NCBI RefSeq assembly: GCF_028623165.1
Contig: NZ_CP117768.1
Span: 806,001 to 870,000 of the forward strand
Reading direction: 5' to 3'
Length of the DNA stretch: 64,000 nt
DNA from: Nostoc sp. UHCC 0926
GTDB lineage: Bacteria; Cyanobacteriota; Cyanobacteriia; Cyanobacteriales; Nostocaceae
The notes beneath the pieces were generated by a model that was not told the DNA's origin, did not search any database, and saw only the letters and a list, made by a program, of their open reading frames with translations. The translations under genes and the position numbers were made by a program. Positions 1 to 64,000 of the stretch are shown piece by piece; position 1 is the stretch's first letter; each line of letters begins with the position of its first letter.

Positions 1-430
1 ACATTTCGCGATCAGTTGCATTACCAGACGGTGTGCTTTCGAGTTCTGCTATCCACGCATCTCGCAAATCTTCCATTTCTTGACGCTTGGGGAACTTGAA
101 TGCTTGCACGCGCACAAAAGCACACTTTTGCTCACCATTTTGGCTGACATGACCGTTTAGGGAAAGCAACACATTGCGAGAATAGCCAATGTACTGCACA
201 TGGTGTTCTGCGTCCAATACTGCGTAAACACCTGCAATTTTAGCGTTCTGAGCAGCTGCACTCCAAACCTCAAGGTCAATGATTTCAGTACCATTGTTTG
301 CAAGTTCAGGGGTTATACTCACCTCAATGGCGGTGTGTTCGTCGTCAGAACTATACAAAAAATCATGCAGTCCACGGTGGTTTATGGGGACATTTTGATG
401 TTCAATTGGCGGGTTGTGCTGAGTTTCCAT
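1..430 (-). CDS. GIY-YIG domain protein, partial (C-terminus off the left edge)
   Basis: An open frame runs on the minus strand from an ATG at 428-430 to the window edge without a stop, giving 143 codons. Around residue 65 it reads GVYAVLDAEHHVQYIGYSRN, which fits the GIY...YIG core of the GIY-YIG nuclease superfamily. The first 55 residues are acidic and polar with no clear domain. Cyanobacteria carry many short GIY-YIG proteins of unknown role, and I cannot tell from the visible part whether the catalytic Arg and Glu are present. It is transcribed away from the ABC permease that starts about 100 bases to the right. Several shorter frames on the plus strand here are antisense shadows. Confidence 0.7.
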   Translation of the reverse strand, partial: METQHNPPIEHQNVPINHRGLHDFLYSSDDEHTAIEVSITPELANNGTEIIDLEVWSAAAQNAKIAGVYAVLDAEHHVQYIGYSRNVLLSLNGHVSQNGEQKCAFVRVQAFKFPKRQEMEDLRDAWIAELESTPSGNATDREM

Positions 431-530
431 CGCAGTTTATCTCCGAGTTATTAATTAGCGCTACGCAAATATATGCCTTTAGAATATTGAAGCTTAAATC
501 TACTCACATCTCCAAATTATTGCTGACAAA

Positions 531-1484
531 GTGAAAACAACTATTAGACCTTATATGAATCAATTGACGCCTAAAAATTGGATATTCATTAAACAGCGGC
601 TGACTCCTTATTTATTTTTACTACCCGCCTTACTTCTTCTGGGGTTAACAGTCTTTTTACCTGCACTGCAAGCGTTTTACCTCAGCTTTACTAGGTATGA
701 AGATATTGCCCAACCGCCACAATGGATAGGTTTCGCCAACTTCTTTAAGCTTTGGAAGGATGCAGTTTTTTGGAAAACCTTAGAAAACACTTTTTTATAT
801 CTTGTGGGTGTAGTCCCAATTTTAGTAATTGCTCCCTTAGTGCTGGCAATTTTGGTAAATCAGAAACTGCGGGGGATGAATTGGTTTAGAGCAGCCTACT
901 ACACCCCAGTGGTAATTTCAATGGTGGTTGCGGGAATAGCTTGGAAATGGCTGTATGCAGAAAACGGATTACTGAATCAGTTACTGAAAGCTTTGGGCCT
1001 TTTCCCAGAAGGTATTCCTTGGCTAACTAGCCCAGCAAAAATTTTTGGCATTGTACCAATTTCTCTTGCCAGCGTCATGGCTGTCACTGTGTGGAAGGGA
1101 CTAGGTTACTACATGGTGATTTATTTAGCGGGGTTGCAATCGATTCCTGGAGATGTGTATGAAGCCGCTGCGATCGATGGCTCTGATGGTATTAGCAAAC
1201 ATTGGGATATTACCATACCTTTGATGAAGCCGTATCTAGCACTAGTGGCAGTGATTTCGGCTATTTCTGCGACCAAAGTGTTTGAAGAAGTATATATTAT
1301 GACCCAAGGGGGCCCACTCAGTAGCTCGAAAACGATTGTTTATTATCTATATGAGCAAGCCTTCAACAATTTAGAAATGAGCTACGCTTGCACAATTGGG
1401 CTAGTGTTATTTTTGATAATTTTGGGGTTATCAATTTTACGATTAGTTATTAATCAGCAGGGGGACGATAATATCACAATCTGA
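531..1484 (+). CDS. Carbohydrate ABC transporter permease (MalF/UgpA type)
   Basis: This 317-residue protein has about six hydrophobic segments. The first lies near residues 28-48 (LFLLPALLLLGLTVFLPALQ), as in MalF/UgpA/LacF inner-membrane permeases. The EAA loop that contacts the ATPase is clear near residue 215 (YEAAAIDGSDGISKHWDITI). The called start is a GTG at 531; an in-frame ATG at 555 is an alternative that would remove 8 residues and keep the whole first membrane segment. A second permease (MalG type), a solute-binding protein and an ATPase are usual partners, but none adjoins it here, so the gene is an orphan unless partners lie elsewhere. It converges on the tamB-like gene across a palindromic repeat that could end both transcripts. 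Confidence 0.85.
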   Translation: MKTTIRPYMNQLTPKNWIFIKQRLTPYLFLLPALLLLGLTVFLPALQAFYLSFTRYEDIAQPPQWIGFANFFKLWKDAVFWKTLENTFLYLVGVVPILVIAPLVLAILVNQKLRGMNWFRAAYYTPVVISMVVAGIAWKWLYAENGLLNQLLKALGLFPEGIPWLTSPAKIFGIVPISLASVMAVTVWKGLGYYMVIYLAGLQSIPGDVYEAAAIDGSDGISKHWDITIPLMKPYLALVAVISAISATKVFEEVYIMTQGGPLSSSKTIVYYLYEQAFNNLEMSYACTIGLVLFLIILGLSILRLVINQQGDDNITI

Positions 1485-1499
1485 TATGACTTAATTTAA

Positions 1500-1600
1500 A
1501 TATCGTAATCCTAAATCATTCGTAAAAAGTTAGATCCCCGACTTCTTAAAGAAGTCGGGGATCTGGATACCGCGAATATCGCACTTTCAGCACCCTCAAT
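1500..1600. repeat. Miniature element with central palindrome (TATAGCAATCCTA family, copy 1, right end eroded)
   Basis: A near-perfect hairpin lies at 1532-1564, with arms AGATCCCCGACTTCTT and its complement. It is preceded by ATCGTAATCCTAAATCATT, which matches the left terminal repeat of the copies at 44475-44579 and 58380-58482. The segment CCGCGAAT after the hairpin is also shared with the 44.5 kb copy. The right terminal repeat is not recognisable. It lies between two convergent genes and could act as a bidirectional terminator, although it has no long T-run. Confidence 0.75.
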
Positions 1601-1610
1601 TATTTTTTGT

Positions 1611-4600
1611 TTAAAACCGTGTTTGATACTCCACTACTGCACGACTATCATCAGTTAAATTAGTGGAAGCACGCACACGAAATTCATTGTTTATCCGGTA
1701 ATTAACACCCCATTGGAAGGGGTCACTTGTCGTTAAAATTTTGATACTGGAAACGGATATTTTGGAAGAAATATCAACCCCAGCTTCTCCTGCCAATTCC
1801 AACGTTGAACTGCTCCTTCCCGCTTCCGGATTATCAGAAATAATCGTAGGAAATATCCGCAGTTCACTTAAGCCAAAGGTACTCCCAATCTGGTTAAAAG
1901 CTGACTGAAAATTGTTGAACACAGCCGAGCCTGCGATGTTAATCAAACCCAAAGTACTGTCACCACGTCCTTGGGTGTCTACAAATCCACCTCCTAAAAG
2001 AGCAACAATTTCAGTTTGACTACGTGACGGACTGCTTGTTAGTTCTAGATTTTCATTTAGTTTGCTGGCGAGACCGTTGATAGTGGCTTCGACTCGAACA
2101 CTCTCTAAGGCTGATAAACCTGTGGTATTTATCCGACTGAAATCATTACTTTGAATTACATCTAGTACCTTAGCAAATAGCCGAATATCTAAGTTGGGGT
2201 CGCGGGGGTGAGAGGGACTAAAAGTTGCGGTGTGTGTATAGCCACGAGCAAGGTTAAATTGGGTAGTAAATAAATTAACCCCACCTTGTTCTAACCGGAT
2301 AGTGCCATCGGGTACAGGCTGATTGATTGAGCCGTTAACTATGAGATTACCAGTTGCACGGAAGCTGAGAATAGGGGGACGAGTAATTTGGACGTTTTTG
2401 CCTAGTTCCAAATCTAGATTATTAAATCTGGCGATGCCTGACGGCAAGGTTTGAGCCAACGTATTTCCAATTTCAGGTATACTCTGCTTATTGGCTTTTG
2501 TAGGTGATACACCGAGACTACTATTTGCAGATGAAGTGGCGTCGGTAGATTCTGCCAGCAATACCTGACCATCAAATAAATTTACTTTACCGCCAATTAT
2601 GGGGTTAAGGGCAGAACCAGTAATCTGCAAATTGCCACTAGCGCCTCCCTGATAAAGTCCCTTGAGCTTCAACTCTAGCTGATCGAGATTAACGGTCAGG
2701 GGATTGTTGATAGTCACGTTCTGATTGTTGAAAATGGGAATTTCTCCAGCAGCTTCTACCTTCCCACGGCTAAATGTACCTTGAAGATTTTCTACTAAGA
2801 TGCTGTCAAAATTAAACAGCACTCTACCTGTTACATGTCTAAGAAGCCTACGTGGCAAAGCCTGGGCTGAAAAAGTAGCATTATTGATAGTGGCAATTCC
2901 GTCTACCTCAGGTTTTTGCAATGTTCCACGCACCTTAAGGTCTACTTCTCCTTCACCTTTCTCAAATGCCACTTGATTAGTCAACGAGTTTAACAGCGCC
3001 AATCCCTCATTTTCCAACTTCATATCTAAACTGATTTGCTCACTGTCTGGTGCCACTGAAGCAAAAGGCAATTTATAAGGTATGCTGCCAGTAATATCAA
3101 CAGGTTTTGGCCCAGCAACTGCTACAGTACTACTAAAGTTTAAGCGTCCGTTGGCATAGCTGAAACTTGCTTTTGCTGACTCTATTTTGTTCTGATTTAG
3201 TTTTCCTTCTGTGATTTGCAATTCCCCTCTACTTTGAGGATTAGCAATGCTGCCTGCTAAAGCTGCTGTACCGTTAAGATTACCTGTGATTCCAACTGGC
3301 AGTTTGACAAAATTATTCAGTACTTGTACCGGAAAATTATTCACCCGCAGCTGACCAGATTGTTCATCACCACCAATGTTACCCGTGAAGGCAATCAGCC
3401 TGTTTTTAGATTCGAGCCGTAAAGGTCGCAAACTCAAAACACCGTTTTCAAAGTTGCCTTCAGCAATCACTTGGTCGGCAGTATAAAAACGATTCCGTTC
3501 TTCCTTCTTACCCCAGGCAAAGTTTTGTCCATTCAAATTAAAATCCACTGATAATCCATTGGCTGTAGCTGTATTTACAGCCACTTCCCCATTGAAAGTC
3601 CCCTTTAAGTCTGCCAAATCTGGTATTGGAGTGGAATCAAGTCGCTGTTGCTCCTGTTCTGCTACCAAAGCTTCAATTTCAGAAAACCGCTGAATTTGGG
3701 TTAATAAGGGCTGATTTTGCGCTCCTTGGGGGTTGGTAGTCAGATCCGCTGCTGTGCCGTAGATTGGTGCTGAACCACCTTGCAAATTTTGTAAATCATA
3801 TACCTGTGCTATGGCTAGAACATCTTGGATCTCTCCCTGGTTGACGTTCAGTTTACCTTGTAGTTGAGGACCTTTAGGGGTTTGAGCAAAAGTACCGACA
3901 AGGGCGTAGCTACTTTTACCTTTAACAAATTCACTACTGGCGAGTGTGGCTTTACCGTTACCGTAGCGGAATTGAGCAGCTATTCGATCGCCTTTTACCC
4001 GGCCAATTTGCGGATTGGCGATCGCTAAATTCCCTGTTGCTGCCAATGTCTGCTGATTAAACAGCAAATCCCCAGTTAACAACCCAGCTATCTTACCAGC
4101 ACCCAGGCGAGTAATTGGTGGTGGAGTCAAATTCAATATTTGTAAGGGGAAATTTGCGACTTTAAGCGCCCAATCATTCCCTTGAACATTACCTGTTGCT
4201 GATGCTTGCTGCCATTTTACTAAGAAGGATTTAGGGCGATTATTAGCATCTAAATTGAAGGCCAGGCGATCTCTATTTCCCACCAAGTTCAAATTTAAAC
4301 CGCGTCCTTGTGCTGAATCGATGTTTCCAGTTAACAACGGCTCAAAAGCAATATCTTGAACAACCAAGTCTCGTAAATTAATTTGCCCCACTACATTTGG
4401 CAAGGGCAGCTTACCAGTTATTTGACCATTAAAATCTACTCTTCCCGCCACAGCAACCTGATTAGGAAGATTGATGGGTAACTGTTTTAAGTTGTAATTC
4501 TGGGCTTGGACGTTGAGATTTAGGGCAGTAATTTCCGGCATACCTGCTCCCTGAGCATTGGCTAATATGTTACCAGTAACATTTAAACCGGGAGCAGTTG

Positions 4601-7600
4601 CTCGTTCAATGGTAAGCCTTTCACCACTCCAAGCGATCGCAGCCCTCAGAGGTCGCTCAAGACCAGGGATACCTTGGGATAATTGCACCTGTCCAGCAGC
4701 ACGCACATCAGCTAATTTGGATGATCCTAGCGTGCCAGCTAATTGCAATTGACCGCCAAACTGACCTCGCAATTGCTGATTTAACCGATTTAATTCCACA
4801 CCTGAAGCATTAACTACACCTTGATAGCGACCATTAGCCACTTGGATATTAGAGGCTGCGATCGTTCCACCTGCAACATCCAGCCGTCCCTGACCACTGG
4901 CTTGGATAGTTTGCGGTTGGAAGGACTCAACAGAACCCGCGACGTTTAACTGACCATTTAACGCTCCCTGGAACTGCTTTGGTACTGCTACCAACTGCTG
5001 CAACGGTACATTATTTGCCTGGACTTGCGCCCGATATACACCATTAGCAAGTTGGATATTAGAGGCTGTAATAGTCCCACCCGCAACATTTACCCGCGCC
5101 TGACCGCTAGCTTGAATAGTTTGCAGTTTAAAAGAATCAACAGAACCCGCGACGTTGAACTGACCATTTAACGCTCCTTGGAACTGCTTTGGTACTGTTG
5201 CCAACTGCTGCACAGGCACATTCTTAGCTTGAACTTGCGCCTGATACACACCATTAGCCACTTGGATATTAGAGGCTGTAATAGTCCCACCCGCCACATT
5301 TACCCGTGCTTGACCACTGGCTTGAATATTTTGCGGTTTAAAAGGATCAACAGAACCCGCGACGTTGAACTGACCATTTAAGGCTCCTTGGAACTGCTTT
5401 GGTAGTGTTGCCAACTGCTGCACAGGCACATTCTTAGCCTGAACTTGCGCCTGATATACACCATTAGCCACTTGAATATTTTTAGCTGTAACCGTTCCAC
5501 CGCCAATAGCAAGGCTACCTTCACCACTGCCACGCAGGGTTTTCAGGCTGAAATTATCTCTGTTGCCTGCTATTTGGAACGTACCCGCCAATGGATTATT
5601 TAAAGCTGGGGGAGACTGTTTCAATATTTGTCCCAACCGCACACCATTAGCTACAAGTTGAGCAGAGAAGCTTTGGTCTTGCAGTTGGACATTAGACACT
5701 GCAACTATGCCGCCACCAATTTGAACTCCTCCACCATCAGTGCGAATCGTGGCAATTTCAAATGGTGCTGTGCTTCCTGAGAGAATGAGACGACCATTGA
5801 ACTGTGCCCCAGCCAAAGAGACATTTTGCAGTTGACTTTTGTCTACAAAGGGTTCCAATTTTACCCCAGAGGCAACAGCCACAGTTTGCCAACGCTGATT
5901 GGCGTAACTACCAGTTGCCCGTACCGTACCACCACTTACATTAAGAGCTACATTGCGGAAGGAGACGGTACGATTTGGAGCGATTGCGACTTCGCCAGTT
6001 CCAGGGTAAGTTCCATTTGGAGCTTGAAACTGTACCACAGTTTGGACATTGGTAGGAGCGCCGATTAATTGGGCTGTAGCTGAGACATTGCCGATTTGAA
6101 AAGTGGGTGTTGTTTGATAAACTTTTGCGATCGCATCCCCTGGAACATTCTTGGCGGCGAAATTTAAATCCAGTCGCGGGGTTTTACCAAGTTGAATTGT
6201 GCCAGCGCCCGTGATTTCACCACCGACTTTGGCTTTACCTTGAATATCTTTTAGGGTAATTAAAGAGGAACTAGTAACAAGCTCAAACTTACTACTGATG
6301 CTATCAAAATCAACTTTATCAATCCGGGCAGTTTGGATTGTGGCAACTGAACCTGAGAGAATTGGCTCTTTAGTTGATCCAGTAATCTGCAAAGAAGCTT
6401 GTACTTGTCCAGCGATCGGCACAGGTAGTTTTACCTTTAGAGTCTCCTGGGCATTAGCCAAACTCACCGCATTTACACGCCCCGCCAACTTAAAACCTGC
6501 TTGGGTGTCGATGATTCCCGTAGCCACTAGGGGAATTTTGCCGTAGTTGGTATTAACATTGTTTAACTGCAACTCCGTTCCCTGGAAGCGGAGGTTTCCT
6601 TGAGTATTGCTCAACAGTTGCGGGACTTTGGGTATTTGAAGTGTTACCCCTTGTACAGCAGCGCTGCCAAACAATAAAGTCCGCTGTCCTGGTGTCAACC
6701 GAACTAACAAGTCGCCATTGGCTCGACCCGCCTGTAAGCTCACTGGTAACTTAATCAACCGAGTAATATCCTCAGCCAAGAAGTCTTGTGCTCGCAACTG
6801 GAAGTTGCCTGCTAGCACCTTGGAACGTGTCTCTCCCTGAATGGAAATACTGCCACCACTGTCTGCTTGACCCCCGACATCAAACCTGATCAACTGGTTG
6901 TTTGCTAAAAGTTGGGCAGAACCGTTGATTTGAGAAAATCCCACGGGTAAGTGCTGAGTTTTGTTAGCGGATAGCTGTTGTTTAGCCCGTGCTGAGTTAG
7001 AAGTTGGGTATTCTCCTTTGCCCCCCTGGTTACTGAGCGCAGTCGTTGGCGCAGCCTCTCCAAGAGTTGTATGCCCCTCTGCCCCCCTGTTCTGCGGCAT
7101 CAACGCCAGCTTGGCATTGTGAAACCGTAGTTTGTCCAAATCGGTTTTAATAGCGCCGCCTTCACCTGACGACACGATGTTAGTGGAAAGCCAGCGCCCT
7201 TGGTCATCCTGTTGAATGTAAATATCTGGATTGACTAAGGTGACATCTAGCTTTAAGTGGTGATTAAAGATTAGTTGTAACAGGTCAAAACCTACCTCTA
7301 CAACTTCGACTGTGGCCCGATCTGGATCTGTGGGTGTCGCTGGGATAGCTGAAGCCCCAAATTCCACTCCCGTCAACGAAAATTGTGTGACTCTTCCCAG
7401 TTTTACCGGACGGTTGAGGGTAGTCGTGAGACTTTGTTGTGCCAACGGCGTTAACTCTGTTTGAACAAAAGTCCACAACCGCCAAATACCAACAACAATT
7501 CCTAACAGTAAAAGTCCACCCAAGGCAATGCTACCGCGACTCAACACCAGCAACCATAGACGCTTGCGGATAGGGGACGGGAAGTGAATATCTTGATTGG

Positions 7601-7613
7601 GAGATTTAGTCAT
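1611..7613 (-). CDS. tamB: TamB-like translocation/assembly module protein (DUF490), 2000 residues
   Basis: One N-terminal membrane anchor lies near residues 19-50 (WLLVLSRGSIALGGLLLLGI). It is followed by about 1900 residues of repetitive beta-strand-rich sequence and a conserved C-terminal region with RPPILSFRATGNLIVNGSI and a final NEFRVRASTNLTDDSRAVVEYQTRF-like strand pattern. This is the plan of the AsmA/TamB superfamily, which bridges inner and outer membranes and moves lipids or assists outer-membrane assembly. Residues about 705-990 hold tandem 70-residue modules, seen in the DNA as an exact 210-base period (for example 4831, 5041, 5251, 5461). Residues about 173-198 are encoded by an intergenic-type repeat (see findings). 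No partner BamA-like gene adjoins it. The gene is divergent from the DUF3110 gene. Confidence 0.88.
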   Translation of the reverse strand: MTKSPNQDIHFPSPIRKRLWLLVLSRGSIALGGLLLLGIVVGIWRLWTFVQTELTPLAQQSLTTTLNRPVKLGRVTQFSLTGVEFGASAIPATPTDPDRATVEVVEVGFDLLQLIFNHHLKLDVTLVNPDIYIQQDDQGRWLSTNIVSSGEGGAIKTDLDKLRFHNAKLALMPQNRGAEGHTTLGEAAPTTALSNQGGKGEYPTSNSARAKQQLSANKTQHLPVGFSQINGSAQLLANNQLIRFDVGGQADSGGSISIQGETRSKVLAGNFQLRAQDFLAEDITRLIKLPVSLQAGRANGDLLVRLTPGQRTLLFGSAAVQGVTLQIPKVPQLLSNTQGNLRFQGTELQLNNVNTNYGKIPLVATGIIDTQAGFKLAGRVNAVSLANAQETLKVKLPVPIAGQVQASLQITGSTKEPILSGSVATIQTARIDKVDFDSISSKFELVTSSSLITLKDIQGKAKVGGEITGAGTIQLGKTPRLDLNFAAKNVPGDAIAKVYQTTPTFQIGNVSATAQLIGAPTNVQTVVQFQAPNGTYPGTGEVAIAPNRTVSFRNVALNVSGGTVRATGSYANQRWQTVAVASGVKLEPFVDKSQLQNVSLAGAQFNGRLILSGSTAPFEIATIRTDGGGVQIGGGIVAVSNVQLQDQSFSAQLVANGVRLGQILKQSPPALNNPLAGTFQIAGNRDNFSLKTLRGSGEGSLAIGGGTVTAKNIQVANGVYQAQVQAKNVPVQQLATLPKQFQGALNGQFNVAGSVDPFKPQNIQASGQARVNVAGGTITASNIQVANGVYQAQVQAKNVPVQQLATVPKQFQGALNGQFNVAGSVDSFKLQTIQASGQARVNVAGGTITASNIQLANGVYRAQVQANNVPLQQLVAVPKQFQGALNGQLNVAGSVESFQPQTIQASGQGRLDVAGGTIAASNIQVANGRYQGVVNASGVELNRLNQQLRGQFGGQLQLAGTLGSSKLADVRAAGQVQLSQGIPGLERPLRAAIAWSGERLTIERATAPGLNVTGNILANAQGAGMPEITALNLNVQAQNYNLKQLPINLPNQVAVAGRVDFNGQITGKLPLPNVVGQINLRDLVVQDIAFEPLLTGNIDSAQGRGLNLNLVGNRDRLAFNLDANNRPKSFLVKWQQASATGNVQGNDWALKVANFPLQILNLTPPPITRLGAGKIAGLLTGDLLFNQQTLAATGNLAIANPQIGRVKGDRIAAQFRYGNGKATLASSEFVKGKSSYALVGTFAQTPKGPQLQGKLNVNQGEIQDVLAIAQVYDLQNLQGGSAPIYGTAADLTTNPQGAQNQPLLTQIQRFSEIEALVAEQEQQRLDSTPIPDLADLKGTFNGEVAVNTATANGLSVDFNLNGQNFAWGKKEERNRFYTADQVIAEGNFENGVLSLRPLRLESKNRLIAFTGNIGGDEQSGQLRVNNFPVQVLNNFVKLPVGITGNLNGTAALAGSIANPQSRGELQITEGKLNQNKIESAKASFSYANGRLNFSSTVAVAGPKPVDITGSIPYKLPFASVAPDSEQISLDMKLENEGLALLNSLTNQVAFEKGEGEVDLKVRGTLQKPEVDGIATINNATFSAQALPRRLLRHVTGRVLFNFDSILVENLQGTFSRGKVEAAGEIPIFNNQNVTINNPLTVNLDQLELKLKGLYQGGASGNLQITGSALNPIIGGKVNLFDGQVLLAESTDATSSANSSLGVSPTKANKQSIPEIGNTLAQTLPSGIARFNNLDLELGKNVQITRPPILSFRATGNLIVNGSINQPVPDGTIRLEQGGVNLFTTQFNLARGYTHTATFSPSHPRDPNLDIRLFAKVLDVIQSNDFSRINTTGLSALESVRVEATINGLASKLNENLELTSSPSRSQTEIVALLGGGFVDTQGRGDSTLGLINIAGSAVFNNFQSAFNQIGSTFGLSELRIFPTIISDNPEAGRSSSTLELAGEAGVDISSKISVSSIKILTTSDPFQWGVNYRINNEFRVRASTNLTDDSRAVVEYQTRF
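4800..5500 (-). repeat. Tandem 210-bp (70-codon) repeats inside tamB
   Basis: The string CCATTAGC, followed by a near-identical context, recurs at 4831, 5041, 5251 and 5461, an exact 210-base spacing. On the minus strand each unit encodes the pattern SNIQVANGVYQAQVQAKNVP, then QQLATLPKQFQGALNGQFNV, then a short variable stretch. The units are close in sequence at DNA level, implying recent duplication or ongoing homogenisation. Confidence 0.9.
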
Positions 7614-7875
7614 TTGCTTTCACTGGATTAACTGCCGGATATCGCTGGCACACACAAGCATTAACTGGCACATTGATTCAGTATGCCATTTCCAGAATAC
7701 GCCAACTAAACCCAAGACCTGATTGTTGAGTTACGGTATTTCCTTGATCCAATACTTATGCTTATAATATTGGCGTTTTCAGGAAAATCTGAATAGAGTG
7801 AAAATAAATTGTTCCTGTGACTTTCGCTGAGGCACAACCTAGAACTTTAATATTAATAGACCTTAAAAAAGACAG

Positions 7876-8304
7876 ATGATTACACCAATGCGTCTTTTTG
7901 TGTTAATTTTTAATGCTCGAACGGAAAATGAGGGGATTCACACGATTCGGGAGGGCGATCGCAATAAAATTCTGATGTTCGAGTCAGAAGACGACGCCAC
8001 GCGCTTTGCCCTGATGCTGGAAGCTCAGGATTTCCCCTCACCTACACCAGAGCCAATCGATGCTGAGGAAATCAAGGAATTTTGCGAAAGTGCTGGATAT
8101 GAATGGGAAATCATCCCAGAAAACAGCAATTTAGTTGTCACTCCCCCGGAACTGAACGTGGAAGAAACTGACTGGCAAGCAAATGCCCAGAAGGAGGATA
8201 CTGTTGAAGACACCTTCCCCCTCAATGAACAGCCACTAGAAGAACCAGAATTATCTGATTCTGAACTAGAGAAGATGCGTCGTAAATTGGAAGGATTGTT
8301 GTAA
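7876..8304 (+). CDS. DUF3110 domain-containing protein
   Basis: This 142-residue soluble protein begins MITPMRLFVLIFNARTENEG, and the N-terminal half fits the cyanobacterial DUF3110 family (FVLIFNARTENEGIHT, then an acidic region around DATRFALMLEAQDFP). The C-terminal 50 residues are acidic and probably disordered. The family is widespread in cyanobacteria and plastids, and its function is not established. Two starts are possible: the ATG at 7876 or the ATG at 7888, which begins MRLFV, the usual family start. A 77-base gap with short tandem repeats separates it from murQ, so co-transcription is possible but not proven. Confidence 0.8.
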   Translation: MITPMRLFVLIFNARTENEGIHTIREGDRNKILMFESEDDATRFALMLEAQDFPSPTPEPIDAEEIKEFCESAGYEWEIIPENSNLVVTPPELNVEETDWQANAQKEDTVEDTFPLNEQPLEEPELSDSELEKMRRKLEGLL

Positions 8305-8381
8305 TTAATCATTAGTCATTAGCAACTGACTAATGACTAATGACTAAGGATAAAGGATAAAGGACAAATGACAGAGGACAA
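8305..8381. repeat. Short degenerate tandem repeats (TAATGAC/GGACAAATGAC type)
   Basis: The gap holds repeated heptamers and decamers such as GACTAATGACTAATGACTAA, GGATAAAGGATAAAGGACAA and ACAAATGACAGAGGACAAAT. These are short tandemly repeated sequences of the kind frequent in Nostoc intergenic DNA. A similar tract lies at about 49550-49600. No promoter can be picked out inside it. Confidence 0.75.
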
Positions 8382-9308
8382 ATGACAAACTTGCAGGAAC
8401 GCGGGCATCTTTTAACCGAGCTGGTAAATCCTAACAGTCTGAACTTAGACCAGCTCAGTTCTCTGGAATTGGTGGAGCTGTTTAATAGCGAAGACCAAAA
8501 AGCAGTCGCGGCGGTGGCAGCGGCGAAAGTTCAGTTGGCAGAGGCTATTGATAGCACCGCAGAGCGTTTGCGCCACGGCGGACGCCTATTTTATATTGGT
8601 GCCGGCACAAGTGGCAGGTTAGGGGTGTTAGACGCTGCTGAGTGTCCACCTACTTTTTGTACGCCCCCAGAGTTGGTACAGGGGATTATTGCTGGTGGTG
8701 CAGGTGCGCTGGTACGCAGTTCAGAGGATTTAGAAGACAGCATCGAAGATGGTGAGGCGGCGATCGCTGGGCGACACATTACCCAGCTAGATGTAGTAGT
8801 AGGTATTACCGCTGGTGGTACAACGCCATTTGTCCACGGTGCGCTTCATGCTGCTCGTCAGCGGGGAGCCACTACTATTTTTATCGCCTGTGTTCCAGCT
8901 GAACAAGTTAGCTTTGATGCCGATATTGACATTCGCCTATTGACAGGACCAGAGATAATCGCTGGCTCAACTCGCCTGAAAGCTGGTACAGCCACTAAGT
9001 TAGCTTTAAATATCCTTTCCACTGGGGTGATGGTCAAGTTGGGTAAAGTTTACGGCAATCGGATGGTGGATGTGGCGGTAACAAATCAAAAGTTACGCGA
9101 TCGCGCTTTGCAAATTTTGCAAGACCTCACAGGCTTAAGTCGGGAAGCTGCTGGTTTTTTATTAGAACGTAGTGGCAAGTGGGTTAAGCTAGCGTTATTA
9201 ATGCACTGGACTGGTTTGGAAAAAGACGAGGGCGATCGGCTTCTTTCAGAACACCAAAGTAATCTTAAAGCAGCTATTGTGAGTTATCAAAACCACAACC
9301 AACCTTAA
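8382..9308 (+). CDS. murQ: N-acetylmuramic acid 6-phosphate etherase
   Basis: This 308-residue protein cleaves the lactyl ether of N-acetylmuramic acid 6-phosphate to give N-acetylglucosamine 6-phosphate and D-lactate during cell-wall recycling. It matches the MurQ family throughout: the N-terminal EQRN-like start (LQERGHLLTELVNPNSLNLD), the SIS sugar-phosphate fold with GAGTSGRLGVLDAAECPPTF near residue 75, and the second loop VGITAGGTTPFVHGAL. Length is normal for the family (about 300). AnmK or the transporter, common partners elsewhere, are not next to it. A probable terminator follows at 9343. Confidence 0.93.
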   Translation: MTNLQERGHLLTELVNPNSLNLDQLSSLELVELFNSEDQKAVAAVAAAKVQLAEAIDSTAERLRHGGRLFYIGAGTSGRLGVLDAAECPPTFCTPPELVQGIIAGGAGALVRSSEDLEDSIEDGEAAIAGRHITQLDVVVGITAGGTTPFVHGALHAARQRGATTIFIACVPAEQVSFDADIDIRLLTGPEIIAGSTRLKAGTATKLALNILSTGVMVKLGKVYGNRMVDVAVTNQKLRDRALQILQDLTGLSREAAGFLLERSGKWVKLALLMHWTGLEKDEGDRLLSEHQSNLKAAIVSYQNHNQP

Positions 9309-9845
9309 AGAAATTTTCCTAAATAAATACTCTATATATGGCTGCTACTTGTCTTAGTAGCACGCCTTTTTTTAAAGATAATATTCCCTAGAAAAGTTCA
9401 CTAAAAATACTCAAAATTACAAAATGTAAATTTATATTTATATTTGTATAAATTATTACAATCTCCAAAATTACTAAAGCAAAAATCTCTAGAGGCTGCT
9501 AATCTTTTTTAAACAAAGATTCAGAACTTATACGGTTATAATTCAGCATAAAAATTATTAAAATAATATATTAACTACTGAATTCATCTTTGTAGACTAT
9601 AGCAACCTACTTAAGTGATGAAATATTAGCAGAAAAGTCAAGTCTGCCAATAATAAACAACTCTGTGCTAGATGACTTATTTCCTAGCAATATTTTTGCT
9701 AGTTTGCCATTTACCTTGCTTTTAATAAAGTTGATTTAGGCTGCTATATACCACATTTGCGTTTTTTGATATGTCTACTGACCAATATATAGCTAGTGTG
9801 GTGTGGGTTTTTCAACAGTTGGCTTTTTAATATAAGGAACAAAGT
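9309..9845. other. Intergenic region upstream of the phototaxis operon
   Basis: After the terminator at 9343-9371 this 537-base gap is AT-rich and has no open frame of note. It should carry the promoter of the five-gene chemotaxis-like operon. A ribosome binding site AAGGAA at 9834-9839 sits 6 bases before the ATG at 9846. I could not assign -35/-10 boxes with confidence. Confidence 0.6.
9343..9371 (+). terminator. Rho-independent terminator after murQ
   Basis: A 7-bp stem TGCTACT (9343-9349) pairs with AGTAGCA (9356-9362) over a 6-base loop. It is followed by CGCC and a run of seven T. It lies 35 bases after the murQ stop. Confidence 0.7.
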
Positions 9846-11048
9846 ATGACCCACTCGGAACTTATTCTTTCAAATAACCTAGTTAATGAATTTAAAAATT
9901 GTACTCAGTTGCAATACAATGGCAAATTAAATATTAAAAGTTCAAAGGGCAGCCAATGGACTTTTTATTATCGGCTGGGACGCATAGTTTGGGCAACAGG
10001 GGGAACTCATCCCTTCCGACGCTGGCGTAGACATATGATCCAAAATTGCCCTCAGATTGATGTTGATAAATTGCAGTTGCATTTGCAAGACGTATCAATA
10101 GATTACTGGGATTACCGCCTTCTAGAAATATTTTATAAAAAACAGAAAATTCAGAGAGAACAGATTCAGTCTATTGCTGAAAACACGATAGTAGAATTAT
10201 TATTTGACCTAGCTCTGCAAGGAAATTTTGCTTCTATAAGTTGCAATCGCAGCCAAGAAGTTATCTTAGAAACCCCAATGAGCTTCACGAGTGCAGAAAT
10301 GTCTGTAAAGCATATGCAAGACTCGTGGAAAATTTGGTCAGAAGCTGGTTTAGCAAATTTTTCTCCTGACTTGGCACCAGTCCTGCGGCGACCAGAACAA
10401 CTTCAGCAGATGGTAAGTCCATCTGTCTACAAAAACTTTGTCAATTTAATCAACGGCAAATTTACTTTGCGAGATTTAGCCGTGAAAATGAAGCAGAGTG
10501 TACTGCCACTCACCCGTTCGTTGCTTCCCTATATCCTTAAAGGAATCATTGAATTGGTGGAAGTACCTGACTTGCCCTTAGGAGTTGCTGAAGTCAACAA
10601 TAACTCTCCCACTACACAACCAAAGAAGCGGACTGCTCCACTAGTGGCTTGCGTCGATGATAGCCCTCAAGTATGTAAAATGCTAGAGGATATTATCACT
10701 TCCAATGGATTGAGGTTTGTGAAGATTCAAGATGCTGTACAAGCTCTACCAACCCTCATTCAGGATAAACCAGACCTGATTTTCTTGGATTTGATTATGC
10801 CAGTTGCCAGTGGTTATGAAATTTGCACTCAGTTGCGACGAATATCTAGCTTTGCCAACACACCAATAATTATATTAACAGGCAGTGATGGTCTTTTGGA
10901 TAGAGTTCGTGCCAAAGTAGTTGGTTCTACAGATTTTCTCACTAAACCTGTAGTGGCTGATAAGGTAATGGGTATAATACGTAAATATTTACCCACACCG
11001 AGTGTCCCCACGGACAAGAGTAAAGCTAATTTAGAGGTTTGTAATTAG
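9846..11048 (+). CDS. pixG: PATAN (PatA N-terminal) domain response regulator, PixG/PtxA type
   Basis: This 400-residue protein has an N-terminal PATAN/DUF4388-like region (residues about 1-250, with the motif FYYRLGRIVWATGGTHPFRRW near 35). A CheY-like receiver follows at about 266-385. The receiver has the acidic pair VDD near 270, phospho-acceptor Asp315 in FLDLIMP, and the Lys of FLTKPV. Such proteins (PixG, TaxP1, PatA relatives) are outputs of cyanobacterial chemotaxis-type pathways that steer type IV pili. It is the first gene of an operon in the order G-H-I-J-L, the same as the Synechocystis pix (tax1) locus and the Nostoc ptx locus. The start is supported by AAGGAA six bases upstream. 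Confidence 0.88.
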   Translation: MTHSELILSNNLVNEFKNCTQLQYNGKLNIKSSKGSQWTFYYRLGRIVWATGGTHPFRRWRRHMIQNCPQIDVDKLQLHLQDVSIDYWDYRLLEIFYKKQKIQREQIQSIAENTIVELLFDLALQGNFASISCNRSQEVILETPMSFTSAEMSVKHMQDSWKIWSEAGLANFSPDLAPVLRRPEQLQQMVSPSVYKNFVNLINGKFTLRDLAVKMKQSVLPLTRSLLPYILKGIIELVEVPDLPLGVAEVNNNSPTTQPKKRTAPLVACVDDSPQVCKMLEDIITSNGLRFVKIQDAVQALPTLIQDKPDLIFLDLIMPVASGYEICTQLRRISSFANTPIIILTGSDGLLDRVRAKVVGSTDFLTKPVVADKVMGIIRKYLPTPSVPTDKSKANLEVCN

Positions 11049-11638
11049 GGGAATTAAAGGCTATTTATAAACAAAATATTAAGTGTAGAGTGTGTGACGG
11101 TGCTACGTTGATACTGCAAGTAAAAAAATAAATAAAAATGCCGCCATGCAGTATGTGTTTTTGGTACGTTACGCTCCGCTTTAACCCACACTGTAAGTTT
11201 AATAATTACTTGATAAATGGTCTATTAGTAATTTTCATTGACGATTATTCATCAGAAAATTTGATTAACTTTAAAACTTAATTCCTGAATATAAAGCTAT
11301 TAGTAATAGCCCTAAAGAAATTTATTTTATAATTTATAGACTTTTCCACTTCAGTAGAAATTAAATTATTGAGGTGACAAAACTATTTAGTATTTAATAT
11401 ATATTAAGTTATGTTTATTACGTACTTTTTCTGAGGTTGATGCATAAAGATTGAATCAAAATTAGATAAATACAAGTTTTTGTATTTATGGCAGTCCTAT
11501 TTGAGTTATGAAATATTGGTTATGTGAAAGGGGTTAGGGGCTAGTCTCTAGTCCCTTCCATGTCTTTGTTGAGGAATCATTTAGGATTTGTATGTCTAAT
11601 TTGTTTACATTCTGATAAAACTTTAACGAGTAATTGCC
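11049..11638. other. Intergenic region between pixG and pixH
   Basis: This 590-base AT-rich gap is unusually long for an operon. Near 11150-11190 it carries a fragment of a common dispersed repeat (GTTACGCTCCGCTTTAACCC). At 11535-11553 there is a weak inverted repeat around GGGGCTAGTCTCTAGTCCC followed by T-rich sequence, possibly a terminator or attenuator. No open frame stands out. The gap suggests pixG may have its own transcript. Confidence 0.5.
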
Positions 11639-12001
11639 ATGAATACTGTTTTAGTTGTTGAAGATGGCTTAACTGATATGGAAATAATCAGCCGTTACTT
11701 GCAACAGGCAGGTTATTCTGTGATTAGCGCCATAAGTAGTGAAGAAGCTCAAGAGAAAATAGATAAAAATAAGCCAGATATAATATTTCTCGACGTAATT
11801 TTACCGGGTAAAAGTGGCTTTGAAATTTGCCGAGAATTGAAAACTAATCCCAACACTAGTAAAATACCTGTGGTTTTTTGTTCTACCAAAAATAGTGATG
11901 TAGATAAAATTTGGGGTAATATGTTGGGCGCTGATGGTTATCTAGCAAAACCGATTGATCGAGAAGAACTAGTGGGGATTTTAAAGCGATTAATTAATTA
12001 A
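11639..12001 (+). CDS. pixH: CheY-like response regulator, PixH/PtxB type
   Basis: This 120-residue single receiver domain is the usual CheY length. It has the acidic residues E8 and D9 (VVEDG), the phospho-acceptor D52 in IIFLDVILPGKSGFE, and the conserved K104 (LAKPID). It lies between the PATAN regulator and the CheW gene, so it is most likely the second phosphate acceptor or sink for the CheA encoded downstream. No strong ribosome binding site precedes the ATG. The product stops cleanly in TAA at the expected length. Confidence 0.9.
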   Translation: MNTVLVVEDGLTDMEIISRYLQQAGYSVISAISSEEAQEKIDKNKPDIIFLDVILPGKSGFEICRELKTNPNTSKIPVVFCSTKNSDVDKIWGNMLGADGYLAKPIDREELVGILKRLIN

Positions 12002-12134
12002 TTAGTAAAAATCTCGTCTTATAAATAAAGAACCACTATAAGTCACTATTCCGAAGATAGAACCTCTGCAAGCTAAAATAATAACTGCAAATAGTGCCTA
12101 AAGATAAATAATCAAAGACAAAGGATCAATAACT

Positions 12135-12608
12135 TTGGAAACCCAGGAAAAGTTTTTAAGTTTTAATTTGGGACTAAGGGATACAGCCGTAATTTCGTTA
12201 CAACACATCACAGAAGTTTTGCAAGTATCATTACCAGAAATATGTGGCGTTCCTCAGATGCCCAGTAGCGTCTTTGGTATTTATAACTGGCGCGGTGAGA
12301 TGCTTTGGTTAGTGGATTTAGAGGCAATGTTAGGTTATCCTCCAATTTCACAAGGATCAAATTTACTTTCAAGAATGATGGCGATTGTTCTAGAAAATAA
12401 GGGTAAGTATTTGGGACTATTGGTGCGACAGCTTATAGATATTGAATGGCTGGATACTCAGCAAATGAAACCCCCAACTACCGAATTATTTTATCCGAAA
12501 ATATCACCTTTTTTACAGGGATATTTTATTAATGATTCTGAAGAGATAATTTTTAATTTGGATGCCATAACGATTATCCAAGCTCCCATGTGGGAGATTC
12601 ATAATTGA
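12135..12608 (+). CDS. pixI: CheW-like coupling protein, PixI/PtxC type
   Basis: This 157-residue CheW-domain protein (FLSFNLGLRDTAVISLQHIT at the N-terminus; VFGIYNWRGEMLWLVDLEAML with the conserved G-x-x-x-W/RG pattern near residue 50) couples the MCP to CheA. The start is a TTG at 12135; AAGGA at 12121-12125 sits 9 bases upstream, which supports it. The next in-frame ATG, near codon 42, is too far in and would cut the domain. It lies between the CheY and MCP genes, the normal place in pix-type operons. Confidence 0.87.
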   Translation: METQEKFLSFNLGLRDTAVISLQHITEVLQVSLPEICGVPQMPSSVFGIYNWRGEMLWLVDLEAMLGYPPISQGSNLLSRMMAIVLENKGKYLGLLVRQLIDIEWLDTQQMKPPTTELFYPKISPFLQGYFINDSEEIIFNLDAITIIQAPMWEIHN

Positions 12609-12734
12609 ACGTTTGATAATGGGTGATTAGGCATAGTCTTTTGACATTTACTAATCCTTAATAACCAGATACTAGTTGATTATTCCCTGCCAAATATCTA
12701 ATTATTAGTCATAACAAATTTTGAGGTTAATCAA

Positions 12735-15700
12735 ATGACATTTTTGTATAACAATAGCCATGAAAATGAGCATCTAATCTCGGAATTAGAAAATTCCAAT
12801 GGTAACGCTAATATAGCCAATCTTGCTAGCAATGAAATATCTTTATTAAATGCGATCGCTCAGGAATTTAAAATTTGGCGGCGACAGTTGCAAGACATTA
12901 CAACTCATATGCGCCAAGCGCCAGACCTTGATACACTACTTAAAATCACTGTAGCGCAAATTAGAGAAAAGATTGGGTGCGATCGCGCCTTAATTTATCA
13001 GTTTACTTCTCTTGAATCAGGTAATGTTTTAGCAGAATCTAGAACACTAGGTTGGACACCAACTTTAGGTGAAAATATTCCAGGAATTATTTTTGGGTTA
13101 TATACCAATCAAGATTATATAGAATCTGTAGTTATTGACGATATCAATCAGATTCAACTTACCCCATATCAAAAGCAACTGCTAGAGAAATTTCAAATTA
13201 AAGCTAGTTTGAGTTTACCGATTTTAGTAGAAGGTAAAGTGTGGGGCTTGCTGGTAGTAAATAATTGCTACTCAACACGGCAGTGGCAAGAGGTAGAAAT
13301 TAGCCTACTATCTCAAATTACAACAGAACTGACCTACAAATTGCAGAGCTTTGAATTCCAAAAAGAACAGCAACAGCGGATACTAGCAAAAAAATCGGTA
13401 GCTAAAGTCATCGACAGAATTCTGCGGGTATCAAATGTTGATAAGCTTTTTCAAACAACCACTCAAGAAGTACGTCAATTACTAAAATGCGATCGCGTCG
13501 GAGTCTATCGCTTCAAACCTGACTGGAGTGGCGAGTTTGTAGCTGAGTCAGTGGGTAATGGCTGGATAAAAATGGTCAGCCCTGATTTTTACATGGTTTG
13601 GGAAGATAGCCACTTACAAGACACTCAAGGAGGACGTTATGCCAAGGGTGAAAGCTTTGTGGTAAAAGACATCTATCAAATGGGCCATGCTCAATGTCAC
13701 ATTGACATTTTAGAGCAGTATGAAATGAAGGCTTACATCATTGCGCCGATATTTTCTGGAGAAAAATTATGGGGTTTGCTGGCAGCTTACCAAAATTCTG
13801 GCCCTCGTGATTGGCAACCTTGGGAAGAAACCTTTTTGGCTCAGATTGGCTTGCAATTTGGTGTAGCTATCTCACAAGGGGAATATCTAGAACAAGTGCA
13901 GACGAAATCTGAGCAACTAGCTCAAATAGTTGAACAAGAGAAAGTTTTCACTAAGATAGTCAATCGCATCCGACAATCTTTAGATGTAGATAGCGTCTTC
14001 AAAACAACCACTCAAGAAGTGCGTCAATCACTGCGATGCGATCGCGTCGCTGTCTATCGCTTTAACCCTGACTGGGGTGGCGAATTTGTGGCTGAGTCTG
14101 TGAGTAATGGTTGGACAAAGCTGGTAGGTCCTGATATTAAAACCGTTTTAGATGATACCTACTTGCAAGAAACAAAGGGAGGTCGGTATGTCAGAGGTGA
14201 AAACTTTATCGTTAATGATATCTATAAAGTAGGACTTACTCCCTGTCACATTGAGATTTTAGAGCAGTTTGAAGCCAAAGCTTACATGATTGTTCCTATA
14301 TTCTTCGGGGATAAATTGTGGGGATTGCTGGCAGCTTATCAAAATTCTAGCGCCCGTGAATGGCGAACCTGGGAAGTGAACTTTTTGGTTCAGACGAGCT
14401 TGCAATTTAGCCTAGCTAAATCACAAATCGATTATTTGGAATTAGTGCGGTTGAAATCTGACAAATTAGCTCAGATAGCGGAACAAGAGAAAGCTGTCAC
14501 CAAAATCAGTAACCGCATCCGGCAATCTTTAGATGTAGAAGAAATCTTCAAAACAACCACTCAAGAAGTAAGGCAATTACTACGATGCGATCGCGTCGCC
14601 GTCTATCGGTTCAATCCTGATTGGACTGGCGAATTTGTAGCAGAATCAGCAGGTCATACTTGGGTAAAACTGGTAGGCCCCGATATCAAAACCGTCTGGG
14701 AAGATACCCACTTACAAGAAACTCAGGGAGGTCGATATGTCCAAGGGGAAAACTTTGTTGTAAATGACATCTATCAGGTAGGTCATTCTCCTTGCCACAT
14801 TGAAATTTTAGAGCAATTTGAAGTCAAAGCTTATGTAATTGTTCCTGTATTTGCTGGGGAACAATTGTGGGGATTGCTGGCAGCTTATCAAAATTCCGGA
14901 ACTCGTGATTGGAAAGAATCGCAAGTCACTTTGTTAGAACGCATTGGTAGCCAGTTAGGACTGGCATTACAACATACCGAATATTTGCAACAAGTACAAG
15001 CGCAGTCAGCAAAATTAGCAGAAGCAGCAGCACGGGAAAAGGCAGCCAAGGAGTTACTACAACAACGATCTATTCAACTCTTAACAGCCCTTAGACCCGC
15101 CCTCAACGGCGACTTAACAGTCCGCGCACCGATTACAGAAGACGAGTTAGGCACGATCGCTGACGCTTACAATAATACTCTGCAAGCACTGCGGCAAATA
15201 GTTCTCCAGGTACAGGGGGCTGCTCAACAAGTTGCCCAAACTTCTAGCAAAAGCGACGCTTCACTAGCAGGACTGACGAATCTGGCACAACAACAATCTG
15301 AGGAAATTACCGCAGCATTAGGCGAAATTCAACAGATGGTGGATTCTACTCAAGCTGTGGTGGCGAATGCTGAGTTAGTACAACTAGCAGTGCAACAAGC
15401 CAATCAAACTGTAGAGTCTGGCGATACTGCGATGAACTTAACTGTAAAAGCAATCCAAGGCATTCGTGAAACCGTTGCCCAAACCAGCAAAAAGATTAAA
15501 CGCCTCAGTGAATCTTCGCAAAAAATCTCCAAAGTGGTGAATTTGATTGGTAATTTTGCCACACAGACAAATGTACTGGCTCTGAATGCAGCCATTGAAG
15601 CTACTCGTGCTGGTGAATATGGCAAAGGCTTTGCAGTTGTAGCTGATGAAGTCCGTTCTTTATCTCGCCAGTCAGCAGCAGCAACTATTGAAATAGAAAA

Positions 15701-16043
15701 ATTAGTCCAAGAGATTCAAGCAGAAACTGGGGAAGTCGCAGTAGCGATGGAAACTGGTATTCAGCAGGTAGTAGAAGGTACAAATCTTGTCAGTAACACT
15801 CGCCAAAACTTGAATGCGATCGTTTCTGCAACTGCCGAAATTAGTCAGCTAATCGAGCGAATTACCGCAGCGACTCAAAAACAAATGACGCAATCTGTAA
15901 CAGTCACAAAATCAATGCAAGATGTAGCAGAAATTGCTAATAAAACTTTTGCTGAATCTCAAGAAATTGCTACTGTGTTCCAAGATTTATCAGGGATGGC
16001 GCAAGAGCTATTAACAACTGCTAGTAAATTTAAAGTCAAATGA
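12735..16043 (+). CDS. pixJ: Methyl-accepting chemotaxis photoreceptor with four GAF domains, three of red/green cyanobacteriochrome type (PixJ/PtxD)
   Basis: This is a 1102-residue soluble MCP. GAF1 (about 64-205) lacks the bilin cysteine; the aligned site reads LTPYQKQ. GAF2-4 (about 225-380, 408-563, 591-746) each carry the canonical Cys-His bilin-attachment pair: C321-H322, C504-H505, C687-H688. They also carry the LQ(D/E)T(Q/K)GGRY block known from red/green cyanobacteriochromes such as AnPixJ GAF2. The Trp and Asp that tune red/green domains are present in GAF2 (W289, D291) and GAF4 (W655, D657); GAF3 has Leu472 in place of Trp but keeps D474. The three repeat with an exact 183-residue period. 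A HAMP-like stretch (about 783-835) and an MCP signalling hairpin (NVLALNAAIEATRAGEYGKG) follow. No membrane segment is visible. The start is supported by GAGG at 12723-12726. Likely role: light sensing for phototaxis. Confidence 0.92.
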   Translation: MTFLYNNSHENEHLISELENSNGNANIANLASNEISLLNAIAQEFKIWRRQLQDITTHMRQAPDLDTLLKITVAQIREKIGCDRALIYQFTSLESGNVLAESRTLGWTPTLGENIPGIIFGLYTNQDYIESVVIDDINQIQLTPYQKQLLEKFQIKASLSLPILVEGKVWGLLVVNNCYSTRQWQEVEISLLSQITTELTYKLQSFEFQKEQQQRILAKKSVAKVIDRILRVSNVDKLFQTTTQEVRQLLKCDRVGVYRFKPDWSGEFVAESVGNGWIKMVSPDFYMVWEDSHLQDTQGGRYAKGESFVVKDIYQMGHAQCHIDILEQYEMKAYIIAPIFSGEKLWGLLAAYQNSGPRDWQPWEETFLAQIGLQFGVAISQGEYLEQVQTKSEQLAQIVEQEKVFTKIVNRIRQSLDVDSVFKTTTQEVRQSLRCDRVAVYRFNPDWGGEFVAESVSNGWTKLVGPDIKTVLDDTYLQETKGGRYVRGENFIVNDIYKVGLTPCHIEILEQFEAKAYMIVPIFFGDKLWGLLAAYQNSSAREWRTWEVNFLVQTSLQFSLAKSQIDYLELVRLKSDKLAQIAEQEKAVTKISNRIRQSLDVEEIFKTTTQEVRQLLRCDRVAVYRFNPDWTGEFVAESAGHTWVKLVGPDIKTVWEDTHLQETQGGRYVQGENFVVNDIYQVGHSPCHIEILEQFEVKAYVIVPVFAGEQLWGLLAAYQNSGTRDWKESQVTLLERIGSQLGLALQHTEYLQQVQAQSAKLAEAAAREKAAKELLQQRSIQLLTALRPALNGDLTVRAPITEDELGTIADAYNNTLQALRQIVLQVQGAAQQVAQTSSKSDASLAGLTNLAQQQSEEITAALGEIQQMVDSTQAVVANAELVQLAVQQANQTVESGDTAMNLTVKAIQGIRETVAQTSKKIKRLSESSQKISKVVNLIGNFATQTNVLALNAAIEATRAGEYGKGFAVVADEVRSLSRQSAAATIEIEKLVQEIQAETGEVAVAMETGIQQVVEGTNLVSNTRQNLNAIVSATAEISQLIERITAATQKQMTQSVTVTKSMQDVAEIANKTFAESQEIATVFQDLSGMAQELLTTASKFKVK

Positions 16044-16052
16044 ATTTTAGAT

Positions 16053-16101
16053 GTTGCGTAAAGTAGGAGCGCCGGAAGTCGACACTCCTACTTTACGCAA
16101 C
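16053..16101. repeat. Perfect 17-bp stem hairpin between pixJ and pixL
   Basis: GTTGCGTAAAGTAGGAG at 16053-16069 pairs perfectly with 16085-16101 across a 15-base loop. It begins 10 bases after the pixJ stop, and it has no T-run. Just downstream a 14-base unit (AAAATCACAAATTT) occurs twice before the pixL ATG. It could be a repeat copy, an mRNA-stabilising hairpin or an attenuator that lowers CheA levels. Confidence 0.8.
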
Positions 16102-16140
16102 AAATGCAAAATCACAAATTTAAAATCACAAATTTAAAAT

Positions 16141-19100
16141 ATGATTACAGATAAGGAAATTCGTGAGCAAGGATACATCTACTTTCTGGCTGAAGCCCCA
16201 GAATTAGTACAAATTATTGAACAAGAACTATTTAGCTTATCGGAAGGTTATAGCACTGCCAAAATTCATAACTTAATGCGGGCCACTCATACAATTAAAG
16301 GTGGTGCTGCTAATGTAGGGCTAGAAGTAATTAAGATGATAGCCCATTTTTTAGAAGATGTATTTAAGGCTTTATATAACCCAAATTTGGTAATTGATGC
16401 CGAATTAAAAACACTTTTACTACAAGCTTACGAATGTCTTAGCATAGCATTAAATACCGAATTAATAGGCAGTACTGTTAATGATGAAGAACTGCTCCAT
16501 CGAGCAAGTTCAGTCTTCGCACAGTTACAAGAAAAACTGGGTGATGCATTTGGTGCTGAGTCTCATATCCCCACTTCTGAGGAATTGGGGTTTGATATTG
16601 TGCAGTCCGTTTTTGAAGTAGGAGTAGAGCAACGTCTAAACAGTATTGCTGAAGCTGTTAACAATCCACCAAATAATGACGATTTTATCGAGTTCTTACA
16701 CTCTCAAGCTGAGGTGTTTCTCGGTTTAGCAGAATCTCTAAATTTACCTGGATTGGGAGAAATTTCCCAAACAATTCTGTCAGCGCTGCAAGCAAACCCC
16801 GCCCAGGTGCAGCAAATTGCAGAAATTGCCCTTGCAGATTTACAACAAGCACAACAATTAGTATTAGAAGGCGATCGCACATCTGGTGGAGAAACTTCTC
16901 CAGCTTTGCAAAAACTCACGACAGTGGCAAATAATGAGTTATCTAGAGAATTGCAAAATAATTCATCTGCTAGCACATTTATTATCAGCGAAGAACAATT
17001 TTACCAGTTTCTCACTACATCTGATAACAATAAAAACGAATCTGTAAAGCCAACAACTGCCAAGTTTTATTTAAAAGTAATTCGCTACATTTTTGGTTGG
17101 TTTAATCACCAGATGGAAATCCCAAAGTCAGAACTCAGTTTGACTTTACTTGTTCCCACATTAGAAAGAAAAAATATACTTAATTATATCGAAAACTGGC
17201 TGAAAAAGTTTCTTGATTTTGTCAAAGATAAAAAAGATAGTAAAAGCCTTTCTATTTATAGATATGGGATCATTCTAATCATCTTATTTGCAGTAGCTAA
17301 GTTTCAATATTCTGTTAATAAAGATGACAGCTACATCTCAGTGATTAAAATATTACAAAATCGAATTAATACATTAGCACAACAATATAAAAAATATCCT
17401 CCTATTACTAGTAAAGAGAAAAATTGGCTTGATAGTCCCAAATTACAAACACTGCTAGTTATTAAAGAAATATCTAAATCTCAATCTTCTCAAACAACTG
17501 ATAACCTACTAGAAGCAATATGGGGAGAAGAAGCTAGCCAAAATATTGCTGCTGAAATCGTGACGATCCAGACAGATAATTCTTCTGAAAAGCTTGATTC
17601 ATTAACTGTCACGGAGCAGGTAGTTATAGATGTTTCTGAAACAGCTATTGAACTCATGCCTGATTTAGCTACACAAATCAACAAAGAAATAGAAGATAAA
17701 TCACAGTATCTTCAAACTAAAAATTTTCGCCAACCTTCATTTATTCGAGTAGATACAGAGAGACTGCAACACCTCAATTATTTAGCAGGAGAATTGCTAA
17801 TTTACCAAAAACAGCGTAGTTTACAAGATGAACAAGTCAAAGAAATAATTGAGCAATTAATACAGCAACTAACTAGACACCAAACAACTTTAAATGAATT
17901 ACGTGATTTACCATTACAAATACAAAATATTACCTCACAACAAACGCAAAGTTTTGCAGTGAATTTTGACTCTTTAGAAATGGATGTATATACAGAATTT
18001 CATATGACATTGCATGAAGCAATAGAAGAGACACTGCAACTACAAGAAACCACCGAGTCTCTTGACTTACTCGTGACGCAAGCTGCTCAAATTAGTGACA
18101 AACAAGAGAATTTAACTCTTAATATTATAGATAGCTTAGTAGAAGCACGAATGTCGCCTTTGGGGAATATCCTGAATCGCTTCCCCCACATGGTAAATAA
18201 GCTGGGGAATGTTCATGCCAAACTTGTAGAATTGAAACTTACTGGTACTGAAGTACTAGTAGATAAAGCGATCGCCGAAAAGCTTTATGATCCTTTGTTA
18301 CACTTAGTGCGTAATGCTTTTGACCACGGGATTGAAGCTCCGCAAATTCGCCGAGAGCTTGGTAAACCAGAACAAGGTTTAATCGAAATCTGCGCCTATC
18401 ATCAGGGTAGCCAAACTGTTATCGAAGTTCGGGATGATGGTCAGGGATTGAATTTAGACAGAATTCGCAGAAAAGCTAGTGAATTTTATGCCATACAAAC
18501 TGAAGAAAAAACCAGAACTTATGCTTCTAATCTGGCTGAACCTGAACTTTTAGATTTGATATTTTCACCTGGATTTTCTACAGCTAATAAAGTTAGTGAA
18601 ATTTCTGGGCGCGGCATGGGTTTAGATATTGTACGGACTCAGATGCACGCACTCAATGGCTCCATTTCAGTTCAATTCTTACCCAACCAAGGAACAATAT
18701 TCATCCTCAAAATTCCTTTTTCTATGACTACAGAAAAATTAATGCTAGTTCAAGCCAAAGGTGTTGTTTATGCCCTTCTTTTGGACAGCATCGAAAAAAT
18801 ATTGATTCCCTCGGATCAGCAGATTAAACAAATTGAAGGCAAAAAAGTCTTACATTGGAACACAGATAATGATGAGACTATGGTCAGCCTCCGTCAGCTT
18901 TCAAAGTTGATAAATTATAATGGTTCATTCCTGAATAGTGCTACTTCATACAAAACATCAAATACTTCCGACGCAAGCATAGCGAAAAATCCGGTGCTTT
19001 TATTACGACGAAATCAGGGAACATTTGCTTTAGAAGTTGACCAAATAATCGGTGAACAAGAACTAGTAATCAGACCTTTAGGAAATGCGATCGCACCGCC

Positions 19101-19767
19101 AAAATATATTTATGGTTGTAGTAGTTTAGCCAATGGTAATCTTATCTTAGTGATTGATGCTTCATTGCTGGTAAAATCTAGTGACCAACAAACAACACTT
19201 GATATCAGAGCGCTACCAATAGCTTCTTCGTCAAATAAAAAAGCCTTGCCGATATCAGGACATACTTTTTCATCTACACCATTACTTGCTGCATCTACTT
19301 CCACAACAAGTATAGAAACTCAACCCAGCTATTCTCAAGAGCCAGATAATAAATCACCAAAAGTTGTTTTAGTAGTAGATGACGCAATTAGTCTCCGGCA
19401 GACTCTCTCTCTGACTCTGCAAAAATCTGGCTATCAAGTAATACAAGCCCAAAATGGTGTAGAAGCTTTAGAAAAGTTACAGTTACATCCTGAAATTCAA
19501 GTTGTCGTCTCTGATTTAGAAATGCCACGAATGAATGGTTTTGAGTTGTTGAGCAATTTCCGTCAATACCCCAATTTAGCAAAAATACCTGTAGTGATTC
19601 TCACTTCTCGCAGCGCTGAAAAACATCGTCAGCTTGCCCAAGAATTGGGTGCAAAGGCTTACTTGACTAAGCCTTATTTAGAGCATGAGTTTCTCTCTAA
19701 AATTAAGAGTTTAATTAACAGTAATACAGATGATTTAACCCATTTATTTATGCTGGCAAATCATTGA
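16141..19767 (+). CDS. pixL: Hybrid CheA-type histidine kinase with C-terminal receiver (PixL/PtxE)
   Basis: This 1208-residue kinase has an N-terminal Hpt domain with phospho-acceptor His50 (RATHTIKGGAANVG). A long, poorly conserved linker includes a short hydrophobic stretch near 374-387 (YGIILIILFAVAKF). A P3/P4 core follows, with the N box LHLVRNAFDHGIEAP near 720, DDGQGL and GRGMGLDIVRTQM. Then come a CheW-like P5 domain (about 875-1040) and a receiver with VVDD near 1080 and phospho-acceptor Asp1125 (VVSDLEMP). This is the CheA form of pilus-based phototaxis systems. No cheB or cheR adjoins it, so methylation-based adaptation is either absent or encoded elsewhere. Whether the hydrophobic stretch really enters the membrane is uncertain. 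Confidence 0.92.
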   Translation: MITDKEIREQGYIYFLAEAPELVQIIEQELFSLSEGYSTAKIHNLMRATHTIKGGAANVGLEVIKMIAHFLEDVFKALYNPNLVIDAELKTLLLQAYECLSIALNTELIGSTVNDEELLHRASSVFAQLQEKLGDAFGAESHIPTSEELGFDIVQSVFEVGVEQRLNSIAEAVNNPPNNDDFIEFLHSQAEVFLGLAESLNLPGLGEISQTILSALQANPAQVQQIAEIALADLQQAQQLVLEGDRTSGGETSPALQKLTTVANNELSRELQNNSSASTFIISEEQFYQFLTTSDNNKNESVKPTTAKFYLKVIRYIFGWFNHQMEIPKSELSLTLLVPTLERKNILNYIENWLKKFLDFVKDKKDSKSLSIYRYGIILIILFAVAKFQYSVNKDDSYISVIKILQNRINTLAQQYKKYPPITSKEKNWLDSPKLQTLLVIKEISKSQSSQTTDNLLEAIWGEEASQNIAAEIVTIQTDNSSEKLDSLTVTEQVVIDVSETAIELMPDLATQINKEIEDKSQYLQTKNFRQPSFIRVDTERLQHLNYLAGELLIYQKQRSLQDEQVKEIIEQLIQQLTRHQTTLNELRDLPLQIQNITSQQTQSFAVNFDSLEMDVYTEFHMTLHEAIEETLQLQETTESLDLLVTQAAQISDKQENLTLNIIDSLVEARMSPLGNILNRFPHMVNKLGNVHAKLVELKLTGTEVLVDKAIAEKLYDPLLHLVRNAFDHGIEAPQIRRELGKPEQGLIEICAYHQGSQTVIEVRDDGQGLNLDRIRRKASEFYAIQTEEKTRTYASNLAEPELLDLIFSPGFSTANKVSEISGRGMGLDIVRTQMHALNGSISVQFLPNQGTIFILKIPFSMTTEKLMLVQAKGVVYALLLDSIEKILIPSDQQIKQIEGKKVLHWNTDNDETMVSLRQLSKLINYNGSFLNSATSYKTSNTSDASIAKNPVLLLRRNQGTFALEVDQIIGEQELVIRPLGNAIAPPKYIYGCSSLANGNLILVIDASLLVKSSDQQTTLDIRALPIASSSNKKALPISGHTFSSTPLLAASTSTTSIETQPSYSQEPDNKSPKVVLVVDDAISLRQTLSLTLQKSGYQVIQAQNGVEALEKLQLHPEIQVVVSDLEMPRMNGFELLSNFRQYPNLAKIPVVILTSRSAEKHRQLAQELGAKAYLTKPYLEHEFLSKIKSLINSNTDDLTHLFMLANH

Positions 19768-19789
19768 TATTTTTGAAAATGCTATCGCT

Positions 19790-20515
19790 TTAATTACTAG
19801 GTAGATTATTTGGATCTACACCTAAAGAACGTAAATACTGCGCTAATTGTTCAGCCCTTTGCCGTTCTTGTTCAGCCCGCGTTCGCTCCTGTTGTGCCTG
19901 TTCTGCGTCTGTCAAATAGCGGTTTCCTTGCTGATCATACCAACATAAAAACTCCTGTTGTATTCCGGCAATTACAGCTTGGTGTCGCCCAATACCTAAC
20001 CCCACCTCTGACATCAAATAGGGTTCACCTATTTGTAGTTGGTAGTTTCCATCTATCAACTTATACACTTCAAAAGGTTGATGTTGGTCGCGTCGCCAAA
20101 ACTCAGGGTTATAAATTACGTAGTATAATACACCGAGTTTTCGGTATATATCTAGCTTCTCGTCATATTCACCTCCTGGTGTGTGGGATACCATTTCTAA
20201 TGTGAATATTGGAACTATCCCATTTTCTTCCCAAACCGCGTAACTTTTGCGTGATTTGCCACCCTTTTTCCGTTCTACTCCCACACTTAAAAAAGCATCT
20301 GGCACTACAGGGACTCTAGGATTTACTCCTGTGGTGTGATATACTCCCATATCTACTCCGAAGTACCAATCCATGCGATTTGCCCAAATAGAGTTGAGTA
20401 AGAAGAGTAAAATGTTGGGCAAAAAGTTTTGGTCTTCGTTATCCACTGGCGTATCGTCTGAACAGGGAAGTTCATCAGTAGTTGGTAACGCATTTTTGAG
20501 ATCAGGTGAGAGCAT
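19790..20515 (-). CDS. Uma2 family (DUF820) putative endonuclease
   Basis: This 241-residue protein fits the large cyanobacterial Uma2/DUF820 family with a PD-(D/E)XK-like fold. It has VVPDAFLSVGVE near 70, then PIFTLEMVSHTPGGEYDEKLDIYRKLGVLYYVIYNP (the E-x-x-S...K core) near 105-140, and a C-terminal coiled stretch rich in EQERxRAEQ. Families of this type occur in dozens of copies per Nostoc genome, and their biological role is unknown. It converges on pixL, leaving only about 20 bases between the stops. Confidence 0.85.
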   Translation of the reverse strand: MLSPDLKNALPTTDELPCSDDTPVDNEDQNFLPNILLFLLNSIWANRMDWYFGVDMGVYHTTGVNPRVPVVPDAFLSVGVERKKGGKSRKSYAVWEENGIVPIFTLEMVSHTPGGEYDEKLDIYRKLGVLYYVIYNPEFWRRDQHQPFEVYKLIDGNYQLQIGEPYLMSEVGLGIGRHQAVIAGIQQEFLCWYDQQGNRYLTDAEQAQQERTRAEQERQRAEQLAQYLRSLGVDPNNLPSN

Positions 20516-20569
20516 AACCGTTGTCTCGCTGGCGTTTGATGCCTTTATTATAAGTGAGTGATGGAAAGT

Positions 20570-21463
20570 TTAGCGTTTAGGTGCAGGTTCGCCAAACTTA
20601 ATCAAAAGCGCGATCGCAATACTAACAAGCAAAATTAACGTCATACTCAAGGCTGAACCAAATCCCCAATTTTGCGTTGCTCCAAGAAACTGGTTATAGA
20701 CTAACCGCGCCGCCGTCATACTAGAAGCACCACCAAGTAATTCTGGATCGACAAAATCCCCCAAGCCTGTGATGAATACAAGCATAGAAGCGGCCGCAAT
20801 TCCAGGCAAAATTTGCGGTACGGTTACTTGGCAAAAAGTTTCCACCGGATTTGCACCTAAATCAGCCGCTGCTTCTAGCAACCGCTTGTCTAGCTTTTCG
20901 AGAGAAGCATATAAAATCAAAACCATATAGGGTAACAAGCTGTAACTCATGCCAATAAATACAGCTTGACTTTGGTTAAGTAATTCCAAAGTAGGCAAGC
21001 CGAAATTGCTGAGTAAACTGTTCAATAAACCAGTAGGACGAAGAATTGTAATCCAAGCATAGGAGCGAAGTAACGAGGAAGTCCACAAAGGTAATATAAA
21101 GCCTAATAGCAGCAAATTTCGCCAACGCTGTGGCACTATCTGAGCAATCCAATAGGCGACAGGGAAGCCCAAAATTAAACAAATTATTGTAGTACCAAAC
21201 GCAAAAAATAGCGATCGCCCAATTACTTGCACATAAAGCGGATCAAATATTCGGATATAGTTTTTGAATCCGTTGGGATTGACCAAATCTCCCGGCCGGA
21301 TGTCTGCAACCAAACTTAACTCGAAAATTATCAAAGTTGGCAGCACCAATAAAAGTAATAACCAAATCCCAGATGGTGCAAGTAATATCAAAGGTTGGAG
21401 CCAGTTTCCTCGCAGGCGATGCAATTCTTCTATTTTGGAAATCTGATTTTTTTTAAAATTCAT
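20570..21463 (-). CDS. potB: Spermidine/putrescine-type ABC transporter permease (PotB-like)
   Basis: This roughly 297-residue protein has six hydrophobic segments, from QPLILLAPSGIWLLLLLVLP near the start to the C-terminal SMTLILLVSIAIALLI. The EAA loop is EAAADLGANPVETFCQVTVP near 200, as in PotB. I chose the ATG at 21461-21463; a TTG one codon upstream is possible but less likely. It lies 81 bases downstream of the solute-binding protein gene, in the same direction, so the two probably form one transcript. PotC and PotA do not follow; the next gene is unrelated. Confidence 0.87.
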   Translation of the reverse strand: MNFKKNQISKIEELHRLRGNWLQPLILLAPSGIWLLLLLVLPTLIIFELSLVADIRPGDLVNPNGFKNYIRIFDPLYVQVIGRSLFFAFGTTIICLILGFPVAYWIAQIVPQRWRNLLLLGFILPLWTSSLLRSYAWITILRPTGLLNSLLSNFGLPTLELLNQSQAVFIGMSYSLLPYMVLILYASLEKLDKRLLEAAADLGANPVETFCQVTVPQILPGIAAASMLVFITGLGDFVDPELLGGASSMTAARLVYNQFLGATQNWGFGSALSMTLILLVSIAIALLIKFGEPAPKR

Positions 21464-21544
21464 CAATTATAACTCTGTCATTTTTAGATTTTAAATTTTG
21501 GATTTTGGATCGAATTAAAAATATCAAATCAATCCAAACTTTAT

Positions 21545-22630
21545 TTAGCTGCTAGTTAATTGAGTCCAATAGCGATCGTAAACTTCTTCAAATTCTCCTA
21601 CAGGAGTAACACGTTCACAATTTGCTAAAAACGACTCTGATGGAAATAAATTAGCATTGTTTTGGATTGTTTTTGGCAATTGCTCAAATCCAGCAATATT
21701 CGGCGTAGAAATACTCAGACGTTGACTGATTTTGGCCGCTAATTCTGGTTGCAGAATCATGTTAATCCAAGCATAGGCTCCAGCTAAATTGGGGGCTGTT
21801 TTGGGAATAACAATAGTGTCTGTCCATAATGAAGAACCGCTGCGAGGAATCACATATTTTAGTTTAGGATTTTCTTTAGAAATTTTCACCGCATCTGCTG
21901 AATAGCACATTGCCAATAGTAAATCTCCTGCTAGAATTTGATTTTGCCAAGCGTCAGTATCAAAACGTGCGATCGCAGGTTTTAGCACCTTCAACTTTTC
22001 ATAAGCTTGTTTGATTTGTTGTTCATTTTTTGAGTTGTAAGAATAACCTAGCATCCGTAACGTCGCACCCATAACTTCTCGAACATCATTGAGCAAGGTC
22101 ATCCGCTGATTAAGTTGCTTTTGGTTTTGCCAAAGGTAATCCCAGTCTTGTGGTGCATCTTTTATTTTTTCGGAATTGTAAAGAAAACCTGTTGTCCCCC
22201 AGTTAAAAGGGATACTATATCGGTTATTGGGGTCATAACTAGGATTCTGAAACCGGGGGAATAAATTCTCTAAACCGATTAAGCGATCGTGATCTATTTC
22301 TGTTAACAAACCTTTCTTTACCATCTTCTGCACCATATAATCAGATGGATAGATGATGCTGTAAGTTCCACCACCTCCAGCTTGCAACTTAGCCAGCATG
22401 ACATCATTGGAATCATACACATCCGCTAGCACTTTCATGCCAGTTTGGGTGCTAAAGGTTTTCAGTAATTGGTTGTCAGTATATTGCGTCCAGGTAAAGA
22501 TATAAAGTTGGTCACGTTGACCAGAAGTATTAGAATTAGCACGGACTTCACCCAGCCTCCAGCCACAACTAGCTAAAGATAAGCTAGAAAGCGCTGCCAC
22601 CCCTTTTAAAAATTGCCGTCTATTAGTCAT
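21545..22630 (-). CDS. potD: Periplasmic polyamine-binding lipoprotein (PotD-like)
   Basis: This 361-residue solute-binding protein opens with a combined twin-arginine and lipobox signal: NRRQFLKG at residues 3-10 and LASC with Cys22. It is therefore probably exported folded and lipid-anchored. The mature part starts LYIFTWTQYTDNQLLKTFST and contains GTYSIIYPSDYMVQKMVKKG and PFNWGTTGFLYNSEKI, typical of PotD/PotF. The substrate is inferred from the family (spermidine or putrescine) and is not proven. It is transcribed with the PotB-like gene and away from cruF. Confidence 0.88.
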   Translation of the reverse strand: MTNRRQFLKGVAALSSLSLASCGWRLGEVRANSNTSGQRDQLYIFTWTQYTDNQLLKTFSTQTGMKVLADVYDSNDVMLAKLQAGGGGTYSIIYPSDYMVQKMVKKGLLTEIDHDRLIGLENLFPRFQNPSYDPNNRYSIPFNWGTTGFLYNSEKIKDAPQDWDYLWQNQKQLNQRMTLLNDVREVMGATLRMLGYSYNSKNEQQIKQAYEKLKVLKPAIARFDTDAWQNQILAGDLLLAMCYSADAVKISKENPKLKYVIPRSGSSLWTDTIVIPKTAPNLAGAYAWINMILQPELAAKISQRLSISTPNIAGFEQLPKTIQNNANLFPSESFLANCERVTPVGEFEEVYDRYWTQLTSS

Positions 22631-23161
22631 TAAGTTAGAAGTTATTCATCGACAACTTCTAGATTACGGTATACCTCGTAGCCTCTGGCGTGATTTTCTG
22701 GGCTAAATGTATCATTCTTCACACTTACCAAACGCACCCTTCCCTTCTCCTATGGTCGCCCACTACGCGAATGTGCGCTCTGCGAACGGGTAAGATGTGG
22801 GGCTTCTGTCGGAGTTAGCTAAAGACTTTATTTTACTTTCGGACTTGGTTAATCTATGAAGGTTATCCTCCCTCAAGGAGATCCCTGCATGGAAGGAGTT
22901 TTTGATCATATGGATATCAGTGGGACAACAAACCAGAAGTTTTTGCAGAGAAAATTATGTAGATTTTGACTATATGGCTTAAACTAGTAGGTTGATCATC
23001 ATATTTCTTATAGCTTCAATCAATAGGCTGTTATGCTCTTCCCAAGAAAGCCAAACAAGTTTGTAGAGAATTGCGGCACAAAGTAGTTAAATATGTTGTT
23101 AAACATTTGTAAACTGTTAGCAGCAGAGTAGCCGCGTGTCACATCTTGTTAAGGAATTATT
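22631..23161. other. Divergent intergenic region between potD and cruF
   Basis: This 531-base gap holds promoters for two divergent genes. At 22745-22800 there is a fragment of a common dispersed repeat (CACTACGCGAATGTGCGCTC and flanks). A 37-codon frame (22856-22969) is present but is not convincing as a gene. Nothing else is recognised. Confidence 0.5.
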
Positions 23162-24070
23162 ATGAGACAACTTGTTATCGTTGAGCGCGTATGCCTGATT
23201 GGTCATATCGTGTCAAAAGCCTTTGGATTGGTAGGGATGCTACTGGTCGTACCTAATGCCGAAATAATTTTAAACTTATCGCAGGTTGGCGAAAGTGCCA
23301 TACAGTTAAGTATGGCTGGCGGTGGTGTAGTTGATATCATCTTGGGGACAATAGCTGTCTCTATTTATGCCTACCGGACATTGGGATTGGGAACTTGGCT
23401 AGCATTTATGCTACCGGCTATGTTTATCTCTTTAGGAAGTGAACTACTGGGAACCAGCACAGGTTTTCCATTTGGTGATTATAGCTACTTGAGTGGCTTG
23501 GGTTATAAGATTGGGGGGCTAGTTCCTTTCACAATTCCTTTATCTTGGTTCTATGTTGGGCTGTCGTCTTATTTAATTGCCAGAGCTGGTTTGAAAGTGG
23601 CTCAAAAACCCAGTTTGGGACGCCATATTGCTGCTATAGCCGTTGGTGCTTTACTCTTCACTTGCTGGGATTTTGCCCTTGAGCCAGCTATGAGTCAATC
23701 TTCTCTGCCCTTCTGGTATTGGGAACAACCAGGAGCTTTCTTTGGGACACCTTACCAGAACTATGCAGGTTGGTTTGGCACTAGCGCCCTGTTTATGAGT
23801 GTGGCAGGATTGTTGTGGAGAAATACATCGATTAAATTAGAGCGATCGCAACTCAATCTCCCCTTAGTCGTTTATTTAACTAACTTTGCCTTCGCCGCCG
23901 GACTAAGTTTGGCTGCTGGGTTCTCCATCCCTGTATTGCTCGGCTTATTCCTTGGTGTGGCTCCCGCCGTGGCGCTGTGGTTAAGGAGTTCAACCACACC
24001 CATTCCAGTTGCTGTTGAATCAGCAAGCAAGGAAGTATCAGTAGCAAAGGTTGAAGTTGCCTTGAAATAG
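23162..24070 (+). CDS. cruF: Carotenoid 1',2'-hydratase, CruF family
   Basis: This 302-residue integral membrane protein has about seven hydrophobic segments and the DUF422/CruF signatures: GSELLGTSTGFPFGDYSYLS near 100, TCWDFALEPAMSQSSLPFWYW near 170, then FFGTPYQNYAGWFGTSALFM. In cyanobacteria CruF adds water at the psi end of gamma-carotene, which leads to myxol-type carotenoids and their glycosides. The next gene on the same strand is CruG, the glycosyltransferase of the same pathway. Start ATG at 23162 follows TAAGGAATTATT, where AAGGA is a reasonable ribosome binding site. Confidence 0.92.
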   Translation: MRQLVIVERVCLIGHIVSKAFGLVGMLLVVPNAEIILNLSQVGESAIQLSMAGGGVVDIILGTIAVSIYAYRTLGLGTWLAFMLPAMFISLGSELLGTSTGFPFGDYSYLSGLGYKIGGLVPFTIPLSWFYVGLSSYLIARAGLKVAQKPSLGRHIAAIAVGALLFTCWDFALEPAMSQSSLPFWYWEQPGAFFGTPYQNYAGWFGTSALFMSVAGLLWRNTSIKLERSQLNLPLVVYLTNFAFAAGLSLAAGFSIPVLLGLFLGVAPAVALWLRSSTTPIPVAVESASKEVSVAKVEVALK

Positions 24071-24079
24071 CCTAGAGAT

Positions 24080-24292
24080 TGGGGAGTGGGGAGTCGGGAC
24101 AAAGGGAATAACCCATGCCCAATACTTCGGCTTCGCTCAGTACAAGTGCCCAATGACGCCACTTGCTCCACTTGGGGAGACCCCTACAGCCCTTCCCTAA
24201 CGGGACGGGACGCCTTACGGCGAACGGGCATCCTACGGCAGGCGCTAGCCTCTCCCTTTGGGAGAAGACCACAGCGGCTCCCCCATGCCCAT
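24080..24292. repeat. Dispersed mosaic repeat between cruF and cruG
   Basis: This segment matches, in reverse orientation and with rearrangements, the segment at about 49260-49515. Shared blocks are TACTTCGGCTTCGCTCAGTA, CAGCCCTTCCCTAACGGGAC, CCTTACGGCGAACGGGCATC and GCTAGCCTCTCCCTTTGGGA. Such GC-richer modules are common between Nostoc genes. Small frames inside it are artefacts of the repeat. Confidence 0.85.
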
Positions 24293-24317
24293 TTATTTTG
24301 TATAGTCGCAATTTTAA

Positions 24318-25556
24318 TTGTTAAGTATTTTGACAACAGTAGACAACGCTTTGATAGTAGAAAGCGCCATCTCCCTTTTGTTGCTACTTATCCAAGTACC
24401 AGCAACGGCGATTCTGTTTTCGCGCCTGCTAAAGGGGCCAAGACGCCTTCCCCCAATAGAACCGCAACAGCCAACGCCGGAGCTTTTGGGTAGGGTTAGC
24501 GTCGTTGTTCCCACCCTGAACGAGGCGCTTCGCATTAGCCCTCTGTTGGCTGGTTTAAGTCAACAAAGCTACGAAATTCGGGAAATTATTGTTGTAGACA
24601 GCAAGTCTGATGATGGCACCCCCGACTTGGTAAAAGCGACACAGCAGAAAGATCCACGCTTTCGCCTGATCACAGATGACCCCTTACCCTCTGGTTGGGT
24701 GGGGCGTCCTTGGGCGTTGCATAACGGTTTTCTATATAGCTCTGAGGCTAGTCAGTGGTTTCTGGGGCTGGATGCTGATATCCAACCGCATCCTGGTTTG
24801 GTTGCTGGTTTGGTGAAGACGGCCGAAGCACAAGGCTATGATCTGGTTTCCCTTTCACCCCAGTTTATCCTCAAATATCCAGGAGAGTGCTGGCTACAAC
24901 CGGCTTTGTTGATGACTTTGCTTTACCGATTTGACCCCGCTGGGATCAATACAGAGCAGCCAGAACGGGTGATGGCAAATGGGCAGTGTTTTTTGTGTCG
25001 CCGCTCGGTTTTGGCTGCTGTGGGTGGGTATAGCAGTGCGAGTGCTTCTTTTTGTGATGATGTCACTTTGGCACGAAAGATTGCTGCTCAAGGGTATAAA
25101 GTGGGCTTTTTAGATGGTGCAAAGGTGCTAAAGGTACGGATGTATGAAGGGGCGATGGAAACGTGGAAGGAATGGGGGCGGAGTCTCGATCTTAAAGATG
25201 CAACTTCTCGTTCGCAGTTGTGGGGAGATTTATGGCTACTCACATCTGTTCAGGGTCTACCCCTTTTAATTGTCCTCACTTTTTTGTTGATTTCTCCGCC
25301 ACTCGGATACTTGCTACAGACGCGATTAATCGCATCTCCCCCACTCCTCCTGGTGGGACTGAATTTATTCTTGGTGGTGATTCGCTTTGCTATGCTAATT
25401 GCGATCGCACCTTCTTACGATCGCAAAAGCGCCAAAGGCAGCTGGTTATTCTGGCTTTCCCCTTTGGCTGATCCATTAGCTGTGTTGCGAATCTTCTTAT
25501 CTGCGTTCCATACCCCGCGCGAGTGGCGAGGACGCAAATACAGTGCTGAATTATGA
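24318..25556 (+). CDS. cruG: Family 2 glycosyltransferase, CruG (carotenoid 2'-O-glycosyltransferase)
   Basis: This protein of about 412 residues has an N-terminal hydrophobic anchor. The GT-A nucleotide-sugar fold follows, with VVVPTLNEALRISPLL near 60, VVDSKSDDGTPDLV near 95 and the metal-binding LGLDADIQPHPG near 150. CDDVTLARKIAAQGYKVGFL lies near 240, and C-terminal membrane segments close the protein. It sits next to CruF, and the pair makes the 2'-O-glycoside of myxol (myxoxanthophyll). The start is not secure: no ATG is available, TTG at 24318 gives the longest frame, and another TTG lies four codons later. The upstream dispersed repeat may have displaced the original leader. Confidence 0.87.
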   Translation: MLSILTTVDNALIVESAISLLLLLIQVPATAILFSRLLKGPRRLPPIEPQQPTPELLGRVSVVVPTLNEALRISPLLAGLSQQSYEIREIIVVDSKSDDGTPDLVKATQQKDPRFRLITDDPLPSGWVGRPWALHNGFLYSSEASQWFLGLDADIQPHPGLVAGLVKTAEAQGYDLVSLSPQFILKYPGECWLQPALLMTLLYRFDPAGINTEQPERVMANGQCFLCRRSVLAAVGGYSSASASFCDDVTLARKIAAQGYKVGFLDGAKVLKVRMYEGAMETWKEWGRSLDLKDATSRSQLWGDLWLLTSVQGLPLLIVLTFLLISPPLGYLLQTRLIASPPLLLVGLNLFLVVIRFAMLIAIAPSYDRKSAKGSWLFWLSPLADPLAVLRIFLSAFHTPREWRGRKYSAEL

Positions 25557-25589
25557 GTTATGAATTATGAATTTTCAACTCCTAACTCC

Positions 25590-26498
25590 TCACTCCTCTT
25601 CACCTCCTACTTGATCCCCGCGTTCCAGTTCCCAAAGAATTTGATTTCCTTCACGACGTACCCGTGACACTATCCAGTTTCGCCAGCGCCATTGATCTCC
25701 CCGACTGGTAACAGCGCTGGCGTGGACATCCATCAAGTCTGCTAACTCAGAACTGGTGATTAAGTAGCCTTTTTCAGAGATTTCGTCAGCGATACGCAGA
25801 GTTTCGACCAAGCTGCGGAGTTGTGAAACCCTCATTTCTGGCGGTTTCTCTTCGGTTGCGGCCGCAATTGGCCCAGTTGATGGTTCCATAAGAGTTATTT
25901 CTGGTGCAGAAGTACTGACTTGTTGTCTACTTTGGTTAATTACTCTAGAGTTTTTCTCAGAATCAGCTACTTTTGCTACATTTAGTTCATTTGTAGAAGG
26001 TAAAGATTTATAAAAATTTGTCGGAGTTAATTGTTGTAGCGAAGGGATTTTGCCACTAGCATAGGTGCGAGCGATCACATCACAACGTTCGTTACCTATG
26101 TTACCAGAATGTCCCCTGACGTGTTGCCATTTTACCTGTTGAGTATTGAGTTGATCGAGAGTTTCCAAAAGGTCTTGGTTTTGGACGGGTTTACCATCTG
26201 ACTTTTTCCAGCCTTTATTTTTCCAGCCTTTCACCCACTTGGTAACGCAGTTAATCAGGTATTCGCTATCGGTATGAAGGGTGATAGCTTGGGCTTGTTG
26301 AGATGTTTGCAGGAATTGTAGGGCTGCGATCGCAGCTTGCATTTCCATTTTATTATTAGTGGTATGAGCAGATGCATCGCCCATTTCGTGGATTGAGCCA
26401 TCGCTGAAATAGACGACTACTCCCCAACCGCCAGGGCCAGGGTTCCCGGTGCAAGCACCATCGGTGTATATGCTTTGGATTGTGGGTTGGGTGGACAT
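25590..26498 (-). CDS. rnhA: Ribonuclease HI with a cyanobacterial C-terminal extension
   Basis: The first 150 residues are a complete RNase HI. Asp13 (YTDGACTGNPGPGG), Glu52 (NNKMEMQAAI), Asp77 (LHTDSEYLI), His130 (HVRGHSGNIGNERCD) and Asp140 supply the catalytic set. It removes RNA from RNA-DNA hybrids. The protein continues for another 150 residues: a polar linker (about 155-225), then a compact domain at about 228-295 containing ISEKGYLITSSELADLMDVH, WRWRNWIVSRVRREGNQILW and ELERG. The second part looks like a winged-helix-like DNA-binding unit, but this is inference. Standard bacterial RNase HI is about 155 residues, so the extension doubles it. Start ATG at 26496-26498. Confidence 0.93.
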   Translation of the reverse strand: MSTQPTIQSIYTDGACTGNPGPGGWGVVVYFSDGSIHEMGDASAHTTNNKMEMQAAIAALQFLQTSQQAQAITLHTDSEYLINCVTKWVKGWKNKGWKKSDGKPVQNQDLLETLDQLNTQQVKWQHVRGHSGNIGNERCDVIARTYASGKIPSLQQLTPTNFYKSLPSTNELNVAKVADSEKNSRVINQSRQQVSTSAPEITLMEPSTGPIAAATEEKPPEMRVSQLRSLVETLRIADEISEKGYLITSSELADLMDVHASAVTSRGDQWRWRNWIVSRVRREGNQILWELERGDQVGGEEE

Positions 26499-27361
26499 GG
26501 TTTAGGATATCGAACTGCAAAAAAGAGGCAGTGCGTTGCTTTGGTTCCCAAAGTTGTAGCGACTGCGGGTTTTTAGGGCGAAAAGGAGACGCAGAACCAG
26601 GTATTAAGAGGATTTGTCTAGGGCTGAGACGTTTAGACGACATTGCCTCGACTTGAAAATTGATTCATTCACATTCCCTAACTTCTGTTTTCAATTAACG
26701 ACCGCATTCTCAAATCTAATTTGTCATCCAGTCAAGCAGTTTTAGATTTTAGATTGCCGATAGCGTAGCGTAAAGCCTGCGGCATGGCAACTCTACGAGA
26801 GGCTCTTGCGTTCGCTTAGAGCGAGTCTGCGTACTTTTACGGGGATCTTGCTAGCAAGAGCGTCTCGTAAGAGAGCGTCTTTTGGATTGACCCGGGCCAT
26901 AAGGGTACGGGGCAAGCCGAATTTTAGATTTTGGATTTGTTCCGCCCACGCTTAGGCGAAGCATGAACCGAAATAATTTTTAATTCTTTAATCTAAAATC
27001 CAAAATCTAAAATCTAAAATTGGCATGGTCAATCTCCACCCTTCACACTTATTAATATTTGTCAAGTCTCAACCTCTGCTTTTTCAAAACCCTGATCATT
27101 AAAGTGTTTTATAATTGTTAATAAACTTCCCAGTAATGCATAGCTGATCAAAGAGCGGTTGATATTGGTTAAGGTGCGTCTCGTTTTTGTCCGGTCATTC
27201 ATCCCAGGCTGCCCGAAGTGACAGACGTGGGCTTGTGCCCAATTAAGCTAAGATATTCTGATTATATGAATGTATTTGGGTTGGATAGGCTTTCCGTAGA
27301 GTTAAAGTGGTGCTTTGAAGTTATTTATTAATATGTATATCCTGAATAGGGACTTTGAGTT
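26499..27361. other. Repeat-rich intergenic region between rnhA and the VWA pair
   Basis: This 863-base divergent gap contains a mosaic of dispersed repeat modules at about 26755-26890 (CGATAGCGTAGCGTAAAGCC, GAGGCTCTTGCGTTCGCTTA, the palindrome CTTGCTAGCAAG). It also holds an inverted pair of TCTAAAAT-rich tracts near 26922-26940 and 26995-27020. Closer to the VWA gene, a short hairpin with GCCC/GGGC ends lies around 27210-27230. No RNA family was recognised. A 48-codon frame just upstream of rnhA on the minus strand is not convincing. Confidence 0.55.
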
Positions 27362-28618
27362 ATGAAGGTTAGTTTGCAGCCGGCCTTGAATGATGGTAAT
27401 TTGGACGCGAATCAACTGAATAGTCAACGTCAGTTGGGAATTTCGATTTCGGCGATCGCAGAAAATCAAGACCGCAATGTGCCACTGAATTTATGCTTAA
27501 TTCTCGATCATAGTGGTTCCATGAATGGGCGATCGCTAGAAACGGTCAAAAAAGCAGCAAATCGTCTGGTAGATAGACTCAATCCTGGCGATCGCCTCAG
27601 TATTGTAGTTTTCGATCACCGTGCCAAAGTCTTAGTACCTAGTCAAAGTGTTGAAAATCCAGAGAAAATCAAACAGCAAATTAACCGCTTATCTGCCGAT
27701 GGTGGAACTGCGATTGATGAAGGATTGCGCTTGGGGATTGAGGAGTTGGCGAAGGGAAAAAAAGATACTGTTTCCCAAGCTTTCCTATTAACCGACGGGG
27801 AAAATGAACACGGTGATAACAATCGCTGTTTGAAATTCGCCCAATTGGCTGCTAGCTATAATTTGACTTTGAACACTTTGGGATTTGGTGACAACTGGAA
27901 CCAAGATGTTTTAGAAAAAATTGCTGATGCTGGTTTGGGTACTTTATCTTACATTCAAAAACCCGAACAGGCAGTGGATGAGTTTAATCGCCTGTTCAGC
28001 CGCATTCAAACAGTAGGATTGACTAACGCTTATTTGCTATTCTCCCTAATGCCTAATGTCAGATTAGCGGAACTCAAACCCGTCGCCCAAGTTTCCCCAG
28101 ACACAATTGAGTTACCCCTGCAACAAGAAACTGATGGACGTTTCGCTGTACGGTTGGGAGATTTAATGAAAGATGCGGAACGGATGATTTTAGCTAATAT
28201 TTATTTGGGACAATTGCCAACAGGTGAACAAGCGATCGCTAATGTGCAAGTCCGCTACGATGATCCAGCCGCCAACCAGGTAGGTTTATTTACACCAAAT
28301 ATCCCAGTTTATGCCCATGTAGTCAAAAATTACCAAGCAGACCCGAATCCCCAGGTGCAACAATCTATTTTAGCATTAGCTAAGTATCGCCAAACCCAGC
28401 TAGCAGAGACGAAATTACAACAAGGCGATCGCACTGGTGCAGCGACGATGCTACAAACGGCTGCTAAAACCGCGTTGCAAATGGGAGATACTGGTGCAGC
28501 AACGGTGTTGCAAACTTCTGCCACCCAGCTACAATCTGGTGGAGATTTATCCGAAAGCGATCGCAAGAAAACCAGGATTGTCTCTAAAACAATTTTGCAA
28601 GATACCCCTCCGCAATGA
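27362..28618 (+). CDS. von Willebrand factor type A (VWA) domain protein 1
   Basis: This 418-residue protein has a VWA domain at about 40-215 with an intact MIDAS metal site: DHSGSMNG near 49, the Thr loop DGGTAIDEGL near 118 and LLTDGENEHGDNN near 143. A beta-rich domain follows (PNVRLAELKPVAQVSPDTIE). The C-terminal helical tail contains two short repeats (TGAATMLQTAAKTALQ, TGAATVLQTSATQLQ) and ends in KKTRIVSKTILQ. No signal peptide is visible, so it is probably cytoplasmic and binds protein partners. Its stop overlaps the start of the second VWA gene (ATGA at 28615-28618), so the two are translationally coupled. Confidence 0.88.
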   Translation: MKVSLQPALNDGNLDANQLNSQRQLGISISAIAENQDRNVPLNLCLILDHSGSMNGRSLETVKKAANRLVDRLNPGDRLSIVVFDHRAKVLVPSQSVENPEKIKQQINRLSADGGTAIDEGLRLGIEELAKGKKDTVSQAFLLTDGENEHGDNNRCLKFAQLAASYNLTLNTLGFGDNWNQDVLEKIADAGLGTLSYIQKPEQAVDEFNRLFSRIQTVGLTNAYLLFSLMPNVRLAELKPVAQVSPDTIELPLQQETDGRFAVRLGDLMKDAERMILANIYLGQLPTGEQAIANVQVRYDDPAANQVGLFTPNIPVYAHVVKNYQADPNPQVQQSILALAKYRQTQLAETKLQQGDRTGAATMLQTAAKTALQMGDTGAATVLQTSATQLQSGGDLSESDRKKTRIVSKTILQDTPPQ

Positions 28619-29895
28619 AAGTTAAATTGCTATCGGCGTTAAATGACAATAATGTTGATGTGGCTCAGACAAGTAGCCAACGTCAATTGGCAATGACGAT
28701 TTTTGCGATCGCTGGTGAGTTTGACCAAAATCTGCCCCTTAACCTCTGCTTGATTTTGGATAGAAGTGGTTCTATGCATGGACAACCGATTAAAACGGTG
28801 ATCCAGGCGGTGGAAAGATTAATAGATCGGTTGAAAGTTGGCGATCGCATCTCAGTTGTGGCTTTTTCCGGTTCTGCGGAAGTCATTATCCCCAACCAAG
28901 TGATCCAAGACCCCGAAAGCATCAAATCTCAAATTAAAAGCAAACTCAGTGCTAGTGGCGGTACAGTCATCGCTGAGGGTTTGGAACTGGGAATTACAGA
29001 ACTGATGAAGGGCACAAGAGGCGCTGTTTCCCAGGCGTTTCTGCTGACGGATGGGCATGGTGAAAGCGGTTTGCGAATTTGGAAATGGGATATTGGGCGA
29101 GATGACAACAAGCGCTGTCTTGCACTTGCACAAAAGGCTGCCAAACTGAACCTAACTATCAACACTTTCGGATTTGGCAATAGCTGGAATCAGGATTTGC
29201 TGGAAAAAATTGCCGATGTCGGTGGTGGGACTCTAGCCCATATTGAACGTCCTGAACAAGCCGTGGATCAGTTTAGCCGACTGTTTGGACGGATTCAGTC
29301 TATTGGGCTAACTAATGCCTACTTGCTGTTATCTCTAGTGCCCAATGTCCGACTAGCAGAATTGAAACCCATTGCCCAAGTTGCCCCAGACACTATCGAG
29401 TTACCAGTGGAAGCGGAAACTGATGGTAGCTTTGCTGTGCGTTTGGGAGATTTGATGCAAGATGTAGAACGGGTAGTTTTGGCTAATATTTATCTGGGAC
29501 AGTTGCCAGAAGGTAAACAAGCGATCGCGCATCTGCAAATCCGTTATGATGACCCGTTGGTTAACGAACAAGGCTTACTTTCGCCCCTGGTGCCAGTGTA
29601 TGCAGATGTAGTGCGGGCGTATCAGCCGGCATCCAATCCGCAGGTGCAACAATCTATTTTAGCATTAGCGAAGTATCGTCAAACCCAGTTAGCCGAGGCG
29701 AAATTGCAACAAGGCGATCGCACTGGTGCAGCCACGATGCTACAAACAGCAGCTAAAACCGCTTTACAAATAGGAGATAAAGGTGCAGCGACAGTGTTGC
29801 AAACTTCTGCCACTCGCTTGCAAGCTGGAGAACAACTGTCAGATGCAGACCTCAAGAAAACTAGAATTGTATCAAAGACCGTTTTACAGGAATAG
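28615..29895 (+). CDS. von Willebrand factor type A (VWA) domain protein 2 (tandem paralogue)
   Basis: This 426-residue paralogue has the same layout as the preceding gene: MIDAS DRSGSMHG near 49, SGGTVIAEGLELGI, FLLTDGHGES, the beta-rich middle domain and the same helical tail. It differs by an insertion after the third MIDAS loop (SGLRIWKWDIGRDDNKR). The last 60 or so codons are much closer in DNA sequence to the first copy than the rest is, which suggests gene conversion. Its function is unknown; similar cyanobacterial proteins often lie near Ser/Thr kinase and phosphatase genes, but none are adjacent here. Confidence 0.88.
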   Translation: MKVKLLSALNDNNVDVAQTSSQRQLAMTIFAIAGEFDQNLPLNLCLILDRSGSMHGQPIKTVIQAVERLIDRLKVGDRISVVAFSGSAEVIIPNQVIQDPESIKSQIKSKLSASGGTVIAEGLELGITELMKGTRGAVSQAFLLTDGHGESGLRIWKWDIGRDDNKRCLALAQKAAKLNLTINTFGFGNSWNQDLLEKIADVGGGTLAHIERPEQAVDQFSRLFGRIQSIGLTNAYLLLSLVPNVRLAELKPIAQVAPDTIELPVEAETDGSFAVRLGDLMQDVERVVLANIYLGQLPEGKQAIAHLQIRYDDPLVNEQGLLSPLVPVYADVVRAYQPASNPQVQQSILALAKYRQTQLAEAKLQQGDRTGAATMLQTAAKTALQIGDKGAATVLQTSATRLQAGEQLSDADLKKTRIVSKTVLQE

Positions 29896-29925
29896 CCCTT
29901 TGATAATTTGTAATTTGTAATTTTT

Positions 29926-29998
29926 ATGCAAACTACTGGTATTCATTATGTAAATATTATATTATTTGCTCTGATTAGGAACGCTCAAAAAATCTAAA
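29926..29998 (+). pseudogene. Decayed 5' fragment of a VOC gene
   Basis: ATGCAAACTACTGGTATTCA followed by TTATGTAAATATTAT and GAACGCTCAAAAAATCTAAA matches the first 70 bases of the intact VOC gene at 30473, which opens ATGAAAACTACTGGTATTCA and reaches GATCGCTCCAAAAAATTTTA. The reading frame closes after about 23 codons. The fragment abuts a miniature element at about 30003. Confidence 0.8.
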
Positions 29999-30002
29999 AC
30001 AA

Positions 30003-30093
30003 TAGACATCTCCAGAAATTAATTATGCGTTGCCCAAAATCCTTGGTAGGCACAATTCAGGAATTGTGCCTACGACATTTTCGGATATGTCTA
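30003..30093. repeat. Miniature element with TAGACAT ends and a central palindrome
   Basis: Imperfect terminal repeats TAGACATCTCC (30003-30013) and GGATATGTCTA (30083-30093) flank a perfect palindrome. In the palindrome GTAGGCACAATTC (30046-30058) pairs with 30061-30073 around AG. No gene fits inside. A related end-like sequence (ATATCCGAAAATGAG) occurs near 60294. Confidence 0.65.
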
Positions 30094-30155
30094 ATAAGCA
30101 TCTTTTCCAATTAAGCTTTATTTAAAGATACAATTAAACCTTAATTGCTTTTAAA

Positions 30156-30335
30156 TCATCTAAATTCTATCCTTAGCTTTACACTAAAATAAATGCGTTC
30201 TCTAGCTCTCTGGATGATTTCTGCATCTTCAGCTTTAGACATCGCAATTTCACCCACGTGAATGGTGTCGATACCTGCATCACGTAGCAATGCTGCCGCA
30301 GAGAGTGGTAATCCCTGACGGGGCAACAGTTTCAT
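30156..30335 (-). pseudogene. Truncated DUF5615 PIN-like toxin gene
   Basis: From ATG at 30333-30335 the product reads MKLLPRQGLPLSAAALLRDA, then GIDTIHVGEIAMSKAEDAEI. This matches the N-terminal half of DUF5615 (PIN-like) toxin components of DUF433/DUF5615 modules, which are normally about 110-120 residues long. After QRARER the family sequence is lost (IYFSVKLRIEFR) and the frame ends at about 59 codons, without the catalytic LDADFH-type motif. It is therefore a remnant, not an active toxin. Confidence 0.75.
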
Positions 30336-30474
30336 CGCGGTTAGGTAGTTCAATGATGCTATCGTCTAAGTAGGACGATGCAAAAATTAAGGCTTGCTGA
30401 ATATCTTCCAAAAAATAGCAAAACTCTGCTAGAAGTGCTACAGATAAATGTTTAGTAGCTTGAGAAGTACACAT
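30281..30474 (-). pseudogene. Remnant of a DUF433 antitoxin gene
   Basis: On the minus strand the frame from 30474 reads LSVALLAEFCYFLEDIQQALIF-like sequence and then ASSYLDDSIIELPNRDE. This resembles the C-terminal end of DUF433 antitoxins (L-x-x-EDIxxALxFA). The family's N-terminal part is missing, and the 3' end overlaps the toxin start in another frame, as in intact modules. Its 5' end overlaps the start of the VOC gene on the other strand, so the antitoxin was probably truncated when the VOC copy arrived or was rearranged. Confidence 0.6.
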
Positions 30475-30859
30475 GAAAACTACTGGTATTCATCATGTAG
30501 CCATTATTTGTTCCGACTACGATCGCTCCAAAAAATTTTATGTAGAAGTTTTAGGATTTCCGATTATTCAAGAGACTTTTCGCACCGAGAGAAATTCTTA
30601 TAAATTAGATTTACGAGTTGGACAAAATGCTCAAATAGAGCTATTCTCTTTCCTAAATCCTCCAGAACGGCCTAGTAAACCAGAGGCTTGTGGTTTAAGG
30701 CATATTGCTTTTAAAGTTGATGATGTTGAGGAAACTGTTTTTTATTTAAAATCGAAAGGAGTGGAGGTAGAAAATATCAGAGTTGATGAAATTACAAATA
30801 AAAAATTTACTTTCTTTAAAGACCCAGACAATTTACCATTAGAAATTTATGAGCGTTAA
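30473..30859 (+). CDS. VOC (glyoxalase/bleomycin-resistance) superfamily protein, YaeR-like
   Basis: This 128-residue protein has the two beta-alpha-beta-beta-beta modules of the vicinal oxygen chelate fold. The opening is TTGIHHVAIICSDYDRSKKF, with metal-ligand His near residue 7. The second half has GLRHIAFKVDDVEETVFYLK (second His) and ends with FFKDPDNLPLEIYER, carrying the conserved Glu. It is closest to the SMU1112c/YaeR subgroup, whose substrate is unknown. A terminator at 30869 follows. Degenerate fragments of the same gene lie on both sides. Confidence 0.88.
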   Translation: MKTTGIHHVAIICSDYDRSKKFYVEVLGFPIIQETFRTERNSYKLDLRVGQNAQIELFSFLNPPERPSKPEACGLRHIAFKVDDVEETVFYLKSKGVEVENIRVDEITNKKFTFFKDPDNLPLEIYER

Positions 30860-30868
30860 AATTATTTG

Positions 30869-30889
30869 AAACCCACAGAGGTGGGTTTT
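30869..30889 (+). terminator. Terminator after the VOC gene
   Basis: AAACCCAC (30869-30876) pairs with GTGGGTTT (30881-30888) over a 4-base loop AGAG, starting 10 bases after the stop. The T-run is short (the stem's own TTTT). Confidence 0.6.
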
Positions 30890-30977
30890 GTCTATATAGC
30901 CGCGAATTCCATTCGCCAGGGCAGACGTGTTTTTATAAAAGTGAGATACTCCCAGTTGTTTTGATTATAAGTCAACT

Positions 30978-31475
30978 TTACTGCATAAAATTTATCTCGT
31001 TGTTTGGGGGACAGTAAATACTTCTACCAAAAGAATCGCCAGTTTCTGCATCCATTACTTCCATAATTTTGGCGTTATCAGTGCAAACACTTCTACCTTT
31101 AGACATTCTCAACTCACCTTGGACAAAACCAGTCACTATCCACACCATTCGATTGTTAGAAACCGATGATTTGTACAGTCCTGTTTTGGCTGCAAATTCC
31201 TCGTATGTTGTAAGTTTTGCTTCTGTTATTTGCATCTTACTAGACTTTTTGATAACACGTTCAATCGTAATCAAGCGACTTGCTGGTAGGTTATTATTTG
31301 TAGGGTATATTCGTACTCTTGAGTTAAATGGTATTGGTTGATTGACTTGCTTTTTTGTCTGTACTGGTTTAGCTGTGACTGTCTGCACGAGCAATAAACT
31401 AGTGGTGCTAGCAAATACAAAAGCAGATAATGAAGTTATTGTAAAAATATTAACTATAGTGCAAATGCGCTTCAT
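30978..31475 (-). CDS. Secreted protein of unknown function
   Basis: This 165-residue protein opens with a signal peptide (ICTIVNIFTITSLSAFVFAS, then a likely cut after AKP or TVTA near residues 33-36). The mature part is basic, with ASRLITIERVIKKSSKMQIT and VWIVTGFVQGELRMSKGRSV. Two cysteines near 136 and 157 may form a disulfide. I do not recognise the family. It is a single gene with clean ends between the VOC gene and the decayed VOC fragment, suggesting a small accessory-gene island. Confidence 0.7.
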   Translation of the reverse strand: MKRICTIVNIFTITSLSAFVFASTTSLLLVQTVTAKPVQTKKQVNQPIPFNSRVRIYPTNNNLPASRLITIERVIKKSSKMQITEAKLTTYEEFAAKTGLYKSSVSNNRMVWIVTGFVQGELRMSKGRSVCTDNAKIMEVMDAETGDSFGRSIYCPPNNEINFMQ

Positions 31476-31530
31476 AATACTCAGAATCCTAACAACTTAC
31501 AACACCAGTTTAATTAATTCCTAATTACGC

Positions 31531-31600
31531 TTACAAGTAAAAAATTTATTTTCTTTATCAACCCAGATAATTTATTATTAAATATTGATGAAAATTATAA
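31531..31600 (+). pseudogene. Decayed 3' fragment of a VOC gene
   Basis: TTACAAGTAAAAAATTTATT, TTCTTTATCAACCCAGATAA and TTTATTATTAAATATTGATG align base by base with the last 60 bases of the intact VOC gene (ACAAATAAAAAATTTACTTT, CTTTAAAGACCCAGACAATT, TACCATTAGAAATTTATGAG). The intact upstream part is missing. Confidence 0.75.
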
Positions 31601-31670
31601 TATATAGATGTTTTGATTAAAGAATTTCAGATAAACAGCAAATGAGCGAGCTATTTGGTAAAATTCTCAA

Positions 31671-32522
31671 ATGTTTGACAATATCTGCAAATTTTTAGCT
31701 GAAAATTTCTCTAGTGACTTTGCCACTTGGTTATTAGGCGAACCCATTACTTTCACAGAACTAAGTCCAAAAGAATTATCTCTCGAACCCATTCGCGCTG
31801 ATGCCCTAATTCTGCTACAGTCGGAGCAAAGCATATTACATTTGGAATTTCAAACCCAAGTGGATGCGGAAATTCCTTTTCGGATGATTGACTATCGGTT
31901 GCGAGTATATCGCCGTTTTCCAGACAAAGTAATGCATCAAGTTGTAATTTATCTCAAGCAGACAAATTCAACTTTGGTGCAACAAAATACATTTACAATT
32001 TCTAGAACACGCCATGAATTTGCAGTTATCAGACTTTGGGAACAACAAACCGAAGTATTTCTGCGAACACCTGGACTTTTACCGTTAGCGGTGCTGAGTA
32101 GTACAATTGATCCAGAAGTCATACTTAACGAAGTGGCACGGGAAATTAACAGTATTACAGAATCAAGAACTCAAAGTAATATTGCTGCTTCCACGGCGGT
32201 TTTAGCTGGTTTAGTATTAGACAAAGAGGTTATTAGACGAGTTTTGAGGTCAGATATTATGCGCGAGTCAGCAATTTATCAAGATATTTTACAAGAAGGC
32301 AAAGCTGAAGGTAGAGCCGAAGGGAAAGCTCAAGGGAAAGCTGAAGGGAAAGCTGAAGGTAGAGCCGAAGGGAAAGCTGAAGGGAAAGCTGAAGCTTTAC
32401 TTGAAGTGGCAAGCAATCTTTTTAATACTGGTATGCCATTAGAACAGATAGCAAGATTGACAGGGTTATCAATTGAGCAGTTACAGTATTTGCAGGTAAC
32501 TGAGTCTGGTGAGTCCAAATAA
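31671..32522 (+). CDS. Rpn family recombination-promoting nuclease/putative transposase
   Basis: This 283-residue protein starts MFDNICKFLAENFSSDFATW and shows the PD-(D/E)XK core of the family: ELSLEPIRADALILLQSEQSILHLEFQTQ, with the D...ExQ pattern near residues 42-64. It continues with YRLRVYRRFPDKVMHQVVIYL. Between residues about 208 and 245 is a run of GKAEG/GRAEG units encoded by 12-base tandem repeats, followed by a short helix-turn-helix-like end (LEQIARLTGLSIEQLQYLQ). The family is abundant in cyanobacteria; E. coli RpnA promotes RecA-independent recombination. A hairpin at 32526-32550 follows. Confidence 0.88.
   Translation: MFDNICKFLAENFSSDFATWLLGEPITFTELSPKELSLEPIRADALILLQSEQSILHLEFQTQVDAEIPFRMIDYRLRVYRRFPDKVMHQVVIYLKQTNSTLVQQNTFTISRTRHEFAVIRLWEQQTEVFLRTPGLLPLAVLSSTIDPEVILNEVAREINSITESRTQSNIAASTAVLAGLVLDKEVIRRVLRSDIMRESAIYQDILQEGKAEGRAEGKAQGKAEGKAEGRAEGKAEGKAEALLEVASNLFNTGMPLEQIARLTGLSIEQLQYLQVTESGESK
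32290..32400 (+). repeat. 12-bp tandem repeats within the Rpn gene
   Basis: Units of the type GGGAAAGCTGAA / GGTAGAGCCGAA repeat about eight times and encode alternating GKAE/GRAE. Repeat number in such linkers is likely to vary between strains by slippage. Confidence 0.85.
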
Positions 32523-32525
32523 ATA

Positions 32526-32550
32526 ATCGGTGCAGGTTGACTGCACCGAT
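32526..32550 (+). terminator. Hairpin after the Rpn gene (possible terminator)
   Basis: ATCGGTGCAG (32526-32535) pairs with CTGCACCGAT (32541-32550) around a GTTGA loop, 4 bases after the stop. It is followed by TGCACAATTTA, with no strong T-run. It lies between convergent genes. Confidence 0.5.
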
Positions 32551-32586
32551 TGCACAATTTATATTTAATTGCACCGGACATTTCCC

Positions 32587-33684
32587 TCACGCCAATGCTG
32601 AAGCTTGGGGTTTGGCAAAAATCATTCTTCCTGCTGTAGTTTGTAAAGCACTGGTGACTACCACCCGTAATTCACCACCCACATAACTACTACCTTCTTC
32701 AACAACTACCATTGTGCCGTCATCTAGGTAGCCAATGCCTTGACTGGGTTCTTTGCCTTCCTTGAGAATTTTCAAATCCAGGTTGTCACCTGGTAAATAA
32801 CTGGGACGGACGGCATTGACTAAATCATTCACATTCAAAACAGGTACTTTCTGGACGCTGGCGACTTTAGACAAGTTGTAGTCGTTGGTTAACAATGTAC
32901 CGCTGATTTCTTGGGCGAAGCGGACTAACTTCGCATCCACTGTGGGAATATCTTCGTAGTCAACTGCATTAATTACGATGCGATCGGGGTAATCTTCCTT
33001 AATGCGATTAAGAATCTCTAGTCCTCGCCTTCCCCGTACTCGCTTTTGGTCTTTGCTAGCATCCGCTACTTGTTGGAGTTCTTGCAAGACAAACTGTGGC
33101 ACGAGAATTTGCCCTTCCAGAAACCCTGTTTCTAGTAACGCTTCAATGCGACCATCGATAATGCAACTGGTGTCTAAAACTTTGGTATTGGCGGGTTTTA
33201 GCGTTCCTTCCACAACCATCGATTCAACGGTGTTGGGATTAATGAACCGCAATAAGCCTCGTCCGTGGGTATCTGCCAAATTCATGCCAGTGACAGAGAG
33301 GATAATACTACCGACAACTGCTACCAGTGGCTTAATAAATCCAAAATCCGCCGGTATAGGTAGTAAAAATAGTGGGGCTAGCATGAGGTTAGCTAGTAAT
33401 AGCCCAATCACTAAGCCAATGGCACGAGTTAAGATCACTTCCAGAGGCATTTCTTTGACTTGTGATTCTAGGCGACGATATGTCGTCTGGAAACTCAGCC
33501 CGATCGCACCACCAATAATAGCGGCAAAGACGGCGACAACTAAGCGTAAAGCTTCAAGATTTGTTACTTGATCTAGCGTGTCATTGGGTAGCAGTTCAAT
33601 GCTGTAGAACCCTATTCCCGACGCTGCCAGGATAAATGAGAAAACGATAATGGCGTCAAGCATGGTTGTCTTGTTTTCCTGCAA
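32587..33684 (-). CDS. PIN/TRAM domain membrane protein (YacL-like)
   Basis: This 365-residue protein has four hydrophobic segments in the first 150 residues (for example AIIVFSFILAASGIGFYSIE). A PIN nuclease-like domain follows at about 170-290, with the acidic site VLDTSCIIDGRIEALLETGF and later TLLTNDYNLSKVA. A C-terminal TRAM-like RNA-binding segment contains GIGYLDDGTMVVVEEGSSYV. This is the domain order of the YacL family, widespread in cyanobacteria and Firmicutes; its role in RNA metabolism is inferred. It is divergent from hemW, with about 230 bases between the two. Confidence 0.88.
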   Translation of the reverse strand: MQENKTTMLDAIIVFSFILAASGIGFYSIELLPNDTLDQVTNLEALRLVVAVFAAIIGGAIGLSFQTTYRRLESQVKEMPLEVILTRAIGLVIGLLLANLMLAPLFLLPIPADFGFIKPLVAVVGSIILSVTGMNLADTHGRGLLRFINPNTVESMVVEGTLKPANTKVLDTSCIIDGRIEALLETGFLEGQILVPQFVLQELQQVADASKDQKRVRGRRGLEILNRIKEDYPDRIVINAVDYEDIPTVDAKLVRFAQEISGTLLTNDYNLSKVASVQKVPVLNVNDLVNAVRPSYLPGDNLDLKILKEGKEPSQGIGYLDDGTMVVVEEGSSYVGGELRVVVTSALQTTAGRMIFAKPQASALA

Positions 33685-33914
33685 CTGTGTTAACCGATAA
33701 ACTTAAGTATTTTTTATTTCATCGGTAAGATAAACTCATCAATATTGACTTAGACTAAGGGTTTAGTAGGGCAATATCTGCAATTATTATAACCAAAGGC
33801 TTTTATCTTAATATTTTTCATTGTTTCGTTGTAAAACGATAAAAACTTGTATATAAACCACTTATTTTCATTGTCTCTAATTTGCAGTTGGATTAACTTA
33901 AAACTTTTCTCAAA

Positions 33915-35096
33915 ATGAGTCAAAAATTTAGTGTTTCTGGAATTGCGAGTTCTGCTTATGTGCATATTCCCTTTTGCAGACGGCGGTGCTTTTATTGTGA
34001 TTTCCCGGTGTCTGTTGTGGGCGATCGCTTGCGGGGCGAAACATCTGGTACTATCTCCCAATATGTTGAGGTGCTATGTCAAGAAATTGCCATTACACCA
34101 GCATTTGGTCAACCCCTGAAGACAATTTTCTTCGGTGGTGGTACTCCTTCGCTGCTATCAATAGAGCAATTACAACGAATAGTCACAGAGCTAGAGAGGC
34201 GTTTTGGTATTGCATCTGGGGCAGAAATTTCTATGGAAATAGACCCAGCTACCTTTGATTTAGCACATATAGCAGGCTATCGCAATGTGGGCGTGAACCG
34301 AGTAAGTCTAGGTGTACAAGCCTTTCAAGAAGAATTATTGCAAAGGGCGGGGCGATCGCACTCAGTTGAAGATATTTTTGCAGCTGTGGAACTAATCCAC
34401 CAAGTTGAGGTTCCCGAATTTAGTTTAGACTTAATTTCCGGGTTGCCGCATCAGTCTTTGGATCAATGGCAGGATTCGCTAACAAAAGCGGTGGCGCTTT
34501 TACCTACTCACATTTCCATCTATGATCTTACCATCGAACCAGGTACAGCCTTTGGTCGTTACTACAAACCTGGTGATACTCCTTTGCCCACGGATGAAGC
34601 CACAGTCAAAATGTACCAGATGGGGCAGCAGATTTTGACTAGCTCAGGTTATGAGCATTATGAAATTTCCAATTATGCCCAACCTGGTCATCAGTGTCGG
34701 CATAATCGAGTCTATTGGGAAAACCGCCCTTACTACGGCTTTGGGATGGGTGCGGCGAGTTATGTTGAGGGGAAGCGCTTCACTCGTCCGCGCAAGACTA
34801 GGGAATATTACCAGTGGGTACAAGCTGGCGGTGTGATTGATTGTGATCTGACTCCCCCAAAGGAAGTATTGTTAGAGACGTTAATGTTGGGGTTGCGTTT
34901 GGCGGAGGGTTTGAGTTTGGTGACGTTGGCACAGGCGTTTGGGGAAGAGAAGGTAGAAGAGATTTGCAAGTGTTTGCGATCGTATTTTGAGACAGGTTGG
35001 GTGGAAGTTACAGACGGAAGGTTGCGTTTGATTGATCCCCAAGGATTTTTGTTTTCTAATGTGGTGTTGGCTGAGTTGTTTGAGAAGTTAGGGTGA
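33915..35096 (+). CDS. hemW: HemW-type radical SAM protein (coproporphyrinogen oxidase-like)
   Basis: This 393-residue protein has the radical SAM cluster motif C21-x3-C25-x2-C28 (HIPFCRRRCFYCDFP) and the SAM-binding FFGGGTPSLL. GVNRVSLGVQAFQEELLQRA and ISGLPHQSLDQW follow, all as in HemW. The C-terminal HemN-like domain is complete. HemW is a heme-binding chaperone rather than the true anaerobic coproporphyrinogen oxidase, and the absence of the HemN N-terminal extension fits that. The next gene starts 11 bases after the stop and is probably co-transcribed. Confidence 0.9.
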   Translation: MSQKFSVSGIASSAYVHIPFCRRRCFYCDFPVSVVGDRLRGETSGTISQYVEVLCQEIAITPAFGQPLKTIFFGGGTPSLLSIEQLQRIVTELERRFGIASGAEISMEIDPATFDLAHIAGYRNVGVNRVSLGVQAFQEELLQRAGRSHSVEDIFAAVELIHQVEVPEFSLDLISGLPHQSLDQWQDSLTKAVALLPTHISIYDLTIEPGTAFGRYYKPGDTPLPTDEATVKMYQMGQQILTSSGYEHYEISNYAQPGHQCRHNRVYWENRPYYGFGMGAASYVEGKRFTRPRKTREYYQWVQAGGVIDCDLTPPKEVLLETLMLGLRLAEGLSLVTLAQAFGEEKVEEICKCLRSYFETGWVEVTDGRLRLIDPQGFLFSNVVLAELFEKLG

Positions 35097-35106
35097 CGAA
35101 CTGCTT

Positions 35107-35994
35107 ATGCAGAAAAATAAAGTTAGAAAAGCTGTGATTCCGGTAGCTGGTTTTGGTACTCGTTTGTTTCCAGCTACTAAAGTTGTGAAAAAAGAACTTT
35201 TCCCGATTATTGATCAAGATGGCAGGGCAAAACCTGTCATTCTTGTAATTATTGAAGAAGCAATCAGTGCTGGAATTGTAGAAGTGGCGATCGTGGTGCA
35301 GCCAGATGACAAAGAAATATTTGAAGATTTATTGAAAAACCCACCCAAAAAAGAACTTTTAGATAAACTTTCACCGCAAAATCAAGAATATAGCCGATAT
35401 CTCGAAGATTTAGGTGGCAGAATTACCATCTTATTGCAAGAGGAGCAATTAGGCTATGGACATGCGGTATTTTGTGCTAAGGATTGGGTGCAAGATGAGC
35501 CGTTTTTGCTCATGCTGGGCGACCACATTTACGCATCTGACACTGAAAAATCTTGTGCTAGTCAAGTTTTAGATGTTTACAAACAAGTTAATCAAAGCAT
35601 TATTGGCTTAACTACAATGCCAGCAGAGATTATTCATAAAGCTGGATGTGTAACAGGAGTTTGGCAAGATATAAACTCGATTCTGGAAGTTACACAACTC
35701 TATGAAAAGCCTACTATTGAGTATGCACAACAGCATTTGCGTGTAGAGGAAATGTCAGAAAATGAGTTTTTATGTATATTTGGCTTATATTTACTAACGC
35801 CGAAAATTTTTGACTTTCTAGCAGAACACATCAACAAAAATTTCCGAGAACAAGGCGAATTTCAGTTAACATCCTGTCTTGAAGGATTGCGTCAGGAAGA
35901 GGGAATGACAGGATATGTTGTTAAAGGCAAGTGTTTTGATACAGGATTGCCAGATGCCTATCGTCAGACAATGATTGATTTTAGAAAATTATAG
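35107..35994 (+). CDS. galU: UTP-glucose-1-phosphate uridylyltransferase-like nucleotidyltransferase
   Basis: This 295-residue protein has the nucleotidyltransferase signature PVAGFGTRLFPATKVVKKEL near residue 12, equivalent to the GalU G-x-GTRxLPATKxxPKEM. It also has LPIIDQDGRAKPVILVIIEE-like sequence and the metal-binding LMLGDHIYAS near 137. It would make UDP-glucose for glycolipids and polysaccharides. Compared with typical GalU, Phe replaces Leu in the loop (RLFPAT) and the region around 100 is divergent, so another sugar nucleotide cannot be excluded. It follows hemW closely. Confidence 0.8.
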   Translation: MQKNKVRKAVIPVAGFGTRLFPATKVVKKELFPIIDQDGRAKPVILVIIEEAISAGIVEVAIVVQPDDKEIFEDLLKNPPKKELLDKLSPQNQEYSRYLEDLGGRITILLQEEQLGYGHAVFCAKDWVQDEPFLLMLGDHIYASDTEKSCASQVLDVYKQVNQSIIGLTTMPAEIIHKAGCVTGVWQDINSILEVTQLYEKPTIEYAQQHLRVEEMSENEFLCIFGLYLLTPKIFDFLAEHINKNFREQGEFQLTSCLEGLRQEEGMTGYVVKGKCFDTGLPDAYRQTMIDFRKL

Positions 35995-36737
35995 ATTAAT
36001 TTCAGTTCAATTAGTTTGTCTGGGAGAATCTCACTTTTTAAGATGGCTCAAGCAGACAGTAACCCATTGAAGTAAGTAGAGCGATGAGTAAGCACTTGAG
36101 GCACATTGAAACTACACCGTTTAGTTTGCCCCTGGTGACAACTTCCTGTTTTCTTTGTTATTAGGACTGCATAGCCTTAACCGAAGCGTATTGGCTTATA
36201 GCGGGGGTGTGTGGAGCGTGGGGTGCAGCACTGAGTGATCACACTCTCCAATGATTATTATCAATGACTAAATACTTTATTCCTTGGAAGTCCTTTGTGT
36301 GAATTTGAAAATTAAACTAAATCAATCACAAAACTACCTCAAAACTATTAGTAGTTAGAGCCGGAAAGGAGGTAGCACCCAATTGTGCAAATTTACCCCC
36401 CGAATTAATATCAGCAAAACCATCCGCTGAACCATTGGGGTTATAGAAGAGACTACCATTAACGCTATTGTAAACAATTTTCGCACCACTAACTGCTGCT
36501 AAACTATCGTTTGTCACTGTGGCAAAGTCTGCGGAATCTAATGCAGTTGGGAAGACCGACTTACTGAGAGCGGTCTTGATTCCGTTTGTCTGGGGCTTGT
36601 GATGCTGAGTTACTTAATTCGTTGTACCCTACTTAACGTTATAGTCGCAGACTTCACGAGAGAGAATGTCACAAGATATGAGTTAAGCTAAAGTGCGTCA
36701 ATCGGTCAGCAATGAAGACAATGCTTTGGATTAGAGG
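35995..36737. other. Intergenic region with a calcium-binding protein remnant
   Basis: This 743-base gap holds a minus-strand remnant at 36326-36608 (described separately). The rest (36000-36320 and 36610-36737) has no recognised feature beyond a likely promoter region for the methyltransferase gene. Confidence 0.5.
36326..36608 (-). pseudogene. C-terminal fragment of a hemolysin-type calcium-binding protein
   Basis: On the minus strand the frame reads FPTALDSADFATVTNDSLAA, then AKIVYNSVNGSLFYNPNGSA and a final FAQLGATSFPALTTNSFEVVL. This is the conserved C-terminal end of large cyanobacterial RTX-type or VCBS-repeat proteins (DSADFA...KIVYNSxNGxLFYNxNG...FAxL). An in-frame TAA lies just upstream and no start codon precedes the conserved part, so it is a leftover fragment, not an expressed gene. 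Confidence 0.65.
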
Positions 36738-37862
36738 ATGAATCAGTATTTTGCAACGGTTGCTCGCGGATTAGAAAGCCTTGCAGCTCAGGAGTTAGAG
36801 CAACTGGGTGCCCATTCCGTGGAGCCAGGGTTTTGCGGTGTAGCCTTTGAGGGCGATCGCACCCTGCTTTATCGCGTCAACCTCTGGGCTAGGCTGCCGT
36901 TCCGAATCTTGGTAAACATCCATGAGTTTCCTTGTCAAGATGCCAAGGATCTCTATCGCGGCATCCAGACCATTGATTGGCAAAACTATTTGACGCCAGA
37001 CATGACGCTGGCGGTGAATGTCACGGGCAAAAACGATCGCCTCAACCACAGCCACTTCACATCTCTCCAGGTTAAAAATGCGATCGTTGACCAACAGCAG
37101 GAAAATTTGGGTGAGCGTTCAAATGTAGAGCTTCATGAACCAGATGTACGGATCAATGTTCATATTGAACGCGACTTTTGTACCGTCAAACTTGACAGTT
37201 CTGGAAATAGTTTGCACCGCCGAGGCTATCGCCCTGCGGTTGGATCAGCCCCTCTCAAGGAATCTCTGGCTGCTGCCCTGATTCAACTTTCGGGCTGGCA
37301 GCCAAACCAGATGTTCTACGATCCTCTTTGTGGATCTGGCACTTTACCCCTGGAAGCTAGTTTAAAGGCACTGAACATAGCACCAGGGCTGTTTCGAGAT
37401 TGCTTTGGATTTGAAACTTGGCTCGATTTTGATCTGTCCCTTTTAGAGAAGCTGCTCGAAGAAGCTAAGGATAGCCAACTGGATACCCTGACTGCTCCTA
37501 TTTGGGGAAGCGATCGCGATGAGAACGTGATTGAGCAGGCGATTAACAATGCTCAAAACTGCGGCGTTGATAACCATGTATGGTTTTCTCAAATGGAGCT
37601 TGCCGATGTTGTCGCCCCCGCAGACAGTGGGGTTTTATTCTGCAATCCACCCTATGGCGAACGGCTGGGGCGAGATAGCGACTTGGGAGCATTTTACAAA
37701 CTTTTGGGCGATGTCCTGAAACAACGCTTCAAAGGCTGGACTGCGTTTGTCTTGAGTGGCAACAAGGAACTGTCTCAATCGATTGGACTAAAATCATCCC
37801 AGCGGATTGCAGTGTACAACGGAACGCTGCCCTGTCAGTTAATGAAATATGAGTTGTACTAA
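36738..37862 (+). CDS. THUMP domain class I SAM-dependent RNA methyltransferase (RlmL/YpsC type)
   Basis: This 374-residue protein has an N-terminal ferredoxin-like/THUMP region (residues about 1-160, YFATVARGLESLAAQELEQL). The Rossmann methyltransferase domain has FYDPLCGSGTLPLEASL near 193 (SAM binding), GSDRDENVIEQA near 256 and the catalytic FCNPPYGERLG near 303. The N-P-P-Y motif points to exocyclic amine methylation, as for m2G in 23S rRNA (RlmL) or the YpsC relatives. It is a single gene. Confidence 0.9.
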   Translation: MNQYFATVARGLESLAAQELEQLGAHSVEPGFCGVAFEGDRTLLYRVNLWARLPFRILVNIHEFPCQDAKDLYRGIQTIDWQNYLTPDMTLAVNVTGKNDRLNHSHFTSLQVKNAIVDQQQENLGERSNVELHEPDVRINVHIERDFCTVKLDSSGNSLHRRGYRPAVGSAPLKESLAAALIQLSGWQPNQMFYDPLCGSGTLPLEASLKALNIAPGLFRDCFGFETWLDFDLSLLEKLLEEAKDSQLDTLTAPIWGSDRDENVIEQAINNAQNCGVDNHVWFSQMELADVVAPADSGVLFCNPPYGERLGRDSDLGAFYKLLGDVLKQRFKGWTAFVLSGNKELSQSIGLKSSQRIAVYNGTLPCQLMKYELY

Positions 37863-38483
37863 GTAGAGTTCATATTTCATTAATTCGTAGCGAATGAAAT
37901 TTGGCAATACCTTGCAATGCCAATGCATCCCGATACAATGTTAATGCGTCGGCCGCATTGTTAATGCATCCCGATAAAATGTTAATGCGTCGGCCGCATT
38001 GTTAATGCATCCCGATAAAATGTTAATGCGTCGGCCGCATTGCTAATGCATCCCGATACAATGTTAATGCATCCCCCTGCATTAAAAACGCTACGCTTTT
38101 ATGCAAAACTGTACTAAGACAGAATCGATCTGATTTTGCGATTTATGGTTTGTAGTATGTTTAAGGCGATCGCTCTCAACTACTTCTGCTCAGTAAAAAA
38201 TCCATTGCCTCAAAATTCAGTGACACTGGGGATGTGCTGTATTGTCGGGGTTTGTGAGAGCCACGACCTAAATCCGCTCTTGTGTAGTATTGGCTATCTC
38301 AATAGACTCATATAGAGTCAGTGAGATTTTTAATCCTGTTTCATAAATTTAAGTTGAGCTAAAAAAACTTCAACCCTTCTCTGAGCATAGATTCTGACAG
38401 TTTAGATCACAAATGCTTTAAAAAAGTGCCAGTATGATCTGTGACTGACAATCTGCAATTTATTTATTGCTAAAAGGCTATTT
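37863..38483. other. Intergenic region with a minisatellite
   Basis: The gap begins with a 41-bp tandem repeat array (37919-38095, described separately). It then continues with AT-rich sequence up to the small ORF at 38484, which is preceded by AAAAGG as a ribosome binding site. No other gene was recognised. Confidence 0.6.
37919..38095. repeat. Minisatellite, 41-bp period
   Basis: GCGTCGGCCGCATTG recurs at 37946, 37987 and 38028, an exact 41-base period. Each unit consists of two half-units, TTAATGCATCCCGATA(A/C)AATG and TTAATGCGTCGGCCGCATTG. The array opens with TGCAATGCCAATGCATC, which is also one end of the 21-bp array at 43078. There are no unique spacers, so it is not CRISPR. Confidence 0.9.
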
Positions 38484-38750
38484 ATGTCAGACCTATTCAC
38501 CTTTACCGTTACCAATAAAACCGAACTGACAATTACAGAGTTATGGGTATCTGTCGATGATCAGGAGTGGGCTTCATTTAGCTTGGGTGAGTCAGGGATT
38601 CCATCAGGTCAAACAGCAACAATTGCTTGGGCTGAATATACGAATGGTTCGCCCTGTGAATGGTACATTTCTGCTGTATTTGAAGATGAATCAGAAACTG
38701 AGTCAGCCCTATTTAACTTCTGTAAAGAACCAGCTTTAACAATCGGATAA
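38484..38750 (+). CDS. Small acidic protein of unknown function
   Basis: This 88-residue acidic protein (MSDLFTFTVTNKTELTITEL...) has alternating hydrophobic and polar strands, a likely small beta sandwich, and two cysteines (CEWYISAV and FNFCKE). AAAAGG lies 8 bases upstream of the ATG. It has no signal peptide. I do not recognise the family. A hairpin terminator at 38814 supports an independent short transcript. Confidence 0.65.
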   Translation: MSDLFTFTVTNKTELTITELWVSVDDQEWASFSLGESGIPSGQTATIAWAEYTNGSPCEWYISAVFEDESETESALFNFCKEPALTIG

Positions 38751-38813
38751 ATTCTCCACTGCGATCATGCTTGATACATGATTGCATATCGACTCCAGAC
38801 ATAAAAACAAAAG

Positions 38814-38843
38814 CCCTACCTCGAAAGCATCTAGGTGGGGTTT
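38814..38843 (+). terminator. Terminator after the small acidic protein gene
   Basis: CCCTACCT (38814-38821) pairs with AGGTGGGG (38833-38840), including one G-U pair, over an 11-base loop, followed by TTT. It lies about 60 bases after the stop. Confidence 0.5.
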
Positions 38844-38943
38844 GATATTAGAATTGACATGGCTATTTCGCGATCGCCTTAAATAAATTGACAATCTAGC
38901 TACTTGAGTAAACGAATAAAGCTTGCTTTGTCATTTATTTGTC

Positions 38944-39825
38944 CTACTTTGTCGGGCTGAAACAGGTTTCATCTTTACTTATCAGACAAAGCTGTTTCTG
39001 ATCCAGATCGGTTTTGAATTTTACCTGATAAGTTTCGTTTTCAGCAGGCAAAGTTTTTGTGTAGTTGTTGGCTCTGTCGCACGAAAAGTCACGAGTGAAA
39101 GTTGCTGGAGACCATTTAATTGTCATCGTACTGCCGCTCAGACTGGCTTTTCCTTTTCGAGATTTGAAAATTTGCTGGTTGCAGCTGCCGTTCATGACGT
39201 TCATTATTCCCGTAAATTCGACCGTTCCGTTCGGCATAAATTGATAAGTGAAACGCGAACCGTTCGAGCCGATATATGCGCCACTCGTGCTTACAGCACT
39301 GTTTCCGGTATGCGTCCAGACCCATTTTCCAACTAGAGACGAAATCTCTCCAACGCTACCAGATGAATCATCAGCATCATTTGAAGCGGTTTCGCCTGCG
39401 TGTGCGCTATCGTAAACAGATAGCAAAAGTTTGGCTTCCGCATCATTCGGTAAATTTCGCAATTGCCCTACAAATTCTCCGTTAAATGCCTGCCGAATCC
39501 GGCTTTGTTCCTCTTCATTCTTAGCAAGAGCTTGTGTATAATTGGAAATTAAATTGTCAATGCTTTTTCTGGTTCTATCTGGGTCTTTGCGAAACTCATT
39601 TAATTTGATTGACTGATATTCATTGCGCTGTTCGCTAGTAAATTTTGCTGAAAATGCCCATTCGTAAAAAGCGATAACTTTATCAATATCCGATTTGTTG
39701 AGAGATTCGTTTTGAGCCGTTACTAAAACTTTACTTCCAGCAGCCTGGGCAGAAATATTTATAGTCGCTCCGTCCATCAAAAGGATATATAAAAATAAGA
39801 TGGAAAAATATTTGAATTTGTTCAT
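38944..39825 (-). CDS. Secreted protein of unknown function with a lipocalin-like C-terminal region
   Basis: The frame opens at 39852, but the likely start is one of the two adjacent Met codons at residues 9-10 (39825-39828), directly before a signal peptide (NKFKYFSILFLYILLMDGAT, cut near ISAQA). The first half is helical and charged (KSDIDKVIAFYEWAFSAKFT, then RKSIDNLISNYTQALAKNEE). The second half, from about 175 (LVGKWVWTHTG...), has the beta-strand pattern of a small barrel with GTVEFTGIMNV and four cysteines. I do not recognise a named family; a role in the periplasm or outside is inferred only from the signal peptide. Confidence 0.7.
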   Translation of the reverse strand: MNKFKYFSILFLYILLMDGATINISAQAAGSKVLVTAQNESLNKSDIDKVIAFYEWAFSAKFTSEQRNEYQSIKLNEFRKDPDRTRKSIDNLISNYTQALAKNEEEQSRIRQAFNGEFVGQLRNLPNDAEAKLLLSVYDSAHAGETASNDADDSSGSVGEISSLVGKWVWTHTGNSAVSTSGAYIGSNGSRFTYQFMPNGTVEFTGIMNVMNGSCNQQIFKSRKGKASLSGSTMTIKWSPATFTRDFSCDRANNYTKTLPAENETYQVKFKTDLDQKQLCLISKDETCFSPTK

Positions 39826-39852
39826 CATTACTGTAATTCTGTTGACATTCAA

Positions 39853-40678
39853 TTAATTTTCCCAGCGAGTGGGGAGTTTACAGTTCTTTGCAAGTAAGTT
39901 AAGTACACCCCTTCCCAACCCTCCCCAAAGCATCGGGGAGGGTGCGCGACAGCGCGGATGGGATATTTTTGCACTTCACAAACTTGAAATCTGCTGTATA
40001 TGCAAGATTACACCTGTAAGTGTGTGACGCACTAGTTAGGTTGCCATTAAATTAATTGTAAACTTCAGGGGGTACAAATAATAATAAAAACACCCAAGGC
40101 TAAATAATTTGTATTATATTCGCAAGTTGCCAAAACTTATCAAGAGTTAGATCAAGCTATTATAAATGCACTTAATGTAGTGACAAAAAAAGACATTAAG
40201 GCTTGTCCAATATATAAGTCATTTCTGTGCCAAATCAGGAATATCTACACTCAGGGAGCCAATTAGTTAGAGAAGCAGGTATACGTCTATTTGCTGTATA
40301 AAGTTCAACTGAAATTAAGTTGTTAATTGTTGTGATAGTACTTGCAATACAACGGGTCTATCCTAGTTTTTATTTTGCGACGAGAGAAGAACTGTCATTG
40401 CCAAAAGGAACAACGTTCGTGCAGCGTGTCGCAGACAAGCAATCGCATGGACTCACTCTTAGTTGGAGGATTTTGCGATTGCTTTGCTTGACTTCGTTTC
40501 GCTCGCAATGTCAGATTTTGTGATTTAAAGATATAGAAATCGTAAAAAGTTTATGCAGGTGGACTGCTAGTACAGCTTGGCAAAAATAAATTTTTTCTCA
40601 CTAACTGCATAATATTGATTCCTCACACCGATAAATATATAGAAGTCAAATTTCACTTACAAAATAGGAAAAAACATC
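39853..40678. other. Intergenic region with hairpin repeat and transposase remnant
   Basis: The 826-base gap contains a perfect hairpin at 39919-39942 (CCCTCCCC / GGGGAGGG), an IS630-like remnant at about 40110-40270, and a repeat fragment at about 40361-40450. The last shares TTTTTATTTTGCGACGAGAG and AACTGTCATTGC with 56610-56650. The promoter of the crystallin-fold gene should lie in the last 150 bases. Confidence 0.55.
40110..40270 (+). pseudogene. IS630-type transposase C-terminal remnant
   Basis: One frame reads IRKLPKLIKS. After a shift, the next reads YQELDQAIINALNVVTKKDI and KACPIYKSFLCQI. Together these resemble the end of IS630-family transposases (IRKLxKTYxELDQAIxxALNxVTxxDIKAWF). 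The catalytic part and both ends of the element are gone. Confidence 0.55.
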
Positions 40679-41047
40679 ATGAATCCACTAATGCTGAATA
40701 ATAAATTCACACTTTTAGCAGTTTTAATTGCCAGTTCCATAGGTGGATTTGCCATTCACCACACAAGTGTATCGGCACAATCTTCACAGACTGTAACAGA
40801 TGTAACTTTGTGGGATCAGCAAATTGGAAAAGGAGCATCATTTGATACAAACAATGCTGTGGCAGATTTAACTAAGTTTGGATTCAACAACAAAGCCTCA
40901 GCTATTCAAGTCAACAATGGTCAAAAGTGGAGATTCTACGCAGAGAAAAACTTCAGAGGTGAATATATTGATGTAGGACCAGACGAAGCTCGTGGAAACC
41001 TTGGTAAGCTCAATAATAGAATCTCATCCCTCAAATCAATTCGTTAA
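40679..41047 (+). CDS. Secreted beta/gamma-crystallin-fold protein
   Basis: This 122-residue protein has a signal peptide (LLAVLIASSIGGFAIHHTSV, cut near VSAQS at about residue 34). A single Greek-key domain follows: VTLWDQQIGKGASFDTNNAV, then WRFYAEKNFRGEYIDVGPDE and the typical end NRISSLKSIR, which fits the crystallin N/DxxISSxxx motif. Such domains in bacteria often bind calcium and occur in stress- or desiccation-related exported proteins. The start is the first of two Met codons before the signal peptide. Confidence 0.78.
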   Translation: MNPLMLNNKFTLLAVLIASSIGGFAIHHTSVSAQSSQTVTDVTLWDQQIGKGASFDTNNAVADLTKFGFNNKASAIQVNNGQKWRFYAEKNFRGEYIDVGPDEARGNLGKLNNRISSLKSIR

Positions 41048-41204
41048 GTCATCCTCCAATACGGTTCGGATAAGTATTAGACAGCTAGGGGTAAGGCACT
41101 TGTCCTGAAAGTGGAGTATGTCACTTAATCCGGTCTTCTGAATGCTTTCAACTACTCGTACTTTGCACTCTTGGCAGCTTACCGTAGGTATCACATTCAC
41201 TATT

Positions 41205-42842
41205 TCAGATTTTGCGATGCCTACGGCGGTAAACTACGCAATTTTTCAAAATACTTAAAGCCACCGCCTCTGCAACCTTGATACCATCGATACCAGCCGA
41301 GAGAATTCCCCCTGCGTATCCCGCTCCTTCACCAGCCGGATAAAGACCGACTGTATTTAAACTCTGATAATCCTCTTGGCGTTTAATCCGAATCGGTGAT
41401 GACGTGCGAGTTTCCACCCCAGTCAACACGGCATCGTCCATCGCAAATCCTTTAATTTGTTTGTCAAAAGCCGGAAGTGCTTCACGGATGGCGGCGATCG
41501 CATAATCTGGTAAACTCTGGCTCAAATCACCCAAATGTACCCCCGGTGTATAAGACGGCTTAACTGTGCCCAATGCTGTAGAGGGGCGATGGTTGAGAAA
41601 GTCTCCCACCAACTGCCCTGGAGCTTCATAAGTCCCACCGCCTAACTTAAATGCCCGTTCTTCCAAGCGCCGTTGGAAGTCAATTCCCGCTAAGGCATTT
41701 CCCGGATAATCTGCGGGTGTGATGCCCACAACGATCGCACTGTTGGCATTGCGCTCATTGCGAGAGTATTGGCTCATCCCATTGGTGACAAGTCGCCCCG
41801 GTTCTGATGCGGCTGCAACCACTAAGCCCCCTGGACACATACAGAAACTATAGACGGAACGACCATTTTGGCAGTGGTGAACCAGTTTATAATCGGCAGC
41901 ACCTAAAAGCTTATGACCAGCCTGAGCGCCGAAACGACATTGGTCAATTAGAGACTGGGGATGTTCCACCCGAAAGCCGATGGAAAAAGGTTTAGCCTCG
42001 ATGTAAACCCCGCGATTAAATAGCATTTGGAAAGTATCACGGGCGCTGTGACCCACCGCCAGAACCACATGATCGCTGGCGATATATTCCCCACTGGCGA
42101 GGGTGACTCCCCGCACCTGTCCATTTTCGATGTTGATATCTTCCACCCGACTTTGAAAGCGAATTTCACCGCCAAGGGATTCGATTTTGGCACGCATACT
42201 TTGGACGATTCCCACCAGTTTGAAAGTGCCGATATGCGGTTTGTTGATATAGAGAATTTCCGGTGAGGCTCCCGCATTGACAAGTTCGGTTAGTACCTTG
42301 CGCCCATAATGTTGAGGATCTTTGACCTGACTGTAGAGTTTGCCATCGGAAAATGTACCCGCCCCACCTTCGCCAAACTGAACATTGGATTCTGGGTTGA
42401 AGTCTGATTTTTTCTTCCAAAAGTTAAAGGTATCAACGGTGCGATCGCGAACTTGTTTGCCACGTTCTAAAATGATTGGACAGAAGCCCATTTGCGCGAG
42501 CATCAAACCCGCAAACAAGCCACAAGGCCCTGTACCAATCACGATGGGGCGAATCGCCAAATTGCTGGGTGCTTGTGCCACTGGGCGATAACTCATGTCT
42601 GGCGTGACCATCACATGGGGATCTTTTTTCAGGCGCTTGAGTAGATGAGTTTCGTGAGTCGTTTCTACATCCAGAATATAAACAAGGGTGATCTCTCCTT
42701 TTTTACGGGCATCGTAGCTACGCTTGAAGATGGAATAGCTGATCAATTCTTCGGCTGTGATTTGCAGCTTTTTGAGGATGGCAGACTTGATCTCATCTTC
42801 AGGATGATCAAGCGGGAGCTTTACTTCTGTTAGTCGTAACAT
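41205..42842 (-). CDS. FAD-dependent oxidoreductase (COG2509 type)
   Basis: This 545-residue protein has an N-terminal 90-residue region (MLRLTEVKLPLDHPEDEIKS) and then the dinucleotide-binding motif VIGTGPCGLFAGLMLAQMGF near 98. NVQFGEGGAGTFSDGKLYSQ near 152, HVVLAVGHSARDTFQML and the C-terminal FAD-binding GLYPAGEGAGYAGGILSAGIDG follow. All match the COG2509 uncharacterised FAD-dependent dehydrogenases. The substrate is unknown. The ATG at 42840-42842 is followed by the conserved family start. Confidence 0.88.
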   Translation of the reverse strand: MLRLTEVKLPLDHPEDEIKSAILKKLQITAEELISYSIFKRSYDARKKGEITLVYILDVETTHETHLLKRLKKDPHVMVTPDMSYRPVAQAPSNLAIRPIVIGTGPCGLFAGLMLAQMGFCPIILERGKQVRDRTVDTFNFWKKKSDFNPESNVQFGEGGAGTFSDGKLYSQVKDPQHYGRKVLTELVNAGASPEILYINKPHIGTFKLVGIVQSMRAKIESLGGEIRFQSRVEDINIENGQVRGVTLASGEYIASDHVVLAVGHSARDTFQMLFNRGVYIEAKPFSIGFRVEHPQSLIDQCRFGAQAGHKLLGAADYKLVHHCQNGRSVYSFCMCPGGLVVAAASEPGRLVTNGMSQYSRNERNANSAIVVGITPADYPGNALAGIDFQRRLEERAFKLGGGTYEAPGQLVGDFLNHRPSTALGTVKPSYTPGVHLGDLSQSLPDYAIAAIREALPAFDKQIKGFAMDDAVLTGVETRTSSPIRIKRQEDYQSLNTVGLYPAGEGAGYAGGILSAGIDGIKVAEAVALSILKNCVVYRRRHRKI

Positions 42843-43356
42843 AGTGAGGAGAAATTCATACTGTCTATCAAAATCTTAAACAAAATCACTGTGACGCGTT
42901 AGCGTAGCTGGCCGTAGGCATCGCTGATTTCCTTCGGGGCTTAAACAAACGTGAGTTCGATAAACCTCTCTCTGCCTTGAACTTTAGTTAAAGTCTGTTC
43001 CTCTGCGATTCGGCTACGGTGTACACACAAGTCCTAAAAATTTAGCTTGACAAGGCTTTCCTTATTCCCATGCAAAGCATTGTCAGTCGATACATTGGCA
43101 TTGTCAGTCGATACAATGGCATTGTCAGTCGATACAATGGCATTGTCAGTCGATACATTAGCATTGTCAGTCGATACATTAGCATTGTCAGTTGATGCAT
43201 TGGCATTGCCAGTCGATGCATTGGCATTGCAGGTTAAGAGATTTGTGTACACTCTAGTTCCGATTCAGAGAGAGACGGTTTTGCGTAGTAAAATTTCTAA
43301 GAGGTCTTTTTATGATGGCTAATTAGACAGACAAGATATAACCCGTCGAACTCACG
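42843..43356. other. Repeat-filled intergenic region
   Basis: Between the oxidoreductase and LD-carboxypeptidase genes lies a dispersed repeat fragment (42890-42940). A long inverted-repeat element (42948-43358) follows, with a 21-bp minisatellite in its centre. The apparent frames inside the minisatellite on both strands are products of the 21-base (7-codon) period, not genes. Confidence 0.75.
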
Positions 43357-43358
43357 TT
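42948..43358. mobile_element. Miniature inverted-repeat element with AACGTGAGTTCGA ends, carrying a minisatellite insert (copy 1)
   Basis: The ends AACGTGAGTTCGA (42948-42960) and TCGAACTCACGTT (43346-43358) are perfect inverted repeats. The outer flanks match the copy at 47142-47293 in reverse orientation (AAACCTCT, TTGAACTTT, AAGTCTGT, then GACGGTTTTG, AAGAGGT, CTAATTAG). Between about 43010 and 43270 this copy has an additional segment bounded by GTGTACACA-type inverted repeats and filled with 21-bp repeats. It has no coding capacity. Confidence 0.75.
43077..43235. repeat. Minisatellite, 21-bp period
   Basis: About seven to eight units of GCATTGTCAGTCGATACATT (plus G or A) run head to tail with few changes. 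Variants include CAATGG, CATTAG and GATGCATTGG. It has no unique spacers and no cas genes, so it is not CRISPR. Confidence 0.92.
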
Positions 43359-44388
43359 AAACAAGACTGACAGCCGCCTCTAACATTCGTATTGTCCCAA
43401 CATCAGCATTTATTTCTACTTCTACACCGATTGGCAAGGTAAATTTATCCTTAATATGACCAATCATTGAACCGTACCAAGCAGGAATACCTAAAGGAAG
43501 TATATGATCTTGCAATACTTGCATTAAGGTAAATGATGGTTCATCCCCAAGACTACAATTAGTACATTGCCCAAAGATAAAACCAGCAATTTGGTTCAGT
43601 ATTCCAGCGGTTTTCAACTGTGTCAGCATCCTATCTACACGGTAAACATCCTCGCCAATTTCTTCCACAAACAGGATGCTTTTGTTCCAGGAAGGTAGGT
43701 AAGGTGAACCTACCATCGCTGATAGCACTGATAAGTTTCCACCCACAAGTTTACCCCTCGCCTTTCCCGGTGCGATTATCTCCACCCGCACTTCGCTAGG
43801 GTTGAGATTTTGCATAGTTACAGCTTCAGCATTAAATAGAATGCGCTTGAAGTAATCGACTGTAAATTGATTCCAAGTAGATGTGGCAACTGGGCCATGA
43901 AAAGTAATCATTTGACTACGGGCATTAATTGCCAACAACAGCGTAGTAATATCGCTGTACCCCATGATAATTTTCGGATGGGAGCGGATCAGCGAGTAGT
44001 TTAGTAAGGGTAAAATGCGATTACAACCCCAGCCACCACGCATGGCAATAATTGCTTTTATGGAGCGATCACTAAACATCAAGTTTACATCATCGGCGCG
44101 ATCGGCATCTTTCCCCGCTAAATAGCCGTAACGATCTAAAATATGCGCCCCCTGCTTGACTTTTAACCCTAACTGTGAAATTGATTGCTGCGCTGCTTCA
44201 ATATCTTTGACATCAACAATGCCCGCAGGGGCGATTAATCCTACGGTATCCCCCACTTGCAGGCGGGGCGGCTTGCGGATGGTGTTTGGGGATAGCTTAC
44301 CTTCAGCGCTAACTGATGTTATCTGGGTAGCTAAGGTAGCCAGTCCACAGGTTGTGAGAAATTGCCGACGCTTGATAAGCATAACCAT
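43357..44388 (-). CDS. LD-carboxypeptidase (peptidase S66, LdcA/MccF family), Tat-exported
   Basis: This 343-residue protein has a twin-arginine signal (IKRRQFLTTCGLATLATQIT). The S66 catalytic set follows: nucleophile Ser145 in IIMGYSDITTLLL, Glu242 or Glu243 in LFVEEIGEDVYRVDRML, and His311 in GSMIGHIKDKFTLPIG. LdcA-type enzymes remove D-alanine from the murein tetrapeptide. The Tat signal suggests a periplasmic place of action, unlike the cytoplasmic E. coli enzyme. Two Met codons (1 and 3) can start it. The stop lies almost inside the neighbouring inverted-repeat element. Confidence 0.88.
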   Translation of the reverse strand: MVMLIKRRQFLTTCGLATLATQITSVSAEGKLSPNTIRKPPRLQVGDTVGLIAPAGIVDVKDIEAAQQSISQLGLKVKQGAHILDRYGYLAGKDADRADDVNLMFSDRSIKAIIAMRGGWGCNRILPLLNYSLIRSHPKIIMGYSDITTLLLAINARSQMITFHGPVATSTWNQFTVDYFKRILFNAEAVTMQNLNPSEVRVEIIAPGKARGKLVGGNLSVLSAMVGSPYLPSWNKSILFVEEIGEDVYRVDRMLTQLKTAGILNQIAGFIFGQCTNCSLGDEPSFTLMQVLQDHILPLGIPAWYGSMIGHIKDKFTLPIGVEVEINADVGTIRMLEAAVSLV

Positions 44389-44474
44389 TGAGTTGGAGAC
44401 TGGGGATTAGGAATAGTGACGAATTTTGCTGGAGACTCAAACCCAACCAAGAGTAAATTCGGTTTCTAGAGGGT

Positions 44475-44579
44475 TATAGCAAGCCTAAATCATTCATCAA
44501 AAAGTTAGATCCCCGACTTCTTAAAGAAGTCGGGGATCTGAACACCGCGAATTTTCACAAATTAAATAGGATTGCAATA
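44475..44579. mobile_element. Miniature element, TATAGCAATCCTA family (copy 2)
   Basis: The ends TATAGCAAGCCTAAATCATT (from 44475) and ATTAAATAGGATTGCAATA (to 44579) are imperfect inverted repeats. The centre is the palindrome AGATCCCCGACTTCTT (44507-44522) paired with 44524-44539. The element is about 105 bases. It lies between the LD-carboxypeptidase and dynamin genes, just after the dynamin stop. Confidence 0.8.
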
Positions 44580-44586
44580 TCTAAAA

Positions 44587-47037
44587 TTAAACCTCTTGTA
44601 CCACATCTGAAATCACAAATCCATTATCAGCAAACTTACCATCAGTGTCAAATAAATCACCAATTACAGGCAAAAGATGGTCATATAATTGCATCGCATG
44701 TAAACAACTATTGATGCTAGAAGCTGCTGAATTATATACTTCAATATTTTCTTCAAGAACACTCAATAATCGCCGATTATTCGCAATTTTTTCTTCAGCT
44801 TCTTGTTGCAGTGTTTTCTCTAAATAAGCACGCGCCTGTGGATATTGCTGCAAAATTGCATCTGCTTGCTGATCTGCCATTGGTAACAACTGAGTTTTGA
44901 GTGTTTGGTTGATGGTTTGACGGAAAGATTTCCGAATAGTTTGAGAAACTTTTGGTTCAAAATCTAACTTCAATAATTGCCTAATTGCTGGTTCTGCTTC
45001 TACGATACTTTCAGCATCGTAACCTTGAGAAGTTTGTAATAAAGTCTGGCGAAATTGATATATAGAAAAAGTGCCTTCATCATAAAATCTCGGACTTTCT
45101 CGCACAAAGCGATCGCACTCTACGCTAGCTGCACTCAGCAGTGCTTGAGTAACTAGTTTTTCTAAAATTCTGATCTCTTGTTCAATTCCACCATCATTAT
45201 CTAACAAGCGATACAACTGGTGATAATATTCTGACTTGCGAATCTTTTCCATCAACCGTTGGAAAAAATTGGCGACTACTTGCTGAGAAGATTCAACCAA
45301 AATATCTTCTAATTGATTTGCTAAGTAATAAAATGCCTCTACTAAAATAGCAATTAAAGGTGCCGTAGCATTCCGAGGATGACTAATTGTTGCACGTTGA
45401 TAAGCAGAAGCTACAGAAAAAGTATCTAGCAATTCATCTAGACGGCGAATCATTCGTGATTGCAATTGCTTAAAATCTGCTTCAAAAGCATCACAGGAAT
45501 TATTAATTATATGGTTAACTTCTTCTGTGATATGCTCACTAAATTCTCTGCCAATTTGCTGGAGTTGCTGATTTAGGCGTTGTAATTCTTGCGCCTTCAT
45601 AGTCTCAATTTCTTGGGGCTGACTATCTAAATTACGTTGCACACTCTGATAATGTTTATTCAGTTTAATACAAACATCTTCCAAATCATCAGCAAGATTT
45701 TTAAATAATTGTGGACGCTTTTCTTCTGTAAGATAGCGAGTTATAGCTGTGCGAAATTCCTCAGTACTGCTATCTTGAATTAGCTTTTCTATCAGTTCAT
45801 TTCCCCAATCTCCCAAAATCCGCACATAATTTTGATTTGGGGTTTCAAAGCCGTTAACAGAGACACGAAATTTACTGGAAGACAGCTTTCCTGAATTTAC
45901 ACAGTAGTTGTTAAAGGCATAGACAAATTGTGGTGTTTCTTCTTTACCATTTAAACCTTTAATACTTTCTGCAAAAACAGAATCTAAACCAAATCTATCT
46001 CGTTGGCTTGTCTGTTTAATCTGACTGCCGTAAAATCCTAATAATCCACTCGTTTTATAAACCTTGCTTGAATTACCAAATTGTCCACTAATTAAATCGT
46101 CTAATCGCTGCCGTAGTTGGGTATTATACCAAGTTTCATCGATCCGGTTGAAGATATAGAAAACGCGATCGCGTACTCCCCCATTCTGCCGCATTAATTC
46201 CAAAAGTTCTGTTTCTTCTTTTGTCATGTCACCCGCCGAAGCAGGTTTTAGCACACATACCACCGCCGAAGTATCAGGATGTTGAATTTTGGCATAAGTT
46301 AGTTGTGCATCTTTCTCTACTGGTGCATCTATACCCGGCGTGTCAATAATTACATTACCATCTTCTAGTAGAGGATGATTACAGTAATATTCTATCCGCT
46401 TCAATACGGCACTATTACTACCACGACGCGCATATCCAGCAGCTTCTTTGAGGTTAGAAAAGTGAAATTGCTCCATTGAATATGTAGCATTATTCACCGT
46501 GTTGATGCGATCGCGGTTGGCTATGTATCCCTCTAGCAATAACATTAATGCCTTCGCCTGTTTTGCCCGTTCTGATTTACTTTCACCACCTTCCTGCTGA
46601 ATAATAGTTTCAGAACCTTGACGTAGCAAATTAATTACCTCAGCTTGGTTAATATTAGTTACTGTCTTAAATCCTAGCTGCTGACACAAATAAACTGCTT
46701 GTTCCCGAATCTCTACTTCACTTAAAAACGTTAAAACAACACGTTCTTTATCTACTTCTGCATACTCGATTTTGCATTCTGTACCTGTAGCGTGTCCCTC
46801 TGCACTGTACAGTAATTCTCTCTCCAACAGTGCATTGATTAGCATTGATTTACCAGCACTAAACGCACCCGCAAACACAATCTCAAACTTGGGAGAAATC
46901 ACTTTACTTAGGGAAGTTTGTACAGGTGTAATATCTTGGGAACGTAGCGTTGGTTCTTGCTGTAAAAGTTGTAATATAGATTCAACCTGCTCTTTCAAAT
47001 TTTTGCACTGAAGCGGTAAATCTGACATATGAAGCAT
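44587..47037 (-). CDS. Dynamin-like GTPase
   Basis: This protein of about 816 residues has an N-terminal GTPase domain: P-loop FAGAFSAGKSMLINALLERE near 57, switch Thr in HATGTECKIEY, DTPGIDAPVE near 239 and a NRID guanine-specificity motif near 291. Long helical regions follow (LYRLLDNDGGIEQEIRILEK and others), typical of bacterial dynamin-like proteins that remodel membranes. At over 800 residues it is longer than the structurally studied N. punctiforme BDLP (about 690, from memory). The start at 47037 or the ATG at 47028 are both possible; AGGA just upstream favours 47028. It is a single gene, with no paired second dynamin. Confidence 0.87.
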   Translation of the reverse strand: MLHMSDLPLQCKNLKEQVESILQLLQQEPTLRSQDITPVQTSLSKVISPKFEIVFAGAFSAGKSMLINALLERELLYSAEGHATGTECKIEYAEVDKERVVLTFLSEVEIREQAVYLCQQLGFKTVTNINQAEVINLLRQGSETIIQQEGGESKSERAKQAKALMLLLEGYIANRDRINTVNNATYSMEQFHFSNLKEAAGYARRGSNSAVLKRIEYYCNHPLLEDGNVIIDTPGIDAPVEKDAQLTYAKIQHPDTSAVVCVLKPASAGDMTKEETELLELMRQNGGVRDRVFYIFNRIDETWYNTQLRQRLDDLISGQFGNSSKVYKTSGLLGFYGSQIKQTSQRDRFGLDSVFAESIKGLNGKEETPQFVYAFNNYCVNSGKLSSSKFRVSVNGFETPNQNYVRILGDWGNELIEKLIQDSSTEEFRTAITRYLTEEKRPQLFKNLADDLEDVCIKLNKHYQSVQRNLDSQPQEIETMKAQELQRLNQQLQQIGREFSEHITEEVNHIINNSCDAFEADFKQLQSRMIRRLDELLDTFSVASAYQRATISHPRNATAPLIAILVEAFYYLANQLEDILVESSQQVVANFFQRLMEKIRKSEYYHQLYRLLDNDGGIEQEIRILEKLVTQALLSAASVECDRFVRESPRFYDEGTFSIYQFRQTLLQTSQGYDAESIVEAEPAIRQLLKLDFEPKVSQTIRKSFRQTINQTLKTQLLPMADQQADAILQQYPQARAYLEKTLQQEAEEKIANNRRLLSVLEENIEVYNSAASSINSCLHAMQLYDHLLPVIGDLFDTDGKFADNGFVISDVVQEV

Positions 47038-47141
47038 CCTGACAATATTTATGTATATGTTAGTTACATTTATTGTCTTGATGGTTCAGTAGTATTTCTG
47101 AGATATTGGATGCGGTTTGGCTCCTGGATATCACCTAATAC

Positions 47142-47293
47142 AACGTGAGTTCGACGGATCATGTAGTAACCGCCTAATTAGGATAAATATTGAAACCTTT
47201 AAGAGGTTTTACTCTACAAAACCGTCCCTCTCCGACTTCCAGAGGGACAGACTTAAACGAAAGTTCAATGAAGAGGTTTGTCGAACTCACATC
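47142..47293. mobile_element. Miniature inverted-repeat element with AACGTGAGTTCGA ends (copy 2)
   Basis: This copy of about 152 bases is bounded by AACGTGAGTTCGA (47142-47154) and the slightly eroded TCGAACTCACATC (47281-47293). Its interior contains the near palindrome CCGTCCCTCTCCGACTTCCA / GAGGGACAG. It corresponds, in reverse orientation, to the outer parts of the 42948-43358 element. A frame of 64 codons over it is not a gene. Confidence 0.78.
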
Positions 47294-47394
47294 AACCCAC
47301 AAATATCATGAGTTTGATTACGACGTTGGCGAGGCCAACCCATCCACCTCGCCGTAGTCTGTAAGTTGCTTCTTACTGATGCTCAAAAAAGTAT

Positions 47395-49230
47395 TTACTC
47401 AATCTTCAAGTTGAAAGGCAAGCGGGCGTAAACCCCCTGTGGATCGTTCATCTTTTGTAAAATCTCTACTTCCTGTTGCAGTTTCTGGAATTCAGCGGTA
47501 AGGGGATTGGCTGATTTGAGTTGCGTCGGCTCAATTCCTAAAGCAGTCCGCGCCTCTTCAGTTGCACGCCCAAAAAACCGTTCTCCGAAGTTGTTAGTGC
47601 GAGGATACTCTTGCACTTCCCAGTCTTCTCCTAGTTTCGCCTGCTTGGCAGCATATGCGATCGCAGTCTTCAAACCGCCAATTTCATCCACCAAACCAAT
47701 TTCTTTGGCCGCCACACCCGACCAAACTCTTCCTTGGGCAATTTCTGCTACTTTTTGTTCTGGCAGTTTGCGACCTTGAGAAACTTTATTCAGAAACATA
47801 TCATAAATGCGGTTAACACTGCGCTGATAAAGTGCCAACTCTTGAGGCGATTTCGGACGCGAAACTGTTTGACTATCAGCATAGCGTGCAGTTTTCACTG
47901 AATCCCAGGTGATGCCGTTATCATTCGCCAGCTTTTGCCCATTGAATAGCAACCCAAATACACCTATTGAGCCTGTAATGGTATTTGGTTCGGCAAAAAT
48001 GCGATTAGAGTCGCTAGCAATCCAATAACCACCAGAGGCGGCGACATCACCCATTGAGACTACAACTGGTTTCGCCTCACGAGTTAATTTCACTTCTCGC
48101 TGCATCACTTCAGCTGCGGTAGCACTACCACCAGGACTATTAATCCGTAATACAACAGCCTTCACAGACTTATCTTGTCGGAGTTTGTTGAAGATTTTGG
48201 CAAAGCGATCGCCTCCTATTTGCCCATCATCACCTTTACCATCGACAATCTCGCCCTCAGCATAAACAACGGCAATTTGATTTTTTGAGTTCCGTTCTAC
48301 ACCGAAAGATTTGCCGGAAACTTCTGCGTAGCTATTCAAGCTAATTTGTCGGAATGTTTTGTCGTCTTTATTGCTATCTGTCAACTTTTTCAGGTCAGTT
48401 ACAACTTCATCGGGGTATGCTACTCGATCAATTAAACCGCTAGTTTTGGCTTGTGTGGCTTCCAGTAACGCCTGATTATCTGCGATCGCTTGCAACTGAT
48501 TAGGTTCAATTTTCCGACTTGCGCCCACAGCAGTGCGCCACTCTCCCCAAACATCATCCAATAATTTCTGAGTTTGTTCCCGGTTTTCTGGACTCAATTT
48601 TGTGAGGATAAACGGTTCAACAGCTCCTTTGAATTTCCCCACCCGCACAACTTGAACACCAATGCCATATTTCTGCAATCCTCCTGCTAAAAACATCGAT
48701 TGTGAACTCAAACCGTTGACTTCCATCATTCCCAGAGGATTAAGTACAATGGAATCTGCCACTGAACTGACGTAATATTCCTTTTTACTCCAATCACTGC
48801 CATAGGCCACAATCTTTTTCCCAGCAGCGCGAAACTCCTCCAACGCTTTCCGAATTTCTTTAAGGGAGGCATAGCCAACGTTATTAACTTGGCTTGTGCT
48901 AGTTGCATCCAGGTAGATCCCGACAATTCGCGGATCGCGCCGCGCCTTTTCCAAAGTTTCCACAACTTTGCGGAGTGATATCCTTTCATCATCCACACCT
49001 GATATTGTGTTTTGAAACACTTCGCCTGAACTAGGTTCGCTATCAGTAATTTTCATTGACAAGTCAAAAACCAGCACTGACTTATCTTTCACGTTTGGCC
49101 CACTATCTTTAGAGGAGGTAGCAGCCATTATTAGCAAGAACAGTCCAGTGGTTCCTAGACCACCGAAAATAATTAGTCCTAGTAAGGTGCCAACTAAACT
49201 AGCAAAAGTTTGTTTGATAAAATTACGCAT
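47395..49230 (-). CDS. sppA: Signal peptide peptidase SppA, long form
   Basis: This 611-residue protein is of the 67-kDa type. The N-terminal membrane anchor lies at about 9-36. The duplicated ClpP-like fold carries the catalytic Lys201 (VGKFKGAVEPF) in the first half and the nucleophile Ser399 (GDVAASGGYWIAS) in the second. It degrades leftover signal peptides and membrane fragments; in cyanobacteria SppA has also been linked to thylakoid remodelling under light stress. RINSPGGSATAAEVMQREV near 362 is conserved. The start ATG at 49228-49230 directly precedes the anchor. Confidence 0.93.
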   Translation of the reverse strand: MRNFIKQTFASLVGTLLGLIIFGGLGTTGLFLLIMAATSSKDSGPNVKDKSVLVFDLSMKITDSEPSSGEVFQNTISGVDDERISLRKVVETLEKARRDPRIVGIYLDATSTSQVNNVGYASLKEIRKALEEFRAAGKKIVAYGSDWSKKEYYVSSVADSIVLNPLGMMEVNGLSSQSMFLAGGLQKYGIGVQVVRVGKFKGAVEPFILTKLSPENREQTQKLLDDVWGEWRTAVGASRKIEPNQLQAIADNQALLEATQAKTSGLIDRVAYPDEVVTDLKKLTDSNKDDKTFRQISLNSYAEVSGKSFGVERNSKNQIAVVYAEGEIVDGKGDDGQIGGDRFAKIFNKLRQDKSVKAVVLRINSPGGSATAAEVMQREVKLTREAKPVVVSMGDVAASGGYWIASDSNRIFAEPNTITGSIGVFGLLFNGQKLANDNGITWDSVKTARYADSQTVSRPKSPQELALYQRSVNRIYDMFLNKVSQGRKLPEQKVAEIAQGRVWSGVAAKEIGLVDEIGGLKTAIAYAAKQAKLGEDWEVQEYPRTNNFGERFFGRATEEARTALGIEPTQLKSANPLTAEFQKLQQEVEILQKMNDPQGVYARLPFNLKIE

Positions 49231-49626
49231 TAGTTATTTAGTTATTGGGCATTGAGCACTTGTACTGAGCGAAGCCGAAGTATTGGGCATTGAGCACTTG
49301 TACTGAGCGAAGCCGAAGTATTGGGCATTGGGGAGCCAGCGCTGTGGTGTTAGCGTTAGCTACTCATCGATGCGAAGCGGTAGTGACGTAGGAACGTCAG
49401 CAGTCTAGTCTTCTCCCAAAGGGAGAGGCTAGCGCCTGCCGTAGGATGCCCGTTCGCCGTAAGGCGTCCCGTTAGGGAAGGGCTGTAGGGGGTTTCCCAA
49501 TTTGAGGCGACTGGCGTCATTGGGAATTGGTCATTGGTCACTGGTTATAACCAATAGAGGACAAAGGACTAATGACAAATGACAAAAGACTAATGCCCCA
49601 TGCCCAATGCCCAATACCTACTTAAT
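49231..49626. repeat. Mosaic repeat region between sppA and the IPP isomerase gene
   Basis: It opens with a 38-bp unit repeated twice and partly a third time (ATTGGGCATTGAGCACTTGT start at 49244, 49282 and 49320). At 49400-49500 it carries the modules shared in reverse with 24080-24292 (CTCCCAAAGGGAGAGGCTAG, GATGCCCGTTCGCCGTAAGG). It ends with short tandem words such as GACTAATGACAAATGACAAA and CCCATGCCCAATGCCCAATA. No gene is present. Confidence 0.85.
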
Positions 49627-50697
49627 TTATTCTATGCGCTGTAAACTGCCAGAGTGCTTTAACTGATACAAGGTGGCGTTGCCAGTGCAAAATAAGACTG
49701 TGGTGATTTCAGCTATTAATACTTCAGCTAGTTCGGCAACTGCTGTTTCTGATGTTGCTGCTGCTTGCAAAAAAGGCATTGCTAAACCAGCTATATCTGC
49801 TCCCAAGGCGATCGCTGCTGCAACATCCAATCCATGACGCAAACCTCCCGAAGCAATTAAGGGCACATCTTTTGCGTAGGCGTAGCCCGTCGTAGACATC
49901 GCTCTAATAGTTGTAATGCACTCTGCCGTCGGTAAACCCCAATCGGCAAAAGTTCTCCCTAAGCGACGTTGCAAGGGATTTTCTGCCCGTTCACTTTCTA
50001 CTTTTGCCCAAGAAGTACCCCCCGCACCTGCCACATCAATCGCTGCTACCCCAGCGGCGATCAGTTTCTCGGCGATCGCTGCTGAAATGCCGTTACCAAC
50101 TTCTTTTGCAATTACTGGCACTGGCATTTTTAAACATAATTTAGATATTTTGTCAAGCAAACCCCGAAAATTAGTATCACCTTTGGGTTGAATGCACTCT
50201 TGTAGAGGGTTAATGTGTAAAATCAGGGCATCAGCCTCTAGGATATCAACTACCCGCAAACATTCATCTAAGCCGTATTTATAGTTAAGTTGTACAGCCC
50301 CCAAGTTTGCAAATAGCAAAACATTGGGGGCATACTTGCGGACAGCAAAAGTATCAGCCACCTGGGGTTTTTCCACCGCTACCCGTTGGGAACCAACACC
50401 CATTGCAATTTTGTAGTGTTGCGCGACTTGGGCCAAACGTTGGTTAATGATTCTGGCTTGTTCTGTTCCGCCAGTCATGGAAGAAATTAACAAGGGTGCG
50501 CCAAGGTGTTTCCCCAGGAAAGTTGTACTGATATCAATATCGTCGTGGTTTAGTTCGGGTAAGCAAGAATGGGTGAAACGATAACGTTCCAGTCCATTGG
50601 TGATTTGATGAGACTGAACATCTTCTTCTAAGCAGATGCGAATGTGATCGGCTTTGCGATTCTGAGTTTGTGCAGAGATATTGGTAGGGGCGTTCAC
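49627..50697 (-). CDS. fni: Type 2 isopentenyl-diphosphate delta-isomerase (FMN-dependent)
   Basis: This 356-residue protein matches the family well: [17 protein letters not shown] near 15, [53 protein letters not shown] (the catalytic Gln region), [15 protein letters not shown] and [14 protein letters not shown]. It converts IPP to DMAPP using FMN and NADPH, supplying carotenoid and phytol precursors. Residues about 265-277 ([13 protein letters not shown]), just before [15 protein letters not shown], are encoded by a dispersed repeat module and probably represent an in-frame insertion (see findings). Confidence 0.92.
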
Positions 50698-51003
50698 TGG
50701 TGGGTATAGCTAAAAGTATTTGCTTGCGATCGCTATTGTTACATTGTCTGCAATCGTCTTTTTACAACAAAAATATTTATTTTCGCTATCTTTAGTCAGA
50801 TCGTACCGTAACAGTAGTTGGCAATTCTCAGGCGGTGTCGCTCAAGATAAGTACAGAAATTCTTCGCCTGCTTACCCAAAAATCGGTAAACAAAGCCTGG
50901 GCTGCCTCCGCTTACCCTTGCCACAATAGGATTTCAGCTTTTTTGAGCCGTTTGACGAAACCACCAACAATGCAAGAGATTTTCTTTATCGTTGAAACCA
51001 GTT

Positions 51004-51192
51004 AGGACTTACGCATTGACGCAAAATACAAAGTATGAAGGGCTTGAAAAACCACATCTGTCGTAGGGGCACAGCATTGCTGTGCCCCTACAGCGCGGGT
51101 TTACCGATCGTCAAAGAACAATTAATAAAGACCTGAAACGACCTATTTTCGTGAATACATACCATGATTAATTTGTACAGTGCGTAAGTCCT
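51004..51192. mobile_element. Miniature element with AGGACTTACGCA ends (copy 1)
   Basis: Perfect 12-bp terminal repeats AGGACTTACGCA (51004-51015) and TGCGTAAGTCCT (51181-51192) bound 189 bases. The interior has a perfect palindrome GTAGGGGCACAGCA (51063-51076) paired with 51078-51091. ACCAGT occurs just outside both ends, consistent with a target-site duplication. A second copy is at 58208-58373. Confidence 0.82.
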
Positions 51193-51309
51193 ACCAGTCT
51201 AAAATTCCCCACCAATGGAAAGGCGATGTCTACGACGGGCAACTCTTCGAGACGCGCAAGGAACGCCTACGCAAATTCTTTGACTAAATTCCATACTCAC
51301 TGAAGTTTA

Positions 51310-51350
51310 TTAATAATCAATAGTTGCATGTGCTAACTATTGATTATTAA
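51310..51350. repeat. AT-rich perfect hairpin upstream of mysD
   Basis: TTAATAATCAATAGTT (51310-51325) pairs perfectly with 51335-51350 around a 9-base loop, 236 bases before the mysD ATG. It could be an operator, a cruciform-forming site or the remains of an element. Confidence 0.7.
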
Positions 51351-51586
51351 CAAAGTTTCATATCTGATTTGTTTAGCAGTTTCGCACTCCAGACTAGTCT
51401 AAACTCCAGTAACGACTGAGGATTATTCAGTTTAAAAGTATATTTATATAGTAAAATAGCGATGCAATTTACCTATTACTCTTGTTTTTAGAGTTTCCGA
51501 TTCCGTTTTCAAAATCTTCTCACCTCAAGTTATTTTTTACAATCGCAGTTGTTATATAAAATATAACAGTAACTAGAAGATGAACC

Positions 51587-52615
51587 ATGCCAGTACTTCG
51601 TATCCTTCATTTAGCTGGGTCTGCATACAATGATTTTTACTGTGAATTGTCACGTAATTACGCCCAAAGCTGTATAATCGCTACGGCAAATTCATCGCTC
51701 TATGACTTTCTGATTGCATACATCACACCTGATGGTCAATGGCGATTTCCTGACTCTCTCAGTCTTGAAGATATTGCTGTCGCCAAACCGGTTTCTCTGT
51801 TAGATGCCATACACTTTATAACAGCGCAAAACATTGACGTTATGTTACCACAAATGTTTTGTCTCCCTGGAATGACTGAGTACCGGGCACTATTCGACCT
51901 GCTTAAAATCCCTTACATAGGGAATACTGCGGATGTCATGGCATTAACGGCTCACAAAGCCAGAACCAAAGCAATTGTCGCAGCAGCAGGGGTGAAAGTG
52001 CCTTTTGGAGAACTGCTCCGCCAAGGAGACGTTCCGACAATTACACCTCCAGTAGTCATCAAACCCGCAAATGCTGACAACTCTTTAGGGGTGTCCTTAG
52101 TCAAAGAAAAGAGTGAGTATGATGCTGCCTTGAAGAAAGCATTTGAATTTGCAGATGAGGTGATTGTAGAAACATTCATTGAAGCCGGTCGAGAAGTCAG
52201 ATGCGGTGCTATTGTCAAAGATGGGGAGCTAATCGGTTTACCCCTTGAAGAGTATCAGATAGACGCCCAAAACAGACCCATCCGCAGCTATACTGACAAA
52301 TTCAAAATACCCATTGAGGGCGACTTGGCTTCAACTGCTAAAAATTATGTCCCAGGTTGGATTGTAGATATTAATGACCCGATCACCCAAAAGGTTCAGC
52401 AAGAAGTTAAGAAGTGTCATTTGGCTTTGGGCTGTCGCCATTATAGTTTATTTGACTTTCGGATCGACCCACAGGGACAACCTTGGTTCTTAGAAGCCGG
52501 GTTGTTTTGTATTTTTGACCACAATGCGGTGATTTCCTGTACGGCGAACAAAGTGGGAATTCCTTTAAATGAGTTATTTATGACGATGATCAATCAAGCG
52601 TTGAGCATGAACTGA
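51587..52615 (+). CDS. mysD: D-Ala-D-Ala ligase-like ATP-grasp enzyme of mycosporine-like amino acid synthesis (MysD)
   Basis: This 342-residue ATP-grasp protein begins LRILHLAGSAYNDFYCELSR and contains MLPQMFCLPGMTEYRALFDL, IGNTADVMALTAHKARTKAI, PVVIKPANADNSLGVSLVKE and LFDFRIDPQGQPWFLEAGLF. These segments match my recollection of the N. punctiforme MysD (Npun_R5597) closely. MysD condenses an amino acid such as serine with mycosporine-glycine to give disubstituted sunscreens such as shinorine. Two mysC genes follow on the same strand after 134 bases. mysA and mysB, which make the core, are not in the window. Recognised from memory of the family, so the general ATP-grasp call is firmer than the exact amino acid specificity. 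Confidence 0.87.
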   Translation: MPVLRILHLAGSAYNDFYCELSRNYAQSCIIATANSSLYDFLIAYITPDGQWRFPDSLSLEDIAVAKPVSLLDAIHFITAQNIDVMLPQMFCLPGMTEYRALFDLLKIPYIGNTADVMALTAHKARTKAIVAAAGVKVPFGELLRQGDVPTITPPVVIKPANADNSLGVSLVKEKSEYDAALKKAFEFADEVIVETFIEAGREVRCGAIVKDGELIGLPLEEYQIDAQNRPIRSYTDKFKIPIEGDLASTAKNYVPGWIVDINDPITQKVQQEVKKCHLALGCRHYSLFDFRIDPQGQPWFLEAGLFCIFDHNAVISCTANKVGIPLNELFMTMINQALSMN

Positions 52616-52749
52616 TTTGTGGAAAATCACCTTTTTAGCTTTCTTCTAACTTGGAAGAAGCTAATAAGCATTTATAGCAACATATTGCTTATTTCCTTTA
52701 TTTTTATCTAGCTATGCCACTTAATCATTAACTTGTCACAATTACAACT

Positions 52750-54129
52750 ATGAGAGAGCAGATTTTTGCAATATTCCAAAACTTGGGCACTCTTGCATTA
52801 CTGGCGATCGCATTTCCCTTTAACTGCACCGTCGTACTCGCATCGCTGCTGTGGAATTTTTTCAGCCGACTGTTCAGCAAGCAAGTGGTTTTGAACGAGA
52901 ATCCGAAAAATATCTTGATCGGTGGTGGTAGAATGACCAAAACCCTTCAGTTGGCGCGATCATTTCACGCTGCTGGGCATCGAGTCATTTTATTTGATCT
53001 CGACCAATACTGGTTCAGTGGTTATCGATTTTCCAACTCTGTGGCTGGCTTTTACACAGTTCCTGACTCCCAAGAAGACTTAGAAGGCTATACTCAAGCC
53101 GTGCGGGCGATCGCTAAAAAAGAAAACATAGACTTTTTTGTCCCGGTAGGCATTTTTGCAGCCAGCTACTTTGACTCTGAGCGCAAGCCAGTGTTATCAG
53201 GCTGTTGCGAGAATTTCCACTTCGATGCTGAAACAATGAAGATGCTGGATAACAAGTTTACCTTTGCAGAAATTGCCCGCTCACTCTCGCTATCTGTCCC
53301 GAAAACCTTCCTAATTACTGATTCAGAACTTGTTCTTAAATTCGACTTTGCCAACGAAAAGCACAAATATATTCTCAAAAGTATTGTCTATGACTCTGTT
53401 TTACGCTTGGATCTGACTAAGCTACCAATGGAGTCTTACGAAAAAATGGCGCTTCATCTTAAAAGTAAGCCAATTACTAAAGATAACCCTTGGATATTGC
53501 AAGAGTTTATTCCCGGAACAGAATATTGTACTCACAGTACAGTGAGAAATGGGGAATTAACGGTACACTGTTGCTGCGAATCATCTGCTTTTCAAGTCAA
53601 TTACGAAAACGTTGATCACCCAGAAATTCAAGAGTGGGTGAGTCATTTTGTCAAAGAATTACAACTGACTGGACAAATTTCTTTTGACTTCATTCAGGCG
53701 GAAGATGGGACAATTTATGCGATCGAGTGCAACGCTCGTGCTCACTCTGCAATTACAATGTATTACAATCATCCAGGTTTAGCGGATGCCTATCTCAATC
53801 AGGAGCCTCTGGCTGAACCTCTGCAACCCCTGAGTAATAGTAAGCCTACTTATTGGCTTTATCACGAACTTTGGAGACTTAATGAAATTAGATCGTTAAA
53901 GCAGTTAAAAAAGTGGTTTAAAAATATTTTGCGAGGAAAAGATGCAATATTTGAAATTAACGATCCACTACCGTTTTTAATGGTACATCACTGGCACATT
54001 CCTTTACTATTACTCGATAGTTTGCGCTCCTTAAGAACTTGGGTGAGGATTGATTTTTGCATCGGGAAACTCATCCAGTTTGGAGAAGACGTAAAATATA
54101 AAACCTCTACCTCTGCAACCTCTAAGTAA
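52750..54129 (+). CDS. mysC: ATP-grasp ligase MysC (mycosporine-glycine synthase), copy 1
   Basis: This 459-residue ATP-grasp enzyme has an N-terminal hydrophobic region (FQNLGTLALLAIAFPFNCTV, then VLASLLWNFF). MysC signatures follow: ILIGGGRMTKTLQLARSFHA, AGHRVILFDLDQYWFSGYRF, KYILKSIVYDSVLRLDLTKL, ILQEFIPGTEYCTHSTVRNG, SFDFIQAEDGTIYAIECNAR and AHSAITMYYNHPGLADAYL. MysC joins glycine to 4-deoxygadusol. The C-terminal end is odd: after IGKLIQFGEDVKYK the last eight residues (TSTSATSK) come from the junction with a decayed duplicate of the gene's own 3' end. Start ATG at 52750 is preceded by GTCACAATTACAACT, which is nearly repeated before copy 2. Confidence 0.88.
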   Translation: MREQIFAIFQNLGTLALLAIAFPFNCTVVLASLLWNFFSRLFSKQVVLNENPKNILIGGGRMTKTLQLARSFHAAGHRVILFDLDQYWFSGYRFSNSVAGFYTVPDSQEDLEGYTQAVRAIAKKENIDFFVPVGIFAASYFDSERKPVLSGCCENFHFDAETMKMLDNKFTFAEIARSLSLSVPKTFLITDSELVLKFDFANEKHKYILKSIVYDSVLRLDLTKLPMESYEKMALHLKSKPITKDNPWILQEFIPGTEYCTHSTVRNGELTVHCCCESSAFQVNYENVDHPEIQEWVSHFVKELQLTGQISFDFIQAEDGTIYAIECNARAHSAITMYYNHPGLADAYLNQEPLAEPLQPLSNSKPTYWLYHELWRLNEIRSLKQLKKWFKNILRGKDAIFEINDPLPFLMVHHWHIPLLLLDSLRSLRTWVRIDFCIGKLIQFGEDVKYKTSTSATSK

Positions 54130-54480
54130 TAGTAAGCCCAGTTATCGGCTTGCTCACGAACTTTAGAGACTTAATAGACCTGTCCTAAAATTAAATTTGC
54201 GTAAAGATAGAATATAAAAATAGTCAACCTTTAAAACCCTTGTACAGACTGAGTTATAAAATTCTGGACAAGTCTAATGAAATTAGCTCGTTAAAGCAGT
54301 TGCAATTATTGATTTAAAAATATTTTGCGAGGAAAGGATGCAATCTTTGATTTTAACAACCTACTACCGTTATTAATGGTACATCACTGGCACATTCCTT
54401 TACTATTACTCGATAATCTCGTTACAAGGTTGGGTAAGGATTGATTTCAACATCGGGAAACTCGTGCAGTTTAGAGAATG
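54109..54480 (+). pseudogene. Decayed third copy of the mysC 3' end, interrupted by a 100-bp element
   Basis: From about 54109 the sequence repeats the last 270 bases of mysC copy 1 (AGTAATAGTAAGCC, CTCACGAACTTTAGAGACTT, ATTAATGGTACATCACTGGC, ACATTCCTTTACTATTACTC), with stops and frame changes. It ends with GATTTCAACATCGGGAAACT and TTTAGAGAATGA. It is interrupted at 54176-54275 by a miniature element. The bases around TGGTACATCACTGGCACATT are identical to copy 1 and differ from copy 2, so it derives from copy 1. Confidence 0.88.
54176..54275. mobile_element. 100-bp miniature element inserted in the mysC remnant
   Basis: The ends AGACCTGTCC (54176-54185) and GGACAAGTCT (54266-54275) are inverted repeats with one mismatch. 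Removing the element and one AAT restores CTTAATGAAATTAG, exactly the sequence in intact mysC. AAT (or TAAT) flanks both sides, so the insertion and its target duplication are visible. It has no coding capacity and must be moved by a transposase encoded elsewhere. Confidence 0.85.
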
Positions 54481-54967
54481 AGTTTGCTTGCCATCTTTGG
54501 CTTTGCTCCCCAGGTTAAATACCATTCGAGAAAGCAAACTAAGGAATTTTTATCCCAGATTGCTTGGAGTGCGCTCGGAAATGCTGTATTTTTAATAATG
54601 AGGTAAATGTTGCATTTTGGAAGCATAACAGCATCACTATGCCAATTCATCTGGTCACGCTCGCCAACGACAATTTGTTGGCTTTTATTGGATTCATCTG
54701 TGTGGACAACACATTGCTTCAAGGGCAAGTTTACTTGCGCTCAGAGGAGCGATCCAAAAATGGAGAGGCTATCGCTTGTTGCAATCGCATCGTCAAAGAT
54801 GATTCCGGGTCCGGTGTAAGTGTTCGGTGTCAATTCGAGACGGCTTGAGGAGCATATATGCGAGTGTAGGAAAGCATGGAAGCAAGGGCAGGCTCATATC
54901 TGCTTGTCTCCTTAACCTTTTCCGATCCACCAGCGAATGATTCCACTATTATGTCACAATTATAATT
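54481..54967. other. Intergenic region between the mysC remnant and mysC copy 2
   Basis: About 487 bases with no recognised gene. Both strands carry frames of 85-94 codons (minus 54471-54728, plus 54564-54848) that show no family I know. They are interrupted relative to each other and are best treated as decayed DNA. The last 15 bases before the second mysC (GTCACAATTATAATT) match the upstream of the first, so the duplicated unit included its start region. Confidence 0.45.
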
Positions 54968-56296
54968 ATGAGAAAGCATATTTTTGTAGTGTTTCAAAAC
55001 TTGGGCACTCTTGTATTACTAGTGATCGCATTTCCCTTAAACTGCATCGTCGTCTTAACATCGCTACTGTGGAACTTTATTAAGCAACCATTTAGCAAGT
55101 CAACTGTTGTTAACCCCAATTCCAAAAATATCTTGATCGCTGGCGCGAGAATGACTAAAACCCTTCAGCTAGCGCGTTCATTTCATGCTGCTGGGCATCG
55201 GGTTATTATAATTGACATTGAGAAATTCTGGCCAAGTGGTAATAAATATTCCAACTCGGTTGCAGGCTTTTATACCGTTCCCGATCCAAGCAAAGACTTA
55301 GAAGGCTACGTTGAAACCCTACACGCGATCGCCAAAAAAGAAAAGATCGACTTTTTTATTCCGGTAGCGATTTTTTCCGTCATCCACTACGATCAAGGCA
55401 AGCCACCATTACCAGACTGTGTAGAGTTTTTCCACTTCGATGCTGATGTCACGAAGAGTCTGGATGACAAGTTTGCCTTTGCCGAAACAGCGCGATCGTT
55501 CGGTTTATCTGTCCCCAAATCCTTCAAAATTACCGATCCCGAACAAGTCATCAACTTTGACTTTTCTCAGGAGAAGTGCAAATACATTCTTAAAAGCATC
55601 CCCTACGATCAAATACGTCGCTTGAATCTCACCAAGCTACCTGGCGATACACCTGCACAAACAGCAGCATTTGTCAATAGTTTGCCGATCAGTGAGGAGA
55701 ATCCCTGGATTATGCAGGAATTCATCCCTGGAAAGGAATACTGCACTCACACCACCGCGCGAGATGGAGAGTCAAGAATGTACTGCTGCTGTGAGTCATC
55801 CGCCTTTCAAGTCAATTATGAAAACGTTGATCAGCGAGAAATTATGCAATGGGCGAGTCATTTTACCAAAGAACTGGGAAAAACTGGTCAACTTTCCTTT
55901 GACTTCATCCAGGCAGAAGACGGAACTGTTTACGCGATTGAGTGTAACCCCCGGACTCACTCCGCCATTACTATGTTTTACAATCATCCAGGAGTAGCGG
56001 ATGCCTATCTTGGTAAAGAGCCTCTGGCTGAATCTTTGCAGCCTCTTGGTGATAGTAAGCCAACCTATTGGCTGTACCACGAAGTTTGGCGGCTGAATGA
56101 GATTAGATCGTTTAAGCAACTGCAAACCTGGGTAAGAAACATCAGGCGGGGGAAAGAAGCAATTTTTGAGGTGAGTGATCCCTTACCCTTCCTGATAGTA
56201 CATCACTGGCAGATTCCCTTACTGATTCTTGATAATTTACGAAGACTCAAAGGTTGGATAAGAATAGACTTTAATATGGGCGAGCTTATAGAGTGA
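54968..56296 (+). CDS. mysC: ATP-grasp ligase MysC (mycosporine-glycine synthase), copy 2
   Basis: This 442-residue paralogue of the preceding mysC has the same domain order and signatures: ILIAGARMTKTLQLARSFHA, WPSGNKYSNSVAGFYTVPDP, FAETARSFGLSVPKSFKITD, IMQEFIPGKEYCTHTTARDG, SFDFIQAEDGTVYAIECNPR and THSAITMFYNHPGVADAYLG. It ends normally at WIRIDFNMGELIE. It seems closer to my recollection of canonical MysC than copy 1 (for example the THSAITMFYNHPGVA segment). The two copies may differ in amino acid choice or be redundant; the sequence alone cannot say. Confidence 0.87.
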   Translation: MRKHIFVVFQNLGTLVLLVIAFPLNCIVVLTSLLWNFIKQPFSKSTVVNPNSKNILIAGARMTKTLQLARSFHAAGHRVIIIDIEKFWPSGNKYSNSVAGFYTVPDPSKDLEGYVETLHAIAKKEKIDFFIPVAIFSVIHYDQGKPPLPDCVEFFHFDADVTKSLDDKFAFAETARSFGLSVPKSFKITDPEQVINFDFSQEKCKYILKSIPYDQIRRLNLTKLPGDTPAQTAAFVNSLPISEENPWIMQEFIPGKEYCTHTTARDGESRMYCCCESSAFQVNYENVDQREIMQWASHFTKELGKTGQLSFDFIQAEDGTVYAIECNPRTHSAITMFYNHPGVADAYLGKEPLAESLQPLGDSKPTYWLYHEVWRLNEIRSFKQLQTWVRNIRRGKEAIFEVSDPLPFLIVHHWQIPLLILDNLRRLKGWIRIDFNMGELIE

Positions 56297-56788
56297 TACC
56301 AATCCGCATTCTAAAACGTAATATTGGTAAAATGAAAAACTAGAACAGTAATTGCCAATAGTGGTTTCTCAGCAGGAGGTATTGATAGAAGCATTCCTAA
56401 TTTGTATTAGAATTTGTACCCGCATATAGTCCTGATTACAACATCATTGAATTAGCCTGGTATTCATGTAAGGAATACATTGCTCATTGTCTATTTCAAT
56501 CAGTAGATGAGTTGAAGTATTTACTAGATAAGCTATTCAATTAGGATGAGTTAGTCATTAAGTGGCATAGGAAAATCAAAAAAAAAAGGGAAATAGAGAC
56601 GGGTGCATCCCAGTTTTTATTTTGCGACGAGAGAATAACTGTCATTGCGTTCGCGTAGCGTCTCGTAGAGAGGAGGAACGACGTTCGCGCAGCGGTACCC
56701 TGACTCCCTATTTATAGTGATTATCATTATTTATACTGGAATATATTATTTTTTGAAAGTCCCTAACTTTCATGTAGTGCATATAGGC
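56297..56788. other. Intergenic region with IS630 remnant and dispersed repeat
   Basis: Contains a decayed IS630-type transposase end (56380-56590) and, at about 56605-56695, a dispersed repeat related to 40361-40450 (TTTTTATTTTGCGACGAGAG, AACTGTCATTGC). No intact gene is present. Confidence 0.6.
56380..56590 (+). pseudogene. IS630-type transposase C-terminal remnant
   Basis: The frame from 56410 reads EFVPAYSPDYNIIELAWYSC, then KEYIAHCLFQSVDELKYLLD, KLFN, stop, DELVIKWHRKIKKK. The block PAYSPDxNxIE is the DDE-type transposase end of the IS630 family, including the last catalytic Glu. An internal stop and the lack of the first two thirds show that it is dead. Confidence 0.8.
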
Positions 56789-57877
56789 TCAATGCCTATT
56801 CTTCCTGTGTTTAACGGTTGTAGCACTAGTGACTTCCAACTCATCATACTTATTGACTTTGTAGATGATGGTCGAAAGTAACCAACTTAATACAAAGATG
56901 GCAATGATTAAGTAACCAATTGTGCCAAAGTTATCACCTAGTTGACTAATGAAATCCCAAAACGGACTTTTCAGTTGTAACTGATCGCCAATAATGTTGA
57001 GAGCCTCAATTCCGCCAATGATCACAGCAACTAGTACAGAAACAAGGGTGATGGTCATGTTGTAGTAGAGCTTGCGGATTGGTTTTACGTAAGCCCAGCC
57101 ATAAGCACCAAGCATTAAAATACCGTCAGTGGTGTCAATCAGGGACATACCTGCTGTGAACAAAGCTGGAAACAATAGGATCGACCAGATAGGCAAACCA
57201 AGAGTTGCTTGATTGGCAGAAATCCCTAGCAGTGCTACCTCTGTCGCCGTGTCGAAGCCTAAACCAAAAAGTAAACCTAAAGGAAACATTTTCCAGCTAC
57301 TATCTATCAACCGAAACAAAGGACGGAAGATGCGACCGAGTAGCCCACGTTGGTTCAAAAATTCATCTAAGGATTGCTCGTCGTAGATTCCTCCCTGCTT
57401 GACGCTTTGGAAGGTCTTATAAACATCCCACAGCACCACCATATTGATTGCTGCAATTGCTAATAGGAACAGTGCAGAAACGGTACTGCTAATTAGCCCT
57501 CCAACCTTTTCCAAACTGGGAAAGTCGTTATGGATGGTTGTAGTGGTTAAGGCGATCGCAACAGAGGCGGCAATTACAACCGTGGAATGACCTAGAGAGA
57601 AGAAGAACCCAACAGAAACAGGTCGTTTGTTCTCCTGCATCAATTTACGGGTAACATTGTCAATCGCAGCGATGTGATCGGCATCTACAGCATGACGTAG
57701 ACCAAAGGTATAAGCTAATACGGCAGTGCCAAGCAGAAGGGGGTAGCGATGGAATGTTATCAGAGCAACTACCCAGACTAAAATATTCACGCCAATCAGG
57801 AAGGCATAAATGTTGATAACTTTACGTCTAACGTTTCTGGAACTATCGTTAAAAACACGCGAAAATCCGGATAGCAT
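56789..57877 (-). CDS. Nickel/cobalt permease of the NiCoT (HoxN/NixA) family
   Basis: This 362-residue membrane protein has about eight hydrophobic segments and the NiCoT fingerprints: RHAVDADHIAAIDN with His62, FFFSLGHSTVVIAAS near 92, and LLFGLGFDTATEVALLG near 205. It imports Ni2+ or Co2+, which Nostoc needs for hydrogenase, urease and cobalamin. Which metal it prefers cannot be read from the sequence. I saw no cobalamin riboswitch or clear NikR-type site in the 300 bases upstream. It is a single gene. Confidence 0.9.
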   Translation of the reverse strand: MLSGFSRVFNDSSRNVRRKVINIYAFLIGVNILVWVVALITFHRYPLLLGTAVLAYTFGLRHAVDADHIAAIDNVTRKLMQENKRPVSVGFFFSLGHSTVVIAASVAIALTTTTIHNDFPSLEKVGGLISSTVSALFLLAIAAINMVVLWDVYKTFQSVKQGGIYDEQSLDEFLNQRGLLGRIFRPLFRLIDSSWKMFPLGLLFGLGFDTATEVALLGISANQATLGLPIWSILLFPALFTAGMSLIDTTDGILMLGAYGWAYVKPIRKLYYNMTITLVSVLVAVIIGGIEALNIIGDQLQLKSPFWDFISQLGDNFGTIGYLIIAIFVLSWLLSTIIYKVNKYDELEVTSATTVKHRKNRH

Positions 57878-58207
57878 TTATCACTCCTCGTAAAGGCATA
57901 TTTCGACAAAGTGAAAAACGAATCAGACTCTGTATGAGCCATACCAGCATACTGAGCCAGCTATTTCGTTTACATTCATGAATATTACTTATATTGACAT
58001 TCACGTAAGGTTAAGTAAAACCTATCTAAATGACAGAGGCATTGCAAACTTATGTCAAAAGCGTGACTAGTCGGTCATACTTCATACCTGTGAGCAGCAG
58101 TGGCAGGCTTAAATCTTTATAAATAGGACTTGTCAGCTTAGTAAAAAAATCCTATTTTTACTTCTTTATTACTTATGCTGAATTTTATAAATAAAATCAT
58201 CATTTAT

Positions 58208-58373
58208 AGGACTTACGCAAAAAACCTCTTAAACTCTTATTCTTCGGTGTCGCGCCAGTTGCTACAACGGGGGGCTTCGGGGCCCCCTTTGGGGATGGGG
58301 GGAGACCCCCGCAACGCAGTGGCTTCTCTGCGTCCTCTGTGGTTCGATTTTTCGTTACCTGTGCGTAAGTCCT
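58208..58373. mobile_element. Miniature element with AGGACTTACGCA ends (copy 2)
   Basis: Perfect 12-bp ends AGGACTTACGCA (58208-58219) and TGCGTAAGTCCT (58362-58373) bound 166 bases. ATTTAT occurs immediately outside on the left and one base outside on the right. The interior differs from copy 1: it has GC-rich repeat modules including a GGGGGCTTCGGGGCCCCC hairpin. Confidence 0.82.
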
Positions 58374-58379
58374 GATTTA

Positions 58380-58482
58380 TATAGCAATCCTATTTGAGTC
58401 GCAAACGCCGAGAGGCTCAGATCCCTGACTTCTTCAAGAAGTCGGGGATCTTTTTGTTCATAACTCATTTAGGATTGCTATA
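58380..58482. mobile_element. Miniature element, TATAGCAATCCTA family (copy 3)
   Basis: Terminal repeats TATAGCAATCCTATTTGAGT (58380-58399) and the complement at 58463-58482 differ at two positions. The central palindrome AGATCCCTGACTTCTT...AAGAAGTCGGGGATCT is the same as in copies 1 and 2 apart from one C to T change. The length is 103 bases. It begins only 6 bases after the preceding element. Confidence 0.85.
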
Positions 58483-58633
58483 CATGATTAATGACAAATT
58501 ATGTTTTTACACATTTTGGATGCTCTTATTTAAGGTAAGTTCGCAGTTAGATTAACAGCAGTAATTTCTGATTAACAGGCAAAATCACTAATATTAAGGG
58601 ACTTACATCTAACTGAAAACTATTTCCTATTCC

Positions 58634-60148
58634 CTATTTACGGGTATAACGATGTTTCACTCCAATGGGAAAATATTCAAAATCACCCATTAGGGTTAAT
58701 GTAACTTGTGGTGTTTGATATTCTGGGGGAACATAATTAGCAAACTCGCTATTTAAGCGTAGCAGTTGTGAAAGAATAGAAGATGCGATCGCTTGTCTTT
58801 TAGCTTCACTACCCTCTACTCCTGGTGCTAACTCCACAGCCACAAATAAAAATCGATTCTTGTCAGCATCTTCCTGCACCTGCAATACAAATTTACCCGT
58901 CACCCATTCTTGAATTATTGGTTGCTCTAATCCCACCGTCACATTTTCTGGATAGATATTTGCACCAAAGTAGGAAACTGTAAAATTAGAACGACCGAAG
59001 ACATAAACGAAAGGTAGCTGATGAATACCTCTAGGTGATTGTTGAGTGTCAGAACGGAGATTTTCGAGCGGGTTAAATCCCCATTCTGCTAAAAATTGCA
59101 GCATGGCATCATAACTAATTATTCCGCCAGTATCCAAGATGTCATAACGCACTAAGGGAATACCGTTATCTCCAGAAAACAGCAATCCGCCATCTTCAAC
59201 TTCAAAAAAGCGACTGCAAGGATCATACTGTACTAGTGTCGGTAAACGTGATTCCCCAAATAAAGCTTTAGCTGCATCAGGATTTTCTGCCAAAAAACGG
59301 CGAATGCAAATACTTAACGGTGTTTCATTACCCAAAACTCCCGCATCCGCAGTCCCGTAGAGTGATGCAAAATCATAGCAAGGATTTTGTGAACCAACTC
59401 TTTCGCCAACTAAACTCCGCCATTCTTCACTAAATACTTCTCCCGCCATCACTAACTTAATCTGATATTGCTGCCACTCCACACTACGGGCGATACCAGT
59501 ATCAATCACATCTTTTAAAAATGGCGGGTATCCCAATAGCACCACTTGCTCAAATGCTGAACCTAGTTCTTGGACAACTCGCAAAATTTCTTCTTTGTTA
59601 TTACCAGGAGTAATTACAGTGATGGGATAACCTTTGCTAGCAAGATAACGACAGCAATTAGTAGTAAATATTCCACCTACCCAAGTGCCCAAAGTGAAAC
59701 AAATCACTGCTAGGGTACGTCGAGTATCTGCATGAAAACTATCGTGAAAAATCTGTTCAAAGCGTGTGGCGATTTGGAGTTCATCTGTGAAAAAACGGGG
59801 CCAAAATGTCGGTTTTCCACTAGAACCTGATGAAGCAGCTATCATGTCGCACGCTTGGAGTTGCCCGTTGCGGCACAAGTCAGCTAAAGGATAACGCAGT
59901 ATATAATTTTGTTTAGCGATCGCTGGGAGTTTTTGAAACTCCTCTAAGGTTTGAATAGTCGCGGGATTAATTTCCCTTTCTGCTAAAAAAGCCTTGTAGG
60001 CTGGTACATTAGCCGCCACATCGTGAAATAAACTCAAAGCTGCCGAAGTTTGAGTGTTGAGATGCCGTTGCAGTAGCGTTTCTAAGGGGGTAGACAAAAA
60101 ATCTTCAAATGCTTTAATTGCTCGCTGCTGTTGTGATTTGCAGTTCAT
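58634..60148 (-). CDS. Phenylacetate-CoA ligase (PaaK)-like adenylate-forming protein
   Basis: This 504-residue protein of the ANL superfamily has the phosphate-binding loop AASSGSSGKPTFWPRFFTDE near 105. FASLYGTADAGVLGNE near 265 corresponds to the YG(S/T)TE aromatic motif, and GGLLFSGDNGIPLVRYDILD near 325 includes the ribose-binding Asp. It is closest to the PaaK branch. No phenylacetate degradation genes are near, so the true substrate (an aryl or fatty acid) is unknown. The C-terminal lid region (FYVFGRSNFTVSYFGANIYP-like) is present. Confidence 0.8.
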   Translation of the reverse strand: MNCKSQQQRAIKAFEDFLSTPLETLLQRHLNTQTSAALSLFHDVAANVPAYKAFLAEREINPATIQTLEEFQKLPAIAKQNYILRYPLADLCRNGQLQACDMIAASSGSSGKPTFWPRFFTDELQIATRFEQIFHDSFHADTRRTLAVICFTLGTWVGGIFTTNCCRYLASKGYPITVITPGNNKEEILRVVQELGSAFEQVVLLGYPPFLKDVIDTGIARSVEWQQYQIKLVMAGEVFSEEWRSLVGERVGSQNPCYDFASLYGTADAGVLGNETPLSICIRRFLAENPDAAKALFGESRLPTLVQYDPCSRFFEVEDGGLLFSGDNGIPLVRYDILDTGGIISYDAMLQFLAEWGFNPLENLRSDTQQSPRGIHQLPFVYVFGRSNFTVSYFGANIYPENVTVGLEQPIIQEWVTGKFVLQVQEDADKNRFLFVAVELAPGVEGSEAKRQAIASSILSQLLRLNSEFANYVPPEYQTPQVTLTLMGDFEYFPIGVKHRYTRK

Positions 60149-60358
60149 GACGCTTGTTGTTTATCCTGAAGTAGAACCAACACCGTTACTTGCTACCAGT
60201 ATTTTAGCTGTTATCTAATACCCTCAAAACCCCAGTAATTCTTAACAACACGGATTTCATATAGGAACACCCTGCTTTTAACATTTCCTAAAATATCCGA
60301 AAATGAGGGTATGCGCGTTGTAGTCAATCAATAAAACCTTAATTTATCCTTCAGCACC

Positions 60359-62041
60359 ATGCAGCTCTATTGCAGTAAACAACACACAAATAATGGTAGT
60401 AACCGCTTTTGTATCCATTGTGGTGAGCCATTACCTCTTGCTGTGGGACAGGTGGTGGATAATCGCTATCAAATTATCCGTCATTTAGGGCAGGGCGGCT
60501 TTGGACGCACCTATTTGGCGGAGGATAGAAGTAAATCCCATCAAACATGTGTGCTGAAGGAATTTGCACCCCAAGTACAAGAACAGCAAGATTTACAAAA
60601 AGCTAAAGAGTTATTTGAGCGAGAAGCAAATGTTCTGAAAAAACTCCAGCATCCACAGATTCCGCATTTTCACGCCTCGCTACAAGTGAAGATAGGCACT
60701 AAAGATTTTTTCTTTCTAGTACAAGATTATGTGGATGGTGACAATTACTACCAATTATTAGAACAGCGTCAGAGTCAAGGAAAGACCTTCAGTGAAGAGG
60801 AAGTAATCATCCTACTGCAACAGATTTTACCTGTGTTATCCTACATCCACTCACAAGATGTGGTTCACCGTGATATCACTCCTGATAATCTGATTTGGCG
60901 GCGTTCTGATCATCTGCCAGTGCTGATTGATTTTGGTGGTGTCAAGCAATTGCCAGCTTCTCAAGGTTTTTGGCAGACTAGGTTGGTTGGAAATAACACT
61001 TTGCTGGGTAAAAAGGGCTACGCCCCAGAAGAACAGCTACGGCAGGGAAAAGTATTTCTCAGTAGTGATTTATATTCTTTGGCGGTAACATCATTGGTGT
61101 TGCTCACAGGGAAAGAACCGCAAAAATTATACGACAGCTATCAGGGAATTTGGGGATGGGCAAAGGAAATTCAAGTTAGTCCCCAACTGGAAGCGGTGTT
61201 AAAAAAGATGCTGGCTTATAAACCGAGCGATCGCTATCAACGAGCCGAGCAAATCCTCAAAGATTTACCATCGCCAACTGCTACTAAACCCACAGGTAAT
61301 TATATTAGCGCCAAGATCAAGACGATGGTAGTTGCTCCGGGAAGACAACGTGCCAGTGCTGTTGTGAGTGGATTCCAGAGCAAAACCCAAGCGATTGCTA
61401 AACCGATATCTTGGCCTGTTTGGATTCGCCCTTTTGTGATGAGTTTAGGGGGAACAGCTTTAGTTGGATTAACTTTGGCGGTAGGAAATGCAGTCATTCG
61501 GAGCGTATCTTCAATTACTATCCCATCAATTTCATTACCGCAAATTCCACAATTCCCAAATCCGAGCAGCAAACCAGTCAGCGACAAAGGAAAAAATAGT
61601 GACCTCCAGGAAATTGTCAGTCGTAGCCAACAGCTAGAAATTACTAAAGGGTTTTTTATTCCCTTCGTAGATAATTTATTTTATACAAACAAACCAGAAT
61701 TAAAGGGACGTAGCTTGACATCTAAACCTGAAGATGCTGGTTTACGAGATGAATGGTCTGGTATCGCTGACGATTTATTGAATAAACTAGAACAGGCTAA
61801 CCTCAGTACAGAATCTCGTCGTAAATTGGGTAAATATACTGCACAAGATTACGAAACATGGAGACGACAAGCACGAGCGGGGCAATTCGGGAACTATACA
61901 ATTAATCAACTGAACAAAGAGACAAATGAAAAATTTGATCGGTTGTTTCCTGGTCAGCAGCGTGGGAAACTGAATCAACAGACTTTTGGTCAAATTTGGT
62001 ATGCGATCGCAGCTGATCAAGTCAGTAAAGTACAAAAATAG
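60359..62041 (+). CDS. Zinc-ribbon Ser/Thr protein kinase with C-terminal periplasmic-type domain (copy 1)
   Basis: This 560-residue protein starts with a short zinc ribbon (C5-x3-H9, C18-x2-C21). A kinase domain follows at about 35-310, with GQGGFGRTYLAE, Lys67, the catalytic loop HRDITPDNLIW (Asp172) and DFGGVK (Asp191). A membrane segment lies at about 355-380. The C-terminal domain of about 140 residues (KGFFIPFVDNLFYTNKPELK, RRKLGKYTAQDYETWRRQAR, LFPGQQRGKLNQQTFGQIWY) is also found in the next gene and is probably sensory. All kinase catalytic residues are present. Confidence 0.9.
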   Translation: MQLYCSKQHTNNGSNRFCIHCGEPLPLAVGQVVDNRYQIIRHLGQGGFGRTYLAEDRSKSHQTCVLKEFAPQVQEQQDLQKAKELFEREANVLKKLQHPQIPHFHASLQVKIGTKDFFFLVQDYVDGDNYYQLLEQRQSQGKTFSEEEVIILLQQILPVLSYIHSQDVVHRDITPDNLIWRRSDHLPVLIDFGGVKQLPASQGFWQTRLVGNNTLLGKKGYAPEEQLRQGKVFLSSDLYSLAVTSLVLLTGKEPQKLYDSYQGIWGWAKEIQVSPQLEAVLKKMLAYKPSDRYQRAEQILKDLPSPTATKPTGNYISAKIKTMVVAPGRQRASAVVSGFQSKTQAIAKPISWPVWIRPFVMSLGGTALVGLTLAVGNAVIRSVSSITIPSISLPQIPQFPNPSSKPVSDKGKNSDLQEIVSRSQQLEITKGFFIPFVDNLFYTNKPELKGRSLTSKPEDAGLRDEWSGIADDLLNKLEQANLSTESRRKLGKYTAQDYETWRRQARAGQFGNYTINQLNKETNEKFDRLFPGQQRGKLNQQTFGQIWYAIAADQVSKVQK

Positions 62042-62130
62042 AGTTAGGAGTTATAAGTGATGAGTTATGAATTAACTCCTAACCGGAGGCGGAGCGTCTC
62101 CGGCTTTGCTCCTAACTCCTAATCTTTCCA

Positions 62131-64000
62131 ATGAATTCAATCTATTGTTCTAAAGGACATGAAAATTCCCCAGGTAGTCGCTTTTGTCTCCAGTGTGGTG
62201 AAAAATTGTTGGATACGCCCATGAGTTATAGTATCCAACCGGGACTAACTTTAGGCGATCGCTATATGATTGTGCGTCAAATTGGCCAAGGTGGCTTTGG
62301 ACGCACTTATTTAGCTGAAGATGTCAACCGTTTCCGCGAACTTTGTGTTTTAAAAGAATTTTCTCCCCAAGTTCAAACCGCTTACATTGTCCAAAAAGCT
62401 GAAGAACTGTTTGAGAGAGAAGCGAGTGTTCTCTATAAACTGCAACATCCCCAAATTCCCCGCTTCCGGGAACTGCTTCGCATGAACTTAGGGGGCAAAG
62501 AATATCTGTTTTTGGTGCAAGATTATGTCGAAGGGGAAACTTACAACTCGTTGTTAAATGCCCGGATACAGCAGGGTTTGCGCTTTACAGAGGCGGAAGT
62601 ACGCCAATTGTTGCTTTCAATTTTGCCAGTGTTGGAATACATCCACTCATTAGGAGTAATTCATCGAGATATTTCTCCAGATAATTTAATGCTTCGCACT
62701 GTTGACAAACTGCCAGTATTAATTGATTTTGGCGGTGTCAAACAAGTAGTAGCAACCGTTGCTTCCGAATATTACCAACCCGGCGTAGTTGCATCTTCCC
62801 CATCACCAACCCTATTGGGTAAGATAGGATTTGCTCCCCCAGAACAGATGCAAACTGGGTTAGTGTCTCCCCACAGCGACTTGTATGCAATGGCCGCAAC
62901 AATGCTGGTTTTATTGACAGGGAAACAACCCCAAGAATTAATTGATAACTACAATCTTACCTGGCAGTGGCGACGGGAAGTAAGCCTGAGTCCAATTTTG
63001 GCACAGGTATTAGATAAAATGCTATCTACCAGACCAAGCGATCGCTATCAATCAGCCCGTCAAGTCCTCCAAATCCTCAACCCGCCCCCAGCTAACTTTC
63101 CCCCAACTCAATATCCCACTGCACCAGAACCCACATCCGCCACCGTCGCCATCTCCCCACCTCCCCCATCTCGCTCATACCCCTCATCTCCCCCATCTCC
63201 TCAACCCACAAGCTGGTGGACACCAACAAAAACTTTCCTTGTGGCGGCGGCGGTAGCTGGTACTGTTGGATTACTTTGGTGGGGAGTGAATAGCAGGCGT
63301 GATGTCGGGGAAGTCAAACCTACTCCTACAGCCAGCCCAATTCCAACCAGCGATCAACCAACTGATCCCTTAGCACAATATTCACCAGCAGAACGGCAAC
63401 GCAAAGAAAGATTAACCGATCGCCGTCAACAGTTGGGTATTAATGAGAAGTTCTACATTAACTTGGTGAATGAAGTTTTTTGGGACAGAAATCCCAGTTT
63501 ACGGGGACGCACTCTCAGCGATGGCCCTGAAGATGAAAGTTTGCGGGCAGAATGGGATAAAACAGGCTCAGAATTACTGGAAAAACTAGCCCCATTAAGT
63601 GCCAATACACGCCGACAACTGGGAACTTACACAACTGCTGAACGCGATCGCTGGAAAGTGGAAGTCAACAAAATTAACGTTGGTAGTCGTTCTTTGCATG
63701 ATTTGGGAGATGCTGCTTTTTTCAATGTATTCCCTGACCAGCGTGGTAAAAATTTTCGAGTTCAGCCGATTGGACAAGTTTGGTACGGTTTTGTTAGCGA
63801 TAAACTCAGTGCTATCCTCGGCGGTAGCGCTTTTGAGAAACTTGTCTTTGAACCGGGCGCTATCAGCAAAACAGTCAACGGTACTCTCCAAGCTGGTGGT
63901 GGTAAAGTATTCATTGCTGGACTTGCCAAAGAGCAATCTCTGGATTTGAAGCTACAAGCAAATTCCCAAGTTTTGTTATCAGTCTATTCACCCTCTGGCA
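62131..64000 (+). CDS. Zinc-ribbon Ser/Thr protein kinase (copy 2), partial at right edge
   Basis: Translating from the ATG at 62131 gives at least 623 codons with no stop before the window ends. The layout repeats the previous gene: zinc ribbon (CSKGHENSPGSRFCLQCGEK), kinase domain with GQGGFGRTYLAEDV and HRDISPDNLM, and DFGGVKQVV. A Pro/Ser-rich linker (TSATVAISPPPPSRSYPSSP), a membrane segment (FLVAAAVAGTVGLLWWG) and the same C-terminal domain (FYINLVNEVFWDRNPSLRGR, RRQLGTYTTAERDRWKVEVN, FPDQRGKNFRVQPIGQVWYG) follow. It then runs on into an extra region of at least 70 residues (AISKTVNGTLQAGGGKVFIA). It starts 90 bases after the first kinase and is probably a tandem paralogue. Confidence 0.9.
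   Translation, partial: MNSIYCSKGHENSPGSRFCLQCGEKLLDTPMSYSIQPGLTLGDRYMIVRQIGQGGFGRTYLAEDVNRFRELCVLKEFSPQVQTAYIVQKAEELFEREASVLYKLQHPQIPRFRELLRMNLGGKEYLFLVQDYVEGETYNSLLNARIQQGLRFTEAEVRQLLLSILPVLEYIHSLGVIHRDISPDNLMLRTVDKLPVLIDFGGVKQVVATVASEYYQPGVVASSPSPTLLGKIGFAPPEQMQTGLVSPHSDLYAMAATMLVLLTGKQPQELIDNYNLTWQWRREVSLSPILAQVLDKMLSTRPSDRYQSARQVLQILNPPPANFPPTQYPTAPEPTSATVAISPPPPSRSYPSSPPSPQPTSWWTPTKTFLVAAAVAGTVGLLWWGVNSRRDVGEVKPTPTASPIPTSDQPTDPLAQYSPAERQRKERLTDRRQQLGINEKFYINLVNEVFWDRNPSLRGRTLSDGPEDESLRAEWDKTGSELLEKLAPLSANTRRQLGTYTTAERDRWKVEVNKINVGSRSLHDLGDAAFFNVFPDQRGKNFRVQPIGQVWYGFVSDKLSAILGGSAFEKLVFEPGAISKTVNGTLQAGGGKVFIAGLAKEQSLDLKLQANSQVLLSVYSPSG

What the first reader, a model, noticed from the sequence alone, without database searches (positions are those of the whole stretch)
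51587..56296. MAA ligase cluster with mysD and two mysC genes but no mysA or mysB
Usual MAA clusters place mysA and mysB (core synthesis) next to mysC and mysD. Here only the amino-acid-adding ATP-grasp enzymes occur, in the order mysD-mysC-mysC, flanked by unrelated genes and repeats. Two MysC enzymes could add different amino acids and give new MAAs, with the core made by genes at another locus, or the core could be fed by the 2-epi-5-epi-valiolone or shikimate routes.
Basis: partly seen in the sequence, partly recalled or inferred. Interest (0 to 1): 0.7.

Follow-up and report, generated by a model that had tools for sequence, protein, structure and literature searches.

The report
Published split Nostoc sunscreen ligase cluster
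These three genes are the published second half of a split sunscreen pathway in a lichen-dwelling Nostoc: they are thought to join three copies of a UV-absorbing core with two ornithines, while the core itself is made by genes elsewhere on the same chromosome.

Summary
In detail: window 51587-56296 holds intact mysD, mysC2 and mysC3, with no working mysA or mysB beside them. That paper (PMC10510106) already describes this 4.7-kb cluster, a separate mysA-mysB-mysC1 cluster and a plasmid mysFIE cluster, and links this one to tricore B (three 4-deoxygadusol cores, two ornithines). I confirmed that mysA, the only intact mysB and mysC1 lie together elsewhere on the chromosome. Trees put the two window MysC proteins in two well-supported clades shared with five-gene mysABDC2C3 clusters. 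A review of Zhang 2021 gives the division of labour: MysC3 adds ornithine to 4-deoxygadusol; MysC2 adds mycosporine-ornithine to a second one; MysD presumably makes the last bond. So it is already known. Not seen in the text I read: a decayed copy of the mysC2 3' end and a decayed mysB piece lie between mysC2 and mysC3, with similar scars in relatives, which suggests that the pair stems from duplicated or merged mysB-mysC units.

The parts
51515..51586 (+). mysD leader, still alike to the mysB-mysD spacer of five-gene clusters; upstream of about 51515 the likeness stops
   Evidence: blastn 77-88% identity over 88-98 aligned bases (which include the first bases of mysD), all starting at the same query base, in 8 of the 11 named five-gene loci (L020, L021, L023, L024, L025, L030, L033, L043); of the other three, L022 matches over 39 bases, and L028 and L031 gave no match here
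51587..52615 (+). mysD, ATP-grasp (D-Ala-D-Ala ligase-like) amine ligase; presumed maker of the imine bond to the central core
   Evidence: only close copy in the genome
52750..54129 (+). mysC2, ATP-grasp ligase of the C2 clade
   Evidence: dN/dS 0.15-0.27 against 17 relatives
54109..54478 (+). decayed partial copy of the mysC2 3' end; the last codons of mysC2 run into it and so give part of its C-terminal tail
   Evidence: 84% and 88% DNA identity to mysC2 over 209 and 67 bases, 68% to mysC3 over 186 bases; repeats D3, D5, D6, D7; tblastn E 6e-15
54666..54806 (+). decayed mysB piece (MysB residues 211-257)
   Evidence: 68% identity, 65 bits, E 2e-15, against a best of 25.8 bits in 200 shuffles x 8 queries; also found by the own-genome search
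54968..56296 (+). mysC3, ATP-grasp ligase of the C3 clade; presumed 4-deoxygadusol + ornithine ligase
   Evidence: dN/dS 0.10-0.25 against 18 relatives; model pLDDT 84.9 with ATP-grasp matches

Best explanation
This is the multi-chromophore branch of a discontiguous MAA pathway, as published for Nostoc sp. UHCC 0926. MysA and MysB, encoded elsewhere, make 4-deoxygadusol (4-DG). MysC3 condenses the side-chain amine of ornithine with 4-DG to give mycosporine-ornithine. MysC2 condenses the alpha-amine of mycosporine-ornithine with a second 4-DG. MysD joins the alpha-amine of another mycosporine-ornithine to the remaining carbonyl of that central core, making the imine. Three 4-DG plus two ornithine minus four water gives tricore B. 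MysC1 serves the separate glycine branch (aplysiapalythine E). Shown here: gene content, clades, single close MysD, single mysA-mysB locus, purifying selection, mass balance. From papers: the product, and the C2 and C3 activities (the latter only through a review, for other strains). Inferred: the role of MysD and the order of the last two bonds.
For: The strain makes tricore B. MysC2 and MysC3 clades have 100/100 and 100/99 support in a 55-row tree. 11 of 59 named loci carry mysA-B-D-C2-C3 in one direction. 25 of the 26 Nostocaceae genomes (of 217 searched) with a MysC3 at 92% identity or more also have mysA; over all 217 it is 166. A review states the C2 and C3 reactions. Deleting mysC3 in N. 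flagelliforme removes MAAs and leaves 4-DG. 3 x 4-DG + 2 Orn - 4 H2O gives [M+H]+ 757.350, against m/z 757.35 reported.
Against: The UHCC 0926 paper gives another order: MysD links mycosporine-ornithine to a second 4-DG, then MysC2 or MysC3 adds a second ornithine, then MysD ends the chain; its compound 20 (2-mycosporine-2-ornithine) would not lie on my route. The original Zhang 2021 paper could not be read. In no text I saw was an enzyme of this strain assayed.
Confidence: 0.9

Rival explanations
1. Order as proposed for UHCC 0926: MysD couples mycosporine-ornithine to a second 4-DG, MysC2 or MysC3 adds the second ornithine to the core, and MysD ends the chain.
For: Proposed by the authors, with intermediates numbered after their LC-MS table; MysD is described as promiscuous.
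Against: MysC is described as adding glycine to 4-DG and MysD as adding serine to the product of that step; the review of Zhang 2021 gives MysC2 the step that this scheme gives to MysD.
Confidence: 0.2
2. The two MysC enzymes add different amino acids and yield separate small MAAs.
For: MysC3 is said to accept lysine as well as ornithine.
Against: Tricore B and its proposed intermediates contain ornithine only, and the review ties MysC2 strictly to mycosporine-ornithine.
Confidence: 0.05
3. A relic cluster that is no longer used.
For: Decayed mysC2 and mysB pieces lie inside it, and mysA and mysB are gone from the site.
Against: All three frames are intact; dN/dS is 0.10-0.27 for mysC2 and mysC3 and 0.21-0.61 for mysD; the strain makes tricore B.
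Confidence: 0.03

Closest known systems
Nostoc sp. UHCC 0926 mysD-mysC2-mysC3 cluster (PMC10510106)
   Same: Same genome by size and contig count, same genes, same order of naming, same 4.7 kb
   Different: None known in the genes; the decayed mysB and mysC2 pieces between mysC2 and mysC3 are not mentioned in the main-text parts that I read (1-4 of 5)
mysABDC2C3 cluster of Nostoc flagelliforme (PMC13131328, passages)
   Same: Ligases of the same names; a product of three 4-deoxygadusol units and two ornithines
   Different: There the five genes form one cluster; here mysA and mysB lie far away (2.7 Mb the short way round, if the contig is circular)
Canonical mysABCD (shinorine, porphyra-334) cluster
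   Same: MysC- and MysD-type ATP-grasp ligases
   Different: Two diverged MysC paralogues in place of one glycine-type MysC; no core genes beside them

Membership tests
MysC (4-deoxygadusol-amine ATP-grasp ligase) | Sequence falls among MysC proteins of mysABC clusters | tested here: met
   Trees of 82 and 55 rows; 63% and 65% identity to MysC1
MysC (4-deoxygadusol-amine ATP-grasp ligase) | ATP-grasp fold | tested here: met
   MysC3 model (pLDDT 84.9) matches biotin carboxylases and other ATP-grasp enzymes, best E 1.3e-13, TM about 0.5; MysC2 was not modelled
MysC (4-deoxygadusol-amine ATP-grasp ligase) | Ligase activity on 4-DG | not testable with these tools
   Only from a review of Zhang 2021 and a knockout in N. 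flagelliforme
[quoted passage not shown]
   PF07478 9.6e-19; homologues in the five-gene clusters
mysABDC2C3 tricore cluster | C2-clade and C3-clade mysC in tandem after mysD | tested here: met
mysABDC2C3 tricore cluster | mysA and mysB at the 5' end of the same cluster | tested here: not met
   mysA and mysB are at G000:C3:4778394-4780464; a decayed mysB piece remains at 54666-54806
Canonical complete mysABCD cluster | All four core genes together | tested here: not met

The most novel reading that the evidence does not exclude
The mysC2-mysC3 pair did not arise by a simple doubling of mysC but from two mysB-mysC units (duplicated, or two clusters merged), whose extra mysB genes have since decayed. 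The scars can still be read: decayed mysB before mysC3 in this strain, and before both mysC genes in Brasilonema sp. CT11 (L027) and a kindred genome (L098), while mysA-mysB-mysC3-type clusters without mysC2 occur in other cyanobacteria (L037, L042). A shift from Ser-Pro in glycine-type MysC to Ile-Phe in all 46 C2 and C3 rows compared may mark the change towards ornithine chemistry.
Probability: 0.5. Interest if true: 0.4.

Novelty: already known. Interest (0 to 1): 0.2.

Why it matters
The cluster is a published example of a natural-product pathway whose genes are spread over one genome yet are thought to work together. The added detail, decayed mysB and mysC2 pieces inside it and in relatives, offers a record of how a small sunscreen pathway grew into one that joins three chromophores, and the Ser-Pro to Ile-Phe shift points to residues to test for what makes a MysC choose ornithine.

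Tried and rejected
Rejected: that a second complete mysABCD exists (one MysD at 100%, two further partial hits at 31-33%); that decayed mysA or mysB pieces lie in the spacers dynamin-sppA, sppA-idi, idi-mysD or after mysC3 (tblastn of eight Mys queries gave nothing at E 0.1). A promoter and terminator scan of 50700-56800 found no more sites than shuffles (10 against a mean of 12.5; 5 against 5.1) and was not used. A sequence search of solved structures gave D-Ala-D-Ala ligases for MysD and nothing meaningful for MysC2. The fold model did not settle where the Ile-Phe pair sits: residues 131-150 have mean pLDDT 67. Whether C2 and C3 are each other's closest kin is unresolved: there is no C2+C3 branch in the 55-row tree, and C2 joins the three orphan proteins with weak support (67/10).

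Four proteins of the DHQ-synthase family are in the genome: AroB-like (L001), MysA (L004), and two of 398 and 400 aa (L002, L003) that I did not assign; at E 1e-80 the MysA query finds only MysA.

Rows dropped: MysC rows under 400 aa (L071, L072, L074, L075) and identical rows (L102), L063, L064 and the L098 rows, 55 of 82 rows were used (long branches and near duplicates left out), 17 of 21 mysC2, 18 of 23 mysC3 and 11 of 13 mysD genes of that type in the named loci were compared.

Full report
Identity of the genome. The window lies in a genome of 8,314,159 bases in 7 contigs. The paper PMC10510106 (Nostoc sp. UHCC 0926; I read parts 1-4 of 5 of the main text, no supplement) reports 8,314,159 bp, one chromosome and six plasmids. 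It describes a 4.7-kb cluster with MysD, MysC2 and MysC3, an 8.2-kb cluster with MysA, MysB and MysC1, and a plasmid cluster mysF-mysI-mysE with a pseudo-mysC1. The window cluster, 51587-56296, is 4,710 bases long and holds three genes of those kinds. I take the finding to be the published cluster. A search for 'UHCC 0926' found three records, two listed; the second, PMC11378024 (part 1 of 6 and passages seen), cites the split pathway of this strain as a hypothesis.

What is there. MysD is of the D-Ala-D-Ala ligase family. The two MysC proteins pass the NCBIfam PRK06849 cut-off, and the MysC3 model is an ATP-grasp fold with a long N-terminal helix, residues 2-42. The genome has one protein close to MysD, three intact MysC genes, one MysA and one intact MysB (three other hits at 35-44% identity I take for other methyltransferases). 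MysA, MysB and MysC1 lie together at G000:C3:4778394-4782410, and mysF, mysI and a large NRPS frame (mysE by the paper) on contig C7. The two chromosomal loci are 3.9 Mb apart along the contig, 2.7 Mb the short way if it is circular.

Relatives. Of 59 named loci fetched with MysC3, 21 hold full C2-type and C3-type genes in tandem, and 11 hold mysA-mysB-mysD-mysC2-mysC3 in one direction. In a tree of 82 MysC rows the window proteins fall in the C2 clade (23 rows, SH-aLRT 100) and the C3 clade (25 rows at 99; 26 with the Fischerella protein at 96). In a 55-row tree with bootstraps the support is 100/100 and 100/99; the set C2+C3+Fischerella+three orphan proteins has 100/100, and C2+C3 alone is not a branch. 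MysC1 of this genome lies outside. Among 217 Nostocaceae genomes, 26 (this one included) have MysC3 at 92% identity or more. In 14 of the 26 mysA is within 20 kb on the same strand, in 3 within 20 kb on the other strand, in 8 elsewhere or on another contig (some are drafts), and in one draft no mysA was found at E 1e-80. So the split arrangement recurs but is the minority.

Is it in use. dN/dS (Nei-Gojobori, window gene against each relative) is 0.15-0.27 for mysC2 (17 relatives), 0.10-0.25 for mysC3 (18) and 0.21-0.61 for mysD (11; the high value is against L020, whose MysD is 78% identical). The strain makes tricore B.

Mechanism. [quoted passage not shown] the original is not held. A knockout of mysC3 in N. 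flagelliforme lost MAAs and gathered 4-deoxygadusol (PMC13131328, passages). That the window's C2 and C3 are the same-named genes of those papers rests on gene order and on the UHCC 0926 paper's naming, since no sequence of N. flagelliforme was compared by name here. Three cores and two ornithines joined by four condensations give 756.343 Da, [M+H]+ 757.350, the reported m/z being 757.35. Four bonds fit two uses of MysC3, one of MysC2 and one of MysD; that last assignment is inference. The UHCC 0926 authors propose another order, and their intermediate 20 speaks against mine as the only route.

Scars. Between mysC2 and mysC3 (838 bases) lie a decayed copy of the mysC2 3' end (54109-54478; 84-88% identical to mysC2 and 68% to mysC3) and a decayed mysB piece (54666-54806; 68% identity over 47 residues, 65 bits; the best of 200 shuffles with eight queries was 25.8 bits). 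Of 23 C2-C3 spacers examined (21 named loci, the window and L098), 11 hold a mysC scar and 5 a mysB scar (window, L018, L027, L033, L098; L033 weakly, E 6e-5); the other spacers show neither or only the mysC scar. A mysB match lies within 700 bases before mysC2 in 5 of 23 (L027, L029, L032, L038, L098), of which L038 has an intact mysB and L032 is weak (E 7e-4); L027 and L098 have decayed mysB before both mysC genes. I infer that the pair stems from two mysB-mysC units. A search with mycosporine, pseudogene, mysB and mysC (listing only) and the text read of PMC10510106 did not show me these scars, but its supplement and Zhang 2021 were not read.

Place on the chromosome. In L031 the order is dynamin-like gene, mysA-B-D-C2-C3, sppA, idi; L022 shows the same up to sppA, where the locus ends. 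In the window it is dynamin-like, sppA, idi, mysD-C2-C3. Likeness to the five-gene clusters begins about 72 bases before mysD. So the ligase half probably moved past sppA-idi and lost mysA-mysB; this is inference.

Positions. In 21 cyanobacterial MysC1-type rows Ser153-Pro154 (MysC1 numbering) hold at 86% each, and in 7 of 7 actinobacterial rows; all 22 C2, all 24 C3 and the four C3-like rows have Ile-Phe. This is one of many positions that differ between the groups, and whether it touches the substrate is untested.

Verdict. Observation confirmed, interpretation partly supported, already published; interest low apart from the scars.

Noticed in passing
L015 (G000:C7:750000-765000), 7072-7443: A decayed mysB end (MysB 254-274, with an in-frame stop, E 8e-5) lies just before the published pseudo-mysC1 and mysF-mysI-mysE on the plasmid, so that cluster was probably once part of a whole mysABC cluster.
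   Followed up: partly
L098, between mysC2 (ends near 9032) and the decayed mysB at 11366: A 642-aa open frame on the other strand, IlvD-like (dihydroxy-acid dehydratase) by my reading of its letters, sits between mysC2 and the decayed mysB before mysC3; the gap in L027 is of like size.
   Followed up: no
L039, L040, L041: Orphan MysC3-like genes (77-78% identity) with no mysA or mysB within the fetched stretch.
   Followed up: no
L046:1-3179: A contig labelled as a Tatlockia (Legionellaceae) MAG holds mysA-mysB-mysC, its MysC lying next to a Chlorogloea protein on very short branches; probably a mis-binned cyanobacterial contig.
   Followed up: no
window 51303-51357: An inverted repeat with 23-base arms (91% complementary, 9 bases between) about 230 bases before mysD.
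   Followed up: no
L002 and L003: Two further DHQ-synthase-family proteins (398 and 400 aa) of this genome, alike to each other, not assigned here.
   Followed up: no
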